Assembly (NCBI GenBank): GCA_021442595.1
Contig: JABUST010000148.1
Span: 1-47,070 of the forward strand
DNA from: Lachnospiraceae bacterium
Lineage (GTDB): Bacteria; Bacillota; Clostridia; Lachnospirales; Bianqueaceae
Direction of reading: 5' to 3'
DNA length: 47,070 nt
Part shown: positions 1-47,070 of the stretch, in pieces
Position numbering within the stretch: the first letter of the stretch is position 1
Layout of the letters: every line of letters starts with the position of its first letter
Translations under genes and position numbers: made by a program
The notes under the pieces: model-generated
Seen by the model: only the letters and a program-made list of their open reading frames with translations
What the model was told of the DNA's origin: nothing
The model's database searches: none

Positions 1-121
1 CAGCAGGATATCCTGCTGCGGGCTTATTCTATTTGGGTTAATGCCCCTTGCTGTCTGCTTTCCTGTTCTCTTCACATGCAGCTCATCCTTAAGTGTATGA
101 GCTGCCGGAAGAAAATATCAC
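1..121. other. Non-coding edge with two inverted repeats
   Basis: No gene is supported here. Positions 1-18 form a perfect 18-bp palindrome centred on GATATC, cut by the window edge. Positions 78-86 and 97-105 form a 9-bp stem (GCAGCTCAT / ATGAGCTGC) with a 10-nt loop, 17-44 nt past the stop codon of the ABC gene that ends at 122. Neither stem is followed by a U-tract on the minus strand, so neither is a convincing intrinsic terminator. Confidence 0.4.
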
Positions 122-1915
122 TTACTCGTCCTTCATCTGAGCAGCCACCAGACCGTAGTAGATGCCCTGCTGCTTCAGCAGCTCCTCGTGGTTTCCCTGC
201 TCGGCGATCACACCCCCGGACAGGACGAAGATCCGGTCACAGCCTCGAATGGTAGAGAGGCGGTGAGCAATGAAGATGGAGGTGCGCCCCTGAGAGATAT
301 TCTCAATGGATTGCTGTACCAGCTCCTCCGTGTTGGTATCAATGTGAGCCGTGGCCTCATCCAGCACCAGGATTGCCGGTTCATGGGCAATGGCCCGAGC
401 GAAGGACAAAAGCTGCCGCTGACCGGTGGAAAAATTCAATCCCTGCTCAGACACGGGGATGTGAATGCCTCCCATATCCTCCACAAAGGGTTCTGCCGCC
501 GCAATCTTCAGGGCCTCTTCCATACGCTGCTCCGACAATTCCGCATGCATATCCATGTTGTCGGCCACATCCCCGGTAAACAGGAACACATCCTGCATCA
601 CAGTGGATACACCACGGCGCAGATCCTCCAAATTCCATTCCTCCACAGGAACTCCGTCCACCAGGATCTGCCCCTTGTTGACAGAATAGTAGCGGCTGAT
701 CAGGTTGATGATGGTGGTCTTGCCTGCGCCGGTATGTCCCACGAAGGCCACCCGCTGCCCCTTTTCCACCTTGAAGCTGACTCCCTTCAGGACCCAGTCC
801 TCTCCGTTATAGGCAAACCATACATCCTTGAATTCCACCACGCCCTTCACCTGTCCCCGGTGAGAGCCGGCTTCCATATCCTCGATGCCCTTCTCATCCA
901 GGACCTCATAGATACGGTCGGTGGACACCAGGGCTCCCTCAATGGTGGTATATTTCTCTGCCAGATCATTGATGGGATTGAAGAACTGTTTCACATAGTT
1001 GGTAAAGGCATAGAGCACACCCACCTCCAGCATGCCCCCGGAGATCCGGTTGTAGCCGTAAGCCACCAGCAGGGCAATGATGAGGGAGTTAATGATCTCC
1101 ATGACCGGGCGCAGGAAAGAGTTCAGCAGCACCTGAGTAAAGGTGGTTTTATAGTAGGCTGCATTCAGCTCCCGGAACTCCCGGAGCTTGTCCTCTTCTT
1201 TCTTAAAAGCCTGGACAATGCGCATGCCGGACATATTCTCGGAGAAGAAGCCGTTGATATGCCCCACGATCTGTTTCATCTTCTTGAAGTTGGCCTTAAT
1301 GACCTTCTTCATGGAAACGGTCAAAGCTGCGATGACCGGAATACCGGAAAAGGCCACCAGGGCCAGCCTGGCATCCATGATCAGCATGACCACCACGATA
1401 CCCAGCAGCAGGAACACATCCTTGAACAGGTTCAGGAACACATCGGAATAAAACTCATTTACCGTCTCCACATCGTTGGTGGCCCGGGTGATGAGACGTC
1501 CGGTGCCGTAGCTGTCCAAAGTCTTCATGTTCATATGGAGGATCTTGTCAAAGACTCTCCGGCGCATATCATTCAGAATACTCTGGGAGATTCGGGCGAT
1601 CAGCCTGACCTGGGTCATGGAGAAGGCGGCGCCCAGGGCAGCCACCAGGAAATACAGGATGCCCATACCCGTAATGGAGTACAGACCATGCTGCTCCTCG
1701 TGTCCCACCAGGAACCGATCAATGACAATCTCCGCCACAAAGGGCTTCAGCAATTCCGACAGATTAACGATGAGGACCGCCGCCATGCAGATCAGCAGCT
1801 TGCCCACATAGGGTTTCATCAGAAGAGCCAGACGGACAAAGCTGGAATTCTTATCTTCCACCTTTGTGATATCCTTCACAGAAGGCACGTTTTTCATCTG
1901 AGACTGTTCACTCAT
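122..1915 (-). CDS. ABC exporter half, catalytic-glutamate subunit
   Basis: This is a 597-residue half-transporter with an N-terminal six-helix ABC membrane domain and a C-terminal ATPase. The ATPase shows Walker A GHTGAGKTT, Walker B LVLDEA with the catalytic glutamate, and H-loop IAHR. Its signature is the degenerate FSTGQ rather than LSGGQ. The partner encoded just upstream has LSGGQ but lacks the glutamate, so the two should form a heterodimer of the BmrCD/TM287-288 kind with one active ATP site. I chose the ATG at 1915 because AAGGAGG lies 9 nt before it; it overlaps the partner's stop by 8 nt, which implies translational coupling. The start at 1945 would sit upstream of that ribosome site. 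The substrate is unknown; drug or lipid export is typical of the family. Confidence 0.93.
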   Translation of the reverse strand: MSEQSQMKNVPSVKDITKVEDKNSSFVRLALLMKPYVGKLLICMAAVLIVNLSELLKPFVAEIVIDRFLVGHEEQHGLYSITGMGILYFLVAALGAAFSMTQVRLIARISQSILNDMRRRVFDKILHMNMKTLDSYGTGRLITRATNDVETVNEFYSDVFLNLFKDVFLLLGIVVVMLIMDARLALVAFSGIPVIAALTVSMKKVIKANFKKMKQIVGHINGFFSENMSGMRIVQAFKKEEDKLREFRELNAAYYKTTFTQVLLNSFLRPVMEIINSLIIALLVAYGYNRISGGMLEVGVLYAFTNYVKQFFNPINDLAEKYTTIEGALVSTDRIYEVLDEKGIEDMEAGSHRGQVKGVVEFKDVWFAYNGEDWVLKGVSFKVEKGQRVAFVGHTGAGKTTIINLISRYYSVNKGQILVDGVPVEEWNLEDLRRGVSTVMQDVFLFTGDVADNMDMHAELSEQRMEEALKIAAAEPFVEDMGGIHIPVSEQGLNFSTGQRQLLSFARAIAHEPAILVLDEATAHIDTNTEELVQQSIENISQGRTSIFIAHRLSTIRGCDRIFVLSGGVIAEQGNHEELLKQQGIYYGLVAAQMKDE

Positions 1916-3638
1916 CTTTTGCGGCCTCCTTTGACTGTTTTTCAAACACTTCGGCGTACTCGCCCTTCAGTGCCATCAGTTCATCATGAGTACCGGCCTC
2001 GATAACCTTTCCATCCTCCAGATACAGGATCTGATCTGCATGCCGGATGGCAGAAAGTCTGTGGGAGATGACAATGGCTGTCTTCTCTCCCAGCACCGTC
2101 TCCAGATTGCCTACGATGGTCTTCTCCGTCACATTGTCCACTGCAGACAGGGTATCGTCCAGAATCAGCACCTCCGGATCTCTCACCAGAGCTCTGGCCA
2201 GAGCGATGCGCTGCTTCTGTCCTCCGGACAGTCGGGTTCCGCGCTCTCCCACTTCTGTCTCATATCCTTTGGGGAAGGCCTGAATATCTGCGTCAATATC
2301 GGCCAGGGCTGCGGCCCGCTGCACGGCAGTCAGGTCCACCCCGGGGGTATAGAAGCGCACGTTCTCCTCAATGGTGGTGGAGAACAAGAAACCATCCTGA
2401 GGCACATAGCCTACCTTTTCCCGGATGGCTTTGGCGGGAATATCGTTGATGTCCACCCCATTCAGCAGCAGCTGTCCCCGGGGAGTCTCGTAAAATTTCA
2501 GCAGCAGAGAGATCAGGGTAGTCTTTCCGCCGCCGGTGACTCCGGCGATGCCCAGAGTCTCGCCGGGATGAATGTGGAAGCTCACATGGTCCAGCTCGGG
2601 CTTATCCTTTCCGGGGTAGGCAAAGGTCAGATCTCTGGCCTCGATATCCCCGTTCAGCAGGCCCTCATAGTCCTGCATTTCAAAAGCGGGAATACCTTCG
2701 GCTTCGAAGATCACATTCAGACGCTTGTAGGAAGCGAGGCCTCTGTGGATCAGATTCACAATGCGGCCCAGGGAAACCACCGGCTGCTGGATCAGCAGCA
2801 GATAGCCCAGAAAGGCCACCAGAGAGCCCAGACCCAGCGTTCCCTGCTGCACCAGCTGACCACCGTAGATCAGGCTGATGGAGTAGGAAAGGCCAAAGGT
2901 AATGGTGGTGATGGGATTCAGCCATGCGGAAGCATCCGTCAGAGCCACGTTGGCATCCCGCATCTGGGTAGAGCTGGTATCAAACTCCTGCTGCCATTCC
3001 TTTTCCCGGGAGAAGGACTTGATGACCCGGGAGCCCATGATGGACTCATTGACGAAGCCGGAAAGACGGGAAAACAGCTCCTGGACCCTGCGGAATCTTT
3101 TCTGAACCACATCACCGATGAGAATGATGGCCACGATGGCAGCCACCACCGGTAAAATAGCAAAGACGGTAAGCCTGCCGTCGATGGTTCTGGCCATGGC
3201 GGCAATGGACAGCACCGCCGTGGCGATACCGTTGATGCCCTGGGCCAGAACCGGACCGAAGGTCATGCGCACCGCATTGGTATCATTGATGGCATAGGCC
3301 ATCAGATCACCGCTGCGCTGCTTGTAGAAAAAGCCGATGGGCATGTTCTGCAGCTTGACGAAAAGCTCTTCCCGCAGAAACACCTCCATGCGGCGGGCGT
3401 TCATGATGATGAACATACGCCAGATAAAGCGGGTGACGAACACCGCCAGGGCAATGAGCACGATGACCCATGCCTGGTGCATGACAGCCGCCCTGTCTAT
3501 ATGGGTCTCTCCCAGAAGATCAATGGCTTTTCCCAAAGCTTCGGGGCCCAGGTTCGTGATCCTGGCGCACAGGACCAGAAAGAAGATACCCGGTATATAA
3601 TTCAGACCGTATTTCTTCAGAAACTTTTTGATAACCAT
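1908..3638 (-). CDS. ABC exporter half, degenerate-site subunit
   Basis: This 576-residue protein has an N-terminal membrane domain and a C-terminal ATPase with Walker A GVTGGGKTT, a canonical LSGGQ signature, Walker B LILDDTLSAVD and H-loop ISHR. The second acidic residue of Walker B is Asp where the catalytic Glu is expected, the mark of the non-hydrolysing site of heterodimeric exporters such as TM287/288. It overlaps the next half-transporter (122-1915) by 8 nt. A GAGGAAT ribosome site lies rather far (about 15 nt) from the ATG. It is the fifth gene of a minus-strand run that starts with birA. Confidence 0.93.
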   Translation of the reverse strand: MVIKKFLKKYGLNYIPGIFFLVLCARITNLGPEALGKAIDLLGETHIDRAAVMHQAWVIVLIALAVFVTRFIWRMFIIMNARRMEVFLREELFVKLQNMPIGFFYKQRSGDLMAYAINDTNAVRMTFGPVLAQGINGIATAVLSIAAMARTIDGRLTVFAILPVVAAIVAIILIGDVVQKRFRRVQELFSRLSGFVNESIMGSRVIKSFSREKEWQQEFDTSSTQMRDANVALTDASAWLNPITTITFGLSYSISLIYGGQLVQQGTLGLGSLVAFLGYLLLIQQPVVSLGRIVNLIHRGLASYKRLNVIFEAEGIPAFEMQDYEGLLNGDIEARDLTFAYPGKDKPELDHVSFHIHPGETLGIAGVTGGGKTTLISLLLKFYETPRGQLLLNGVDINDIPAKAIREKVGYVPQDGFLFSTTIEENVRFYTPGVDLTAVQRAAALADIDADIQAFPKGYETEVGERGTRLSGGQKQRIALARALVRDPEVLILDDTLSAVDNVTEKTIVGNLETVLGEKTAIVISHRLSAIRHADQILYLEDGKVIEAGTHDELMALKGEYAEVFEKQSKEAAKDE

Positions 3639-3686
3639 ATCTTTTAACTCACATTCCTCAGCCGATCACAATACAAATGTGCTCTT

Positions 3687-4610
3687 TTATTTTAGTCCTG
3701 CCGCTCCCACATGGGCTGCCGTCAGCTCATATACCTTCATGCGGCCGGGCTCATTCAGGATCTCGTGGCGCATACCGGGAAGCAGTACTCCCGCGGTGTT
3801 TTTATATCCTGCGCTTTTCAAATAGTCCACAGCACCGTGGAATCCCTTCTCTCCCATGCAGCAGGGATCATCGGCTCCGGAAAGGAACAGAATGGGAAGG
3901 GCCGGATTCTTCTTTTGATAACTGCCGTTTTGGTAGCACTGCTTCAGCAGCTTCATCAGATTCTCGTAGCCGTTGGCGGTGAAGACAAAACCGCAGAGAG
4001 GATCCTCCTCGTACTGCTGCACTGCTTCCTCATCGGAATTCAGCCAGGCATAGGAGCTCTTGGCTCTCGGGAAGGCCTTATTGTAGGAACCGAAAGCCAT
4101 GGCGGTGATCAGGGGAGAACGGTAGTGATCTCCTTTGATCTTTCCTACCAGAGCTGCCATGAATTTTCCGGCGTCCGCAGCCGGATTTTGGGCCACACAG
4201 CCGCTGATGGTCAGAGATGTGAGGCGGTCATCATATTTCTGCAGGTAGCAGCGTACGATGAGGGAGCCCATGGAATGTCCGAACATGTGGATGGGCAGCT
4301 GAGGATAGCGCCTCTCAGCCTCCCGGACCATATCCTGCACATCCTCCACGATGGCCTCTGCTCCGTTTGCATACATAAAGCCCAGGTCCTCCGGGTCTCT
4401 GACACTTTCTCCGTGCCCCCGATGGTCATGGATCAGGCAGGCATAGCCAAGAGATGCCATATACTCCATGAAAAGAATATATCGCTCCTTGTGTTCCGCC
4501 ATACCGTGCACCAGCACCAGTACGCCCCGGACCTCTTCCTCCGGCCGGATCTCAAGAGCATGCAGCTCCAATCCGTCAGAGGATGAGGAAATAACAAATG
4601 TGCTCTGCAT
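3687..4610 (-). CDS. Alpha/beta hydrolase, monoacylglycerol lipase-like
   Basis: This is a 307-residue serine hydrolase of the lysophospholipase/monoacylglycerol lipase group. It has the oxyanion strand LVHGMAEH, the nucleophile elbow GHSMGS, an acid residue in LFLSGADDP and the catalytic His in GMRHEI, so the triad is complete. No signal peptide is seen, so it is probably cytosolic and acts on acylglycerols or lysolipids (family knowledge). The ATG at 4610 follows AAGGAG by about 9 nt. The longer reading from a TTG at 4631 would contain that ribosome site inside the gene and is rejected. It lies between two esterase genes and the ABC exporter pair, in the same direction. Confidence 0.88.
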   Translation of the reverse strand: MQSTFVISSSSDGLELHALEIRPEEEVRGVLVLVHGMAEHKERYILFMEYMASLGYACLIHDHRGHGESVRDPEDLGFMYANGAEAIVEDVQDMVREAERRYPQLPIHMFGHSMGSLIVRCYLQKYDDRLTSLTISGCVAQNPAADAGKFMAALVGKIKGDHYRSPLITAMAFGSYNKAFPRAKSSYAWLNSDEEAVQQYEEDPLCGFVFTANGYENLMKLLKQCYQNGSYQKKNPALPILFLSGADDPCCMGEKGFHGAVDYLKSAGYKNTAGVLLPGMRHEILNEPGRMKVYELTAAHVGAAGLK

Positions 4611-4652
4611 AGGATCTTTCTCCTTTTTCAATCCGTGAGACCACTGTGAATA

Positions 4653-5654
4653 TCAGTGCTTCTGTCCGGGAATCACCCGGCCGTGGATTCTCCGCAGACG
4701 GTTCTCCCGGTCACGCTCCTTACTCTCCTGAAGCTCTTTCTCCTTGGCTGCCAGGGCTGCAGTATCCTCCGGGGCAGCCTCTTCTGCCTTGGCCGCCAGC
4801 TCTGCCTGATGGGCAGCGATGGCTTCCTTCTCCCCGGGGATGGTGGTATCCTGATCCACCATGAACTTCAGGAATACCTGGATCCACTGATCCCAGAAAT
4901 CCCAGGTATGGGCGCCGGGACCCTCATGATATTCATAGGAAATCTCCGGATGAGCCTCAAACCACTCCTTGGTCTTCCAGGAGGGCTCATAGAGAAAGTC
5001 ATCCACACCGATAGCATGGAAGAAACGGGGCATAATCTTCCCCTCTTTCAGATTTGTCAGGGCATGGGTGTAGGGATCCCACAGAGAGTCTCTGAGAGAG
5101 GCCTGATCCATGGTGTTGTAGATGGCCATGCTGAGAGGATATCTCCCTTCTCCCCGGGAGCTGGCAGGTCCCCGAACACCATCGGTGCGGTACAGCAGGT
5201 TGCCGCTGGAGAGAATACCCACATGGGCATATTTATCCGGGAACATAAGGCCGGCCTTAAGGGCGCCCCATCCTCCCATGGAAAGGCCGCAGATAGCCTT
5301 GTCTTCCCGCTTTCCGGAGATGGGGAAAAAGCGTTCTACCACCTGAGGCAGCTCATCCACAATGAAATCCTGATACCGGGGACCGTGGGCCATATTTTCA
5401 TAGCGGGACAGCAGAACCTCCGGCATCACCACGGCCCAGCCCATGGCAGAGACATAACGCTCGATGTTGGTGCGGCGGAGCCAGATGGTATGATCATCGG
5501 ATGCGCCGTGGAGCAGATACAGTACGGGGTAGCGGTCGGCAGTGACATTGGATCCGTCCACTCCCACCCCGTGGGATCTCTGGGGAAGGATTACATAACA
5601 GCTGGTGCACATGCCCAGAGTCTGGGCATAAAACTTCAGTTCCATTAATGCCAT
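4653..5654 (-). CDS. Esterase family protein with charged C-terminal tail
   Basis: This 333-residue protein belongs to the esterase D/tributyrin-esterase group of alpha/beta hydrolases. It shows LYLLHGASDD, the nucleophile elbow CGLSMGGWGA and the catalytic His in GAHTWDFWD. It is a clear paralogue of the next gene upstream (5673-6461), with the same TLGM, ILPQ and IWLRR-type blocks. It differs by a C-terminal extension of about 70 residues rich in Ala, Glu, Lys and Arg, predicted to be helical. The start has GGGAGGA 8 nt before the ATG. Carbohydrate or short-chain acyl ester substrates are likely, but the exact one cannot be read from sequence. Confidence 0.87.
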   Translation of the reverse strand: MALMELKFYAQTLGMCTSCYVILPQRSHGVGVDGSNVTADRYPVLYLLHGASDDHTIWLRRTNIERYVSAMGWAVVMPEVLLSRYENMAHGPRYQDFIVDELPQVVERFFPISGKREDKAICGLSMGGWGALKAGLMFPDKYAHVGILSSGNLLYRTDGVRGPASSRGEGRYPLSMAIYNTMDQASLRDSLWDPYTHALTNLKEGKIMPRFFHAIGVDDFLYEPSWKTKEWFEAHPEISYEYHEGPGAHTWDFWDQWIQVFLKFMVDQDTTIPGEKEAIAAHQAELAAKAEEAAPEDTAALAAKEKELQESKERDRENRLRRIHGRVIPGQKH

Positions 5655-5672
5655 GATCAGTGTCCTCCCTTC

Positions 5673-6461
5673 TTAAACGTGCATGGTTTTTGATTTGTCC
5701 AAAGGCAGCCAGTCGATGACCTTCTGGATATTCCTGTCCCAGAATCCCCACTCATGGGTACCGGGCTCTTCATAATATAAAAGATCGATCCTGTCGGCGA
5801 AACGTTCCTTGAACAGCACATTGGGCTTGTAGAGGAAGTCTTCGGTGCCGCAGCACATGAAGAAACGGGGCAGTTCCGCACCGGCCTTCAGCTGCTTCTC
5901 CAGCATATAAGGAAGATCGTTCACAGACTCCTTCAGCTCCACGATGACACCCCAGTTATTCAGATGATAGGCGTCGGAGCGGTTTTCATATTCCCATACA
6001 GGGTCCACCATGCCGGAGAGACTGGCTGCATAGCTGAATCTTTCCGGGCAGTTGATGCCCAGCTTCAAAGCGCCGAAGCCCCCCATGGACAGACCGGCCA
6101 CGAAGGTATCCTCCCGCTTATCGGAGATGAGAGGAAAGAACTCACAGATCAGCTCAGGAAGCTCCTTACTGAAAAACTGGAAATAATCATAGCCGTACTT
6201 CTGGTCAGAATAGAACCCCAGATCTGTGGAGGCCATGACCACAGCCAGCCCCTTCTCACAGGCATATCTCTCAATGGATGTCCTTCTCTGCCAGATGGTC
6301 TGGTCGTCAGATCCGCCGTGAAGCAGATACAGGACCGGGACCTTCTTTGCCATTTCCACTCCCGCCAGGCCGATGCCGTTCACCTCCTGGGGAAGGATCA
6401 CCTCTACCTGGCGCTCCATGCCCAGAGTAGTGGAGAAAAAGTTTGCATGAACCAGTGCCAT
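5673..6461 (-). CDS. Esterase family protein
   Basis: This 262-residue alpha/beta hydrolase is of the same family as the downstream gene. It has the oxyanion motif LYLLHGGSDD, the nucleophile elbow AGLSMGGFGA and the catalytic His in GTHEWGFWD near the C-terminus. The length is normal for the family and it lacks the charged tail of its paralogue. AGGAAGGA precedes the ATG by 3-4 nt. It begins 18 nt after the birA stop and ends 18 nt before the paralogue, so the pair looks like a tandem duplication within the birA operon. No signal peptide is visible; cytosolic deacylation of small esters is the best guess. Confidence 0.88.
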   Translation of the reverse strand: MALVHANFFSTTLGMERQVEVILPQEVNGIGLAGVEMAKKVPVLYLLHGGSDDQTIWQRRTSIERYACEKGLAVVMASTDLGFYSDQKYGYDYFQFFSKELPELICEFFPLISDKREDTFVAGLSMGGFGALKLGINCPERFSYAASLSGMVDPVWEYENRSDAYHLNNWGVIVELKESVNDLPYMLEKQLKAGAELPRFFMCCGTEDFLYKPNVLFKERFADRIDLLYYEEPGTHEWGFWDRNIQKVIDWLPLDKSKTMHV

Positions 6462-6479
6462 ACATCCTTCCTTTCTGCG

Positions 6480-7307
6480 TTATACGCGTATACTGATCTC
6501 GCCGGAGGACAGACATTTTCTGCTGCCATCCGGATATGCTGCTATGAGCTGCGCTCCGTCTCCGATGCCCACCACCGTCACCGCCGGCTGATCCGGCAGA
6601 GGAAGGTGGTCGGCCCCGAGGAGGGTGACGGTCTTTCCAAGCACCGAGCAGCGGCGCCTGTATTCTTCCATATATGCGGGGATTCCTGTTTCTTCAAAGG
6701 CTGTCCACCGCTCCATAAAGGCATTAAGAAAGCCGGAAGCCAGTCTTTCCCGGACAAAGTCTTCGTCTGCCTTCGATGTACCGGGAGGATAGATGGCTCC
6801 CGCTGTCTCTGCGATGGCCCGGGGGAAGCCTTCTTCCGGCTCCCGCACATTGAACCCGATGCCCATGATCAGGTACTCCGCTTCGGCACCTCCGGGAGAG
6901 ATCCTTCCCTCCGTCAGGATGCCGGCGATCTTCCTGCCTCTGAGCTCCAGGTCATTGACCCACTTGATGCTGCACTGTCCCTTCACATTCGGCAGCCGCT
7001 CTACTGCCTCGGCGGCGGCCACAGCCGCCAAAGTAGTCACAGCCAGGGCAGGCTCTGCCTTCATGGAGGGTCTCAGCAGCAGACTCATGTACAAACCTGT
7101 CCCCGGGGGAGAGTAAAAGCTTCGGCCCATGCGGCCTCTTCCGCCTGTCTGTGCAGCAGCCAGCAGGACCGTGCCTCCGGGGGCTCCCTCCAGGGCCATG
7201 TCCTTCAAAAGGTCATTGGTGGAGGTAACCTCCTCATGTACCTGCAGTTTAAGCCGGGCTGCAGGACCCTTCAGATCATTTCTGATCCGATATTCATTCA
7301 GTTCCAT
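6480..7307 (-). CDS. birA: Biotin--[acetyl-CoA-carboxylase] ligase
   Basis: The 275-residue protein attaches biotin to the biotin-carrier protein of acetyl-CoA carboxylase and related carboxylases. The biotin/ATP site is seen as STND followed by QTGGRGRMGR, then SLLLRP and KWVNDL with the catalytic lysine, and a C-terminal SH3-like part. It begins directly with the catalytic domain, so the N-terminal helix-turn-helix of bifunctional BirA repressors is absent and this copy should not repress biotin genes. No Shine-Dalgarno sequence precedes the ATG, and a TATAAT box ends only 6 nt before it, so the mRNA is probably leaderless. It heads the run birA-esterase-esterase-lipase-ABC-ABC. Confidence 0.95.
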   Translation of the reverse strand: MELNEYRIRNDLKGPAARLKLQVHEEVTSTNDLLKDMALEGAPGGTVLLAAAQTGGRGRMGRSFYSPPGTGLYMSLLLRPSMKAEPALAVTTLAAVAAAEAVERLPNVKGQCSIKWVNDLELRGRKIAGILTEGRISPGGAEAEYLIMGIGFNVREPEEGFPRAIAETAGAIYPPGTSKADEDFVRERLASGFLNAFMERWTAFEETGIPAYMEEYRRRCSVLGKTVTLLGADHLPLPDQPAVTVVGIGDGAQLIAAYPDGSRKCLSSGEISIRV

Positions 7308-7313
7308 AGAGTG

Positions 7314-7322
7314 ATTATACCA
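7314..7322 (-). promoter_or_regulatory. Extended -10 promoter of birA, likely leaderless
   Basis: The minus strand reads TGG-TATAAT (TATAAT at 7314-7319), a perfect extended -10. The -35 position (about 7337-7342) reads CATTTC, a poor match, as is normal for extended -10 promoters. Only six bases separate TATAAT from the birA ATG at 7307, so transcription should start on or beside the A of the start codon. Confidence 0.75.
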
Positions 7323-7382
7323 TAAAAAACGGAGACGAAATGAAGAGGCTTTAATTTGTGCAGGAGAAAGTGTCTGCAGAAA

Positions 7383-7446
7383 AGCTCCGGGAGCCGGTTC
7401 ATCTCCCGAAGATATGCCTTCAGGGGATGAACCGGCTCCCGGAGCT
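7383..7446 (-). terminator. Very long-stem terminator after the M23 gene
   Basis: Positions 7383-7406 pair with 7423-7446 in a stem of about 24 bp (one G-U) around a 16-nt loop, beginning 10 nt after the M23 peptidase stop. On the minus strand it is followed by TTTTCT. The stem is much longer than a usual intrinsic terminator. It separates the FtsEX operon from birA. Confidence 0.85.
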
Positions 7447-7456
7447 GATTCAATAT

Positions 7457-8908
7457 TTACAGATAAAGTTCAGGGTCGACTCTGCCGCCCCCCACATAAA
7501 CCTCAAAGTGCAGGTGAGGTCCGGTACTCATACCGGTAGATCCCACATATCCGATGACCTGACCCATGGAAACATATTCACCCACTTCCACAGCCCTTTC
7601 GCTCTGATGGGCATACAGGGTGGACATGCCATTGCCATGGTCGATCTTTATGTAATTGCCCCAGCCGCCGTTCCATCCGTCGCTGGACTCTACCACCGTA
7701 CCGCTGGCAGCCGCATAGATGGGCTGACCGTACTGGGCAGCAATGTCCAATCCGCCGTGGTTAGAGTATTCACCGGTGATGGGATGGATGCGAGGCCCGT
7801 ACAGAGAAGAGATCAGATAACAATCCACCGGCCAGTACAGCTCACCGGAGCCGATGCCGGGCCAGGACTGCCAGCCGTAGGAAAGGGCTCTGTCCGCATT
7901 GGAGCCGTCCAGATCGCCTCCGGTAGGCTGAGAGGAAGCTCCGGAACCGGAGTACTCCTCTTCATCATCGTCCTCCTCTTCTGTGTCCCCATCTTCCTCA
8001 GACTGATTGTTGGCAGCCTCCTGCCGTCTGCGCTCTTCTTCCTCAGCCAGCTGCTGGCGTCGGGATTCTTCTGCCCGGATGGCTGCCTGTCTCTGCTCTT
8101 CCAGAAGACGGCTCTCCTCTGCCAGACGGGACTCTTCGTTCTCAATGGCCACCTGAGTCTCAAAGATCCGGTCATCCAAAGAGGCCAGATAAGCCTCCTG
8201 CTCCTGCTTCATCAGGATGACAGCCAGCTTGTTGGAGTTCAGGTTATCCACCTCGATCTGCTTCAGCGCCAGAAGATCTTCCAGATTCTCCTGTTCAATG
8301 ACCTTCTGGGCCTTGTCCAGCTCCAGTTGGGTCTTGGTCTGTTCGATGGTCTCCTTGCTGGCCACGATGGCCTTCTCCACCCGATCCATCTCGGCCAGGA
8401 TGTTGTTGTCGTACTTCACCATCTCGCTGATGTACTCCAGCTTGCTGAACATATCCGCAATGCTGCTGGAAGAGAGGATCACCTCCAGGTAACTGGTGGC
8501 ATTGGTCTCGTACATCATCTGAATACGGCCCTTGAACTGGGCGTAATATTCTTTCAGGTCAGATCTTTGAGTCTCCAGCTCCGCCTCTGTTTCTGCCAGC
8601 AGGGTCTCATTGGCGGCGATATTATCCTCCAGTCCTTTGATGACCTTGCCTACCTCCAGCAGCTGAGCATCCAGAGCCATGAGTTCGGCCGTGGCGGTCT
8701 CCCAAAGGGCCGTTGCCTCCGCCAGTTCTTCCTCCGTGGCATCCAGCAGAAGCTGCTGGGTCTCTTTTTCTTCCTGCAGGGCTTGCTCCTGGGCCTGCAG
8801 ATCCTCAAGATCATCTGCAAAAGCCGGCAGAACGATACCCAGCACCATAGCCAGAGCCAGAATCACACAGATGACCATGCTTACGACCCGTTTTGTCTTT
8901 CTCGTCAT
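7457..8908 (-). CDS. M23 peptidoglycan endopeptidase with coiled coil
   Basis: This 483-residue secreted protein starts with a basic stretch and a hydrophobic signal peptide ending near PAFA-DD. Residues of about 30-300 are a long Glu/Gln/Leu-rich coiled coil. A short Ser/Gly/Asp linker follows, then a C-terminal M23 domain of about 100 residues. The zinc ligands are present in NHGGLD and GPHLHFE, with YAH before the last pair, so it should be an active peptidoglycan endopeptidase. E. coli EnvC has the same layout but a degenerate M23 domain and acts through amidases. It follows ftsX by 50 nt in the ftsE-ftsX operon, which suggests that FtsEX activates it through the coiled coil (inference by analogy with EnvC, PcsB and CwlO). 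Confidence 0.92.
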   Translation of the reverse strand: MTRKTKRVVSMVICVILALAMVLGIVLPAFADDLEDLQAQEQALQEEKETQQLLLDATEEELAEATALWETATAELMALDAQLLEVGKVIKGLEDNIAANETLLAETEAELETQRSDLKEYYAQFKGRIQMMYETNATSYLEVILSSSSIADMFSKLEYISEMVKYDNNILAEMDRVEKAIVASKETIEQTKTQLELDKAQKVIEQENLEDLLALKQIEVDNLNSNKLAVILMKQEQEAYLASLDDRIFETQVAIENEESRLAEESRLLEEQRQAAIRAEESRRQQLAEEEERRRQEAANNQSEEDGDTEEEDDDEEEYSGSGASSQPTGGDLDGSNADRALSYGWQSWPGIGSGELYWPVDCYLISSLYGPRIHPITGEYSNHGGLDIAAQYGQPIYAAASGTVVESSDGWNGGWGNYIKIDHGNGMSTLYAHQSERAVEVGEYVSMGQVIGYVGSTGMSTGPHLHFEVYVGGGRVDPELYL

Positions 8909-8958
8909 AGCTTTCCTCGCTCACTCTCCTTCCCGACCGATATCCATCTAAACTCGAT

Positions 8959-9876
8959 TTATGCTCTCAGGTACTTTCGGATGGAGATGACAGAACCGAA
9001 AACACCCACGACGATACTGATACCCAGCAGCAAAGGAAGCAGTCCCATCATGATGCTGTCCACGCTCAGAACGGTGAACAGAGACATGATGCCGGAGAAC
9101 TTCTCCATGATCAGCTGCACCAGGGCATCATATCCGAAGTACACCAGGGCAACAGGACCCACAGCGCCCAGAACACCGATGAGGACGCCCTCCACTACAA
9201 AGGGGAGACGCACAAAGCTGTCCGTTGCGCCGATATATTTCATAATGCTGATCTCTGTCCGTCTGGTATACACCGAGATACGGATGGTATTGGAGATGAG
9301 CAGAATGGCAATGCAGATCAGAAACAGGATCAGTCCGAAGCCCACGTAGGTCACCAGCTTGGTCATGGTGTCCAGGGTCTGAGCTGCATTGGCAGAATAA
9401 TTCACTTTTCTCACCAGGGGAGAAGCCTTCAGAAAGTCGGCAATGCCGTCTTGATCGCCGGCGGATACGGGATAGATTTCAAAGTTGGAGGCATTGGCCA
9501 GAGGATTATCCGCATTCAGCTCCTCCATGAGCTCATCGGTAATCTCATCGCCCCCCAGCATCTCCTGCTTGAAATCCGCCCATGCTTCATCGGCAGAAAC
9601 ATAGTGGAAGGATTCAATGTCCTTCCTCTGGCTCAGCTGAATGGTCAGCTGGTTGACCTCCTCCTCCGTAATACCGCTTTTAAGGAAAGCCACCATGCCC
9701 ACATTTTTATCCAGATCACCGGTAAAGCTGCGCAGGTTCATGACCAGACAGTACACGATGCCCAGAATGATCAGACAGGCGGAAATGGTACCTACGGATG
9801 CCAGAGACATCAGTCCGTTCTTAACTACATTTTTAACGCCGTCGCCTACGCAGCGGCACATGGTCGTGATTTTCAT
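8959..9876 (-). CDS. ftsX: Cell division ABC permease FtsX
   Basis: The 305-residue membrane protein has an N-terminal helix (about 20-45), an extracellular domain of roughly 120 residues, then three C-terminal membrane segments, the standard FtsX topology. It pairs with FtsE and transmits ATP hydrolysis to an extracellular wall hydrolase. The ATG at 9876 overlaps the ftsE stop as ATGA, and a GGAGG inside the end of ftsE lies about 13 nt upstream. The M23 hydrolase gene directly downstream is the likely client. Confidence 0.95.
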   Translation of the reverse strand: MKITTMCRCVGDGVKNVVKNGLMSLASVGTISACLIILGIVYCLVMNLRSFTGDLDKNVGMVAFLKSGITEEEVNQLTIQLSQRKDIESFHYVSADEAWADFKQEMLGGDEITDELMEELNADNPLANASNFEIYPVSAGDQDGIADFLKASPLVRKVNYSANAAQTLDTMTKLVTYVGFGLILFLICIAILLISNTIRISVYTRRTEISIMKYIGATDSFVRLPFVVEGVLIGVLGAVGPVALVYFGYDALVQLIMEKFSGIMSLFTVLSVDSIMMGLLPLLLGISIVVGVFGSVISIRKYLRA

Positions 9877-10553
9877 AGGTCGTCATATCCTCCTCCGGAA
9901 TCCCGAACCACGATGCCGTTCTCCATGTGGATCACCCGCTTCTGCATGGCATTCACGATGGCCTTATCGTGTGTGGCAATGATGACCGTGGTGCCTCTCA
10001 TGTTGATGGCCTCCAGAACCTCCATGATCTCCTGAGAATTACGGGGATCCAGGTTTCCTGTAGGCTCATCGGCGATCACCAGGGGAGGATTATTCACGAT
10101 GGCTCTGGCAATAGCAGTTCTCTGCTGCTCACCGCCGGAAATTTCATTGGGGTAGCTTTTGGCCTTGTGGACCAGTCCTACCAGATTCAAAGCTGCCGGC
10201 ACGCTCTTTTTGATTTTCTTGCCGGGAGTTTCGATGACCTGCAGCGCAAAGGCCACATTGTCATACACCGTTCTCCTGGGAAGAAGGCGGTAATCCTGAA
10301 ACACGATACCCATGGAGCGGCGCAGCGCGGCGATCTTGGAACGGCGCATCTTGGTGATGTCCTTGCCGTCAATGATGACCTGCCCCTCGTCGGGCTTCAG
10401 TTCTCTCATAAGAAGCTTCAGGAATGTACTCTTGCCGGAGCCGCTCTCACCCACCACGAAGACGAATTCTCCGTCCTCGATGGTCAGATTGAGGTTTTCC
10501 ACACCTACCACGTTGCCGTCGTAGATCTTGGTAACATTCTTAAGTTCAATCAT
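9873..10553 (-). CDS. ftsE: Cell division ATP-binding protein FtsE
   Basis: The 226-residue cytosolic ATPase drives FtsX. It shows Walker A GESGSGKST, signature ISGGEQQR, Walker B LVIADEPTGNLD and H-loop IATHD, all intact. Length is typical. GGGAG lies 9 nt before the ATG. It is only 15 nt downstream of a CdaR/PucR-type regulator gene and overlaps ftsX by 4 nt, so all are probably cotranscribed. Confidence 0.96.
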   Translation of the reverse strand: MIELKNVTKIYDGNVVGVENLNLTIEDGEFVFVVGESGSGKSTFLKLLMRELKPDEGQVIIDGKDITKMRRSKIAALRRSMGIVFQDYRLLPRRTVYDNVAFALQVIETPGKKIKKSVPAALNLVGLVHKAKSYPNEISGGEQQRTAIARAIVNNPPLVIADEPTGNLDPRNSQEIMEVLEAINMRGTTVIIATHDKAIVNAMQKRVIHMENGIVVRDSGGGYDDL

Positions 10554-10568
10554 TTGTAATGACTCCCA

Positions 10569-11657
10569 TTATCTGAATCCATTACTCTCCATATAATCCA
10601 TGTATTTCGCTACCATAAGAGCGATCTTGAAAATAATGGCGTCGTCAAAGGTACGCACATCCAGCCCGGTGTTTTTCTGCAGCTTGTCCAGGCGGTAGAC
10701 CAAAGTATTTCTGTGGATGTACAGCTGTCTGGAGGTCTCGGAAATATTCAAAGAGTTCTCAAAGAACTTGCTGACGGTGTTCAGGGTCTCCTCGTCAAAG
10801 TCCTCCACCTTCACATCCTTGAAGATCTCTTCGATATACATCTTACACAGGGACATGGGCAGCTGATAGATCAGGCGGCCAATGCCCAGACGGTTGTAGT
10901 TGATGACTCCCTTGTCCTCGTAGAAGATCTTTCCCACTTCCAGAGCGATCTTGGCTTCCTTGTAGGAGCGGGAAATGTCCTTCAGATCCGTTACCACGGA
11001 GCCCAGGGCGATGCGCACCCGTCCCATAGCCTCAGCGGACAGCATGTCGCTGATGGTCATGGCGGTCTTTTCCAGGGCAATTCTGGAGGTGTCGGCAGTT
11101 ACATCCTTCACGAGAATGATGTTTCTCTCGTCGATGGCGGTGATGAAATCCCGGTTCTTGGTGGGATAAATGCCTCTGATGATATCGATGACGGAATCGT
11201 TGACGTCTTTATCGTTATCCGATTCGATAAGATAGATGACTCTGGCCACATTGTTGTCAATGTGGAGCTTCTTTGCCCGCATGTAGATGTCTACCAGCAG
11301 AAGGTTGTCCAGCAGAAGGTTCTTGACAAAGTTATCCTTGTCGTAGCGCTCCTTGTAGGCAACCATCAGTCCCTGCAGCTGGAACACCGCAATGCGGCCC
11401 ACGCTGGCAGATGCCTCATCCGTCCCCTTGACGGCCAGAATATATTCTACATCTCCGCCGGCGGATACGGAAAAGAGCTGATGTCCGTCCACCACGGCGC
11501 CGTCCTCAAAATCTCCGGGAAGCACGATCTCCCGGGCAGCCTTGCTGCTCTCTGTGGTAGCCAGAAGATCCCCTTCCGGTTCCAGTACAGTCAGTTCTTT
11601 TTGGGTGATCGAAGTCAGTCCGTCGATGGTAGACTGTAAGATTTGATTAGAGACCAT
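10569..11657 (-). CDS. CdaR/PucR-type transcriptional regulator
   Basis: The 362-residue protein ends in a PucR-type helix-turn-helix (about residues 300-355), with NISETSRQLYIHRNTLVYRL and LDVRTFDDAIIFKIAL. The N-terminal half resembles the sugar-diacid recognition and GGDEF-like parts of CdaR regulators, but no ligand can be assigned. AGGAGG lies 8 nt before the ATG. It stands 15 nt ahead of ftsE, so it is the first gene of the ftsEX-hydrolase operon and may control it. Two tandem palindromes sit upstream of its extended -10 promoter, in the position expected for an activator, and autoregulation is a reasonable inference. Confidence 0.85.
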   Translation of the reverse strand: MVSNQILQSTIDGLTSITQKELTVLEPEGDLLATTESSKAAREIVLPGDFEDGAVVDGHQLFSVSAGGDVEYILAVKGTDEASASVGRIAVFQLQGLMVAYKERYDKDNFVKNLLLDNLLLVDIYMRAKKLHIDNNVARVIYLIESDNDKDVNDSVIDIIRGIYPTKNRDFITAIDERNIILVKDVTADTSRIALEKTAMTISDMLSAEAMGRVRIALGSVVTDLKDISRSYKEAKIALEVGKIFYEDKGVINYNRLGIGRLIYQLPMSLCKMYIEEIFKDVKVEDFDEETLNTVSKFFENSLNISETSRQLYIHRNTLVYRLDKLQKNTGLDVRTFDDAIIFKIALMVAKYMDYMESNGFR

Positions 11658-11688
11658 GGATCCATCCTCCTGTTTCTTTGACTATCAG

Positions 11689-11697
11689 ATTTTATCA
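11689..11697 (-). promoter_or_regulatory. Extended -10 promoter of regulator-ftsEX operon
   Basis: The minus strand reads TGA-TAAAAT here, about 32-40 nt upstream of the regulator ATG. The -35 position (GGATAA at spacing 17) is poor, which would fit a promoter that needs an activator bound just upstream. Confidence 0.55.
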
Positions 11698-11726
11698 CAA
11701 ACTCTCCGGTTTATCCACGGGAGCAT

Positions 11727-11763
11727 GCAACATTTCTGTTAAAATTCGTAACATTTCTGTTAC
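11727..11763. promoter_or_regulatory. Two tandem palindromes, likely operators
   Basis: The 12-bp core AACATTTCTGTT occurs at 11729-11740 and again at 11750-11761, exactly 21 bp apart. Each core lies within a palindrome; the second, GTAACATTTCTGTTAC (11748-11763), is symmetric over 16 bp apart from the central four bases. The first has the flanks GC and AA. Two helical turns of spacing puts both on the same DNA face. They lie about 50 and 73 bp upstream of the predicted start of the regulator-ftsEX transcript, where activator sites are usual. Confidence 0.65.
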
Positions 11764-11788
11764 GTTTAGGTATCATCCTTCAGCATTT

Positions 11789-13129
11789 TCAGACGATCAG
11801 CTTCCGGGCCCGGTTACAGGCTTCCGCGTAGCTGTACAGAGCCTTGATGGAGGTTTCGAAGTCGTCCTCGGCGACGCCTACCACGCAGGAGATTTCGTTG
11901 ATACCCTGGATGGAAAGCTTCACATTGACGCCGGCTGCAGCCAGCACCCGGAAGATCTCGGCGGCGGCGCCAACGGCGCCGTACATGCTTTCTCCCACGA
12001 TGGCCACCAGCGCCAGATCGTGCTCCACCTTGATGTTGTAGGGATCGATCTCCCGGCGGATGCGCCGGAGGATGTTCTCCTCCTTGCCTTCCAGCTCCTT
12101 ATCATCCACCAGAACCGTCATGGTGCCGATACTGGAGGGAACGTGCTCCACCATGACCTTGGACTCCTCGAAGACCTGCAGTACCTTACGGCCGAAGCCC
12201 AGACGGTCGGATCCGATATCCTTCTCAAAGGAAAGGGCGGTGAAATCCGTCTTTCCCGTGATCCCCGTAATAAAGCTGTGGGCCTCGGTGATCTTGTCAT
12301 CGGGAACGATCCAGGAGCCCTCGTCCTCCGGCCGGTTGGTGTTCCGGATATTGATGGGAATGCCTTCACTGCGGGCAGGAAAGATGGCCTCCTCATGGAA
12401 TACACTGGCACCCATGTAGGAAAGCTCTCTCAGCTCGGAATAGCTGATCTCCTGAATTCCGGCGGGATTTTCGATGATCCGGGGGTCTGCAGCCAGAAAG
12501 CCGCTGACATCCGTCCAGTTTTCATAGACATCCACCTTCATGGCCTTGGCCACGATGGATCCGGTAATGTCGGATCCTCCCCGGGAGAAGGTCTTGATGC
12601 GGCCGTTCTCTGCCGCACCGTAAAAACCGGGCATCACAAAGCGCTCGGAAATGTCTACATCGTAAAAAGCTTCCACCGTGCGGTTCTCATCGTAGTTGCC
12701 GGCGGCATCGAAGACCACATAATCCGCCGGGTCGATGAACCGGTAGCCCAGGGCGGCTGCCAACACCTTACCGTTCAGATACTCTCCCCGGCTTACCAGG
12801 TATTCCTCGCTCATGCCTTCATCAATGGCGCTGTGGATCTCCCGGTACTCATCCTCCAGAGAGAAGTCCAGTCCCAGACCGCTGATGATCTCATCATACC
12901 GGTCCTGAATATGATAGAAATAGGCGTGACCTTCGTCTACATCCCGCTTCTGGATCTCGTAGCAGCGGATCAGCATATCCGTCACCTTGACGTCTCCCTT
13001 GAACCGCTTTCCGGGGGCGGAGGGCACCACATACATTCTGGATTCATCTGCCCGGATGATGTCGACGACCTTCTTCATCTGACATGCATCTGCCAGAGAG
13101 CTGCCGCCGAATTTGACTACTTTTCTCAT
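11789..13129 (-). CDS. lysC: Aspartate kinase
   Basis: The 446-residue enzyme phosphorylates aspartate, the first step to lysine/meso-diaminopimelate, threonine and methionine. The N-terminal kinase domain starts with VVKFGGSSLAD and has FSRGGSD in the middle. The C-terminal third holds two ACT domains (for example LALVAIVGESM and GVNVKLSIQG), so feedback inhibition by an amino acid is expected, though which one cannot be read. It is monofunctional; no homoserine dehydrogenase part follows. It lies after the ftsZ terminator, 64 nt past the ftsZ stop. There is no room for, and no sign of, a lysine riboswitch. AAAGGA lies about 13 nt before the ATG. Confidence 0.94.
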   Translation of the reverse strand: MRKVVKFGGSSLADACQMKKVVDIIRADESRMYVVPSAPGKRFKGDVKVTDMLIRCYEIQKRDVDEGHAYFYHIQDRYDEIISGLGLDFSLEDEYREIHSAIDEGMSEEYLVSRGEYLNGKVLAAALGYRFIDPADYVVFDAAGNYDENRTVEAFYDVDISERFVMPGFYGAAENGRIKTFSRGGSDITGSIVAKAMKVDVYENWTDVSGFLAADPRIIENPAGIQEISYSELRELSYMGASVFHEEAIFPARSEGIPINIRNTNRPEDEGSWIVPDDKITEAHSFITGITGKTDFTALSFEKDIGSDRLGFGRKVLQVFEESKVMVEHVPSSIGTMTVLVDDKELEGKEENILRRIRREIDPYNIKVEHDLALVAIVGESMYGAVGAAAEIFRVLAAAGVNVKLSIQGINEISCVVGVAEDDFETSIKALYSYAEACNRARKLIV

Positions 13130-13153
13130 ATATTCTGCTTGTTCCTTTCGAAA

Positions 13154-13185
13154 ATAAAGCGGTCTGCTTTCACAGACCGCTTTAT
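13154..13185 (-). terminator. Terminator after ftsZ
   Basis: ATAAAGCGGTCTG (13154-13166) pairs with CAGACCGCTTTAT (13173-13185) around a 6-nt loop, a perfect 13-bp stem. On the minus strand it begins 8 nt after the ftsZ stop and ends CTTTATTTTC. Aspartate kinase follows 25 nt later, so read-through or a weak promoter inside this gap must express it. Confidence 0.85.
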
Positions 13186-13193
13186 GGATCTTA

Positions 13194-14396
13194 TCAGCTT
13201 CTGCGCTTTCTCTGAAGGAAGCCGGGGATATCTACGATATCGATGGGGACTTCGTCATCAGACGTATTTGCAGACACTTCATAATTCTGAGGCTGCTGCG
13301 TAGGAGTACGATATGCGCCGCCCTGGAAGCCGTTCTCGGCAGGAGCGGGGGCTGCACTCTTGGGAGTGCGGAATTCAGTGGAGGTCAACTCAACAGCATG
13401 ATCCTCATCGTCATTCTTCAAGGGCTTGCGTCCGGGAGCCTGGCCGAAATCCGTGGCAATCACGGTGACCACCAGCTCATCCTTCAGGGAATCATCGGTG
13501 GTGGTACCCACGATGATCTGGGCTTCCTCATCCACCAGAGAACTGATATATTCGGAAACAGCATCGAACTCGTACAGGGTCATATCGGGACCGCCGCACA
13601 CATTCACCAGCACGCTCTTGGCGCCGTTGATGTTAGTATCCATGAGAGGAGAAGCAATGGCCTGCTCAGCTGCCTTACGGCCCTTGTCCTCACCCTTGGC
13701 CCGGCCGATACCCATATGGGCAAGACCCTTGTCCTGCATAATGGTGCGTACATCCGCAAAGTCCAGATTAATCATACCGGGACGGTAGATCAGGTCGGAG
13801 ATGCCCTGCACGCCCTGGCGCAGCACATCATCGGCCATACGGAAAGCTTCTACCATGGAAGTCTTCTTGTCAGCCACATCCAGCAGACGGTCATTGGAAA
13901 TGGTGATCAGGGTATCCACATTGTGACCCAGTCTCTCGATACCTTCCATGGCGCTCTGCATTCTTCTCTTTCCTTCAAAACGGAAGGGCTTGGTGACCAC
14001 ACCCACTGTCAGGATGCCCAGGCTCTTGGCAATGCCTGCCACCACGGGAGCTGCGCCGGTTCCGGTGCCGCCGCCCATACCGGCGGTGATGAAGACCATA
14101 TCGCAGCCATCCAGTGTCTTGCGGATATCCTCCTCACTCTCATGAGCTGCCTTTTCGCCGATTTCGGGGTTAGCACCTGCTCCCAGACCTCTGGTCAGCT
14201 TCTCGCCGATGACGATCTTGCTGGGAGCCTTGCCCTTTGCCAGGACCTGCTTATCTGTATTGATAGTCAGGAATTCAGCACCTCTCAGACCATCCTCGAT
14301 CATGCGCTCTACGGCGTTGTTTCCGCCGCCGCCCACGCCGACCACCGTGATCCTGGCAGTGTTGATTCCATCCTTCTTATAGTCGAATTCGCTCAT
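13194..14396 (-). CDS. ftsZ: Cell division GTPase FtsZ
   Basis: The 400-residue tubulin homologue polymerises into the division ring. The GTP-binding signature [13 protein letters not shown] is present, with the N-terminal [14 protein letters not shown] and the T7-loop region FADVRTIM. A variable linker of about 65 residues leads to the conserved tail peptide [12 protein letters not shown], which binds partners such as SepF or FtsA. AGGAGG precedes the ATG by about 9 nt (GAGGAGGGTTACCCC). It has its own promoter 97-125 nt upstream and its own terminator, so it can be transcribed apart from the rest of the dcw cluster. No ftsA lies beside it. Confidence 0.98.
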
Positions 14397-14492
14397 GGGG
14401 TAACCCTCCTCGTGAATTTCCCGGTTTTTCTATTTCACATCATATTCTCGATTTCAGAGATATGTACACTACGGGACAATAATGATACAGAC

Positions 14493-14521
14493 ACTATAAA
14501 GGTTTTCTACCTATAAATCAA
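14493..14521 (-). promoter_or_regulatory. Sigma-A promoter of ftsZ
   Basis: The minus strand reads TTGATT (14516-14521), 17 nt, TATAGT (14493-14498). This lies in the 176-bp gap between divIB and ftsZ and gives a leader of about 90 nt. Confidence 0.8.
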
Positions 14522-14572
14522 GTTTTTTTTGCCTCGCCGGCCGGGGGATCGTCCGAACCGAACTCATCCCCA

Positions 14573-15334
14573 TTACTCATCCGTCTCCGCCGGGAGTTCA
14601 AAAGGCTCCACATAAATCTGGGAATCCATGTTCTCTATGTGCAAAATCCCTTTGGGAATGGAATCCATTCTCATGACCTCCGCAGCCACACAGATCTTGC
14701 GCTCCACATCCTTAATGGAGCCGATGTGGATCTCCAGCTTATCGGAGAACAGAAGGATATCATCCAGAACCCGCACATTCACCTCGTAGACATCATTTTG
14801 CAGGTCATATTTCCGCAGAGCCGTACCGATGGAGACCACCGCATCATACTTGCCGGTCTCTTCCACTGTCAAACGTTCTCCGATATTAAAGCTGCCTACC
14901 TTCAGCCCCACGATGGTGGGCAGATCCTCATCCGGTTCCCGGGTGGTGTTGGCCACCTGTCCCTTGCGGTCGATACACAGGTACATACCCTGAAAATACA
15001 CATAACCGATGGTAGAGCTCTCCTCCACCACGATCTTCACATGGGAGGGCCACTTAAAGTAGACATCCACCGAAGACAGACGGGAATCCACCGTAGGTGA
15101 AGAATTCAGGTGGGCCAGGGCATAGCGGAACAGGTTCGTCCCTTCCTTCAGCTCCAGCTGGTGCAGCACATCCTCATCGGAGATACGCTCCGTGCCCTGG
15201 ATCTCATAGGTCCTCAGGTTGAACACCGGACTGTTCAGGATGATCAGGATCAGCAGAGCGATGCCCAGCAAAAGTCCCCAGGCCTTCAGATGCTCATTCA
15301 GCTGGATCTGAGGAATCTTCAGTTTCAGCTTCAC
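14573..15334 (-). CDS. divIB: Cell division protein DivIB/FtsQ
   Basis: The 253-residue single-pass membrane protein has a short basic N-terminus, one membrane helix (about 17-36) and an extracellular POTRA domain that starts FNLRTYEIQGTERIS, followed by the beta domain. It is a divisome scaffold that binds FtsL/FtsB-type partners. The start codon is GTG at 15334, overlapping the ftsW stop as GTGA, with AAGGAGG 6 nt upstream. In many Firmicutes murG and murB stand between ftsW and divIB; here the two genes overlap directly. Confidence 0.9.
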   Translation of the reverse strand: MKLKLKIPQIQLNEHLKAWGLLLGIALLILIILNSPVFNLRTYEIQGTERISDEDVLHQLELKEGTNLFRYALAHLNSSPTVDSRLSSVDVYFKWPSHVKIVVEESSTIGYVYFQGMYLCIDRKGQVANTTREPDEDLPTIVGLKVGSFNIGERLTVEETGKYDAVVSIGTALRKYDLQNDVYEVNVRVLDDILLFSDKLEIHIGSIKDVERKICVAAEVMRMDSIPKGILHIENMDSQIYVEPFELPAETDE

Positions 15335-17109
15335 GTTGCCTCCTTACCCGGAACCTGCGCCGGCTCCTTCTGCTCCGCAGAGTAAGTGGAGATGTTCAGA
15401 ATAACTCCCACGGACGTCATCAAAAAGGCCATGGAGGAACCTCCGTAGCTGATAAAGGGAAGACCGATACCCGTGGCGGGAATGGAATTAGTATTTACCG
15501 CAATGTGCAGCAGTGCCTGCAGGGAGATCTGACCAACCAGAGATACCGCCACGTAGGAACAGTACCGGTTAGGCGCATTCAGGGAGATTTTGATGCCGTT
15601 CCAGGCAAAGGCCGTAAACAGGACCGCCACAATGATGGCGCCGAACATGCCCAGCTCCTCACAGATGACAGCAAAAATAATGTCATTGTATGCAAAGGGA
15701 ATATAACCCAGCTTCTGAAGGCTCTGTCCCAGACCTCGTCCGAAAAAGCCGCCGCTTCCTACGGCATACAGGGCTTGCACCGTCTGATATCCGTCGCCCA
15801 TAGCGTCCTCGAAAGGATCCATCCATGCAGTGATGCGGGCGGTGCGGTAGGAGAACTCTCTCAGGAAGTCGCCCAGCGGACCGGTCATATTGTCTGTATT
15901 GATCAGCAGGGGCAGCACCAGAAGCAGCACCACTATGCCTGCCAAAGGACCAACCACCATGAGGAAATGCTTGACCTTTGCGCCTCCCACGAACATGATG
16001 ATGACGCCGATGGCTGCCACGATGATGCCTGAAGAGAGGTTCTGATAGGCAACCAGTCCCGTTGGTATCAGGACCAGTATCAGCATCATGGCAAAGGTCC
16101 CGAACTCACCCATTCTGTCATGGAAATCATCCGCCAGCTTGGATATATACACCGCAACTGCCAGCTTGGCCAGCTCTGCCGGCTGGAAGGACAGGGAGCC
16201 GAAGCCCAGCCATCTGGTGGAACCATTGACTTCCACACCGATGAAGAACACCAACGTACTGCAGACCAGAGCCGCAATATACCCCGGAAGAGCCAGATTG
16301 CGCACCGTGGTCATGGGCACCTTGGACACCAGCACCATAGCCACGATGCCGATCAGACTCCAGATGAACTGACGGCGGAAATAGTACATAGGATCATCCA
16401 TGGTGTTATAGGCATCATAATAGCTGGAGCTGGTGACCATGATCAGCCCGATGACCAGCAAGGCAATGACGCAGGCGACCAATGTAAAGTTCTGCTCGTT
16501 GCGCTGGGGCAGAGTTATTCTCCTTTTCTGCTTGTCACCGCCGGCAAATTGAATAAATTCCTTTGTCCAGGAAAATATTCCTCCCGCCAGTGTTCCGGCA
16601 ATATCCCCGGCGGCGCTGCCACTGCGTTTTCCTGCGTCTTTCCCCTCGGGATAGTATTCTTCCTCGCTCACAAAACCGAAGGAGGCAGCAATGCTGCGCT
16701 TTTTCTCTTCAGAGACCCGGCTGACGGAAGTCTTTTTCCGGTTATTGGTTCTCTCTGCTTTTCTTCCTTCATACCGGTCTGCACTTCTTTCGGCATATCT
16801 GTCAGAACTTCTGCCATCAAACAGGTCGGCATTTCTTTCGGCATAACTGTCACCATATCTATCGGAAAATCTGTCAGCGCTTCTGTCAGCATACCGGTCT
16901 GCATATCTGTCAGCGGGACGCGTCGTGGCTTTGGCCTTTTTGGTTTTCTTTCTTCCTCCGGTTCTGAAGCCTTCTCCGAAATAGGGGTCTTCAGAGTCTC
17001 CGCTGTAGAGAGACTGGAATTTGCCCTGGAACCGGCTGCTGCCGTACACGCTGTCCCTTTCCCGGGTATACTCGCTGTCCCGGACCTGTTGTTTTTTCTT
17101 CTTAGCCAT
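15331..17109 (-). CDS. ftsW: Septal peptidoglycan polymerase FtsW, long tail
   Basis: This SEDS-family glycosyltransferase polymerises lipid II with its partner PBP. Membrane segments run from about residue 207 to 580, with family blocks such as GSTRWLGFG, FQPAELAKLA, GYQTVQALYAVGSGG and GIGLPFISYGGSSM. Before them lies an unusual cytosolic tail of about 200 residues. Residues of about 65-120 are a period-4 repeat of the type A-D-R-Y, followed by a basic stretch and an E-E-Y-Y-P segment. Typical FtsW is about 370-420 residues, so this one (592) is much longer. The ATG at 17109 has AAGGAGGGGCGGA just before it. A shorter start inside the tail is possible but lacks such a site. Confidence 0.94.
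   Translation of the reverse strand: MAKKKKQQVRDSEYTRERDSVYGSSRFQGKFQSLYSGDSEDPYFGEGFRTGGRKKTKKAKATTRPADRYADRYADRSADRFSDRYGDSYAERNADLFDGRSSDRYAERSADRYEGRKAERTNNRKKTSVSRVSEEKKRSIAASFGFVSEEEYYPEGKDAGKRSGSAAGDIAGTLAGGIFSWTKEFIQFAGGDKQKRRITLPQRNEQNFTLVACVIALLVIGLIMVTSSSYYDAYNTMDDPMYYFRRQFIWSLIGIVAMVLVSKVPMTTVRNLALPGYIAALVCSTLVFFIGVEVNGSTRWLGFGSLSFQPAELAKLAVAVYISKLADDFHDRMGEFGTFAMMLILVLIPTGLVAYQNLSSGIIVAAIGVIIMFVGGAKVKHFLMVVGPLAGIVVLLLVLPLLINTDNMTGPLGDFLREFSYRTARITAWMDPFEDAMGDGYQTVQALYAVGSGGFFGRGLGQSLQKLGYIPFAYNDIIFAVICEELGMFGAIIVAVLFTAFAWNGIKISLNAPNRYCSYVAVSLVGQISLQALLHIAVNTNSIPATGIGLPFISYGGSSMAFLMTSVGVILNISTYSAEQKEPAQVPGKEAT
16750..16917 (-). repeat. 12-bp tandem repeats coding FtsW tail
   Basis: About 14 imperfect 12-bp units encode four-residue repeats of the pattern [A/S/G]-[D/E]-[R/S]-[Y/S/F/N], for example ADRY, ADRS, SDRY, AERS. 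The units vary in codons and residues, so the repeat is old or under selection rather than freshly expanded. It lies wholly within the cytosolic tail of ftsW. Confidence 0.85.
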
Positions 17110-17179
17110 TCCGCCCCTCCTTTCTTTTCTGTTTCACTGTCTTCCTGTACCCCTTCTCTATGGGAAGCATGGCAGGATC

Positions 17180-18571
17180 TTAGCGGCTCTGCAGCCTCTG
17201 AGCAGCCTCGCGGAACAGATCTCCCCGCTGCTCGTAATTATCAAACATGCCCCAGCTGGCGCAGGCAGGAGACAGCAGCACGCTGTCTCCGGGCCGGGCA
17301 GCCCGGAAGCACTCTTCAATTGCCTCGTCAAATGAAGCAGCCATATAGATATCCTCTTCGTGGAATCCGTACTTCAGGGCGCAGGCTCTGATATCCTCCG
17401 CCGTCTGACCTATGAGCACCAGCTCCCGGACCCTTCCGGGAAACAGTCTGCACCATTCGTCATAAGGAGTTCCCTTATCATATCCGCCTCCGATGAGCAC
17501 GGTCTTCTCGGAGCGCATGGCCAGAAGGCCCTTGATGGCAGCATCCGGATTGGTTCCCTTGGAATCATTGTACCAGGTGACACCTCTCACGGACCCAACG
17601 TTCTCAATGCGGTGGGCCACCCCGCGGAAGTTCATAAGCTGCTCCCTGAGGATGGATACCGGCACTCCCATGCGCAGAGCACAGCCCACAGCCGCCATCA
17701 CATTTTCCTCGTTATGAGCACCGATGATCTTCAGATCCTCAATGGCTGCAATGTCCAGCACTTCTCCCCGGACTTCAGCCAGAATATGCCCCTCCTGAGT
17801 CCAGACTCCCTCCGGAGTTCTGACCTCATGAGAGAACCAGCAGATGGAGGGCGCATCTTCTCTTTGGGCAAGAATCTCTCCCTTTTCTCTAACCAGGGGA
17901 TCGTCATAGTTCAGTACCAGGGCATCCTCCGGTCTCTGATATTCATAGATACGGCATTTGGCTGCCACATAGTTCTCATAGGTATAGTGCCGGTTCAGAT
18001 GATCCGGTGTAAAGTTCAGAATAGCGCTCACCTTAGGTCTGAAGCCATCGATGGTCTCCAGCTGGAAGCTGGACAGCTCCAGGGCCACTGCTGCCTCCTC
18101 CGGCACAGACTCCGCCACGGAGGTAAAGGCCAGACCGATATTTCCCGCAGCCAGGGAGCCGGGCTTCCATGCCTTCAGGATCTCTCCCATGAGAGTAGTG
18201 GTGGTAGTTTTTCCGTTAGTACCGGTGATTCCCACGATGGGCGCCTTGCAGAAGCGTCTGGCCAGTTCAATCTCTCCCCATACGGTCACACCGGCACTTC
18301 GAGCAGCCTCCAGAAAAGGAAGGTCTGCCGGAACGGCGGGAGACAGGATAATGAGATCGAAGCCGCAGGCTTCCTCTGAAGAGGGCGCTCTCCCGAAGAT
18401 TCCGGGAGCCTCTGCCGCTGCCTTCAAGTGCGACAGCTGCTCCTTCAGCTGGTCTTTCTGTTTTCCGTCGCTCAGGGTGACCAGAGCCCCGTGCTCCGCG
18501 CAAAGCTCTGCGGCACCTATGCCGCTCATGGCCATGCCCACCACAAGTACTTTTTTATTCAGAAGCTCCAT
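17180..18571 (-). CDS. murD: UDP-MurNAc-L-alanine:D-glutamate ligase MurD
   Basis: The cytosolic ligase adds D-glutamate to UDP-MurNAc-L-Ala. It shows the N-terminal Rossmann start KVLVVGMAMSG, the ATP loop GITGTNGKTTTT, NFTPDHLNRH and the C-terminal NDSKGTNPDA, all typical of MurD. The start at 18571 (MELLNKK) matches the usual N-terminus but has only a weak GGGGA site. An ATG at 18598 overlapping the mraY stop as ATGA is an alternative and would add nine residues. About 460 residues is normal. It lies between mraY and ftsW. Confidence 0.95.
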   Translation of the reverse strand: MELLNKKVLVVGMAMSGIGAAELCAEHGALVTLSDGKQKDQLKEQLSHLKAAAEAPGIFGRAPSSEEACGFDLIILSPAVPADLPFLEAARSAGVTVWGEIELARRFCKAPIVGITGTNGKTTTTTLMGEILKAWKPGSLAAGNIGLAFTSVAESVPEEAAVALELSSFQLETIDGFRPKVSAILNFTPDHLNRHYTYENYVAAKCRIYEYQRPEDALVLNYDDPLVREKGEILAQREDAPSICWFSHEVRTPEGVWTQEGHILAEVRGEVLDIAAIEDLKIIGAHNEENVMAAVGCALRMGVPVSILREQLMNFRGVAHRIENVGSVRGVTWYNDSKGTNPDAAIKGLLAMRSEKTVLIGGGYDKGTPYDEWCRLFPGRVRELVLIGQTAEDIRACALKYGFHEEDIYMAASFDEAIEECFRAARPGDSVLLSPACASWGMFDNYEQRGDLFREAAQRLQSR

Positions 18572-18594
18572 AGCATCCCCGTTTCTATTCCCGT

Positions 18595-19551
18595 TCATGC
18601 CAGAATGGCCAGACAGAGTATGCACATCAAAGCCGTGACGATGCTGAAGATGGCCACCACCCGGGTCTCATGCCAACCCTTCAGTTCGAAATGATGGTGA
18701 ATGGGCGCCATTTTGAACAAGCGCTTTCCGTGGGTCAGCTTGAAATAACCCACCTGCAGGATGACAGACAGAACCTCCACCACATAAATGATGCCGAACA
18801 GCAGGATCAGCAGCGGAATGTCCATGAGGAAAGTCATGGTTCCCACAAAGCCTCCCAGAGCCAGAGAACCGGTATCTCCCATAAATACCCTGGCAGGGTA
18901 GGCATTAAAGAACAGAAATCCCATGAGTGCGCCTGCAAAGGCAGCAGCCGGGATCTCCAGACCGCTTCCCAGCATGGCGGAAGCCAATACCAGGAACACC
19001 GTAATGATCATGGTTACCGTGGTGCTCAGTCCGTCCAGACCGTCCGTAAAGTTGGTGCCGTTGTCCAGGGCCATCATGCCCACTACCACCAGCACATAGT
19101 AGCCCCATTTCAGGTCCAGGGTCACACCGGTTATATACAGGGTGACTGTGGTGGCGTGTCCCGTCAGATACAGATAGATCGCCAGACCCAGAGAACACAA
19201 AAACTGAAGCAGAAATTTCTGCCCCGGCTTCAGGCCTTCGTTGTGCTTCAGAACGATCTTGATAAAGTCATCGGCAGCTCCCACAAGGCCGAAGGCAAAG
19301 GTCATCACCGGTACGATCCAGTACTTTCCCGGCTCCTTTCCGAAAAGCAGGCAGGAGGCAAGAAATCCCAGCAGAAAGATCACACCGCCCATGGTGGGGG
19401 TGCCCTTTTTCTTCTGATGGGCCTCGGGGCCCTCTTCCCGGATATACTGACCGAATTTCAGTTTATGCAGCAGGGGGATCCCTGCGTAGCCCAGTACCAG
19501 GGCGATGCCGAATCCGCTCAGTCCGGCCAATGCGATCTGCGCTATATTCAT
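18595..19551 (-). CDS. mraY: Phospho-MurNAc-pentapeptide transferase MraY
   Basis: This integral membrane enzyme makes lipid I from UDP-MurNAc-pentapeptide and undecaprenyl phosphate. Motifs include KKGTPTMGG, the aspartates in GAADDFIK, NGTNFTDGLDGL with the catalytic aspartate region, VFMGDTGSLALGG and the histidine motif MAPIHHHFE. At 318 residues with about ten membrane segments it is standard. I start it at the ATG 19551, with AGAGGAC about 10 nt upstream, because the longer reading would overlap the end of murF. The order murF-mraY-murD is the classical one. Confidence 0.96.
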   Translation of the reverse strand: MNIAQIALAGLSGFGIALVLGYAGIPLLHKLKFGQYIREEGPEAHQKKKGTPTMGGVIFLLGFLASCLLFGKEPGKYWIVPVMTFAFGLVGAADDFIKIVLKHNEGLKPGQKFLLQFLCSLGLAIYLYLTGHATTVTLYITGVTLDLKWGYYVLVVVGMMALDNGTNFTDGLDGLSTTVTMIITVFLVLASAMLGSGLEIPAAAFAGALMGFLFFNAYPARVFMGDTGSLALGGFVGTMTFLMDIPLLILLFGIIYVVEVLSVILQVGYFKLTHGKRLFKMAPIHHHFELKGWHETRVVAIFSIVTALMCILCLAILA

Positions 19552-19586
19552 GATGAACGCTGTCCTCTTTTCAAATCTGGTTATCG

Positions 19587-20990
19587 CTATGCATTTTTGC
19601 ATAACGACGAAAGCCTCTCCGGAATATCGGAAAACTGCATACCGTGGGAAGCCTTGAGGAGTATTATATCATTCTCATGGACAATAGACAAAATCTTTTT
19701 AAGCATGTCTTCCTTTGTATCAAAGTGAAAACAGGGCTGCTTTCCTCCCTTTTCCCGGTATCCTTCTTCAATGGCTGCGGCGGCCTGTCCCACGGTGAGG
19801 ATCACATGGACCCCTTCGGTCTCTGCCAGGTGATGCCCCACAGACAGATGCCCCTCCCGGGTATAGTCACCCAGTTCAAACATATCCCCCAGGATGGCTA
19901 CCCTTCGGGCCTCTCCCGGAATCCAGGTCAGGGCATCCACCGCCGCGCACATGGATACGGGGTTGGCATTATAGGTGTCATCAATGACCAGATACCGCTC
20001 CAGAGGAATTCTCTGAAGCCTGTGAGGCGTTGCCTCATAGGAAGCCAGGCCCCTTAAGATCTCTTCCCGGCTAAGTCCGAAGTGCACCGCCGTCATGATG
20101 GCGGGGATCACATTATAGGCCATGTGCCTGCCCAGGGTATTCACTACCAGATCGTAGGTCTCTCCCCGGTAAGTCATAACCATATGCATGCCCGCCTCCG
20201 GAGTGGGCTCCGCCAGGCGGATCACTCCGTCATTATGGGTCCCGAAGCCAAAAGTCTCCACCGGAACCTCCAGGCTGTCCTTGACAGCCATCAGCATATC
20301 GTCGTCACCATTGATCAGAAGAGGTCCCCGGGTCAGATGAGGCACCATCTCCAGCTTGGCCCGGCGGATCCCTTCCCGACTCCCCAGCATTTCAATGTGG
20401 GCCGTGCCCACGTTGGTGATGACCCCCATATCCGGGCAGGCCAGAGAAGCAGCGTAGTCAATCTCGCCGAAATGGTTCATGCCCATTTCAATGACCGCCG
20501 CCTGCACTTCATGGTCCAGCCGCAAAAGCGTCAGGGGCACACCGATATGATTGTTGAAATTTCCCAGTGTCTTCAGTGTCTTTCTGCCTCCGCTGAGGGC
20601 CGCGGCGATCATGTCCTTGCAGGAGGTCTTTCCCACGCTGCCGGTGATGCCCACCGTCATCAGCTCCGGCGGCATACTCTGCTTGTAGCAGCGGCCGATA
20701 GCTCCCAGGGCCTTCACCGTATCCTCCACCAGGATCAGGGAGGCTCCCTCCGGAACACCCCCGGGACACAGCTCCCTGGCCGGCTTTGAGGAAAGGACTG
20801 CCGCACCTTTTGCCAGCACATCATTGGCAAAATCATGACCGTCCAGCCGCTCTCCTTTTATGGCCACGAAGAGACAGCCGGGACCTGCCTCTCTGGAGTC
20901 CCGCACCAGTTCTCTGACCTCATAACCCGGGTCTCCCCGAAGGGTTCCCCCGCACCAGGCGGCCAGGGTTTGTAAACAGATGGTTTCCAA
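19587..20990 (-). CDS. murF: UDP-MurNAc-tripeptide:D-Ala-D-Ala ligase MurF
   Basis: The 467-residue cytosolic ligase adds D-Ala-D-Ala to the UDP-MurNAc-tripeptide. The ATP loop reads GITGSVGKTSCKDM, followed by NFNNHIGVPLTLL and VIDDTYNANPVSM, diagnostic for MurF. The start codon is TTG at 20990, with GGGAG 7 nt upstream and no ATG nearby; the N-terminus fits the family from that point. It begins 20 nt after the murE stop. Confidence 0.95.
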   Translation of the reverse strand: METICLQTLAAWCGGTLRGDPGYEVRELVRDSREAGPGCLFVAIKGERLDGHDFANDVLAKGAAVLSSKPARELCPGGVPEGASLILVEDTVKALGAIGRCYKQSMPPELMTVGITGSVGKTSCKDMIAAALSGGRKTLKTLGNFNNHIGVPLTLLRLDHEVQAAVIEMGMNHFGEIDYAASLACPDMGVITNVGTAHIEMLGSREGIRRAKLEMVPHLTRGPLLINGDDDMLMAVKDSLEVPVETFGFGTHNDGVIRLAEPTPEAGMHMVMTYRGETYDLVVNTLGRHMAYNVIPAIMTAVHFGLSREEILRGLASYEATPHRLQRIPLERYLVIDDTYNANPVSMCAAVDALTWIPGEARRVAILGDMFELGDYTREGHLSVGHHLAETEGVHVILTVGQAAAAIEEGYREKGGKQPCFHFDTKEDMLKKILSIVHENDIILLKASHGMQFSDIPERLSSLCKNA

Positions 20991-21010
20991 GGTATTCTCC
21001 CTTCTGCCGC

Positions 21011-22504
21011 TCAGCGCTCCGCCAATCTGGCTGTGACTTCCTCCCGGTCATCCAGGTGGATCTTGGTGCGGCCGATGATCTGATAATCTTCGTGCCCCTT
21101 GCCGGCCACCATGACAATGTCCGAGGGCCGTGCCATGGCGATAGCCAGGCGGATGGCTTCTCTTCGGTCAGCTGTTCGAATGTAGGGACAGCCCGTGGGC
21201 CGGGTTCCATCCTCCACCCGGTCAATGATCTTCTCCGGGTCCTCCGTCCGGGGATTGTCGGAAGTAAGTACGCAGTAATCCGAAAGTCTTCCGGCGATCT
21301 CTCCCATGATGGGACGCTTCACCGGATCCCGGTCTCCGCCGCAGCCCACCACCGTAATGATCCTGCCCCGGGCAAACTCCCGGGCGGTTTCCAGCACGTT
21401 CTTAAGTCCGTCCGGTGTATGGGCATAATCCACCACGGCAATGACCCCGTCCCTGCTTCGGAAGGTTTCGAATCTTCCGTCCACGATGGTATGATCCAGG
21501 TTCAGAGACTTCACGATACTTTCAGGGGAGATGCCGCAGAGATGACAGGCAGAAGCTGCCAGAAGAGTATTATATATATTAAAACGGCCGGGGACCGGAT
21601 AGCGGACCTGTCCCAGATGTTCTCCCCGGAAGGTCCAGTCATAGACAAGACCGTTCTCGTCCATGGACATATTTTCAGCGCGATAGTCGTTGCCCTCCTG
21701 CAGACCGTAGGTGAAGAAGGGGCAGGCCTTTGTGGCCAGGATCACGGCTGCTGCCGGATCATCTCCGTTCACAAGGCCTCGCTCCGACTGGTAAAAGAGT
21801 TTGCATTTGGCCTCCAGATAGGCCTTCATGGTCTTATGAAAATCCAGATGGTCCTCTGTCAGGTTGGTAAACATACCCAGATCATAGCGTACCCGGGAGA
21901 CCCGGTGCTGAGCCAGGGCATGGGAAGAAACTTCCATGACCACAGCCTTTGCGCCTGCGCGCTTCATGCGGTCAAAGAGGGGATACAGATCAAAGGGGTA
22001 GGGAGTGGTATGGGTGGCAGGCTCTTTCCGGTCTCCTAACCGGTTTTCATTGGTTCCCACAAGACCGCAGCAGATGCCGTTTTCCATGAAAATGTGATGC
22101 ATCAGAGTGCTGGTGGTGGTCTTTCCGTTGGTGCCGGTCATACCGATCATGCGGATCTTCTCCGACTCTTTTCCTTCTTCTTCATGAGTGAAAACGCCGG
22201 AGAAGAAATTTGCTGCCATGCAGGACTCCGCCTCCATGACATCGGGCACCATGAGCATGGTCAGGCCCTCCGGCAGCTGAGCAGGCTCCTTGTCCATAAC
22301 CGCCAGCAAGGCCCCCTTCTCTGCCGCCATGTTCAAAAAGTCCACTCCGTCATATACTGTACCCCGCTCGCAGGCAAAGGCGCAGCCGGGAACCACCTTC
22401 CGGGAGTCATAGATCAGAGAGGTGATCTCCCTCTCCTGCCAATATTCGGCTCCTTCCCGGATCACAGTGTATGTCATGCCTTTTAACAATTCCCCAATGG
22501 TCAT
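21011..22504 (-). CDS. murE: UDP-MurNAc-tripeptide synthetase MurE, meso-DAP type
   Basis: The 497-residue ligase adds the third stem-peptide residue. It has the ATP loop GMTGTNGKTTTS, TNLTEDHLDFH, VDYAHTPDGL and the substrate-selecting motif SDNPRTEDP. The DNPR form selects meso-diaminopimelate in characterised MurE enzymes, so a meso-DAP wall is predicted. GAAGGAG lies about 8 nt before the ATG at 22504. The longer reading from 22555 would translate through a terminator-like hairpin and is rejected. Confidence 0.95.
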   Translation of the reverse strand: MTIGELLKGMTYTVIREGAEYWQEREITSLIYDSRKVVPGCAFACERGTVYDGVDFLNMAAEKGALLAVMDKEPAQLPEGLTMLMVPDVMEAESCMAANFFSGVFTHEEEGKESEKIRMIGMTGTNGKTTTSTLMHHIFMENGICCGLVGTNENRLGDRKEPATHTTPYPFDLYPLFDRMKRAGAKAVVMEVSSHALAQHRVSRVRYDLGMFTNLTEDHLDFHKTMKAYLEAKCKLFYQSERGLVNGDDPAAAVILATKACPFFTYGLQEGNDYRAENMSMDENGLVYDWTFRGEHLGQVRYPVPGRFNIYNTLLAASACHLCGISPESIVKSLNLDHTIVDGRFETFRSRDGVIAVVDYAHTPDGLKNVLETAREFARGRIITVVGCGGDRDPVKRPIMGEIAGRLSDYCVLTSDNPRTEDPEKIIDRVEDGTRPTGCPYIRTADRREAIRLAIAMARPSDIVMVAGKGHEDYQIIGRTKIHLDDREEVTARLAER

Positions 22505-22524
22505 AATGATTACTCCTTCTGCTA

Positions 22525-22552
22525 AAAAGTGCGGGCTTTCGTCCGCACTTTT
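22525..22552 (-). terminator. Intrinsic hairpin between pbp and murE
   Basis: AAAAGTGCGG (22525-22534) pairs perfectly with CCGCACTTTT (22543-22552) around an 8-nt loop. On the minus strand it ends in five T residues and stands between the PBP stop (22562) and the murE ribosome site. It looks like an intrinsic terminator or attenuator inside the dcw operon. Confidence 0.75.
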
Positions 22553-22561
22553 CATGGTTTA

Positions 22562-24499
22562 TTATTCGGAATCGGATGCTCCTTCTCCTGCCTGGGCCCG
22601 TTCAGCCTCCAGGTCAAAGGGAGAAATTCCCTGATAGGTACTGATGGTCAGATCGTACAGACTGGGAGACACTGCTTCCTGATTCAGAGTAGGATCCGGA
22701 TACAGTCCCAATTCGGGAAGAATAGCTTCCCAGATCATACCTGCCAGATGAGCAGACTGGGAGGATACATTCTTATCCGTTTCATCCAGGATTACCAGCA
22801 ACACGTACTCAGGATCCTCCACCGGGGTAAAAGAGATGAAGGAAACCACGTACTTGCCTTCTGCGTAACCGCCGTTTTCGTCTGTTTTCTCTGCGGTTCC
22901 CGTCTTTCCTCCGATGTCGTATCCGGGTACCAGAGCATTCATACCGGTACCTTCCCGGACCACTCGTCTCATGTAGGTCCGCAGCTCATGGCTGATCCAG
23001 GAGTCAATGGTGTAGCGCAGTACTTCCTTAGTCTGGGAAGCGATCACATTGCCGTTGGCATCGGTGATCTGACTCACCACATAGGGTCTGAGATACTCTC
23101 CTCCGTTAATGACGGAGTTCATGGCGCAGATCAGCTGCATGGGAGTCATTCGGAAGCCCTGACCGAAGGCTGTGGTTGCTTTCTCGAAGAATCCGATGGC
23201 ATTTCCGGTGCCCAGACGCTCCGCTTCTTCCGCACTGACATAGATCAGGGAACGATTATCTCCTGCCTCACCGGCAATATCAATACCGGTCAGGTTGCCC
23301 AGACCGTAGGCCTCCTGATAAAGAAGCCAGTCAGCTCGGGGGAACAGCAGTGAGATTTGTGTCATTCCCACGTTACAGGAATTGGCAATGATATCACTGG
23401 GGATCTCCAGGCCGTGCCACTCTCCGCCTGCGCAGCCCACCTCCGCATCGTACACGGTATAGTAACCGTTGCACACAAAAGGACTATTGATGGTGACGAT
23501 GCCTTCATTCAGCGCCGCTGCCATAAACATAGGCTTGAAGCAGGAACCGGGCTCAAAGGTGGAGGAGATCAGGAAGGAGTTCCACACATTGGCATAATAA
23601 TCGGGATCCGATTTATCGGGATTATTCTCCAGCCATTTCTCACTGGTACCGATCAGGGTGGTCACATCATTCAGATCGTAGGTGGGGACCTCGCACATGG
23701 CGGTGATCTCACCGGTAGAACACTTCATCAGGATGGCAGCTCCCTGCACAGCGTTGGTCACCTCCACACCGGTGGCCATAAACTGCTCAATGATACCCTG
23801 GACCTTGGAATCAATGGTCAGGGTGAGGGTGCATCCGTCCTGCGCCTCAATGTATTCTTCAACATAACTGACGCCGGAGCCGGCCACCACCATCTTTCTG
23901 CCGCTGGTGCCCTGCAGATACTCGTCATAATACTGTTCTACACCGTAGACGCCGTTGAATCCCAGCACATGGGCTGCCAGAGATCCATTGTAATAAATGC
24001 GGGATTCTGCCTCTTCAAACCAAACGCCCACCACGGAGCCTTCGTTGATACCTGCCTGAATGATCTGCATCTTCTCCGTGGAGATGCCCTTGCCGGGATC
24101 GAATTTCAGGTAGCGGTAGTCCGCATATTCAGATGTCATGTATCGGCGCACCTGGTCTTCCGATCCCAGACCCAAAGCCGAAACCAGCTGCTCTACTGTA
24201 CTCTTCTGCTTTGCCTCTGAGGATTCGATGAGTACCTGGCAGTCCAGAATGACGTTATAAATTCGGGTACTTTCTGCCAGAATATTGCCGTTTTTATCCA
24301 GAATGGGGCCCCTGAGCGCCGGAATGGTAACGTCAGTGGAATCCAGCTGCTGAGCCTCCGCCGCAGCCTGGTAGTCACTTCCGTGAACGATCTTAATATA
24401 TGCCACACGTCCCATGAGGGCGATCATCAGGACCACCATCACAATGAGGAAGAACATTTCTCTTCCCAGCATGGAATAGCGATTTTTTCTTTGACTCAT
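22562..24499 (-). CDS. Class B penicillin-binding protein, FtsI/PBP2B type
   Basis: The 645-residue septal transpeptidase has a cytosolic basic N-terminus, one membrane helix (about 14-34), a dimerisation region starting RGPILDKNGNILA, and a transpeptidase domain. Catalytic motifs are SCFK (serine at about residue 319) after STFEPG, SCN, and KTGTAEK. No PASTA domain follows. GAGGAC lies 6 nt before the ATG at 24499; the TTG at 24517 is rejected. It follows ftsL directly, as in other dcw clusters, and should work with FtsW. A SpoVD-like sporulation role cannot be excluded from sequence alone. Confidence 0.94.
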   Translation of the reverse strand: MSQRKNRYSMLGREMFFLIVMVVLMIALMGRVAYIKIVHGSDYQAAAEAQQLDSTDVTIPALRGPILDKNGNILAESTRIYNVILDCQVLIESSEAKQKSTVEQLVSALGLGSEDQVRRYMTSEYADYRYLKFDPGKGISTEKMQIIQAGINEGSVVGVWFEEAESRIYYNGSLAAHVLGFNGVYGVEQYYDEYLQGTSGRKMVVAGSGVSYVEEYIEAQDGCTLTLTIDSKVQGIIEQFMATGVEVTNAVQGAAILMKCSTGEITAMCEVPTYDLNDVTTLIGTSEKWLENNPDKSDPDYYANVWNSFLISSTFEPGSCFKPMFMAAALNEGIVTINSPFVCNGYYTVYDAEVGCAGGEWHGLEIPSDIIANSCNVGMTQISLLFPRADWLLYQEAYGLGNLTGIDIAGEAGDNRSLIYVSAEEAERLGTGNAIGFFEKATTAFGQGFRMTPMQLICAMNSVINGGEYLRPYVVSQITDANGNVIASQTKEVLRYTIDSWISHELRTYMRRVVREGTGMNALVPGYDIGGKTGTAEKTDENGGYAEGKYVVSFISFTPVEDPEYVLLVILDETDKNVSSQSAHLAGMIWEAILPELGLYPDPTLNQEAVSPSLYDLTISTYQGISPFDLEAERAQAGEGASDSE

Positions 24500-24509
24500 A
24501 TTGCCGTCC

Positions 24510-25097
24510 TCAATCAAACCAGTGGTAGCGCACCTTGCTTTGCGTAGGATCCTGGGTGGGCAGGTTGCTGGTCGTAAAGCTCTGGTTGGTCACCACGATC
24601 TTAATAATCTCATTTTCACCCGCTTCCACCATGCCCAAAGAGCCCAGGGCATAGGTATAGAGGGCGTCATTATTCATAGTTTCTCCGCCGGCCTCGGCAG
24701 CCAGCACGGCATTGGAATCCTCAGCAGCAGCAAGCTGTTCCCTGAGGTCCGATACTTCTGTATTTTTACTGAATACTCTCATGTACTGTATCAGGATCAG
24801 AAGCGCTCCGGTCACCAGCAGCCCTGCGCAGAAGAAAAAGTAGACCTTATTCCAGACACTGTTCCAATCTACCTTTCTGCCGGCGGTGCGGGCCCGCATC
24901 TCTGTTTCGCCGGTCCTTGCGGAGGAAGAAGTCCTCCCGGGCCGCCTTTTGCGTTTGTTTTCTTTTTCCCGGTTCTTCCTGCTGCCTCCGCCATATCTCT
25001 CAGGGGCCAGCTCCAGGAAACTGTTATCATTGAAAAGGTCCCGGGGCTCCCGCTGAGATGCCGGGCCTCGGGATGAAGTGCGTGATCTTTTAGGCAT
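24510..25097 (-). CDS. ftsL: FtsL-like septum protein
   Basis: This 195-residue bitopic protein occupies the ftsL position between rsmH and the PBP. It has a long basic, Arg/Lys-rich cytosolic part (about 1-100), one membrane helix (about 105-125) and a short coiled coil (DLREQLAAAEDSNAV) outside. FtsL proteins share topology rather than sequence, so the call rests on position and layout. The cytosolic part is longer than in B. subtilis FtsL (about 117 residues in total). The ribosome site is weak (AGAGAAT). Confidence 0.8.
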   Translation of the reverse strand: MPKRSRTSSRGPASQREPRDLFNDNSFLELAPERYGGGSRKNREKENKRKRRPGRTSSSARTGETEMRARTAGRKVDWNSVWNKVYFFFCAGLLVTGALLILIQYMRVFSKNTEVSDLREQLAAAEDSNAVLAAEAGGETMNNDALYTYALGSLGMVEAGENEIIKIVVTNQSFTTSNLPTQDPTQSKVRYHWFD

Positions 25098-25109
25098 ATT
25101 CTCTTGGAT

Positions 25110-26081
25110 CTACCGGAAAGCCGGGCTCTTCATAAGGGGAGTCTCCAGCTTTTCCACAATACGGAGTTTCGCGCTTCGGCTGCGGGGGTTCATCTCCAGC
25201 TCCCGGTCCGAGGGCTCAATGGGTTTTCTCGTAACGATGTTGACCAGGGGCTTCTTTCCGCAGATGCAGATGGGAGACTCCACCGGACAGGTACAGGGAT
25301 TTTCCAGATTCTTAAATGTTTGCTTGACGATCCGATCTTCCAGAGAATGGAAGGTAATGACACACAGTCTTCCGCCGGGAATCAGAAGATCCACCATATC
25401 CCGAATGGAATCTTCCAGAATACCCAGCTCATCATTGACTTCGATGCGAAGAGCCTGAAAGGTGCGCTTCGCCGGATGGGGACCATCTTTTCTCGCCTTG
25501 GCGGGAATGGCCTTGCGAATCACTTCCACCAGCTGACCGGTGGTTTCCAGAGGAGCCTTTTCCCTCTCGCTGACAATAAAGGAAGCGATGCGGGCGGCCC
25601 ATCTCTCTTCTCCGAAGTCACGAATAACTCGAAGCAGCTCCTGCTCCGAGTAAGTATTCACGATCATACCGGCGGTAAGTTCCCGGCGCTGATCCATGCG
25701 CATATCCAGTTTTGCGTCCTGCATGTAGGAGAAGCCCCGCTCCCCCTCATCAAGCTGGTGGGATGATACACCAATGTCAATCAGTATACCATTTACCCTT
25801 TCGATCTGCAAGGCGCTCATGACGGCTTTAATGTTTCGAAAATTATCCCGTACCAGCTGAGCATTTTTGTTTGTATAAGCGCTCAGTCTGGTACGGCCAT
25901 TTTCAATGGCATCCGCGTCCTGATCGATGCCGACAAATCTGCCGTTCCCGTTTAAACGGCTGATCACTCCGTCGGCATGACCTCCTCCGCCGAACGTACC
26001 GTCTACATACGTTCCGGAAGGCTCGATGTTCAGACCCTCGATGGTTTCATTAAATAAAACGGGTACATGTACGAACTCCAT
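25110..26081 (-). CDS. rsmH: 16S rRNA C1402 N4-methyltransferase RsmH
   Basis: The 323-residue enzyme (formerly MraW) N4-methylates C1402 of 16S rRNA. It shows [13 protein letters not shown], the SAM motif [38 protein letters not shown] and [11 protein letters not shown], all typical. It is the second gene of the dcw cluster, 26 nt after mraZ, and its ribosome site is weak. Confidence 0.96.
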
Positions 26082-26107
26082 GTTCTGTCACACTCACCAC
26101 AGTTTAA

Positions 26108-26557
26108 TCAGACTCCACCGGCTCTTAATCCTTCAGCCAGCTTACCCGAATTATAAAATGAATCATCGTTGTTGTAGGCCGTCCATTTGTCGCGGTCCCA
26201 AATTTCAATGTGGTTGTCCTGACCTACCAGCACGATCTCTTTCTCCAGTCCGGCATGGTCTCTCAGTTCCTGCATCAGCACGATACGGCCCTGTTTATCT
26301 GTTGAGGTGTCCTGTACCCGCGAATAGAACCGACGTAAAAGCTTACGGGTGTCCTGGTCTGTACTTCCCATGGTCCTGAGCTTTTCGCACAGGGCCTTGA
26401 AGTCTGCTTCGGGATAAACATACAGGCAAGTCTCTTCGCTCTGCCCCCACAGATCAATGGTTACGTAAAAGATCTCACCCAGCTGTTCTCTGAATTTTGC
26501 CGGTATGATAATGCGGCCTTTTTCGTCAACATTGTGCTGATACTCACCGTAGAACAT
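26108..26557 (-). CDS. mraZ: Transcriptional regulator MraZ
   Basis: The 149-residue protein has two SpoVT/AbrB-like DNA-binding halves, starting FYGEYQHNVDEKGRI and repeated as STDKQGRIVLMQELRDHAG. MraZ in other bacteria binds repeats in its own promoter and represses or tunes the dcw cluster. The ATG at 26557 has GAGGAGGGAG about 8 nt upstream. Four GTGGAG repeats lie between the promoter and this start, which fits self-regulation. Confidence 0.95.
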   Translation of the reverse strand: MFYGEYQHNVDEKGRIIIPAKFREQLGEIFYVTIDLWGQSEETCLYVYPEADFKALCEKLRTMGSTDQDTRKLLRRFYSRVQDTSTDKQGRIVLMQELRDHAGLEKEIVLVGQDNHIEIWDRDKWTAYNNDDSFYNSGKLAEGLRAGGV

Positions 26558-26572
26558 GTATGTCTCCCTCCT

Positions 26573-26609
26573 CTCCACATAGACTCCACAAAGCTCCACT
26601 TTGCTCCAC
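26573..26609. promoter_or_regulatory. Four-copy MraZ operator
   Basis: On the minus strand GTGGAG occurs four times (plus-strand CTCCAC at 26573, 26584, 26594 and 26604), with periods of 11, 10 and 10 bp. MraZ of E. coli binds TGGG-type repeats separated by 5 nt, which gives the same 10-bp period. The array covers the predicted transcription start and leader of mraZ, where bound protein would block transcription. Confidence 0.8.
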
Positions 26610-26617
26610 GTGGTGCC

Positions 26618-26646
26618 ATTTTAGCACCCTGCTGCTCCATTTGCAA
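26618..26646 (-). promoter_or_regulatory. Sigma-A promoter of the dcw cluster
   Basis: TTGCAA (26641-26646), 17 nt, TAAAAT (26618-26623) on the minus strand. The predicted start near 26611 is immediately before the four GTGGAG repeats. A fifth TGGAG lies in the spacer. Confidence 0.85.
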
Positions 26647-26730
26647 GAAATTTTGCAGACAATTCCCCACAGCAAAGGGGTCTTGGTGTGCTGTTCCGGA
26701 GCGGAAAAGGATGCCGAAACACAACATATA

Positions 26731-26746
26731 TGTTACAATAGGTAAC
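26731..26746 (+). promoter_or_regulatory. Extended -10 promoter of the rlmI-type gene
   Basis: The plus strand reads TGT-TACAAT (TACAAT at 26734-26739) with no good -35. Two inverted repeats overlap it: AACATATATGTT (26723-26734) and GTTAC-N5-GTAAC (26732-26746). It lies in the 319-bp divergent gap between mraZ and the methyltransferase gene; the rest of that gap holds the dcw promoter and MraZ sites, and I see no further gene in it. Confidence 0.55.
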
Positions 26747-26876
26747 GTTTTCCACAACCGGTGGCAAATCTTAAGATTTAACTTCAAGCTGATTTCGGGA
26801 ATCAATCCGACAACTCCTTTCGGAAAGTCATTACGGCTTCCGAAGACAGCCGGGATCAGAAAGAAACGAGGAACAC

Positions 26877-28115
26877 ATGAAGCAGGAAAGACCCTACGCC
26901 GGGTTCACAGTGACCAAAAAAGCCGAAGCATCCCTGGTCAAGGGACATCCCTGGGTGTACGATGCCGAGATTCTGAACATTGACGAGAGCTCCGCCCCTG
27001 TTCCCGAAAACGGAGGTCTGGTGGATGTCCTCTCCACCAAAGGCCGCTACCTGGGAACCGGCTTTATCAGCGAAAGCTCCAAGATCCGCATCCGCCTCAT
27101 CTCCCGAAATGCCAACGACACCTTCGGAGAGGATTTCTGGCTCCGCCGTCTGAAATATGCCTGGGAATACCGAAAGACCGTTATGCAGGAGGATATCAGC
27201 TGCTGCCGTCTGATCTTCGGGGAGGCCGATCAGTTCCCGGGGCTTACCGTGGACCGGTTTAATGATCTTCTGGTCACCCAGACCCTCTCGGTGGGCATGG
27301 AAAGACTGAAATCTCTGCTGTTTCCTGCCCTGGTACAGATCCTCCGGGAAGACGGTCAGACCATCCGAGGAGTCTATGAACGCAACGACGCAGCCCTTCG
27401 GGATAGAGAGGGCCTTCCCCAGAATAAGGGCTGGTTTCCTCTGGAGGGGGAAGACATCCCCGACTCCCCGGTAACGGAGATCATGGAAAACGGTGTACGC
27501 TACCGGGTGGATGTGGAAAACGGTCAGAAGACCGGCTTCTTCCTGGACCAGAAATACAACCGTCTGGCGGTGGCCCGCATGGCCAAAGGGCTGCGGGTTC
27601 TGGACTGCTTCACCCACACCGGCAGCTTTGCTCTGAATGCTGCCCTGGGAGGCGCCGCCCATGTGACCGCCGTGGACATTTCCGCCTCCGCCATCGAAAT
27701 GGCCCGTGCCAATGCTGACCTGAATGGTCTCACGGACCGCATGGATTTTGTGGTTGCCGATGTCTTTGACCTGCTTCCCTCTCTGGAAGGAAAAGGCCAT
27801 CCCTATGATATGATCATTCTGGATCCTCCCGCCTTTACCAAGAGCCGCCGCACCATGGACAATGCCCTCAGGGGCTACAAGGAGATCAACCTCCGGGCCA
27901 TGAAGCTGCTGCCCCGAGGGGGATATCTGGCTACCTGCTCCTGCTCCCACTTTGCCGATGAAGCTCACTTCAAGGCCATGCTCCGCTCGGCAGCTGCCGA
28001 TGCCGGCGTGTCTCTTCGGCAGATCGAAGGCCGCCAGCAGGGCCCGGACCATCCCATTCTCTGGAATGTGGATGAGACGGATTACCTGAAATTCTTTCTT
28101 TTCCAGGTCGTCTGA
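26877..28115 (+). CDS. RlmI-type 23S rRNA m5C methyltransferase
   Basis: The 412-residue SAM-dependent methyltransferase has an N-terminal PUA domain (about 1-80, with KGHPWVYDAEI), a middle domain and a C-terminal Rossmann fold. Motifs are LDCFTHTGSFALNA, VDISASAIEMA, ILDPPAFTKSR and TCSCSHF, as in RlmI, which makes m5C1962 in 23S rRNA. GAGGAA precedes the ATG by about 4 nt. It diverges from the dcw cluster and is the first plus-strand gene of the window. Confidence 0.92.
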   Translation: MKQERPYAGFTVTKKAEASLVKGHPWVYDAEILNIDESSAPVPENGGLVDVLSTKGRYLGTGFISESSKIRIRLISRNANDTFGEDFWLRRLKYAWEYRKTVMQEDISCCRLIFGEADQFPGLTVDRFNDLLVTQTLSVGMERLKSLLFPALVQILREDGQTIRGVYERNDAALRDREGLPQNKGWFPLEGEDIPDSPVTEIMENGVRYRVDVENGQKTGFFLDQKYNRLAVARMAKGLRVLDCFTHTGSFALNAALGGAAHVTAVDISASAIEMARANADLNGLTDRMDFVVADVFDLLPSLEGKGHPYDMIILDPPAFTKSRRTMDNALRGYKEINLRAMKLLPRGGYLATCSCSHFADEAHFKAMLRSAAADAGVSLRQIEGRQQGPDHPILWNVDETDYLKFFLFQVV

Positions 28116-28148
28116 TTCTGAGGGTCGTCTGATTCTGATTTCACATAT

Positions 28149-28218
28149 AGAACGTCCCCGGAGCTGCCTTCCTGCGATCGACTTGATCACAGAGAGCAGG
28201 TCCGGGGACGTTCTTTTT
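28149..28218 (+). terminator. Terminator between convergent genes
   Basis: A 14-bp stem (28149-28162 with 28201-28214, AGAACGTCCCCGGA / TCCGGGGACGTTCT) encloses a 38-nt arm that can fold further (CCTGC with GCAGG). It is followed by TTTTT on the plus strand. The minus-strand side lacks a T-tract. Confidence 0.85.
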
Positions 28219-28229
28219 CATAATTATTC

Positions 28230-29870
28230 TTATTTCCTTCGGAGCACTCTTCCGTATCTGCCCGGCTGCAGCCGGGAATTCACGGCAGCGATTTCTCCTC
28301 CTATCAGCGTATAGGCAATGCCCTCCGACAGCTGTTTTGAACAGGTAAAGGTCGCCTTATCTTTGATGGAGGCAGGATCGAAAATATTAATATCCGCATC
28401 CATGCCTGCAGCCAGCTTTCCCTTGCCTTCAATTCCCATGCGCATAGCCGGAGCCCATGTCATCTTCCGGATAGCCTCCTGCAGGGTGAGTACCTGTCTT
28501 TCCATGACATATTCCCGGATAAACCTGGGAAAAGCTCCATAGAGTCTGGGATGAGGATTATCCCCTCCCCCGTAGAGACTGTCTGAAATCAGACAGCTGT
28601 AGGGCAGCTGCAGCACCCGGTCTACATCCTCCGGGGACATGCTCATAATGATGATGCCCACTTTACCTTCTTCTTCTGCCACCAGCTCTCCGAACCATGC
28701 GCAGGGATCCTCCTGCCCCAGCTCCCGGGCGATGGAGGCCACATCCTTGCCGGAATAGACCCGGTTTTTCTCCAGAGTTACAGAACCGATGACCACCCGT
28801 TCCCAGCCGATGGACTCCACCATGTTGTCCCAGTTCTTCTGAGGACGGTAGATCTCCTCCCGCAGCCTGCGGACTCCTTCAGGGGTCCCCAGGTAGGAAA
28901 CAGGATGCCCCTCTATCACACTGGGGGGAATAAGGGACAGGGCCGTGGTGGCGCCACCTGTATAGGGATAGGCATCGCAGGTGACCTGCTGTCCCTCCTC
29001 CCTTGTCTGCTCAATGAGAGCAATGGCTGCGCTGATTCCCTTGCCCCAGTTCCTCACACCGGTGACTTTAAAGTGGCTGATGTTCAAAGGGACCCGGGCT
29101 TCCCGGCAGATCTCAATAACTTCTCTGACGGAAGGAACCAGACTGTCGCCTTCTCCCCGGATATGGGTGCACACCATGCCTCCCCTGCCTCCGCAGGCAG
29201 CAGCCAAAGCCACCCGGTCCTCCCGAGACAGATAACACTCCGGCACATACATAATGCCAAAGGACAATCCCAGAGCGCCTCGCTCCATGGCCTCTTCCAC
29301 CAGAGCCACCGCTTTTGACCTCTCTTCAGAGGTAAACTCCCGGGGCTCAAAGCCCTTCACCGCCATAGTGACAGCCCCTGCGCCTACCAGCATACCGTGG
29401 GAAACAGGCAGCTTCATGTCCTCCAGCGCATCCAGGTAACCGCCGAAGCTGTGAATATCACAGCCTTCCGAAATCTTACCCATAACCGGCTGGATATAGT
29501 CCAGCTGCTGCTTCATAAAAGCAGGATGATTGGGAAAGGCTCCCAATCCGCAGTTGCCTCCCACGACTGTAGTGATGCCCTGGGCGATCTCCACCTCTCC
29601 GAAGCTTGGATCATACAGGATGGCCAGATCATGGTGCCGGTGAATATCCACAAAGCCTGGAGTGACTGCCATGCCGGCAGCATCCAGCACCTCCGTGCCG
29701 GCGGAGGTTCCGGCGAGAGTTCCTTCCGAAATGCCGACAGAATCCCGCCCGGTCGGTTCCGGTCCTTCGGTAATGCGGCTGATGCGGCCCTCCCGGATTT
29801 CCAGAGAACCCACAAAGGGTTCACGGCCGGTACCGTCATATATCAGGCCGTTTAAGATTTTTCCGATCAT
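28230..29870 (-). CDS. N-acyl-D-amino-acid deacylase family amidohydrolase
   Basis: The 546-residue metal-dependent amidohydrolase has the metal motif GFVDIHRHHD, then VVGGNCGLGAFP, GLSFGIMYVPE, CTHIRGEGD, ISHFKVTGVRNWG, CDAYPYTGG, and a C-terminal LAAGMDADINIFD typical of the superfamily. The series matches D-aminoacylases, which release D-amino acids from N-acyl forms. Dihydroorotase- or allantoinase-like activity is less likely. I start it at the ATG 29870; the TTG at 29891 has AGGA too close, and neither start has a good ribosome site. It follows gerW by 39 nt and may be the last gene of that operon. Confidence 0.88.
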   Translation of the reverse strand: MIGKILNGLIYDGTGREPFVGSLEIREGRISRITEGPEPTGRDSVGISEGTLAGTSAGTEVLDAAGMAVTPGFVDIHRHHDLAILYDPSFGEVEIAQGITTVVGGNCGLGAFPNHPAFMKQQLDYIQPVMGKISEGCDIHSFGGYLDALEDMKLPVSHGMLVGAGAVTMAVKGFEPREFTSEERSKAVALVEEAMERGALGLSFGIMYVPECYLSREDRVALAAACGGRGGMVCTHIRGEGDSLVPSVREVIEICREARVPLNISHFKVTGVRNWGKGISAAIALIEQTREEGQQVTCDAYPYTGGATTALSLIPPSVIEGHPVSYLGTPEGVRRLREEIYRPQKNWDNMVESIGWERVVIGSVTLEKNRVYSGKDVASIARELGQEDPCAWFGELVAEEEGKVGIIIMSMSPEDVDRVLQLPYSCLISDSLYGGGDNPHPRLYGAFPRFIREYVMERQVLTLQEAIRKMTWAPAMRMGIEGKGKLAAGMDADINIFDPASIKDKATFTCSKQLSEGIAYTLIGGEIAAVNSRLQPGRYGRVLRRK

Positions 29871-29909
29871 AATTCTATGCAGACAGGGCAAAATCCTGCC
29901 GCCTGATGC

Positions 29910-30293
29910 TTATTCTTCCTTCTCCTGCTCTTTCACGGCCCTAAGGGCAGTCTCGTCGTCTTGCTTGTTCTTGCCTGTGAACTTGTCCACCAGATCCGGA
30001 ACCATGTCCAGAACACGGGATACGGTGTCCTGGGTGCGGATGCCGATCATACGCACATTTCCGTCCTTCACCACCAAAGCGGCACTGGGGGACATCTTGG
30101 CACCCATAGCTCCTCCCAGACTTCCGTATTTTTCCTTCTCTCTGGAGCCGCCGCCTACTCCGAGACTTACGTCCACCAACGGCAGGATGGTCAAATCATT
30201 CATAACGATAGGCTCTCCCACCACAGTTTTGGTGGAAATAAAGCCCTCCATCTGGTTCATCAGCTCCTGCAGGGAATCCTTTGTAGTAGCCAT
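29910..30293 (-). CDS. GerW/YtfJ family sporulation protein
   Basis: The 127-residue protein matches the GerW (YtfJ) family: LMNQMEGFISTKTVVGEPI, then a Gly-rich LGVGGGSREK segment, GAKMSPSAALVV, and a C-terminal VLDMVPDLVDKF. In B. subtilis YtfJ is needed for spore germination with L-alanine and is made in the forespore. Its neighbour on the 5' side is a DUF2953 protein, 3 nt away, which is the ytfI-ytfJ arrangement. This points to a spore-forming lineage. No forespore promoter was identified here. Confidence 0.9.
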   Translation of the reverse strand: MATTKDSLQELMNQMEGFISTKTVVGEPIVMNDLTILPLVDVSLGVGGGSREKEKYGSLGGAMGAKMSPSAALVVKDGNVRMIGIRTQDTVSRVLDMVPDLVDKFTGKNKQDDETALRAVKEQEKEE

Positions 30294-30296
30294 GGG

Positions 30297-31760
30297 TTAC
30301 TCTCCTTCTTGTTGTTCTTTTTCCTTCTTGATGTTTTTATACAGCCTCCAGGCAAATCTCATCAGCCGGAGGATATCCTTATTAAACAGTGCCCTTGCCA
30401 GAGGCCATACCACCACGGAATTAATCGAAAAATGTCCTTTGATTCTGACATCAAAGATCAGTGTCTTTTCCTGCAGGTTGGCCGTTGCTTCCCAGTGATG
30501 TCTCCGGTCCTGCCGGGGGAACACCAAAGGCATCAGAGAATAATACAGACCCAGTATCTTTGCCGTATCTGCAGGATCTCCGGTTCCAAAGTCCAGCGTC
30601 CCCTCATACTGGCGGGGCACAAAGGGCTTGAGCATACGAAGAGGCACCATCAAAAGCGCCTTCAGGGTCTCTGCCTTCCGGGGATACCGGTCGAACATGC
30701 GCTTGTATTTTTGGAATTTATCCCAGGAGGGGCCGATTTTCTCTTCCAGGATATTCTCTATCTCGCCGGGAGCATCCAATACCGCTTCGAAAATATCCCA
30801 GAATTTTTCCATGTAATCCGGAAGATTTTCCAGAAACTCGGCTCGTTTTTTGGCTTTCAGGGCTTTTACTTCAGCCTTTGCCTGCTCTTTCTCTTTTGAC
30901 TGCTCCGTTTTTTCCCTGACCTTTGCAGCTTTTTCCTCTGCCGCTCTGGCCCGGGCCTCTTCCTTCTCTTTTCTTTGAGCTTCTTTTTCCAGACGCCGCT
31001 TCTCTGAGGCCTCCTTCTTTGCCAGCTGCTCTTTTTCCCGGTTTGCAGCGGCCTCCCGGCGCTCCTGCTTCCACTCTGCCAGCAGTTCTTCCGGTTTCAT
31101 GAAGATCATGTCCAGGCCTCTTTGCAGCATGGACTTTCGTTTCATGGTCTCGCCTTCTGACTCCGCAGGGAGGCCGTCATCTGTCTCGGCATGGGTGTCA
31201 GCAGAGACATGAGCGTCAGCGCCGATGTTTGAATCATCTCTTTGATCGACAGGGGCACCGATATTTACATCGTCCGATTTAAAAACATCAGCGTCTTCGT
31301 CAGTACCGGTCTTTTTGCCAATATCGGTATCGACGGCATCGACCTTTTTATCGGCCTCGGCTTTGACATCGCCCTGAGGCTCTTCGATTGTCCCCGCAGC
31401 AGCACCGGCGTCTCCATCAGCCTTTTGCTCCACATCAGCAGCGGCGTCTTCATCGGAATCCGCCGTGGAGGAATCCGAGGATGCCACGTTAAACCAGGCC
31501 ACCTTGACCATCCACTTCAGTTCTTTGCTTTGAAAGGTCACAGGGACCCTTACCAGATGCAGCAGCCAGCTGATTTTCGCCCGTAGCTGAAGTGAACCGA
31601 AGTCCTCCTCCGGTTTCTCTCCCCGAACGTCATAGCCCACGGGAACAGAAAAGATAATGATAAGCAGCAGAATCACCAAAGCGATGATTCCTAAAACGAT
31701 CAGAAGGATCCATTTCAATATGGTGCCTATGACCCCTAACATGGCCAGCAATATGCTCAT
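30297..31760 (-). CDS. DUF2953 (YtfI-like) membrane protein with insert
   Basis: The 487-residue protein begins with a membrane helix (about 13-38) followed by VGYDVRGEKP, and ends with a conserved part that includes LDFGTGDPADTAKILGLYY, as in DUF2953 proteins. Between them lies a large insert: residues of about 94-205 are acidic and Ala/Asp-rich, and about 224-310 are a Lys/Glu/Arg-rich coiled coil. B. subtilis YtfI is much shorter, so the insert roughly doubles the protein. It stands 3 nt before gerW, so the two are cotranscribed. The function of the family is unknown. Confidence 0.82.
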   Translation of the reverse strand: MSILLAMLGVIGTILKWILLIVLGIIALVILLLIIIFSVPVGYDVRGEKPEEDFGSLQLRAKISWLLHLVRVPVTFQSKELKWMVKVAWFNVASSDSSTADSDEDAAADVEQKADGDAGAAAGTIEEPQGDVKAEADKKVDAVDTDIGKKTGTDEDADVFKSDDVNIGAPVDQRDDSNIGADAHVSADTHAETDDGLPAESEGETMKRKSMLQRGLDMIFMKPEELLAEWKQERREAAANREKEQLAKKEASEKRRLEKEAQRKEKEEARARAAEEKAAKVREKTEQSKEKEQAKAEVKALKAKKRAEFLENLPDYMEKFWDIFEAVLDAPGEIENILEEKIGPSWDKFQKYKRMFDRYPRKAETLKALLMVPLRMLKPFVPRQYEGTLDFGTGDPADTAKILGLYYSLMPLVFPRQDRRHHWEATANLQEKTLIFDVRIKGHFSINSVVVWPLARALFNKDILRLMRFAWRLYKNIKKEKEQQEGE

Positions 31761-31795
31761 GGATCCCTCCTTTCATTTTCTCATTTTTTCGTAGT

Positions 31796-32074
31796 TTACG
31801 GAAATAACCGCAGTATGGCTTTTTTTAGTGCAGGAGCATCCCACTGCCCGGGCAGGAGGTGAGCGTCTTCGGCGGCTTCCTTTTCCAGAAGTGCATATGC
31901 TTCTTCCAAGATCCTCTGACAAAGGTCCAAAGCATCATCTTTAGAGGAGGCATAGCCCACCTTCCGATATCCTCCTTCTACTTCCTGAAACTTAGTCAGT
32001 TCCTTCTCCTCCAGAATCTCCAGTACAGACTTATGGGGCTCCGCCAGACATACCCAGTAACCTTGCTTTGCCAT
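31796..32074 (-). CDS. Small conserved-looking unknown protein
   Basis: The 92-residue soluble protein is not recognised. It starts MAKQGYWVCLAEPHKSVL and ends with a helical part and a Trp-Asp-Ala-Pro turn. It has no signal peptide or membrane segment and two cysteines at non-motif positions. It sits between a coiled-coil protein (19 nt upstream) and the DUF2953 gene (35 nt downstream) in the gerW operon, so coexpression is likely. Confidence 0.65.
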   Translation of the reverse strand: MAKQGYWVCLAEPHKSVLEILEEKELTKFQEVEGGYRKVGYASSKDDALDLCQRILEEAYALLEKEAAEDAHLLPGQWDAPALKKAILRLFP

Positions 32075-32093
32075 GCTACCTGCTTGTAAAGGC

Positions 32094-32519
32094 TTACTCA
32101 GCCTTTTCCTCCTCAGGTTCCACAGCAGTCTCTGCAGCCTCTCTGGCTACGGCTTCGATGATCTCATCCGTCTTCACTTCAGCAGCCTCTTCCTGGGCAG
32201 CTTCCTTGGCGGCCTCTTCCTCGGCCTCCTTGGCAGCTTCCTTATTGGCAGCCTTCAGGGTTTCGATGAGAGTTTCCTGGTCCTCGATCCTCTTGACGGC
32301 AGCGGCAATGATACTGTCCTCCCGCTTCAGAGTACCTTTTTCGATCTGGTACATGATGCGTCCGAGAGAAGTAAAGGCCTTATCTCTCTCGATCTCGGCC
32401 TTCTTGATCTCCAGCATATCCTTGGCCTTCCCGGCAGCTTCCTTTGCCTGCTCGGTAACGGTACGGGTGATAGCTTCTGCTTCCTTAACAAGCTTGTTCA
32501 GATACTCACGGTAATCCAT
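32094..32519 (-). CDS. Coiled-coil protein with Ala/Glu-rich tail
   Basis: The 141-residue soluble protein is almost wholly helical. Residues of about 1-90 include TVTEQAKEAAGKAKDMLEI and a LGRIMYQIEKG block, and the last 50 are Ala/Glu-rich. The first 95 residues resemble in layout the plus-strand gene at 45767 (coiled coil, then LG-x-x-x-Y, then a helix), but no zinc ribbon follows here. GAGGAGGAC precedes the ATG by 4-5 nt. A perfect sigma-A promoter lies 77-105 nt upstream, making this the first gene of the run to gerW. The function is unknown. Confidence 0.75.
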   Translation of the reverse strand: MDYREYLNKLVKEAEAITRTVTEQAKEAAGKAKDMLEIKKAEIERDKAFTSLGRIMYQIEKGTLKREDSIIAAAVKRIEDQETLIETLKAANKEAAKEAEEEAAKEAAQEEAAEVKTDEIIEAVAREAAETAVEPEEEKAE

Positions 32520-32595
32520 GGCTGTCCTCCTCAGACAGGGCTCTCTTGATCTGCGTCTGCAGCGTACAACAAGCCCAATGATATAGTATGACGGG

Positions 32596-32624
32596 ATTAT
32601 AACACTCCGCTATAATACGGTCAA
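32596..32624 (-). promoter_or_regulatory. Sigma-A promoter of the gerW-operon
   Basis: TTGACC (32619-32624), 17 nt, TATAAT (32596-32601) on the minus strand. It lies between the cold-shock gene terminator and the coiled-coil gene, with a leader of about 70 nt. Confidence 0.85.
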
Positions 32625-32689
32625 ACACCCTCTTAGCCGTACTTAACACTCGAATACCCTCTCTGCCGAACTTATCATACGCAAAGAAC

Positions 32690-32719
32690 ACCCCGGTGCC
32701 GAGGCCCGGCGCCGGGGTA
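32690..32719 (-). terminator. Terminator of the cold-shock gene
   Basis: ACCCCGG-C-GCCG pairs with CGGC-A-CCGGGGT on the minus strand around a short loop, 34-63 nt past the csp stop, and is followed by GTTCTTT. Confidence 0.7.
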
Positions 32720-32752
32720 TTCTTTCTATTTGTATATAAATAGGGGTTGGTG

Positions 32753-32968
32753 TTACTCGATGACGGTAACATTGGCAGCGCGCTTCTTAGCGGGGTTCTT
32801 GGGGTCATCTTCTACATCGTAAGAGACCTTCTGTCCTTCGTTAAGAGTCTTGAATCCGTCTACCTGAATAGCAGAGAAGTGTACAAAAACATCATCGCCG
32901 CCATTTGCATCGGCGATAAAGCCGTAACCCTTCTCGGGGTTGAACCATTTAACCGTACCCTGACTCAT
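32753..32968 (-). CDS. Cold-shock protein
   Basis: The 71-residue single-domain nucleic-acid chaperone has RNP1 KGYGFI and RNP2 VFVHFS, and starts [14 protein letters not shown] as in CspA/CspB proteins. AGGAGG lies 9 nt before the ATG. The mRNA should have a leader of about 87 nt with a strong stem, as expected of cold-shock genes. It is flanked by its own promoter and terminator, so it is monocistronic. Confidence 0.97.
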
Positions 32969-33002
32969 TGATCAGTTCCTCCTGTGTCGTTTCTGCTCAT
33001 AC

Positions 33003-33048
33003 TCTGAAATATCACCTCTTCCTTAAAAAAGGTCAGTAACATTTCAGA
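33003..33048 (-). promoter_or_regulatory. Structured 5' leader of the cold-shock mRNA
   Basis: In the RNA, UCUGAAAU (33041-33048) pairs with AUUUCAGA (33003-33010), and the enclosed CCUUUUUUAAGG can form an inner hairpin. The element starts within about 10 nt of the predicted 5' end and lies upstream of the ribosome site. Cold-shock leaders in other bacteria control mRNA stability and translation; here the role is inferred. Confidence 0.5.
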
Positions 33049-33060
33049 TAAGACCATAAC

Positions 33061-33090
33061 ACCTTATCACACAGAGATAGAAAAAGTCAA
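33061..33090 (-). promoter_or_regulatory. Promoter of the cold-shock gene
   Basis: TTGACT (33085-33090) is followed 16-18 nt later by the overlapping -10 candidates GATAAG, ATAAGG and TAAGGT (33061-33068), with TGT before GATAAG. It gives a leader of about 87 nt. The rest of the 241-bp gap to the next gene is AT-rich and holds no gene I can see. Confidence 0.65.
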
Positions 33091-33209
33091 GTTTTTTACC
33101 AAAATTCTTTTTCTGTTACCGCTGTTTTTTTGTTTTTATTGCACAAAAAACTGTTCAGCGACAAAACATTTCTGAAAACCGGGGCCTCAATTTCAAAAAC
33201 CGGCACTTT

Positions 33210-34418
33210 TTAACGCCAATTTAATAAGTGATCTTTCACAGCCTCTTCTTCTCCGGTTATGGTTCCCTGGATCATGGCAGAGGAACCGCCGCCTCTGGCC
33301 CCAAAGATCTCTCTGAGAGATGCCGCCAGCTTCCGCATGTCCTCCGTCTCGGACCCTGCAATGAAAAACCAGCTGTTCTCCTCCTTGGGCAGCAGCAGGG
33401 CCACATGACCTTCAAAAGAAGGGCTCAGGGCATTCACCAGATTACGGGCAGCCGTCTGATCCTGTCCCTGCTCCACCAGACAGAGAGATCGTTGGGCGGT
33501 GGCGAGCGACTTCAGCTTTTCACTGCGCAGCTCTACCAGTTCCTTGCTGAGATCGGAGATACGGCCTGATGCAGCTGTCAGCTCCTGCTTCAGCTTCTGC
33601 ATGGAAGCAGGAACATGATCCATAGATGTTGACAGCTCCGATGCCATAGCATACAGGTCCCGGTGCTTGCAGCTGTAATCCTTCAGTGCCCTTTCTCCGC
33701 ACAGAATGGTCAGCCGCATGCCGCCCTTATAATTCTCAGCCCGGATAATCTTAATGATGCCGATCTCTCCGGTACGCATCACATGAGGAGCACAGCAAGC
33801 GCAGCAGTCGATGGCTTTCCGGATATCCTCCCCGGGTCCGATTCCCACCCGCACAATGCGGATGGCTCCGGTCAGTTCCTTCTTGCTGCGATAATCCAGT
33901 ATCTTCAGGGTCTCAGCATCGGGGTAGTCTATGGAAATGGGCAGGTTTCTGTACACCACCCGGTTGCCTTCCGTCTCCAGCCACTCCAACTCATCCTCCG
34001 TGAGAGGGCCGTCAAAATCCAAGGTGGTCACATCCTCTCCCAGATGGAATCCCACATTGTGATAACCCTTCTTAGCATATAAAAGACCGGACAGAATGTG
34101 CTCCCCGCTGTGCTGCTGCATATTGCCAAAGCGATATTCCCAGTCCAGCTCTCCGTGAACCCGGGTGCCGGGAAGGATCTCCTGCTGCACGTAGTGAAGC
34201 ACTCTTTCCTCCTTCTCCTGCACATCCTCCACCTGAATAGGTTCGTTCCCTTCTGCCCGGAGGGTGCCCCTGTCACATTTTTGCCCGCCGCCCTCAGCAA
34301 AGAAGGCAGTCCGGTCCAACTCCAGAGCAAAGATTCCCCGTTCCGGCACGGGGCTGCAGCTGATCACCCGGGCATCAAAGCTTCGGATGTGAGAATCGAT
34401 ATCATATAGCTTGATCAT
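33210..34418 (-). CDS. AlaX-type alanyl-tRNA editing protein
   Basis: The 402-residue protein has the second additional domain of AlaRS with the zinc motif HSGEH and the later CCAPHVMRTGEIG, then a coiled coil (about 270-310) and a C-terminal DHHA1 domain ending in GARGGGSSAMIQG. It should deacylate mischarged Ser- or Gly-tRNA(Ala) in trans. It lacks the aminoacylation domain, and with the DHHA1 part it is a long AlaX. GGGAG lies about 10 nt before the ATG. It follows ispD by 87 nt in the same direction, with no clear promoter between. Confidence 0.92.
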   Translation of the reverse strand: MIKLYDIDSHIRSFDARVISCSPVPERGIFALELDRTAFFAEGGGQKCDRGTLRAEGNEPIQVEDVQEKEERVLHYVQQEILPGTRVHGELDWEYRFGNMQQHSGEHILSGLLYAKKGYHNVGFHLGEDVTTLDFDGPLTEDELEWLETEGNRVVYRNLPISIDYPDAETLKILDYRSKKELTGAIRIVRVGIGPGEDIRKAIDCCACCAPHVMRTGEIGIIKIIRAENYKGGMRLTILCGERALKDYSCKHRDLYAMASELSTSMDHVPASMQKLKQELTAASGRISDLSKELVELRSEKLKSLATAQRSLCLVEQGQDQTAARNLVNALSPSFEGHVALLLPKEENSWFFIAGSETEDMRKLAASLREIFGARGGGSSAMIQGTITGEEEAVKDHLLNWR

Positions 34419-34505
34419 AAGCTTTTAGCTCCCTTATCTTTAATATCTCAAAAAGAAAAACAGAAATCCTTTACATTTTCCTCAGATAGATCCTGTCTTA
34501 TCCCT

Positions 34506-35228
34506 TTATTCATTCTCCCCCTGCAGCAGGATCCTCTCTGCCAGCAACAGATCCTCCGGGGTGGTGATTTTAATGTTGGTATAGGAACCTTCCACCATGC
34601 GGACCCGGCCTGTTCCGTATTTTTCCATTATCTCGCTGTCATCGGTGCAATCCTTGTCACCGGCCGAAACCGCCTTCCGATAAGCCTCCAGAATCTCTTT
34701 AAACCGAAAAGTCTGGGGTGTTTGAGCGGCAAACAAAGTGCTGCGGACCGGGGTCTCCCTGACTGTCATGTCCGGGGCCGCCACTTTGATAGTATCCTTC
34801 ACCGGTACCACCGGCAGGCTGCCGCCGAATTTCAAGGCCGCCTCCACCGTCCTCTCCATCATCTCCGGGGTCACAAAGGGTCGGGCTCCATCATGGATCA
34901 GCACCGCACTGCAGCTATTCGGAACAGCCTCCAGTCCCTTTTTCACTGAAATACCGCGGGTCTCTCCGCCGGTCACGATGAACTTCACCTTGGTCAGCAT
35001 CCACCGGCTCACCAAAGCTTCCATTTTCATTCGGTCCTCGGGAGCGCACACCAGTACCACTCCTTCCACCAAATCCGCATCCTGAAACACCTGGAGCGTT
35101 CTGGCCAGAAGCTCTTTTCCCTGCAGCATGAGGAACTGTTTATGTACCTCGGTTCCCATGCGGCTCCCGGATCCCGCTGCCGGCACCACTGCCCACACCG
35201 CTCCCCTGTTTATTCTATCCTCGCTCAT
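34506..35228 (-). CDS. ispD: 2-C-methyl-D-erythritol 4-phosphate cytidylyltransferase
   Basis: The 240-residue enzyme joins CTP to methylerythritol phosphate in the non-mevalonate isoprenoid pathway. Motifs: VVPAAGSGSRMG, then HDGARPFVTPE, VPVKDTIK, QTPQTFRF and the C-terminal NIKITTPEDLLLAE. The ATG at 35228 overlaps the stop of the RNA methyltransferase gene as ATGA; AAGGAG lies 14 nt upstream. A GTG at 35240 would add four residues but puts the site too close. Confidence 0.96.
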   Translation of the reverse strand: MSEDRINRGAVWAVVPAAGSGSRMGTEVHKQFLMLQGKELLARTLQVFQDADLVEGVVLVCAPEDRMKMEALVSRWMLTKVKFIVTGGETRGISVKKGLEAVPNSCSAVLIHDGARPFVTPEMMERTVEAALKFGGSLPVVPVKDTIKVAAPDMTVRETPVRSTLFAAQTPQTFRFKEILEAYRKAVSAGDKDCTDDSEIMEKYGTGRVRMVEGSYTNIKITTPEDLLLAERILLQGENE

Positions 35229-35962
35229 TCTCTGTTCCACTGCTCCTTCGTAAATTCATACATAGCAATGCCTGCCGCCATAGGCAGATTCAGAGAATCA
35301 ATATCCCGGGAATGCTTTATGATGACGGCGCTGCAAAGCTCTGCATAAATATCCGGGAGACCTGTGGCTTCATTGCCGAATACCAGCGAGAAGGGCTCCT
35401 CTTTTGACTGCACCACCTCCGGAAGAGGCCGTGATGCCTGCAGCATGAAGGCATAGAGTCTGTTATCGGGGAATCTCTCCCGGTATGTTTCTATGCTGTC
35501 AAAGTATTCCACATTCACATGAAAAGCCGCTCCCATGGTAGCGCGGATGACTCTGGGATCATAAAAATCCACCGCAGGACGAATGATGGCAATGTCCGTC
35601 AATCCGAATCCGGTGGCAGTCCGAAGTATAGTCCCCAGATTTCCCGCATCCGAGGGGTTTACAAACACCAGGTGATTTCCCTGCCGGATCGTCCCTGCTT
35701 CCTTCCGAAACTCTGCGATGACAAAACAGTTTCCCTTGGGAGAAAGAATATTAAAAGCCTTCTCGCTCTCTATGATCGGGATGCGCAGCTGTCTGCACTT
35801 CTCAATGAGCTCATGAATACCGCCCTCATCTCTGGCCTCCGGAGACACAAAAACTCTGGTGATCCGCCCGGAGGCGCACTTTATCAGTTCAAAGGTCAGG
35901 GTAGCTCCCAGGGTATAGGATACCTCTGCGTCATGCTTGTACCTTTGTATTTTCATTGCCAT
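35225..35962 (-). CDS. SpoU/TrmH-family RNA methyltransferase
   Basis: The 245-residue enzyme belongs to the SPOUT knot family that 2'-O-methylates tRNA or rRNA. The three motifs are present: NAGNLG-type DAGNLGTILRTA, VFGNEATGLPD and DIDSLNLPMAAGIAMYEF. An N-terminal substrate-binding part of about 90 residues precedes them, as in RlmB-like proteins. The exact target base is not predictable. GAGGT lies 8 nt before the ATG at 35962. It overlaps ispD by 4 nt. Confidence 0.92.
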   Translation of the reverse strand: MAMKIQRYKHDAEVSYTLGATLTFELIKCASGRITRVFVSPEARDEGGIHELIEKCRQLRIPIIESEKAFNILSPKGNCFVIAEFRKEAGTIRQGNHLVFVNPSDAGNLGTILRTATGFGLTDIAIIRPAVDFYDPRVIRATMGAAFHVNVEYFDSIETYRERFPDNRLYAFMLQASRPLPEVVQSKEEPFSLVFGNEATGLPDIYAELCSAVIIKHSRDIDSLNLPMAAGIAMYEFTKEQWNRE

Positions 35963-35979
35963 AGTTATATACCTCATGA

Positions 35980-36004
35980 AAACAGCGGCTTTCAGCCGCT
36001 GTTT
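35980..36004 (-). terminator. Terminator of the MFS transporter gene
   Basis: AAACAGCGGCT (35980-35990) pairs with AGCCGCTGTTT (35994-36004) in an 11-bp perfect stem with a 3-nt loop, 6 nt past the MFS stop on the minus strand, and ends GTTTTC. The RNA methyltransferase gene begins 18 nt later. Confidence 0.9.
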
Positions 36005-36010
36005 AGTGGA

Positions 36011-37309
36011 TTATTCAGAACGGGCAGGCTGCTTATCGGCAATCTTCAGGAACACAAATCCCAAAGCAAAGAACACTGCCAGGCAGGCCACAGCCATATT
36101 GATGGTTCCGCCTGCCAGCTTGACAGCAGCGATGACGGCAGATCCCAGGAAGGATGCTCCTTTGGCAAAGATGTCATATATCCCAAAGTATTCTCCCGAA
36201 TTTTCCGCAGGAATGATCTTGGAATAATAGGATCTGGACAGGGACTGGATGGACCCCTGGAAGCATCCGACACCGAAAGCCAAAATGCCGAAATGCACCA
36301 GGGTTTTTAATGTCAATGCATACAGACTCACACAGAAATAGCCCACGATGCACACCAGAATCAATGTGACAGTATCATATTTTCTGGATAACTTGGCGAA
36401 CACCAGGGAGCCGCCGAAGGCCACCACCTGGGTTGCCAGGAGGAAGATCACCTGGCCTACCGTATTCAGATTCAAATCGGTTCCAATGTTGATGCAGTTA
36501 TCGATAATGGTGCCGACTCCGTCAATATAAAGGAAGAAAGCAATGAGGAAAAACAGAACCTTCCTGTCTTTCAGTGCAATATTCTTCATGGTTCGGAAAA
36601 TCTTCCCAAAAGCCTTACCAATAGTGTTTCCTTCCTTCTCCACATAATACTTTTGCTGATAATTCTTCATCAGGGGGATGGTCACGGCCAGCCACCAGAC
36701 AGCAGTGATCAGGCAGCCGATGAGCTTGGAGCTCATATCTCCCAGCACTCCCACCATATCCGGACCCAGCACATAGGCGATGAGTGCCAGCAGGAAGGGA
36801 ATACAGGAACCGATATATCCCCAGGCATAGCCGTAGGAGGATACCTCATCCATCCTCTCCTCTGTGGTCACATCATTCAGCATGGAATCATAAAAGGTCA
36901 AAGAAGCGCTGTATGCTATTTTGGTTATGACATAGATGACGATGAACAGCACCCAGTTGGTGGCAAAGCCATTAATCACACAACCCACGACCCCCAATGC
37001 CACAGCGGTGGTAAAGAATATCTTTTTAGTATCCTTGTGGTCCGCAAGCACACCGCAGATAGGACCGATCAAAGCCACCACAATGGTGACCAGAGCGATA
37101 GCCAGAGAGTAATAGGCTGTAGCCTGATCCGAAGTAATCTGACCGGGAGCCGTGCCGATAGCCAGGCTTTTGAACCAAATGGGAATCAGGGAACAGGCTA
37201 TCATGGTAAAAGCAGAGTTTCCCACATCATACAGCACCCAGGAAAACTCCTGCTCCGTCAATTTGTTAAATATTTTTGATTCATTCAGAGCTCGAAACAA
37301 ATTCTTCAT
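36011..37309 (-). CDS. MFS transporter, UMF1/Atg22-like
   Basis: The 432-residue membrane protein has about twelve hydrophobic segments and the N-terminal block WVLYDVGNSAFTMIACSLIP typical of the UMF1/Atg22-like branch of the major facilitator superfamily. Later blocks include LLATQVVAFGGSLVFAKLS and RSYYSKIIPAENSGEYFGIY. Yeast Atg22 exports amino acids from the vacuole; the substrate of bacterial members is not established. The ATG at 37309 has CGGAGGT 6 nt upstream, and the longer reading from 37363 contains the promoter and is rejected. Confidence 0.9.
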   Translation of the reverse strand: MKNLFRALNESKIFNKLTEQEFSWVLYDVGNSAFTMIACSLIPIWFKSLAIGTAPGQITSDQATAYYSLAIALVTIVVALIGPICGVLADHKDTKKIFFTTAVALGVVGCVINGFATNWVLFIVIYVITKIAYSASLTFYDSMLNDVTTEERMDEVSSYGYAWGYIGSCIPFLLALIAYVLGPDMVGVLGDMSSKLIGCLITAVWWLAVTIPLMKNYQQKYYVEKEGNTIGKAFGKIFRTMKNIALKDRKVLFFLIAFFLYIDGVGTIIDNCINIGTDLNLNTVGQVIFLLATQVVAFGGSLVFAKLSRKYDTVTLILVCIVGYFCVSLYALTLKTLVHFGILAFGVGCFQGSIQSLSRSYYSKIIPAENSGEYFGIYDIFAKGASFLGSAVIAAVKLAGGTINMAVACLAVFFALGFVFLKIADKQPARSE

Positions 37310-37333
37310 CAGATACCTCCGTTCTCTATCAGA

Positions 37334-37339
37334 ATTATA
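37334..37339 (-). promoter_or_regulatory. -10 box of the MFS gene
   Basis: TATAAT on the minus strand, 25-30 nt upstream of the MFS ATG. At 17-18 nt spacing the -35 reads TGTCAA or GTGTCA, a weak match. Confidence 0.5.
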
Positions 37340-37459
37340 TAGCAATGGTACTACGATTGACACGGATTATAAAGATGCAAATCAAAGAATTCTACTTGAA
37401 CCCCTTAGAAAGTTCACATAACAGGCGTTAAGTATTCCTGGCTCATCTTTCCTCCGGTA

Positions 37460-37699
37460 ATGAAAGCCCAGTTCATAGTTGAAGAGGTTAATAAAAATAA
37501 ACCGAAAAAGTGGGAACTGAATTCCATATGGACCACACTGCTCAACAATGAAATATACCCTCTCACCTTAAAAACATATTATGACCCAAGCACGAATCAG
37601 GGAGATGGAGGAGGACTCGCAATTCTTTCTAAAGATTTCTCAACTCTCCGGATCCAGGCAACCGAATTTAGTGGTGCCGTGGCAGAGTTTAATAAGTAA
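37460..37699 (+). CDS. Orphan 79-residue ORF, possible gene remnant
   Basis: The predicted product is not recognised. It includes KPKKWELNSIWTTLL and DPSTNQGDGGGLAILS, with no signal peptide or membrane segment. The ATG lacks a ribosome site. The same frame stays open upstream to 37409 without a better start, so the piece may be the 3' end of a decayed gene. A strong plus-strand terminator follows 12 nt after the stop, which argues that a real transcript once ended, or still ends, here. It is alone on the plus strand, at the edge of the AT-rich region. Confidence 0.45.
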   Translation: MKAQFIVEEVNKNKPKKWELNSIWTTLLNNEIYPLTLKTYYDPSTNQGDGGGLAILSKDFSTLRIQATEFSGAVAEFNK

Positions 37700-37710
37700 A
37701 TTGAACCTCC

Positions 37711-37747
37711 AGGCGATTCTTTTGAAATAAGAGTCGCCTCCCTTTTT
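37711..37747 (+). terminator. Terminator after the orphan ORF
   Basis: Positions 37711-37721 pair with 37729-37739 (AGGCGATTCTT / AAGAGTCGCCT, one G-U), followed by CCCTTTTT. There is no T-tract on the minus side, so it serves the plus strand. Confidence 0.8.
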
Positions 37748-37776
37748 ATAAGGCTATCTATATGCCATCCCATGCC

Positions 37777-38706
37777 TCAGTGACATTGACCCTGTTTGAT
37801 TGAAAGTTTCCGAAGGAACTCCATTTTCCTGTCAGCTTCCAAGTGGAACCCGCCCACAAGCTCCGGATGGACCATTTCTAACCGAGTTTCCATACTTTTC
37901 AGCAAATTTTCAAATTCTTTGCATATTTCATTCGTAATGTGGCTAAATCGAACTGTGTCAGCTGCTCCATATGTGTAAAGTTCCAGTTCTGCCTCCGAAA
38001 AAGAAATATTCAGGTTTGCAAGTGAAGCTCTAAAAACCTCCTTCAAGATGCTTTTCCTTAACGCCAATTGAAGCGGATCTTTCCAGGATTTTCCGGTGGT
38101 CTGTTGATCTCCGTATCTTACGTGCAGAATCACCTCGCTAAGATTAGCCATTTTGGTCTTACCGAGAAGATCACCCCATAGTGCATAATCTTCACACACA
38201 AAAAACTCCGAATGAAGCTTTATCCCGCAATCAAAGACCGTTTTCCTAATCATACTGTTTCCAATAGAAAGAACACATCTCAAGGGCATGGCTCCGGTAA
38301 TCTCTTCATTTGTCAAAGGAAACTCTGAAATATAGTCCCGTTTTCCAAACATATGATTCTGTCCTCCGATTACCCCATATTCCGGATGTGTTTCCAGAAA
38401 TTGCACCTGTTTTTCCAAACGGTCCAAAGAAGAAATATCATCAGAATCCATAAAGGCTATATACTTTCCTTGAGCCATTGCAATACCTGCATTTCGCAAA
38501 ATCGGGATGTTGGATTTGAACGGAGCCTTTATAAGTCGAATTCTGCTGTCTATAATAGATTCAACCACAGACGTCGTCCGATCAGTAGAATAATCATCAA
38601 TAACAATCAGTTCAAAATCCTCAAATGTCTGGTTCAGAATACTCCGGATTGCTTCTTCAACGTAGTCTTCCCTGTTGTAGACAGGCATAATCACTGAAAC
38701 CTTCAT
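37777..38706 (-). CDS. Family 2 glycosyltransferase
   Basis: The 309-residue protein has the GT-A fold start VSVIMPVYNREDYVEEAI, VIDDYSTDRT, and the metal-binding AFMDSDD, followed by a less conserved C-terminal part. It should transfer a sugar from a nucleotide donor in the cytosol; donor and acceptor are unknown. The ATG overlaps the stop of the GT4 gene as ATGA, with GGAGGA upstream. The region is richer in A/T than the window average. It is the last gene of the run that begins with two ABC half-exporters. Confidence 0.9.
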   Translation of the reverse strand: MKVSVIMPVYNREDYVEEAIRSILNQTFEDFELIVIDDYSTDRTTSVVESIIDSRIRLIKAPFKSNIPILRNAGIAMAQGKYIAFMDSDDISSLDRLEKQVQFLETHPEYGVIGGQNHMFGKRDYISEFPLTNEEITGAMPLRCVLSIGNSMIRKTVFDCGIKLHSEFFVCEDYALWGDLLGKTKMANLSEVILHVRYGDQQTTGKSWKDPLQLALRKSILKEVFRASLANLNISFSEAELELYTYGAADTVRFSHITNEICKEFENLLKSMETRLEMVHPELVGGFHLEADRKMEFLRKLSIKQGQCH

Positions 38707-39944
38707 CTTTCGACTCCTCCTTCTGCTGCATTCATTTCAACACCCAAATTGAACGCTTCTTTTTCCAGGATATCTATATATTCCTTAATACAATCATCTT
38801 TTCGATGATTTGCTTCTACGTATTTTCTTCCACCTTCGGCAATTTTCTTATACAATCCCATATCACTACCAAGAGCATAGGACAATGTAACTATATCTTT
38901 TTCATCACGGAATAAGAGTATATTTTCTTCCTCAAACAGAAAGTCACTGTTATCCAGGCCGGCCCTGGCAATGCAAGGAATCCCATATGCCATCGCTTCC
39001 AGAATCACGTAGCTTACGGTTTCCTTAATTGATGGCTGCCACAGCATATGCGCCTTTCTGTATACCTGATCCATCTCATTTTTGTCAAGGACCCCCAGGT
39101 ACCTCACAAATGGCCTCGTCTCCTCAGATACCAGGCGAAGATTTTCATCATGCTTTTTATGAGAGCTGCCTGCAATCCATAGCTCACATAAAGGAAAGAT
39201 CTTATGTATCCTCTCAAAGCTTTTATAACAAACATCCGCGCGTTTCAACGCCATGTCTGTGCCTGCCCACAGGATAATAAATCTTCCTTCCCGAACTTCT
39301 TCCATTTTACGTTTGATTAGCGCACTTACGCTGTTCTCTTCAGGCAGGTCGATCCATAATCTAATATCGGAAATTTTGTCTGCCGAAATATTGAAGTTAT
39401 TAACCAAATGCTGTTTCGTAGCTTTATTCACAACAATTAGTCGTTCTGCGGTATTTAGAAACACTTTTTTCTGATATAGTTGTTCAAACTTGGTTCCCGC
39501 TTCTTGAATTCTATCCTCCGTACATACACTACAAGGTTGATCAAAATTATACTCCGGGCAGCCCGTACAGCCTCCTTCCGGGAAAAAGGCATAGCCACCA
39601 TGCAGAACATGAACGCATGCAGCTCGTAGTCCCGCTGCAAGAAATGAACCGATTTTGTACCCCATGGCTGTATGACATACAACTTCAAAAACATTTTGCT
39701 TTTGTAGTAGCTTCAATAATTCCGACACCACCCCGGAAATATCTGTTCCAAATCCATTACCTGTCATATGCGCCCATAGAATATCAGAACCCGCCTTATC
39801 CCATTCTGTGCAATGGTTTTTAGAGGGAATGATTATAATATTCCGATATCCGCATGTCGTTAACGCTTCAACTACATCAGTTACATGAGTACGAATACCC
39901 CCAAACTTATCAAAATACTCTGCAACATGTACAATCGTTCTCAT
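38703..39944 (-). CDS. Family 4 glycosyltransferase with Cys cluster
   Basis: The 413-residue protein has a GT-B fold with N-terminal EYFDKFGGIRTHVTDV and a C-terminal nucleotide-sugar part containing KETVSYVILEAMAYGIPCIAR, the E-x7-E motif area of GT4 enzymes. Near residue 135 it holds CTGC-x8-CSVC, a likely zinc-binding insertion after LHGGYAFFPEGG. GAAAGAGG precedes the ATG by about 7 nt. It overlaps the GT2 gene by 4 nt, and 127 bp separate it from the ABC gene upstream; that gap holds no convincing peptide gene. Confidence 0.9.
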   Translation of the reverse strand: MRTIVHVAEYFDKFGGIRTHVTDVVEALTTCGYRNIIIIPSKNHCTEWDKAGSDILWAHMTGNGFGTDISGVVSELLKLLQKQNVFEVVCHTAMGYKIGSFLAAGLRAACVHVLHGGYAFFPEGGCTGCPEYNFDQPCSVCTEDRIQEAGTKFEQLYQKKVFLNTAERLIVVNKATKQHLVNNFNISADKISDIRLWIDLPEENSVSALIKRKMEEVREGRFIILWAGTDMALKRADVCYKSFERIHKIFPLCELWIAGSSHKKHDENLRLVSEETRPFVRYLGVLDKNEMDQVYRKAHMLWQPSIKETVSYVILEAMAYGIPCIARAGLDNSDFLFEEENILLFRDEKDIVTLSYALGSDMGLYKKIAEGGRKYVEANHRKDDCIKEYIDILEKEAFNLGVEMNAAEGGVER

Positions 39945-40071
39945 TTATTTACCTCTTTCCGGACTATTTCATGTTTGCTAAAAGTGTCCATGTGTCCAAC
40001 GAAAGGACGCAGCCCATATTACCAGTCACATAATTGACCTTACATTTATGGGAAGTGAAATGCAGCCATCC

Positions 40072-41802
40072 TTATCCGCCCGACACATTAACTAAATGGT
40101 AATACAGTCCCTTCTTTTCCATGAGTTCCCGATGGGAACCATCCTCCACAATCTTTCCATCCTTCAAAAACAGTATACGCTCTGCTCTTCTTGCTGCACT
40201 TAGTTTATGCGTAATGCAGATAACAGTCTTCTCTTCCATGGAGAAAAGGCTGTCGATAATTTCTTCTTCCAACTGAGCATCCAGGGCAGACGTCATCTCG
40301 TCCATAACGAATACGTCTCCATCTCTCATAAAGCATCTTGCCACTCCCACTCTTTGTCTTTCGCCTCCGGACAATTGCGAACCGTCCTCTCCCACTTCTG
40401 TTTGCAGTCCTTTCGGCAGTTTTTCCAGCAAGGATATTAAGCCTGCCTTATTTAATGCTGTCAGAATTTCTTCCTCACCAGCTTCTTCTCGAACGATTCG
40501 AAGGTTATATTCCAGTGTATCATCAAACAGGAATGGCATCTGCGGAAGATATGCAAAACGCTCCCGAAGGGCTTTCAAGCCTACTTTTGCTGTATCCATC
40601 CCTCCTACACAAATAGCGCCTTTATCAGGGCTGTATAAATGCATCATCAGCTTAATCAATGTGGTTTTACCACTTCCGGATTCACCGACAATAGCAACTT
40701 TTTCGCCTTGCTGAATATATAATGTCAAATCGTCCAGAATCCGGTGTTCTTCTGTATAGCTGAAACTCAGATTCCGAATATCAATATCTGTCTTTTTACT
40801 CGGTATCTTCTTTCCGTTGTCTTTTTCTTCTCCAAGACTCAGTGCTCTTTCAATTCTTTCAATCCCAACCTTGTTGCCTTGATAAGAAAGCAGGTTCTGC
40901 CCAAAATTCTGCATATTCCATGCCATCTGGCTTCCAATGGACCACAAATACATCATATCTGCCAGCTCCATTTTTGCATTTGCGCAGAGTAGCAGACCAA
41001 CAATCAGCGATCCCACATACATGAAACTATATCCAAAATTACTTAGAAAAACCTGTATTGTCCGGATACCCGCAAGCTGCCTTCCCAACTCTTCATTTTC
41101 ATGCAGGGCCGTCATATACTTTTCATCGAAATACTTTTCCATTTGATAAAAACGTATTACAGACAAGCCCATCATCATTTCACTCAGTACATCGCTTCCT
41201 TCTGTCAACGATGCTGCATGTCTTTGCTGTATCTCTTTCACTTTCCCCTTCATCACATAGGCGCAGACAAAATACAGCAACCCCATTCCCGTAAATGCTG
41301 CAGCATATATAGGGCTCTGAGACAGAAGAATCACTTCGGACACAATGATTGTAATCACGTTGCTCATCATCTGCGTCCATCTTCTTTTATAACTCTGCCC
41401 GGCTGTATCCAGATCCCTGGAAAAAATCCCTGCCCAGTATCCCACAGACTCTTTTGCCCAGTCCTTGTGAAACATACGGCACACATGATGAATCAGCTCT
41501 TTTCTAATATCCGTATCCGTTTTCAGACAGGCAACCATATAGATTTGATATCCTGCAAAAACAATTCCGGATACACATATCAATGCTGCCAGCAAAAGGA
41601 CGAACTGCCCTACCATTTTTCCAATTTCTTTATGTTCACTTAATCGAATTACGATTCGGTACAGCTCTCCGGACAAGACAGACTGCAGAACCGATTGAGA
41701 CGATATCAAAACCGCTCCCACAACATACCAGAGTATGTGTGGCTTCAGATAACGCAGAAGCAGATTGGTTCTAGTTTCCTTCTCCTTCTTATCAGAACGC
41801 AT
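40072..41802 (-). CDS. ABC half-exporter (second of pair)
   Basis: The 576-residue protein has six membrane segments (about 20-310) and an ATPase with Walker A GESGSGKTT, signature LSGGERQR, Walker B VFVMDEMTSALD and H-loop THK. All are canonical. It has no N-terminal C39 peptidase domain, so it does not itself cleave a leader peptide. The ATG overlaps the other half-exporter by 11 nt and has GGGGAG 6 nt upstream. The two genes should give a heterodimer. The linked glycosyltransferases suggest a glycosylated product or surface glycan, which is inference only. Confidence 0.92.
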   Translation of the reverse strand: MRSDKKEKETRTNLLLRYLKPHILWYVVGAVLISSQSVLQSVLSGELYRIVIRLSEHKEIGKMVGQFVLLLAALICVSGIVFAGYQIYMVACLKTDTDIRKELIHHVCRMFHKDWAKESVGYWAGIFSRDLDTAGQSYKRRWTQMMSNVITIIVSEVILLSQSPIYAAAFTGMGLLYFVCAYVMKGKVKEIQQRHAASLTEGSDVLSEMMMGLSVIRFYQMEKYFDEKYMTALHENEELGRQLAGIRTIQVFLSNFGYSFMYVGSLIVGLLLCANAKMELADMMYLWSIGSQMAWNMQNFGQNLLSYQGNKVGIERIERALSLGEEKDNGKKIPSKKTDIDIRNLSFSYTEEHRILDDLTLYIQQGEKVAIVGESGSGKTTLIKLMMHLYSPDKGAICVGGMDTAKVGLKALRERFAYLPQMPFLFDDTLEYNLRIVREEAGEEEILTALNKAGLISLLEKLPKGLQTEVGEDGSQLSGGERQRVGVARCFMRDGDVFVMDEMTSALDAQLEEEIIDSLFSMEEKTVICITHKLSAARRAERILFLKDGKIVEDGSHRELMEKKGLYYHLVNVSGG

Positions 41803-43495
41803 GTTTCTTCTCCCCTTTGTTTCCGCTGGTTTGTTTTACATACAGGCTATAGTATAATCCATTTTTCTTCATGAGTTCATCGTGTGTTCCTTCTTCTTTC
41901 ACCGTGCCATCTTCCACAAACAGAATTCTATTTAATTTTGATGCTGATTCCAGACGATGTTCTACCATCACAACCGTTTTTTGCTTCAAGACATCCTGTA
42001 TATCTCTCATGATTTTATCTTCGGTAATATTATCCAGATTTGCCAAGGGTTCATCCAACAAATAGATTTCGGCATTCTTGATCAATCCGCGAGCAATAGC
42101 CACTCTCTGCTTCTGCCCACCGGACAGCATGCTTCCCTTTTGTCCGGCTTCCTGCTCCATGATTTCCTGTGACAGTCCCATTGCTTCCTGAATACCATCT
42201 AAAGAACCAACCATCTCCAAATTTTCTCTTACCGTCCCTGAGAACACATGATTCTGCTGAAAGACCGGCGCCATAACCTTCCTAAGAGTTTGAGGATCCC
42301 ACTCTTTCATTTCTTTTCCTAAAATCCTTATGCTGCCTTCATATTCCTCCGCATAGAAACCCATCATCAGCCTCAAAATGGTGCTTTTGCCGCAGCCTGA
42401 ACGCCCTACGAGAGAAACACTTTCTCCCTTTGACACAGAAAAACTGATATCCTTCAGAAGTAATTCTCTATCTTTATATCCAAATGACACATGGGAAAAT
42501 ACGATCGCATTCTCATCGCTTACATTCGTATCGCTCCCATTCTCACCGGCTAGTTCCTCCGGGAGATCTAAAAATACTAATACTCTCTCTCCATAGATCA
42601 TAGCCTCTTTGGCATTTGCAACATACTGAGATATTTGCGGAAATGCGTACGCGATCCGGCCCATCATCATCTGAATAAATGCAATCAGAAAGCCTACCGT
42701 GATCTTTCCCTGCAGCAAAAAAAGACCTCCGACTATTCCTGCTAATACTCCGGGGATATAACTGATAAAGAGACTAAGCGCTTTGCTCAGTCCCTGGTAC
42801 CATTCCGCCTTTTTGTCCTGTTCTTCCTTTTCCTGTAAATAACCATATGTTCTTCTTTCGATTTCTGTCTCCAGAGAATAGGTCTTAATCAGTTCTGCTC
42901 CAAAAAAGATCTCTGTGATCTTTTTCATAATTCCATCGGAGACTTTTCGCTCGTTTCGGATTACAGTTCCAAACTTTGACACGATTTTTGTCAGAAGAGG
43001 AGTCAGCAGTACAACAGCCGGTGCAATGGACAATGTCAGAATCCAGTTCTGTGAAAAGGAATAGATCAGCGCTCCAATTAAATAGAAAAACAAATTGAAT
43101 GTTCTGGGAAGGGAGTTGTCGAACCACTGTAACAGCTTCTCTGTATCACTATTGTACTGCATTAGGATTTCACTCAAATCCGTATTCTCCAGTGCCTCAA
43201 GCTTTACACGCAGGATTTTCTTCTCAAAAGCAGTCAATAATGTCTTTCTTGCCAAAACCTTACTCTTCTCAATATTGTATCTTTCATATGCCGCAACAGG
43301 TACGCCGATCAGCATAGCGATTGCCATGAACAATATCCCTTGAATGACATTCCCATCGCTAACAATCTGATCCGTCGTATATGCCAACGTAATGACACCT
43401 GCCAGATCCTTTAGTACACTCAGAAGAGAGAGCAGAATGATTCCTGCCAGATGTTTTCCCAAACACAATTTCAGTATTCTTTGCAGATGCCTCAT
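41792..43495 (-). CDS. ABC half-exporter (first of pair)
   Basis: The 567-residue protein has a membrane domain (about 15-300) and an ATPase with Walker A GRSGCGKST, signature LSGGQKQR, Walker B IYLLDEPLANLD and H-loop VEHR, all canonical. AGGAGG precedes the ATG by 5 nt, and a strong sigma-A promoter lies 61-89 nt upstream, so this is the first gene of the four-gene AT-rich operon. No peptidase domain is present. Unlike the pair at 122-3638, neither subunit carries a degenerate Walker B. Confidence 0.92.
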   Translation of the reverse strand: MRHLQRILKLCLGKHLAGIILLSLLSVLKDLAGVITLAYTTDQIVSDGNVIQGILFMAIAMLIGVPVAAYERYNIEKSKVLARKTLLTAFEKKILRVKLEALENTDLSEILMQYNSDTEKLLQWFDNSLPRTFNLFFYLIGALIYSFSQNWILTLSIAPAVVLLTPLLTKIVSKFGTVIRNERKVSDGIMKKITEIFFGAELIKTYSLETEIERRTYGYLQEKEEQDKKAEWYQGLSKALSLFISYIPGVLAGIVGGLFLLQGKITVGFLIAFIQMMMGRIAYAFPQISQYVANAKEAMIYGERVLVFLDLPEELAGENGSDTNVSDENAIVFSHVSFGYKDRELLLKDISFSVSKGESVSLVGRSGCGKSTILRLMMGFYAEEYEGSIRILGKEMKEWDPQTLRKVMAPVFQQNHVFSGTVRENLEMVGSLDGIQEAMGLSQEIMEQEAGQKGSMLSGGQKQRVAIARGLIKNAEIYLLDEPLANLDNITEDKIMRDIQDVLKQKTVVMVEHRLESASKLNRILFVEDGTVKEEGTHDELMKKNGLYYSLYVKQTSGNKGEKKHAF

Positions 43496-43555
43496 TCCGC
43501 CCTCCTTTTACCCTCATCAGTATTTAATCATGTTTACTTAATCCACTCCGCATCA

Positions 43556-43584
43556 ATGATAACTGAACATTCTGGTAAAAGCAA
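43556..43584 (-). promoter_or_regulatory. Sigma-A promoter of the AT-rich operon
   Basis: TTGCTT (43579-43584), 17 nt, TATCAT (43556-43561) on the minus strand, downstream of the tRNA terminator. It would drive the two ABC genes and the two glycosyltransferases. Confidence 0.8.
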
Positions 43585-43623
43585 TATAATTCAGCAGACA
43601 GTCGATAAAAAAGCCTAAATAAA

Positions 43624-43654
43624 GCCGGAAACCTATATTTATTAGGTTTCCGGC
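43624..43654 (-). terminator. Terminator of the tRNA-Ser operon
   Basis: GCCGGAAACCTA (43624-43635) pairs with TAGGTTTCCGGC (43643-43654), 12 perfect bp with a 7-nt loop. On the minus strand it follows tRNA-Ser(GGA) by 14 nt and ends in TTTATTTAGG. Confidence 0.9.
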
Positions 43655-43668
43655 AACTATCCGAGAAG

Positions 43669-43757
43669 CGGAGATGAAGAGATTTGAACTCTTGCGCCGC
43701 TATTAACGACCTACTCCCTTTCCAGGGGAGCCCCTTCAGCCACTTGGGTACATCTCC
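43669..43757 (-). tRNA. tRNA-Ser (anticodon GGA)
   Basis: Read on the minus strand, the acceptor arms GGAGATG / CATCTCC pair, the anticodon arm is CTCCC-CTGGAAA-GGGAG with anticodon GGA, a long variable arm follows, and the T arm is AAGAG-TTCAAAT-CTCTT. The long variable arm and discriminator G fit serine. CCA is not encoded. It reads codons UCC and UCU. Confidence 0.95.
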
Positions 43758-43794
43758 ATGTGTCCTACTATACAGCAGGTATTTAATTGTAAAA

Positions 43795-43880
43795 CGGAAA
43801 GGGTGGGATTTGAACCCACGGCTCCTTACGGAGACACTGGATTTCGAGGCCAGCTCCTTAAGCCACTCGGACACCTCTCC
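43795..43880 (-). tRNA. tRNA-Ser (anticodon CGA)
   Basis: On the minus strand GGAGAGG pairs with CCTTTCC (one G-U), the anticodon loop reads CTCGAAA with anticodon CGA, and the variable arm GTCTCCGTAAGGAGCC is long. The T loop is TTCAAAT. The top pair of the anticodon stem is mismatched (C-T). CCA is not encoded. It reads codon UCG and is the first tRNA of the operon. Confidence 0.94.
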
Positions 43881-43917
43881 ATAAAGCCGTTTTCCGCTTC
43901 CGCAAAACGCAAGTGTT

Positions 43918-43946
43918 ATTGTACTGCAAGATGCCATATTTGTCAA
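43918..43946 (-). promoter_or_regulatory. Sigma-A promoter of the tRNA-Ser operon
   Basis: TTGACA (43941-43946), 17 nt, TACAAT (43918-43923) on the minus strand, a near-consensus promoter ending 38 nt before tRNA-Ser(CGA). Confidence 0.9.
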
Positions 43947-44003
43947 GCTTTGATATGTCAAAATCAAAAATGAAAGAAATCCTGCACAAAATCAAGTCTT
44001 CGG

Positions 44004-44032
44004 TTGGAACATGTTTCAAAATGTGATAAAAT
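44004..44032 (+). promoter_or_regulatory. Sigma-A promoter of the malic enzyme operon
   Basis: TTGGAA (44004-44009), 17 nt, TAAAAT (44027-44032) with TGA just before the -10. The leader to the malic enzyme ATG is about 58 nt and contains a 20-bp near-palindrome. Confidence 0.85.
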
Positions 44033-44040
44033 AGCAAAGG

Positions 44041-44060
44041 ATGCGCGAAATTTCACGCAT
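44041..44060. promoter_or_regulatory. 20-bp near-palindrome, possible operator
   Basis: The sequence ATGCGCGAAATTTCACGCAT is symmetric about its centre except for one C/A pair in each arm. It covers roughly +2 to +21 of the malic enzyme transcript, a usual repressor position. As RNA it could also form a short hairpin. The protein that binds it is unknown. Confidence 0.55.
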
Positions 44061-44096
44061 TCCCCGCGAGAACGTTACCAAAAAGGAGATATCATC

Positions 44097-45269
44097 ATGC
44101 CTAATTACAGTGAGCTCGCTCTTCAATTACATGCCGAATTACACGGAAAGCTGGAAGTCAAATCCCGCTGCTCCGTGAGCAATCGCGACGAACTATCCAC
44201 AGCATACACACCGGGTGTTGCCGCTCCCTGCCTGGAGATTCAGAAGGATGTAAACAACTCCTATGTATATACCAACCGCGCCAACAGCTGTCTGGTAGTC
44301 ACTGACGGAACTGCAGTTCTTGGTCTGGGTGACATCGGCCCCGAAGCCGGCATGCCCGTTATGGAAGGAAAATGTGTTCTTTTTAAAGAATTCGCCAACA
44401 TCGATGCCTACCCGCTCTGCGTAAAGAGTAAAGATGTAGACGAGATCGTTCGTACTATCTATCTCATCAGCGGCTCTTTCGGCGGCATCAATCTGGAGGA
44501 TATCTCCGCTCCTCGCTGCTTCGAAGTGGAACGCCGCCTGAAAGAGCTCTGCGACATTCCTGTATTTCACGATGACCAGCACGGCACTGCCATCGTCATT
44601 CTGTCCGGCGTGCGGAATGCCCTCCGCTTAACCGGCAGAGGCAAGGATGCCCGAATCGTCATCAATGGAGCCGGTTCCGCAGGAATGGCCATCGGAACGC
44701 TGCTGCTGAACTACGGCTTTGAGGATGTTACCATGGTGGATCGCTACGGCGCCCTGTATGTGGGAAATTCCGAGATGAACCCTGCCCAGGCTGAGATTGC
44801 CAAGCGTACCAACAAACGCATGATCAAAGGCACCTTGGCAGACGTCATCAAGGATGCGGATGTATTCATCGGTGTCAGCGCTCCCAACGTGCTCTCCAAA
44901 GAGATGGTTCAGACTATGAAAAAGAATCCCATCATCTTTGCCTGCGCTAATCCTGTTCCCGAGATCGATCCGGCACTGGCTAAAGAAGCCGGCGCCTATG
45001 TCATCGCCACCGGCCGCAGCGACCTTCCCAACCAGTTGAACAATGTCCTTGCCTTCCCCGGCATTTTCCGCGGTGCTCTGGATGCTCGGGCCTCCGAGAT
45101 CAACGAGGCTATGAAGCTGGCAGCTTCCGATGCCCTCACAAGCCTGATCTCCAACGAGGAACTGAACCCCGAGTACATCATCCCTGCTCCCTTTGATAAG
45201 CGAGTGGTTTCCGCCGTTGCTGCTGCTGTAGCCAAAGCGGCTCACGATACCGGTGTGGCACGTATCTGA
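44097..45269 (+). CDS. NAD(P)-dependent malic enzyme
   Basis: The 390-residue cytosolic enzyme oxidatively decarboxylates malate to pyruvate with NAD or NADP. Motifs are [15 protein letters not shown] with the catalytic tyrosine, [51 protein letters not shown] with metal ligands, and the Rossmann [10 protein letters not shown]. The short length matches bacterial MaeA/MalS-like single-domain forms without a phosphotransacetylase fusion. AAGGAG lies 8-9 nt before the ATG at 44097; the TTG at 44004 lies inside the -35 box and is rejected. Two small genes follow in the same direction. Confidence 0.95.
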
Positions 45270-45299
45270 CAGCTCCTGTGAAAAGATAAGAAACAACCT

Positions 45300-45749
45300 A
45301 TGGCTCTTTTAGATCTGAACGATATGAGGGAGAACAGGAAGTATTACTACGGCCTGTTCTCCATCATTTTTATCATCATCTGCTGCCTGATCGGCATGTG
45401 GATCGGCAGCAATAAGAATGCAAAGCTGGATGCATTTACCACTCAACTGACAGAACAGTCGGTTCCCGATGCAAGCCGTCTGGTGACCGCCGTCTCCGGC
45501 ACCAACAAGGGAGACTATGGCACTGAAGCCTATGCCTGCCTGATCCTCCAATCAGAACTGTCTGATGAAGAACTGATGGATTTCTACGGCAGCAGCGAGT
45601 ATCTTCCCTACAAAGAAGGCTATACGGTCTCCATGCAAGTATATGCAGTGGACGAAGCTTCTCTCGACACGCTGAAAGAGGCCGGACATTACGAAGAAGA
45701 GGGTGGCGCCTATCGTTACATTTATCTCTATAGCGCTCCCCAAAACTAA
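45300..45749 (+). CDS. Membrane-anchored small protein, unknown
   Basis: The 149-residue protein has a cytosolic start of about 15 residues, one membrane helix (about 17-35, with FSIIFIIICCLIGMWIG) and an extracytoplasmic domain of about 110 residues rich in Asp, Glu, Tyr and Ser. I do not recognise the domain. It has no lipobox; the cysteines are within the helix. The ribosome site is weak, and the ATG at 45324 is an alternative start. It follows malic enzyme by 30 nt and precedes the zinc-ribbon gene by 17 nt. Confidence 0.75.
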   Translation: MALLDLNDMRENRKYYYGLFSIIFIIICCLIGMWIGSNKNAKLDAFTTQLTEQSVPDASRLVTAVSGTNKGDYGTEAYACLILQSELSDEELMDFYGSSEYLPYKEGYTVSMQVYAVDEASLDTLKEAGHYEEEGGAYRYIYLYSAPQN

Positions 45750-45766
45750 CTGAAAGGAGTATCTAC

Positions 45767-46138
45767 ATGGCACTCTTTGATCAGCTGGGAAAAAAGTTTT
45801 CGGATTTTTCTCAGGATGTAGCGAATCAATCCAAAACCCTGGCCGATATATCAAAATGGAATCAGTCCATAACTAAAGAAGAGAATAAGATTTCCGAACT
45901 GTACCGTCAGTTAGGTGAGCAGTATTATCACAGGTGCAGGGCGGAAGGTACCACTCCCGAGGCAGACACTTTTCTTTTTGCTTCTGTAGATGCAGCCATG
46001 GAACAGATTCATGAACTGAAGGACCGGATTGCAGCTGCCAAAGGTCATCCCTCATGTCCCCGCTGCGGTGCCCGCCCTGCTCAGAATGCTAAGTTCTGCC
46101 CCTTCTGCGGGTCTCCTATGAATTCAGAAGTAAAATAA
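45767..46138 (+). CDS. Coiled-coil protein with C-terminal zinc ribbon
   Basis: The 123-residue protein has a helical N-terminus (FDQLGKKFSDFSQDVANQSK), a middle block with LYRQLGEQYY and a second helix, then a zinc ribbon CPRCG-x10-CPFCG. This layout recurs in small Firmicutes proteins of unknown function. AAAGGAG lies 8 nt before the ATG. It is the third gene of the malic enzyme operon and is followed by a terminator. The coiled-coil part resembles that of the gene at 32094-32519. Confidence 0.82.
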   Translation: MALFDQLGKKFSDFSQDVANQSKTLADISKWNQSITKEENKISELYRQLGEQYYHRCRAEGTTPEADTFLFASVDAAMEQIHELKDRIAAAKGHPSCPRCGARPAQNAKFCPFCGSPMNSEVK

Positions 46139-46171
46139 GCATCTCCTCACCAAAAAATTAATCAGAACGTA

Positions 46172-46201
46172 AAAGCCTCCGGGCATATGCTCGGAGGCTT
46201 T
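46172..46201 (+). terminator. Terminator of the malic enzyme operon
   Basis: AAAGCCTCCG (46172-46181) pairs with CGGAGGCTTT (46192-46201), a perfect 10-bp stem with a 10-nt loop, 33 nt past the zinc-ribbon stop. The T-tracts are short on both strands, so it may act in both directions. Confidence 0.8.
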
Positions 46202-46384
46202 AATGTATGCCTTGATGTATGCAGCACTTCGCATCGCAATAATCGAGTGGGAGGAGGCTATGCCTTCCTTCTTGATTAAGCGAAGCAATACAGCCCAAAG
46301 CAAAGCTGCTCGCTGTACTTGGCTGCCTAAATATCTGCACGGGCAGATTCGCCAGCCGGAAGACAGCCTTATGACATAAAAACA
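46202..46384. other. Unexplained non-coding stretch between terminators
   Basis: About 180 bp lie between two facing terminators, inside a 344-bp gap without a supported gene. Short minus-strand ORFs run through it, but they extend into the terminators and have no ribosome sites. It is not low-complexity. I see no tRNA or known riboswitch. It could be a dispersed repeat or a small RNA. Confidence 0.4.
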
Positions 46385-46408
46385 GGGCGGGATCCAAAGC
46401 TCCCGCCC
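46385..46408 (-). terminator. Terminator of the solute-binding protein gene
   Basis: GGGCGGGA (46385-46392) pairs with TCCCGCCC (46401-46408). On the minus strand it is followed by TGTTTTTATG, 75-98 nt past the stop of the gene at 46483. Confidence 0.75.
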
Positions 46409-46482
46409 CATTTTAATTGGGTGCCTTCACAACTTTTGTCATGTCGGCGATTTTTTCATTATTCAGGTTTCTAAGCTAAAGA

Positions 46483-47070
46483 TTAGCCAACGAAACGATC
46501 GTAACGAGCCTGGTAGATAGCGATCAGGTCGTTCAGACCAAGAGCCTCAAGCTGAGCCTTGTAAGCGGGGATCTGATCCACGCCAGCTTCGCCGGAGACG
46601 AGCTTGGACATGTATTCCTGAGAAGCGGTGTCTACATCGGAGTACTTCTCGTTGTAGAGATTGGTCTCTTCAACAGATGCGGTAGCCAGAGTACCTTCAA
46701 CATCAAGAGAGGTCCAGTAACCGAAGTTCAGGGTAGCCTGCTGATACTGATCCTTGGGAGCTGCCCAGCCAAGAACGTTGGTGCAGTTACGGGATGCATC
46801 GTCCAGACGATAGTAGGTGTAGTCGGGGAATGCGCCACGGATGTACAGGATCTTACCATAGGAGATACGACGGTCAGCCTTGTCCTGCAGGGACTGGTTC
46901 AGCTGGTCAGCATCGTACATAACTCCGTCAACATCCTCGTACTTGATCCACTGCTTCTCACCATCAACGACGGTGTAGTTGACGCCTTCAACACCATAGT
47001 TAACCAGATCAAGATGCTCGTCGCAGTAGTAACCATCAAGGAAAGCAGCGATCAGAGCCATGTCGGTGCA
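46483..47070 (-). CDS. Extracellular solute-binding protein, C-terminal part
   Basis: The 5' end lies beyond the window; the frame is open through 47070, so the ATG at 47061 is internal. The visible 195 residues match the C-terminal half of family 1 sugar-type ABC solute-binding lipoproteins of Lachnospiraceae: FLDGYYCDEHLDLVNYGVEG, then VDGEKQWIKYED, and the tail PAYKAQLEALGLNDLIAIYQ. It would capture a sugar or oligosaccharide outside the cell for an importer. The substrate is not predictable from this part. Confidence 0.8.
   Translation of the reverse strand, partial: CTDMALIAAFLDGYYCDEHLDLVNYGVEGVNYTVVDGEKQWIKYEDVDGVMYDADQLNQSLQDKADRRISYGKILYIRGAFPDYTYYRLDDASRNCTNVLGWAAPKDQYQQATLNFGYWTSLDVEGTLATASVEETNLYNEKYSDVDTASQEYMSKLVSGEAGVDQIPAYKAQLEALGLNDLIAIYQARYDRFVG

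Follow-up and report, generated by a model that had tools for sequence, protein, structure and literature searches.

The window, which is the whole stretch of 47070 bp that was analysed, includes an ftsW gene whose product carries a long charged region ahead of its first membrane segment. This raised the questions of whether the region is a genuine part of the protein and what it could contribute to cell division. The source genome (G000; an assembly 94% complete in 223 contigs) belongs to a family of uncultured, probably rumen-type Clostridia, and a complete dcw cluster was found on the minus strand of the window (Table 1). TRF additionally recorded a 17 bp tandem duplication (1.9 copies) at positions 28106-28138.

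The Pfam model FTSW_RODA_SPOVE covers residues 210-577 of the predicted protein (E 7.8e-90; 301.9 bits against a cut-off of 26.4). The protein has the same TM core as the solved FtsW structures (8bh1 and 8p1u; TIGR02614/PF01098), including the residue Asp476, and the gene shares the place of a typical ftsW next to ftsQ and ftsZ. However, it differs from known FtsW proteins in its 203-residue N-terminal extension and in its score with the NCBIfam equivalog TIGR02614 (ftsW), which at 316.2 bits is below the cut-off of 337.5 though still the top score among the SEDS models. The FtsW sub-family label therefore rests on synteny with ftsI, ftsQ and ftsZ and on the exclusion of SpoVE and RodA. SpoVE was rejected on a TIGR02615 score of 297.7 against 448.8 bits and on the lack of Spo0A in G000. 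As Spo0A was found in none of the 7 genomes of the genus, the enzyme in the window is not kept for sporulation. RodA was rejected because the rodA equivalog gave 253.1 bits against a cut-off of 336.7, and a different SEDS paralogue sits near an mreB-like gene in genome G006. A third SEDS gene in G000 (L147, contig C74) lies beside a PBP gene, and its 506-aa frame includes additional membrane segments at the N-terminus.

Table 1. Coordinates of the dcw genes and of the ftsW features in the window
Feature	Coordinates	Strand	Description or basis
mraZ	26108-26599	-	dcw cluster
rsmH	25110-26081	-	dcw cluster
FtsL/DivIC-like protein	24510-25097	-	84-aa cytosolic tail, net charge +13; proposed partner
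Class B PBP (FtsI/SpoVD-like)	22562-24517	-	profile matches
murE	21011-22555	-	named by eye from sequence and place
murF	19587-20990	-	named by eye from sequence and place
mraY	18595-19602	-	named by eye from sequence and place
MurD	17180-18625	-	immediately upstream of ftsW; profile matches
Shine-Dalgarno sequence AGGAGG of ftsW	17116-17121	-	precedes the ATG at 17109
FtsW (SEDS glycosyltransferase), 592 aa	15331-17109	-	ORF, Pfam, NCBIfam, structure alignment, AlphaFold2
Cytosolic N-terminal tail, residues 1-203	16501-17109	-	net charge +14; mostly low pLDDT
VRDSEY, residues 9-14	17068-17085	-	possible degenerate L[RQN]x[ED]DF; inferred from alignment to congener G005
FQGKFQSLY, residues 27-35	17005-17031	-	matches FDGKFQSIY in the FtsW tail of congener G005
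Array of 14 tetrads (12 bp each), residues 66-121	16747-16914	-	TRF, lag identities
Low-confidence amphipathic helix just before TM1, residues 173-188	16546-16593	-	AlphaFold2, hydrophobic moment
Asp476 of FtsW	15682-15684	-	catalytic position; lines up with the conserved Asp of the HTDF motif in solved FtsW and does not vary in either alignment
FtsQ/DivIB (POTRA_1)	14573-15334	-	Pfam
FtsZ	13194-14396	-	ordinary C-terminal peptide; profile matches

The initial annotation had described a charged tail of about 200 residues ahead of the first membrane segment, and this description was borne out. In the AlphaFold2 model TM1 spans residues 208-236 and the TM core is confident from about residue 201, while the solved FtsW structures align to the window protein from residue 205 on. 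Known FtsW topology places the tail in the cytosol. Residues 1-203 are a long extension predicted to be mostly disordered, with pLDDT mostly below 50 at residues 27-101 and 145-176 and helices of modest to low confidence at residues 2-22, 68-84, 102-126 and 173-188. Translation from a start near residue 190, which would remove the tail, is unlikely, as the ATG at 17109 is backed by a Shine-Dalgarno sequence, the only other in-frame starts before TM1 (GTG 21, GTG 147 and TTG 210) have no clear one, and the next ATG in the frame is residue 224.

The tail contains 46 K/R and 32 D/E residues, together with 44 S/T/Y residues that led to the proposal of a Tyr/Ser/Thr phosphorylation platform controlling FtsW. 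However, tyrosine is not conserved in relatives, where it makes up 0-4% of the tail, and this role is very improbable.

The initial annotation had also reported about 14 tetrads of the A-D-R-Y type, and 14 units were found. Ten of these match [AS][DE]R[YFSNT], with exact ADRY in three, and GDSY, ADLF, DGRS and EGRK are partial units. Identities at lags of 4, 8 and 12 residues were 41, 42 and 30, against about 15 ± 3.7 in shuffled sequences (0 of 2000 shuffles as high), and TRF gave periods of 24 and 36 bp within the array. Against an expectation of 54.5 under the codon usage of the dcw genes, or of 74.1 under that of the tail, identical codons were used in 101 of 162 same-residue codon pairs between units. 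As the codons are more alike than usage predicts, the units (12 bp each) multiplied by duplication. Identity between units is 0.47 at codon position 3 and 0.68 at positions 1 and 2 together, and the lower value at position 3 is consistent with later constraint on the repeats at the protein level. None of the relatives whose FtsW was read has ADRY units, and on this comparison the repeats are private to the G000 genome. They were therefore rejected as a conserved functional unit.

A private array born by duplication counts in favour of neutral or near-neutral low-complexity expansion by replication slippage at a cytosolic N-terminus that is permissive in this lineage, in which the tail would stay basic solely through the positive-inside preference of membrane proteins and would have no specific partner. 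The family comprises 19 genomes in five genera, from which 16 tails were obtained, 15 from complete FtsW sequences and one, of 148 aa, from a protein cut by a contig end (G005). All 15 complete proteins carry N-terminal extensions, of 48-203 aa and net charge +3 to +20, that in the window being the longest, so a survey of orthologues did reveal tails of this kind. The fourteen other complete genes have a Shine-Dalgarno sequence before the start that takes in the tail (the start codon chosen for L027 is uncertain by about one codon). The tails are barely alignable between genera, which again fits neutral expansion. The two members of genus g4 have just 48 aa, amphipathic in character, and the tails of three congeners begin MPND[QR]ERTRFTPLV in place of the LRxEDF motif (see below). 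The match between FQGKFQSLY in the window and FDGKFQSIY in G005 had an alignment score reached by 2 of 500 shuffles. The FtsZ linker of the genus has a conserved [FY]QGxxYRTP that faintly resembles FQGKFQSLY.

Outside the family, named relatives mostly have 5-45 aa ahead of TM1. Open frames there run from 365 to 470 aa between stops, and matched FtsW frames in the order from 372 to 439 aa. Frames of 856 and 700 aa (G357 and G485) were dismissed as long-tailed FtsW because the proteins read have short tails. The statement that a typical FtsW has a short N-terminus thus stands for most relatives but not for this family, nor for four proteins elsewhere in the class (L109, L140, L141 and L142), which have independent basic tails of about 80-110 aa. 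L141, from another clostridial family, has its own repeats (ARSANTRSA...). Such independent basic low-complexity tails in unrelated clostridial families, one with repeats, also favour neutral expansion, as does C. difficile PBP1, whose 46-residue disordered cytosolic tail is not needed for growth or division under laboratory conditions (PMC12539705). That tail likewise belongs to a septal synthase in Clostridia, but it is shorter and part of another enzyme. No description of an N-terminal extension of FtsW was found in the literature searched, which mostly excluded subscription papers. The tail is a lineage-specific feature of a known enzyme, and the repeats are probably a local addition to it.

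Against neutral expansion, a short motif is kept in tails that are otherwise unalignable. The sequence R-x-L-[RQN]-x-[ED]-D-F is present in 10 of 16 tails, from four of the five genera, starting some 17-33 residues into the protein. Its core, L[RQN]x[ED]DF, occurred in 0-3 of 5000 shuffles of each tail and in 0 of 77 FtsW proteins from outside the family. What is conserved is thus this short N-terminal motif and a net positive charge, rather than the repeats. In the window only the possible degenerate form listed in Table 1 was found, and a weak alignment of residues ~130-150 with the LRxEDF region of G013 and G014 (equalled in 20-24 of 500 shuffles) was set aside. No family member read has lost the tail, and the RodA-like paralogues in the genus are short frames of 384-398 aa with no tail, both of which also argue against neutral expansion. 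It remains a serious alternative, but on the whole a doubtful one.

The N-terminal mini-domains of PBPs that bind GpsB use (S/T/N)RxxR(R/K) (PMC11062636), and are comparable in that a short motif lies in the cytosolic N-terminal tail of a cell wall synthase, but the GpsB motif itself is missing from the window tail and was found in only one of the 16 tails (L022).

The charge of the tail could alternatively mean that it lies on acidic lipid together with the juxtamembrane amphipathic helix, or touches nucleoid DNA or RNA, with no protein partner. The amphipathic stretch (residues 169-188) has a hydrophobic moment of 0.48 and some relatives show similar stretches before TM1. A precedent is available in M. 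tuberculosis, which has SepF and no FtsA, and where the disordered FtsQ tail carries an Arg/Ala-rich helix binding acidic lipid and FtsZ (PMC10036325). Both are charged disordered tails on a divisome membrane protein (about 100 residues in FtsQ) in a setting with SepF but without FtsA, and the window tail likewise has an R/A-rich segment that may form a helix. However, FtsQ is a different protein with no sequence relation implied, and its binding has been demonstrated, whereas any binding by the window tail is hypothetical. As the repeats are nearly charge-balanced (D/E against R) and the conserved acidic-Phe element (EDF) is no lipid- or DNA-binding feature, a purely electrostatic role is unlikely.

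The initial annotation had proposed that the repeats could bind FtsZ or another divisome protein. With the repeats unconserved, this is not supported in that form, but binding of a divisome protein by the tail still appears to be its likeliest function. The FtsA-specific domain PF02491 (SHS2) was detected in 0 of 19 family genomes and 0 of 147 genomes of the order, with positive controls found. Other FtsA-like Pfam matches, mostly to proteins of 330-370 aa, are probably MreB-like, as they lack SHS2. Hence the tail cannot bind FtsA, which was discarded as a partner. As FtsA is also missing from lineages of the order with short FtsW tails, its loss does not explain the tail. A weak DivIVA-like protein is present.

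The absence of FtsA would favour a direct tether to FtsZ, and M. tuberculosis FtsW is reported to bind FtsZ by means of a tail at its C-terminus (Datta 2002, cited by both PMC4285798 and PMC10036325). According to those citing papers, that tail too is an added cytosolic one linking FtsW to the ring, but at the C-terminus rather than the N-terminus, and its partner was demonstrated, whereas that of the window tail is only proposed. However, FtsZ linker length does not track FtsW tail length in the family (rho -0.48), the net charge of the linker is only -5 to +1, and the C-terminal peptide of FtsZ is ordinary. Direct tethering to FtsZ is therefore improbable, and the failure of the FtsZ linker to follow the tail also led us to reject a generic lengthening of divisome linkers.

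SepF was found in 18 of the 19 family genomes, and each member read has an acidic SepF linker (-2 to -9). The length of the SepF linker correlates with that of the FtsW tail within the family (rho 0.66, p 0.008; independent contrasts r 0.70, sign-flip p 0.02), in an exploratory, post hoc comparison of 12-15 genomes with few independent events. Family members also have a longer SepF than other genomes of the order do (p 1e-4, kinship ignored). Among 51 non-family genomes the SepF and FtsW frame lengths are uncorrelated (rho 0.04), though FtsW tail length scarcely varies there. SepF of G000 (L145, contig C34) has a 140-residue linker rich in Y, S, R and D, and is the longest main SepF frame among 118 genomes of the order.

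FtsL has N-terminal tails of 66-99 aa in most family members. An acidic-aromatic motif of the type [DE]x(F/Y)F[EDQ] (EDFFED, DDFFEE and DNFFED, with DYFQ[QE] of genus g3 fitting loosely) occurs in FtsL of the six genomes with the FtsW LRxEDF motif, and G002, G003 and G006 have neither the FtsL tail nor the FtsW motif. This FtsL motif was defined after looking, and the joint losses amount to at most two or three on the tree. The 84-residue tail of the window FtsL/DivIC-like protein is basic and R/S-rich; most family FtsL tails start acidic, and three congeners are tailless. FtsQ tails are short in other members, but the FtsQ frame of G004 (L199) has a long, strongly acidic N-terminal stretch.

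On this covariation, FtsL and SepF are better supported than FtsZ as partners of the tail. Recruitment of FtsW by the cytosolic domain of FtsL is known in E. coli (PMC8998562). Docking by disordered tails also has precedents in FtsA-less M. tuberculosis, namely those of FtsQ (PMC10036325) and FtsW (Datta 2002, cited in PMC4285798). We therefore propose, tentatively and at somewhat less than even odds, that the tail is a basic disordered cytosolic docking tether linking FtsW to the FtsL/SepF side of a divisome that has no FtsA. The short N-terminal motif (RxL[RQN]x[ED]DF in relatives, degenerate in the window) and the spread positive charge may bind disordered acidic regions of partner proteins, above all the FtsL N-terminal tail and/or the SepF linker, and docking would recruit the septal synthase to the Z-ring or keep it close. 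In the window species, in-frame 12-bp duplications would have lengthened the middle of the tail into D/R/Y-rich units, which may act as a spacer extending its reach and provide weak multivalent charge or aromatic contacts. Several points weigh against a docking tether, namely that the window FtsL tail is basic rather than acidic and the window FtsW motif degenerate, that SepF and FtsW frame lengths are uncorrelated outside the family, that the correlations are post hoc and drawn from few independent events, and that the C. difficile PBP1 tail is dispensable. The more specific proposal, that the FtsW tail (LRxEDF), the FtsL tail (acidic-aromatic) and the acidic SepF linker co-evolve and replace FtsA as the link between Z-ring and septal synthase, is rather unlikely as a whole.

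The FtsW tail motif, with the SepF and FtsL regions that co-vary with it, would provide a concrete hypothesis at the peptide level for how FtsW may be coupled to the ring where FtsA is absent. Should the tail instead be neutral, it would document how much freedom an essential SEDS enzyme has to lengthen its cytosolic N-terminus.
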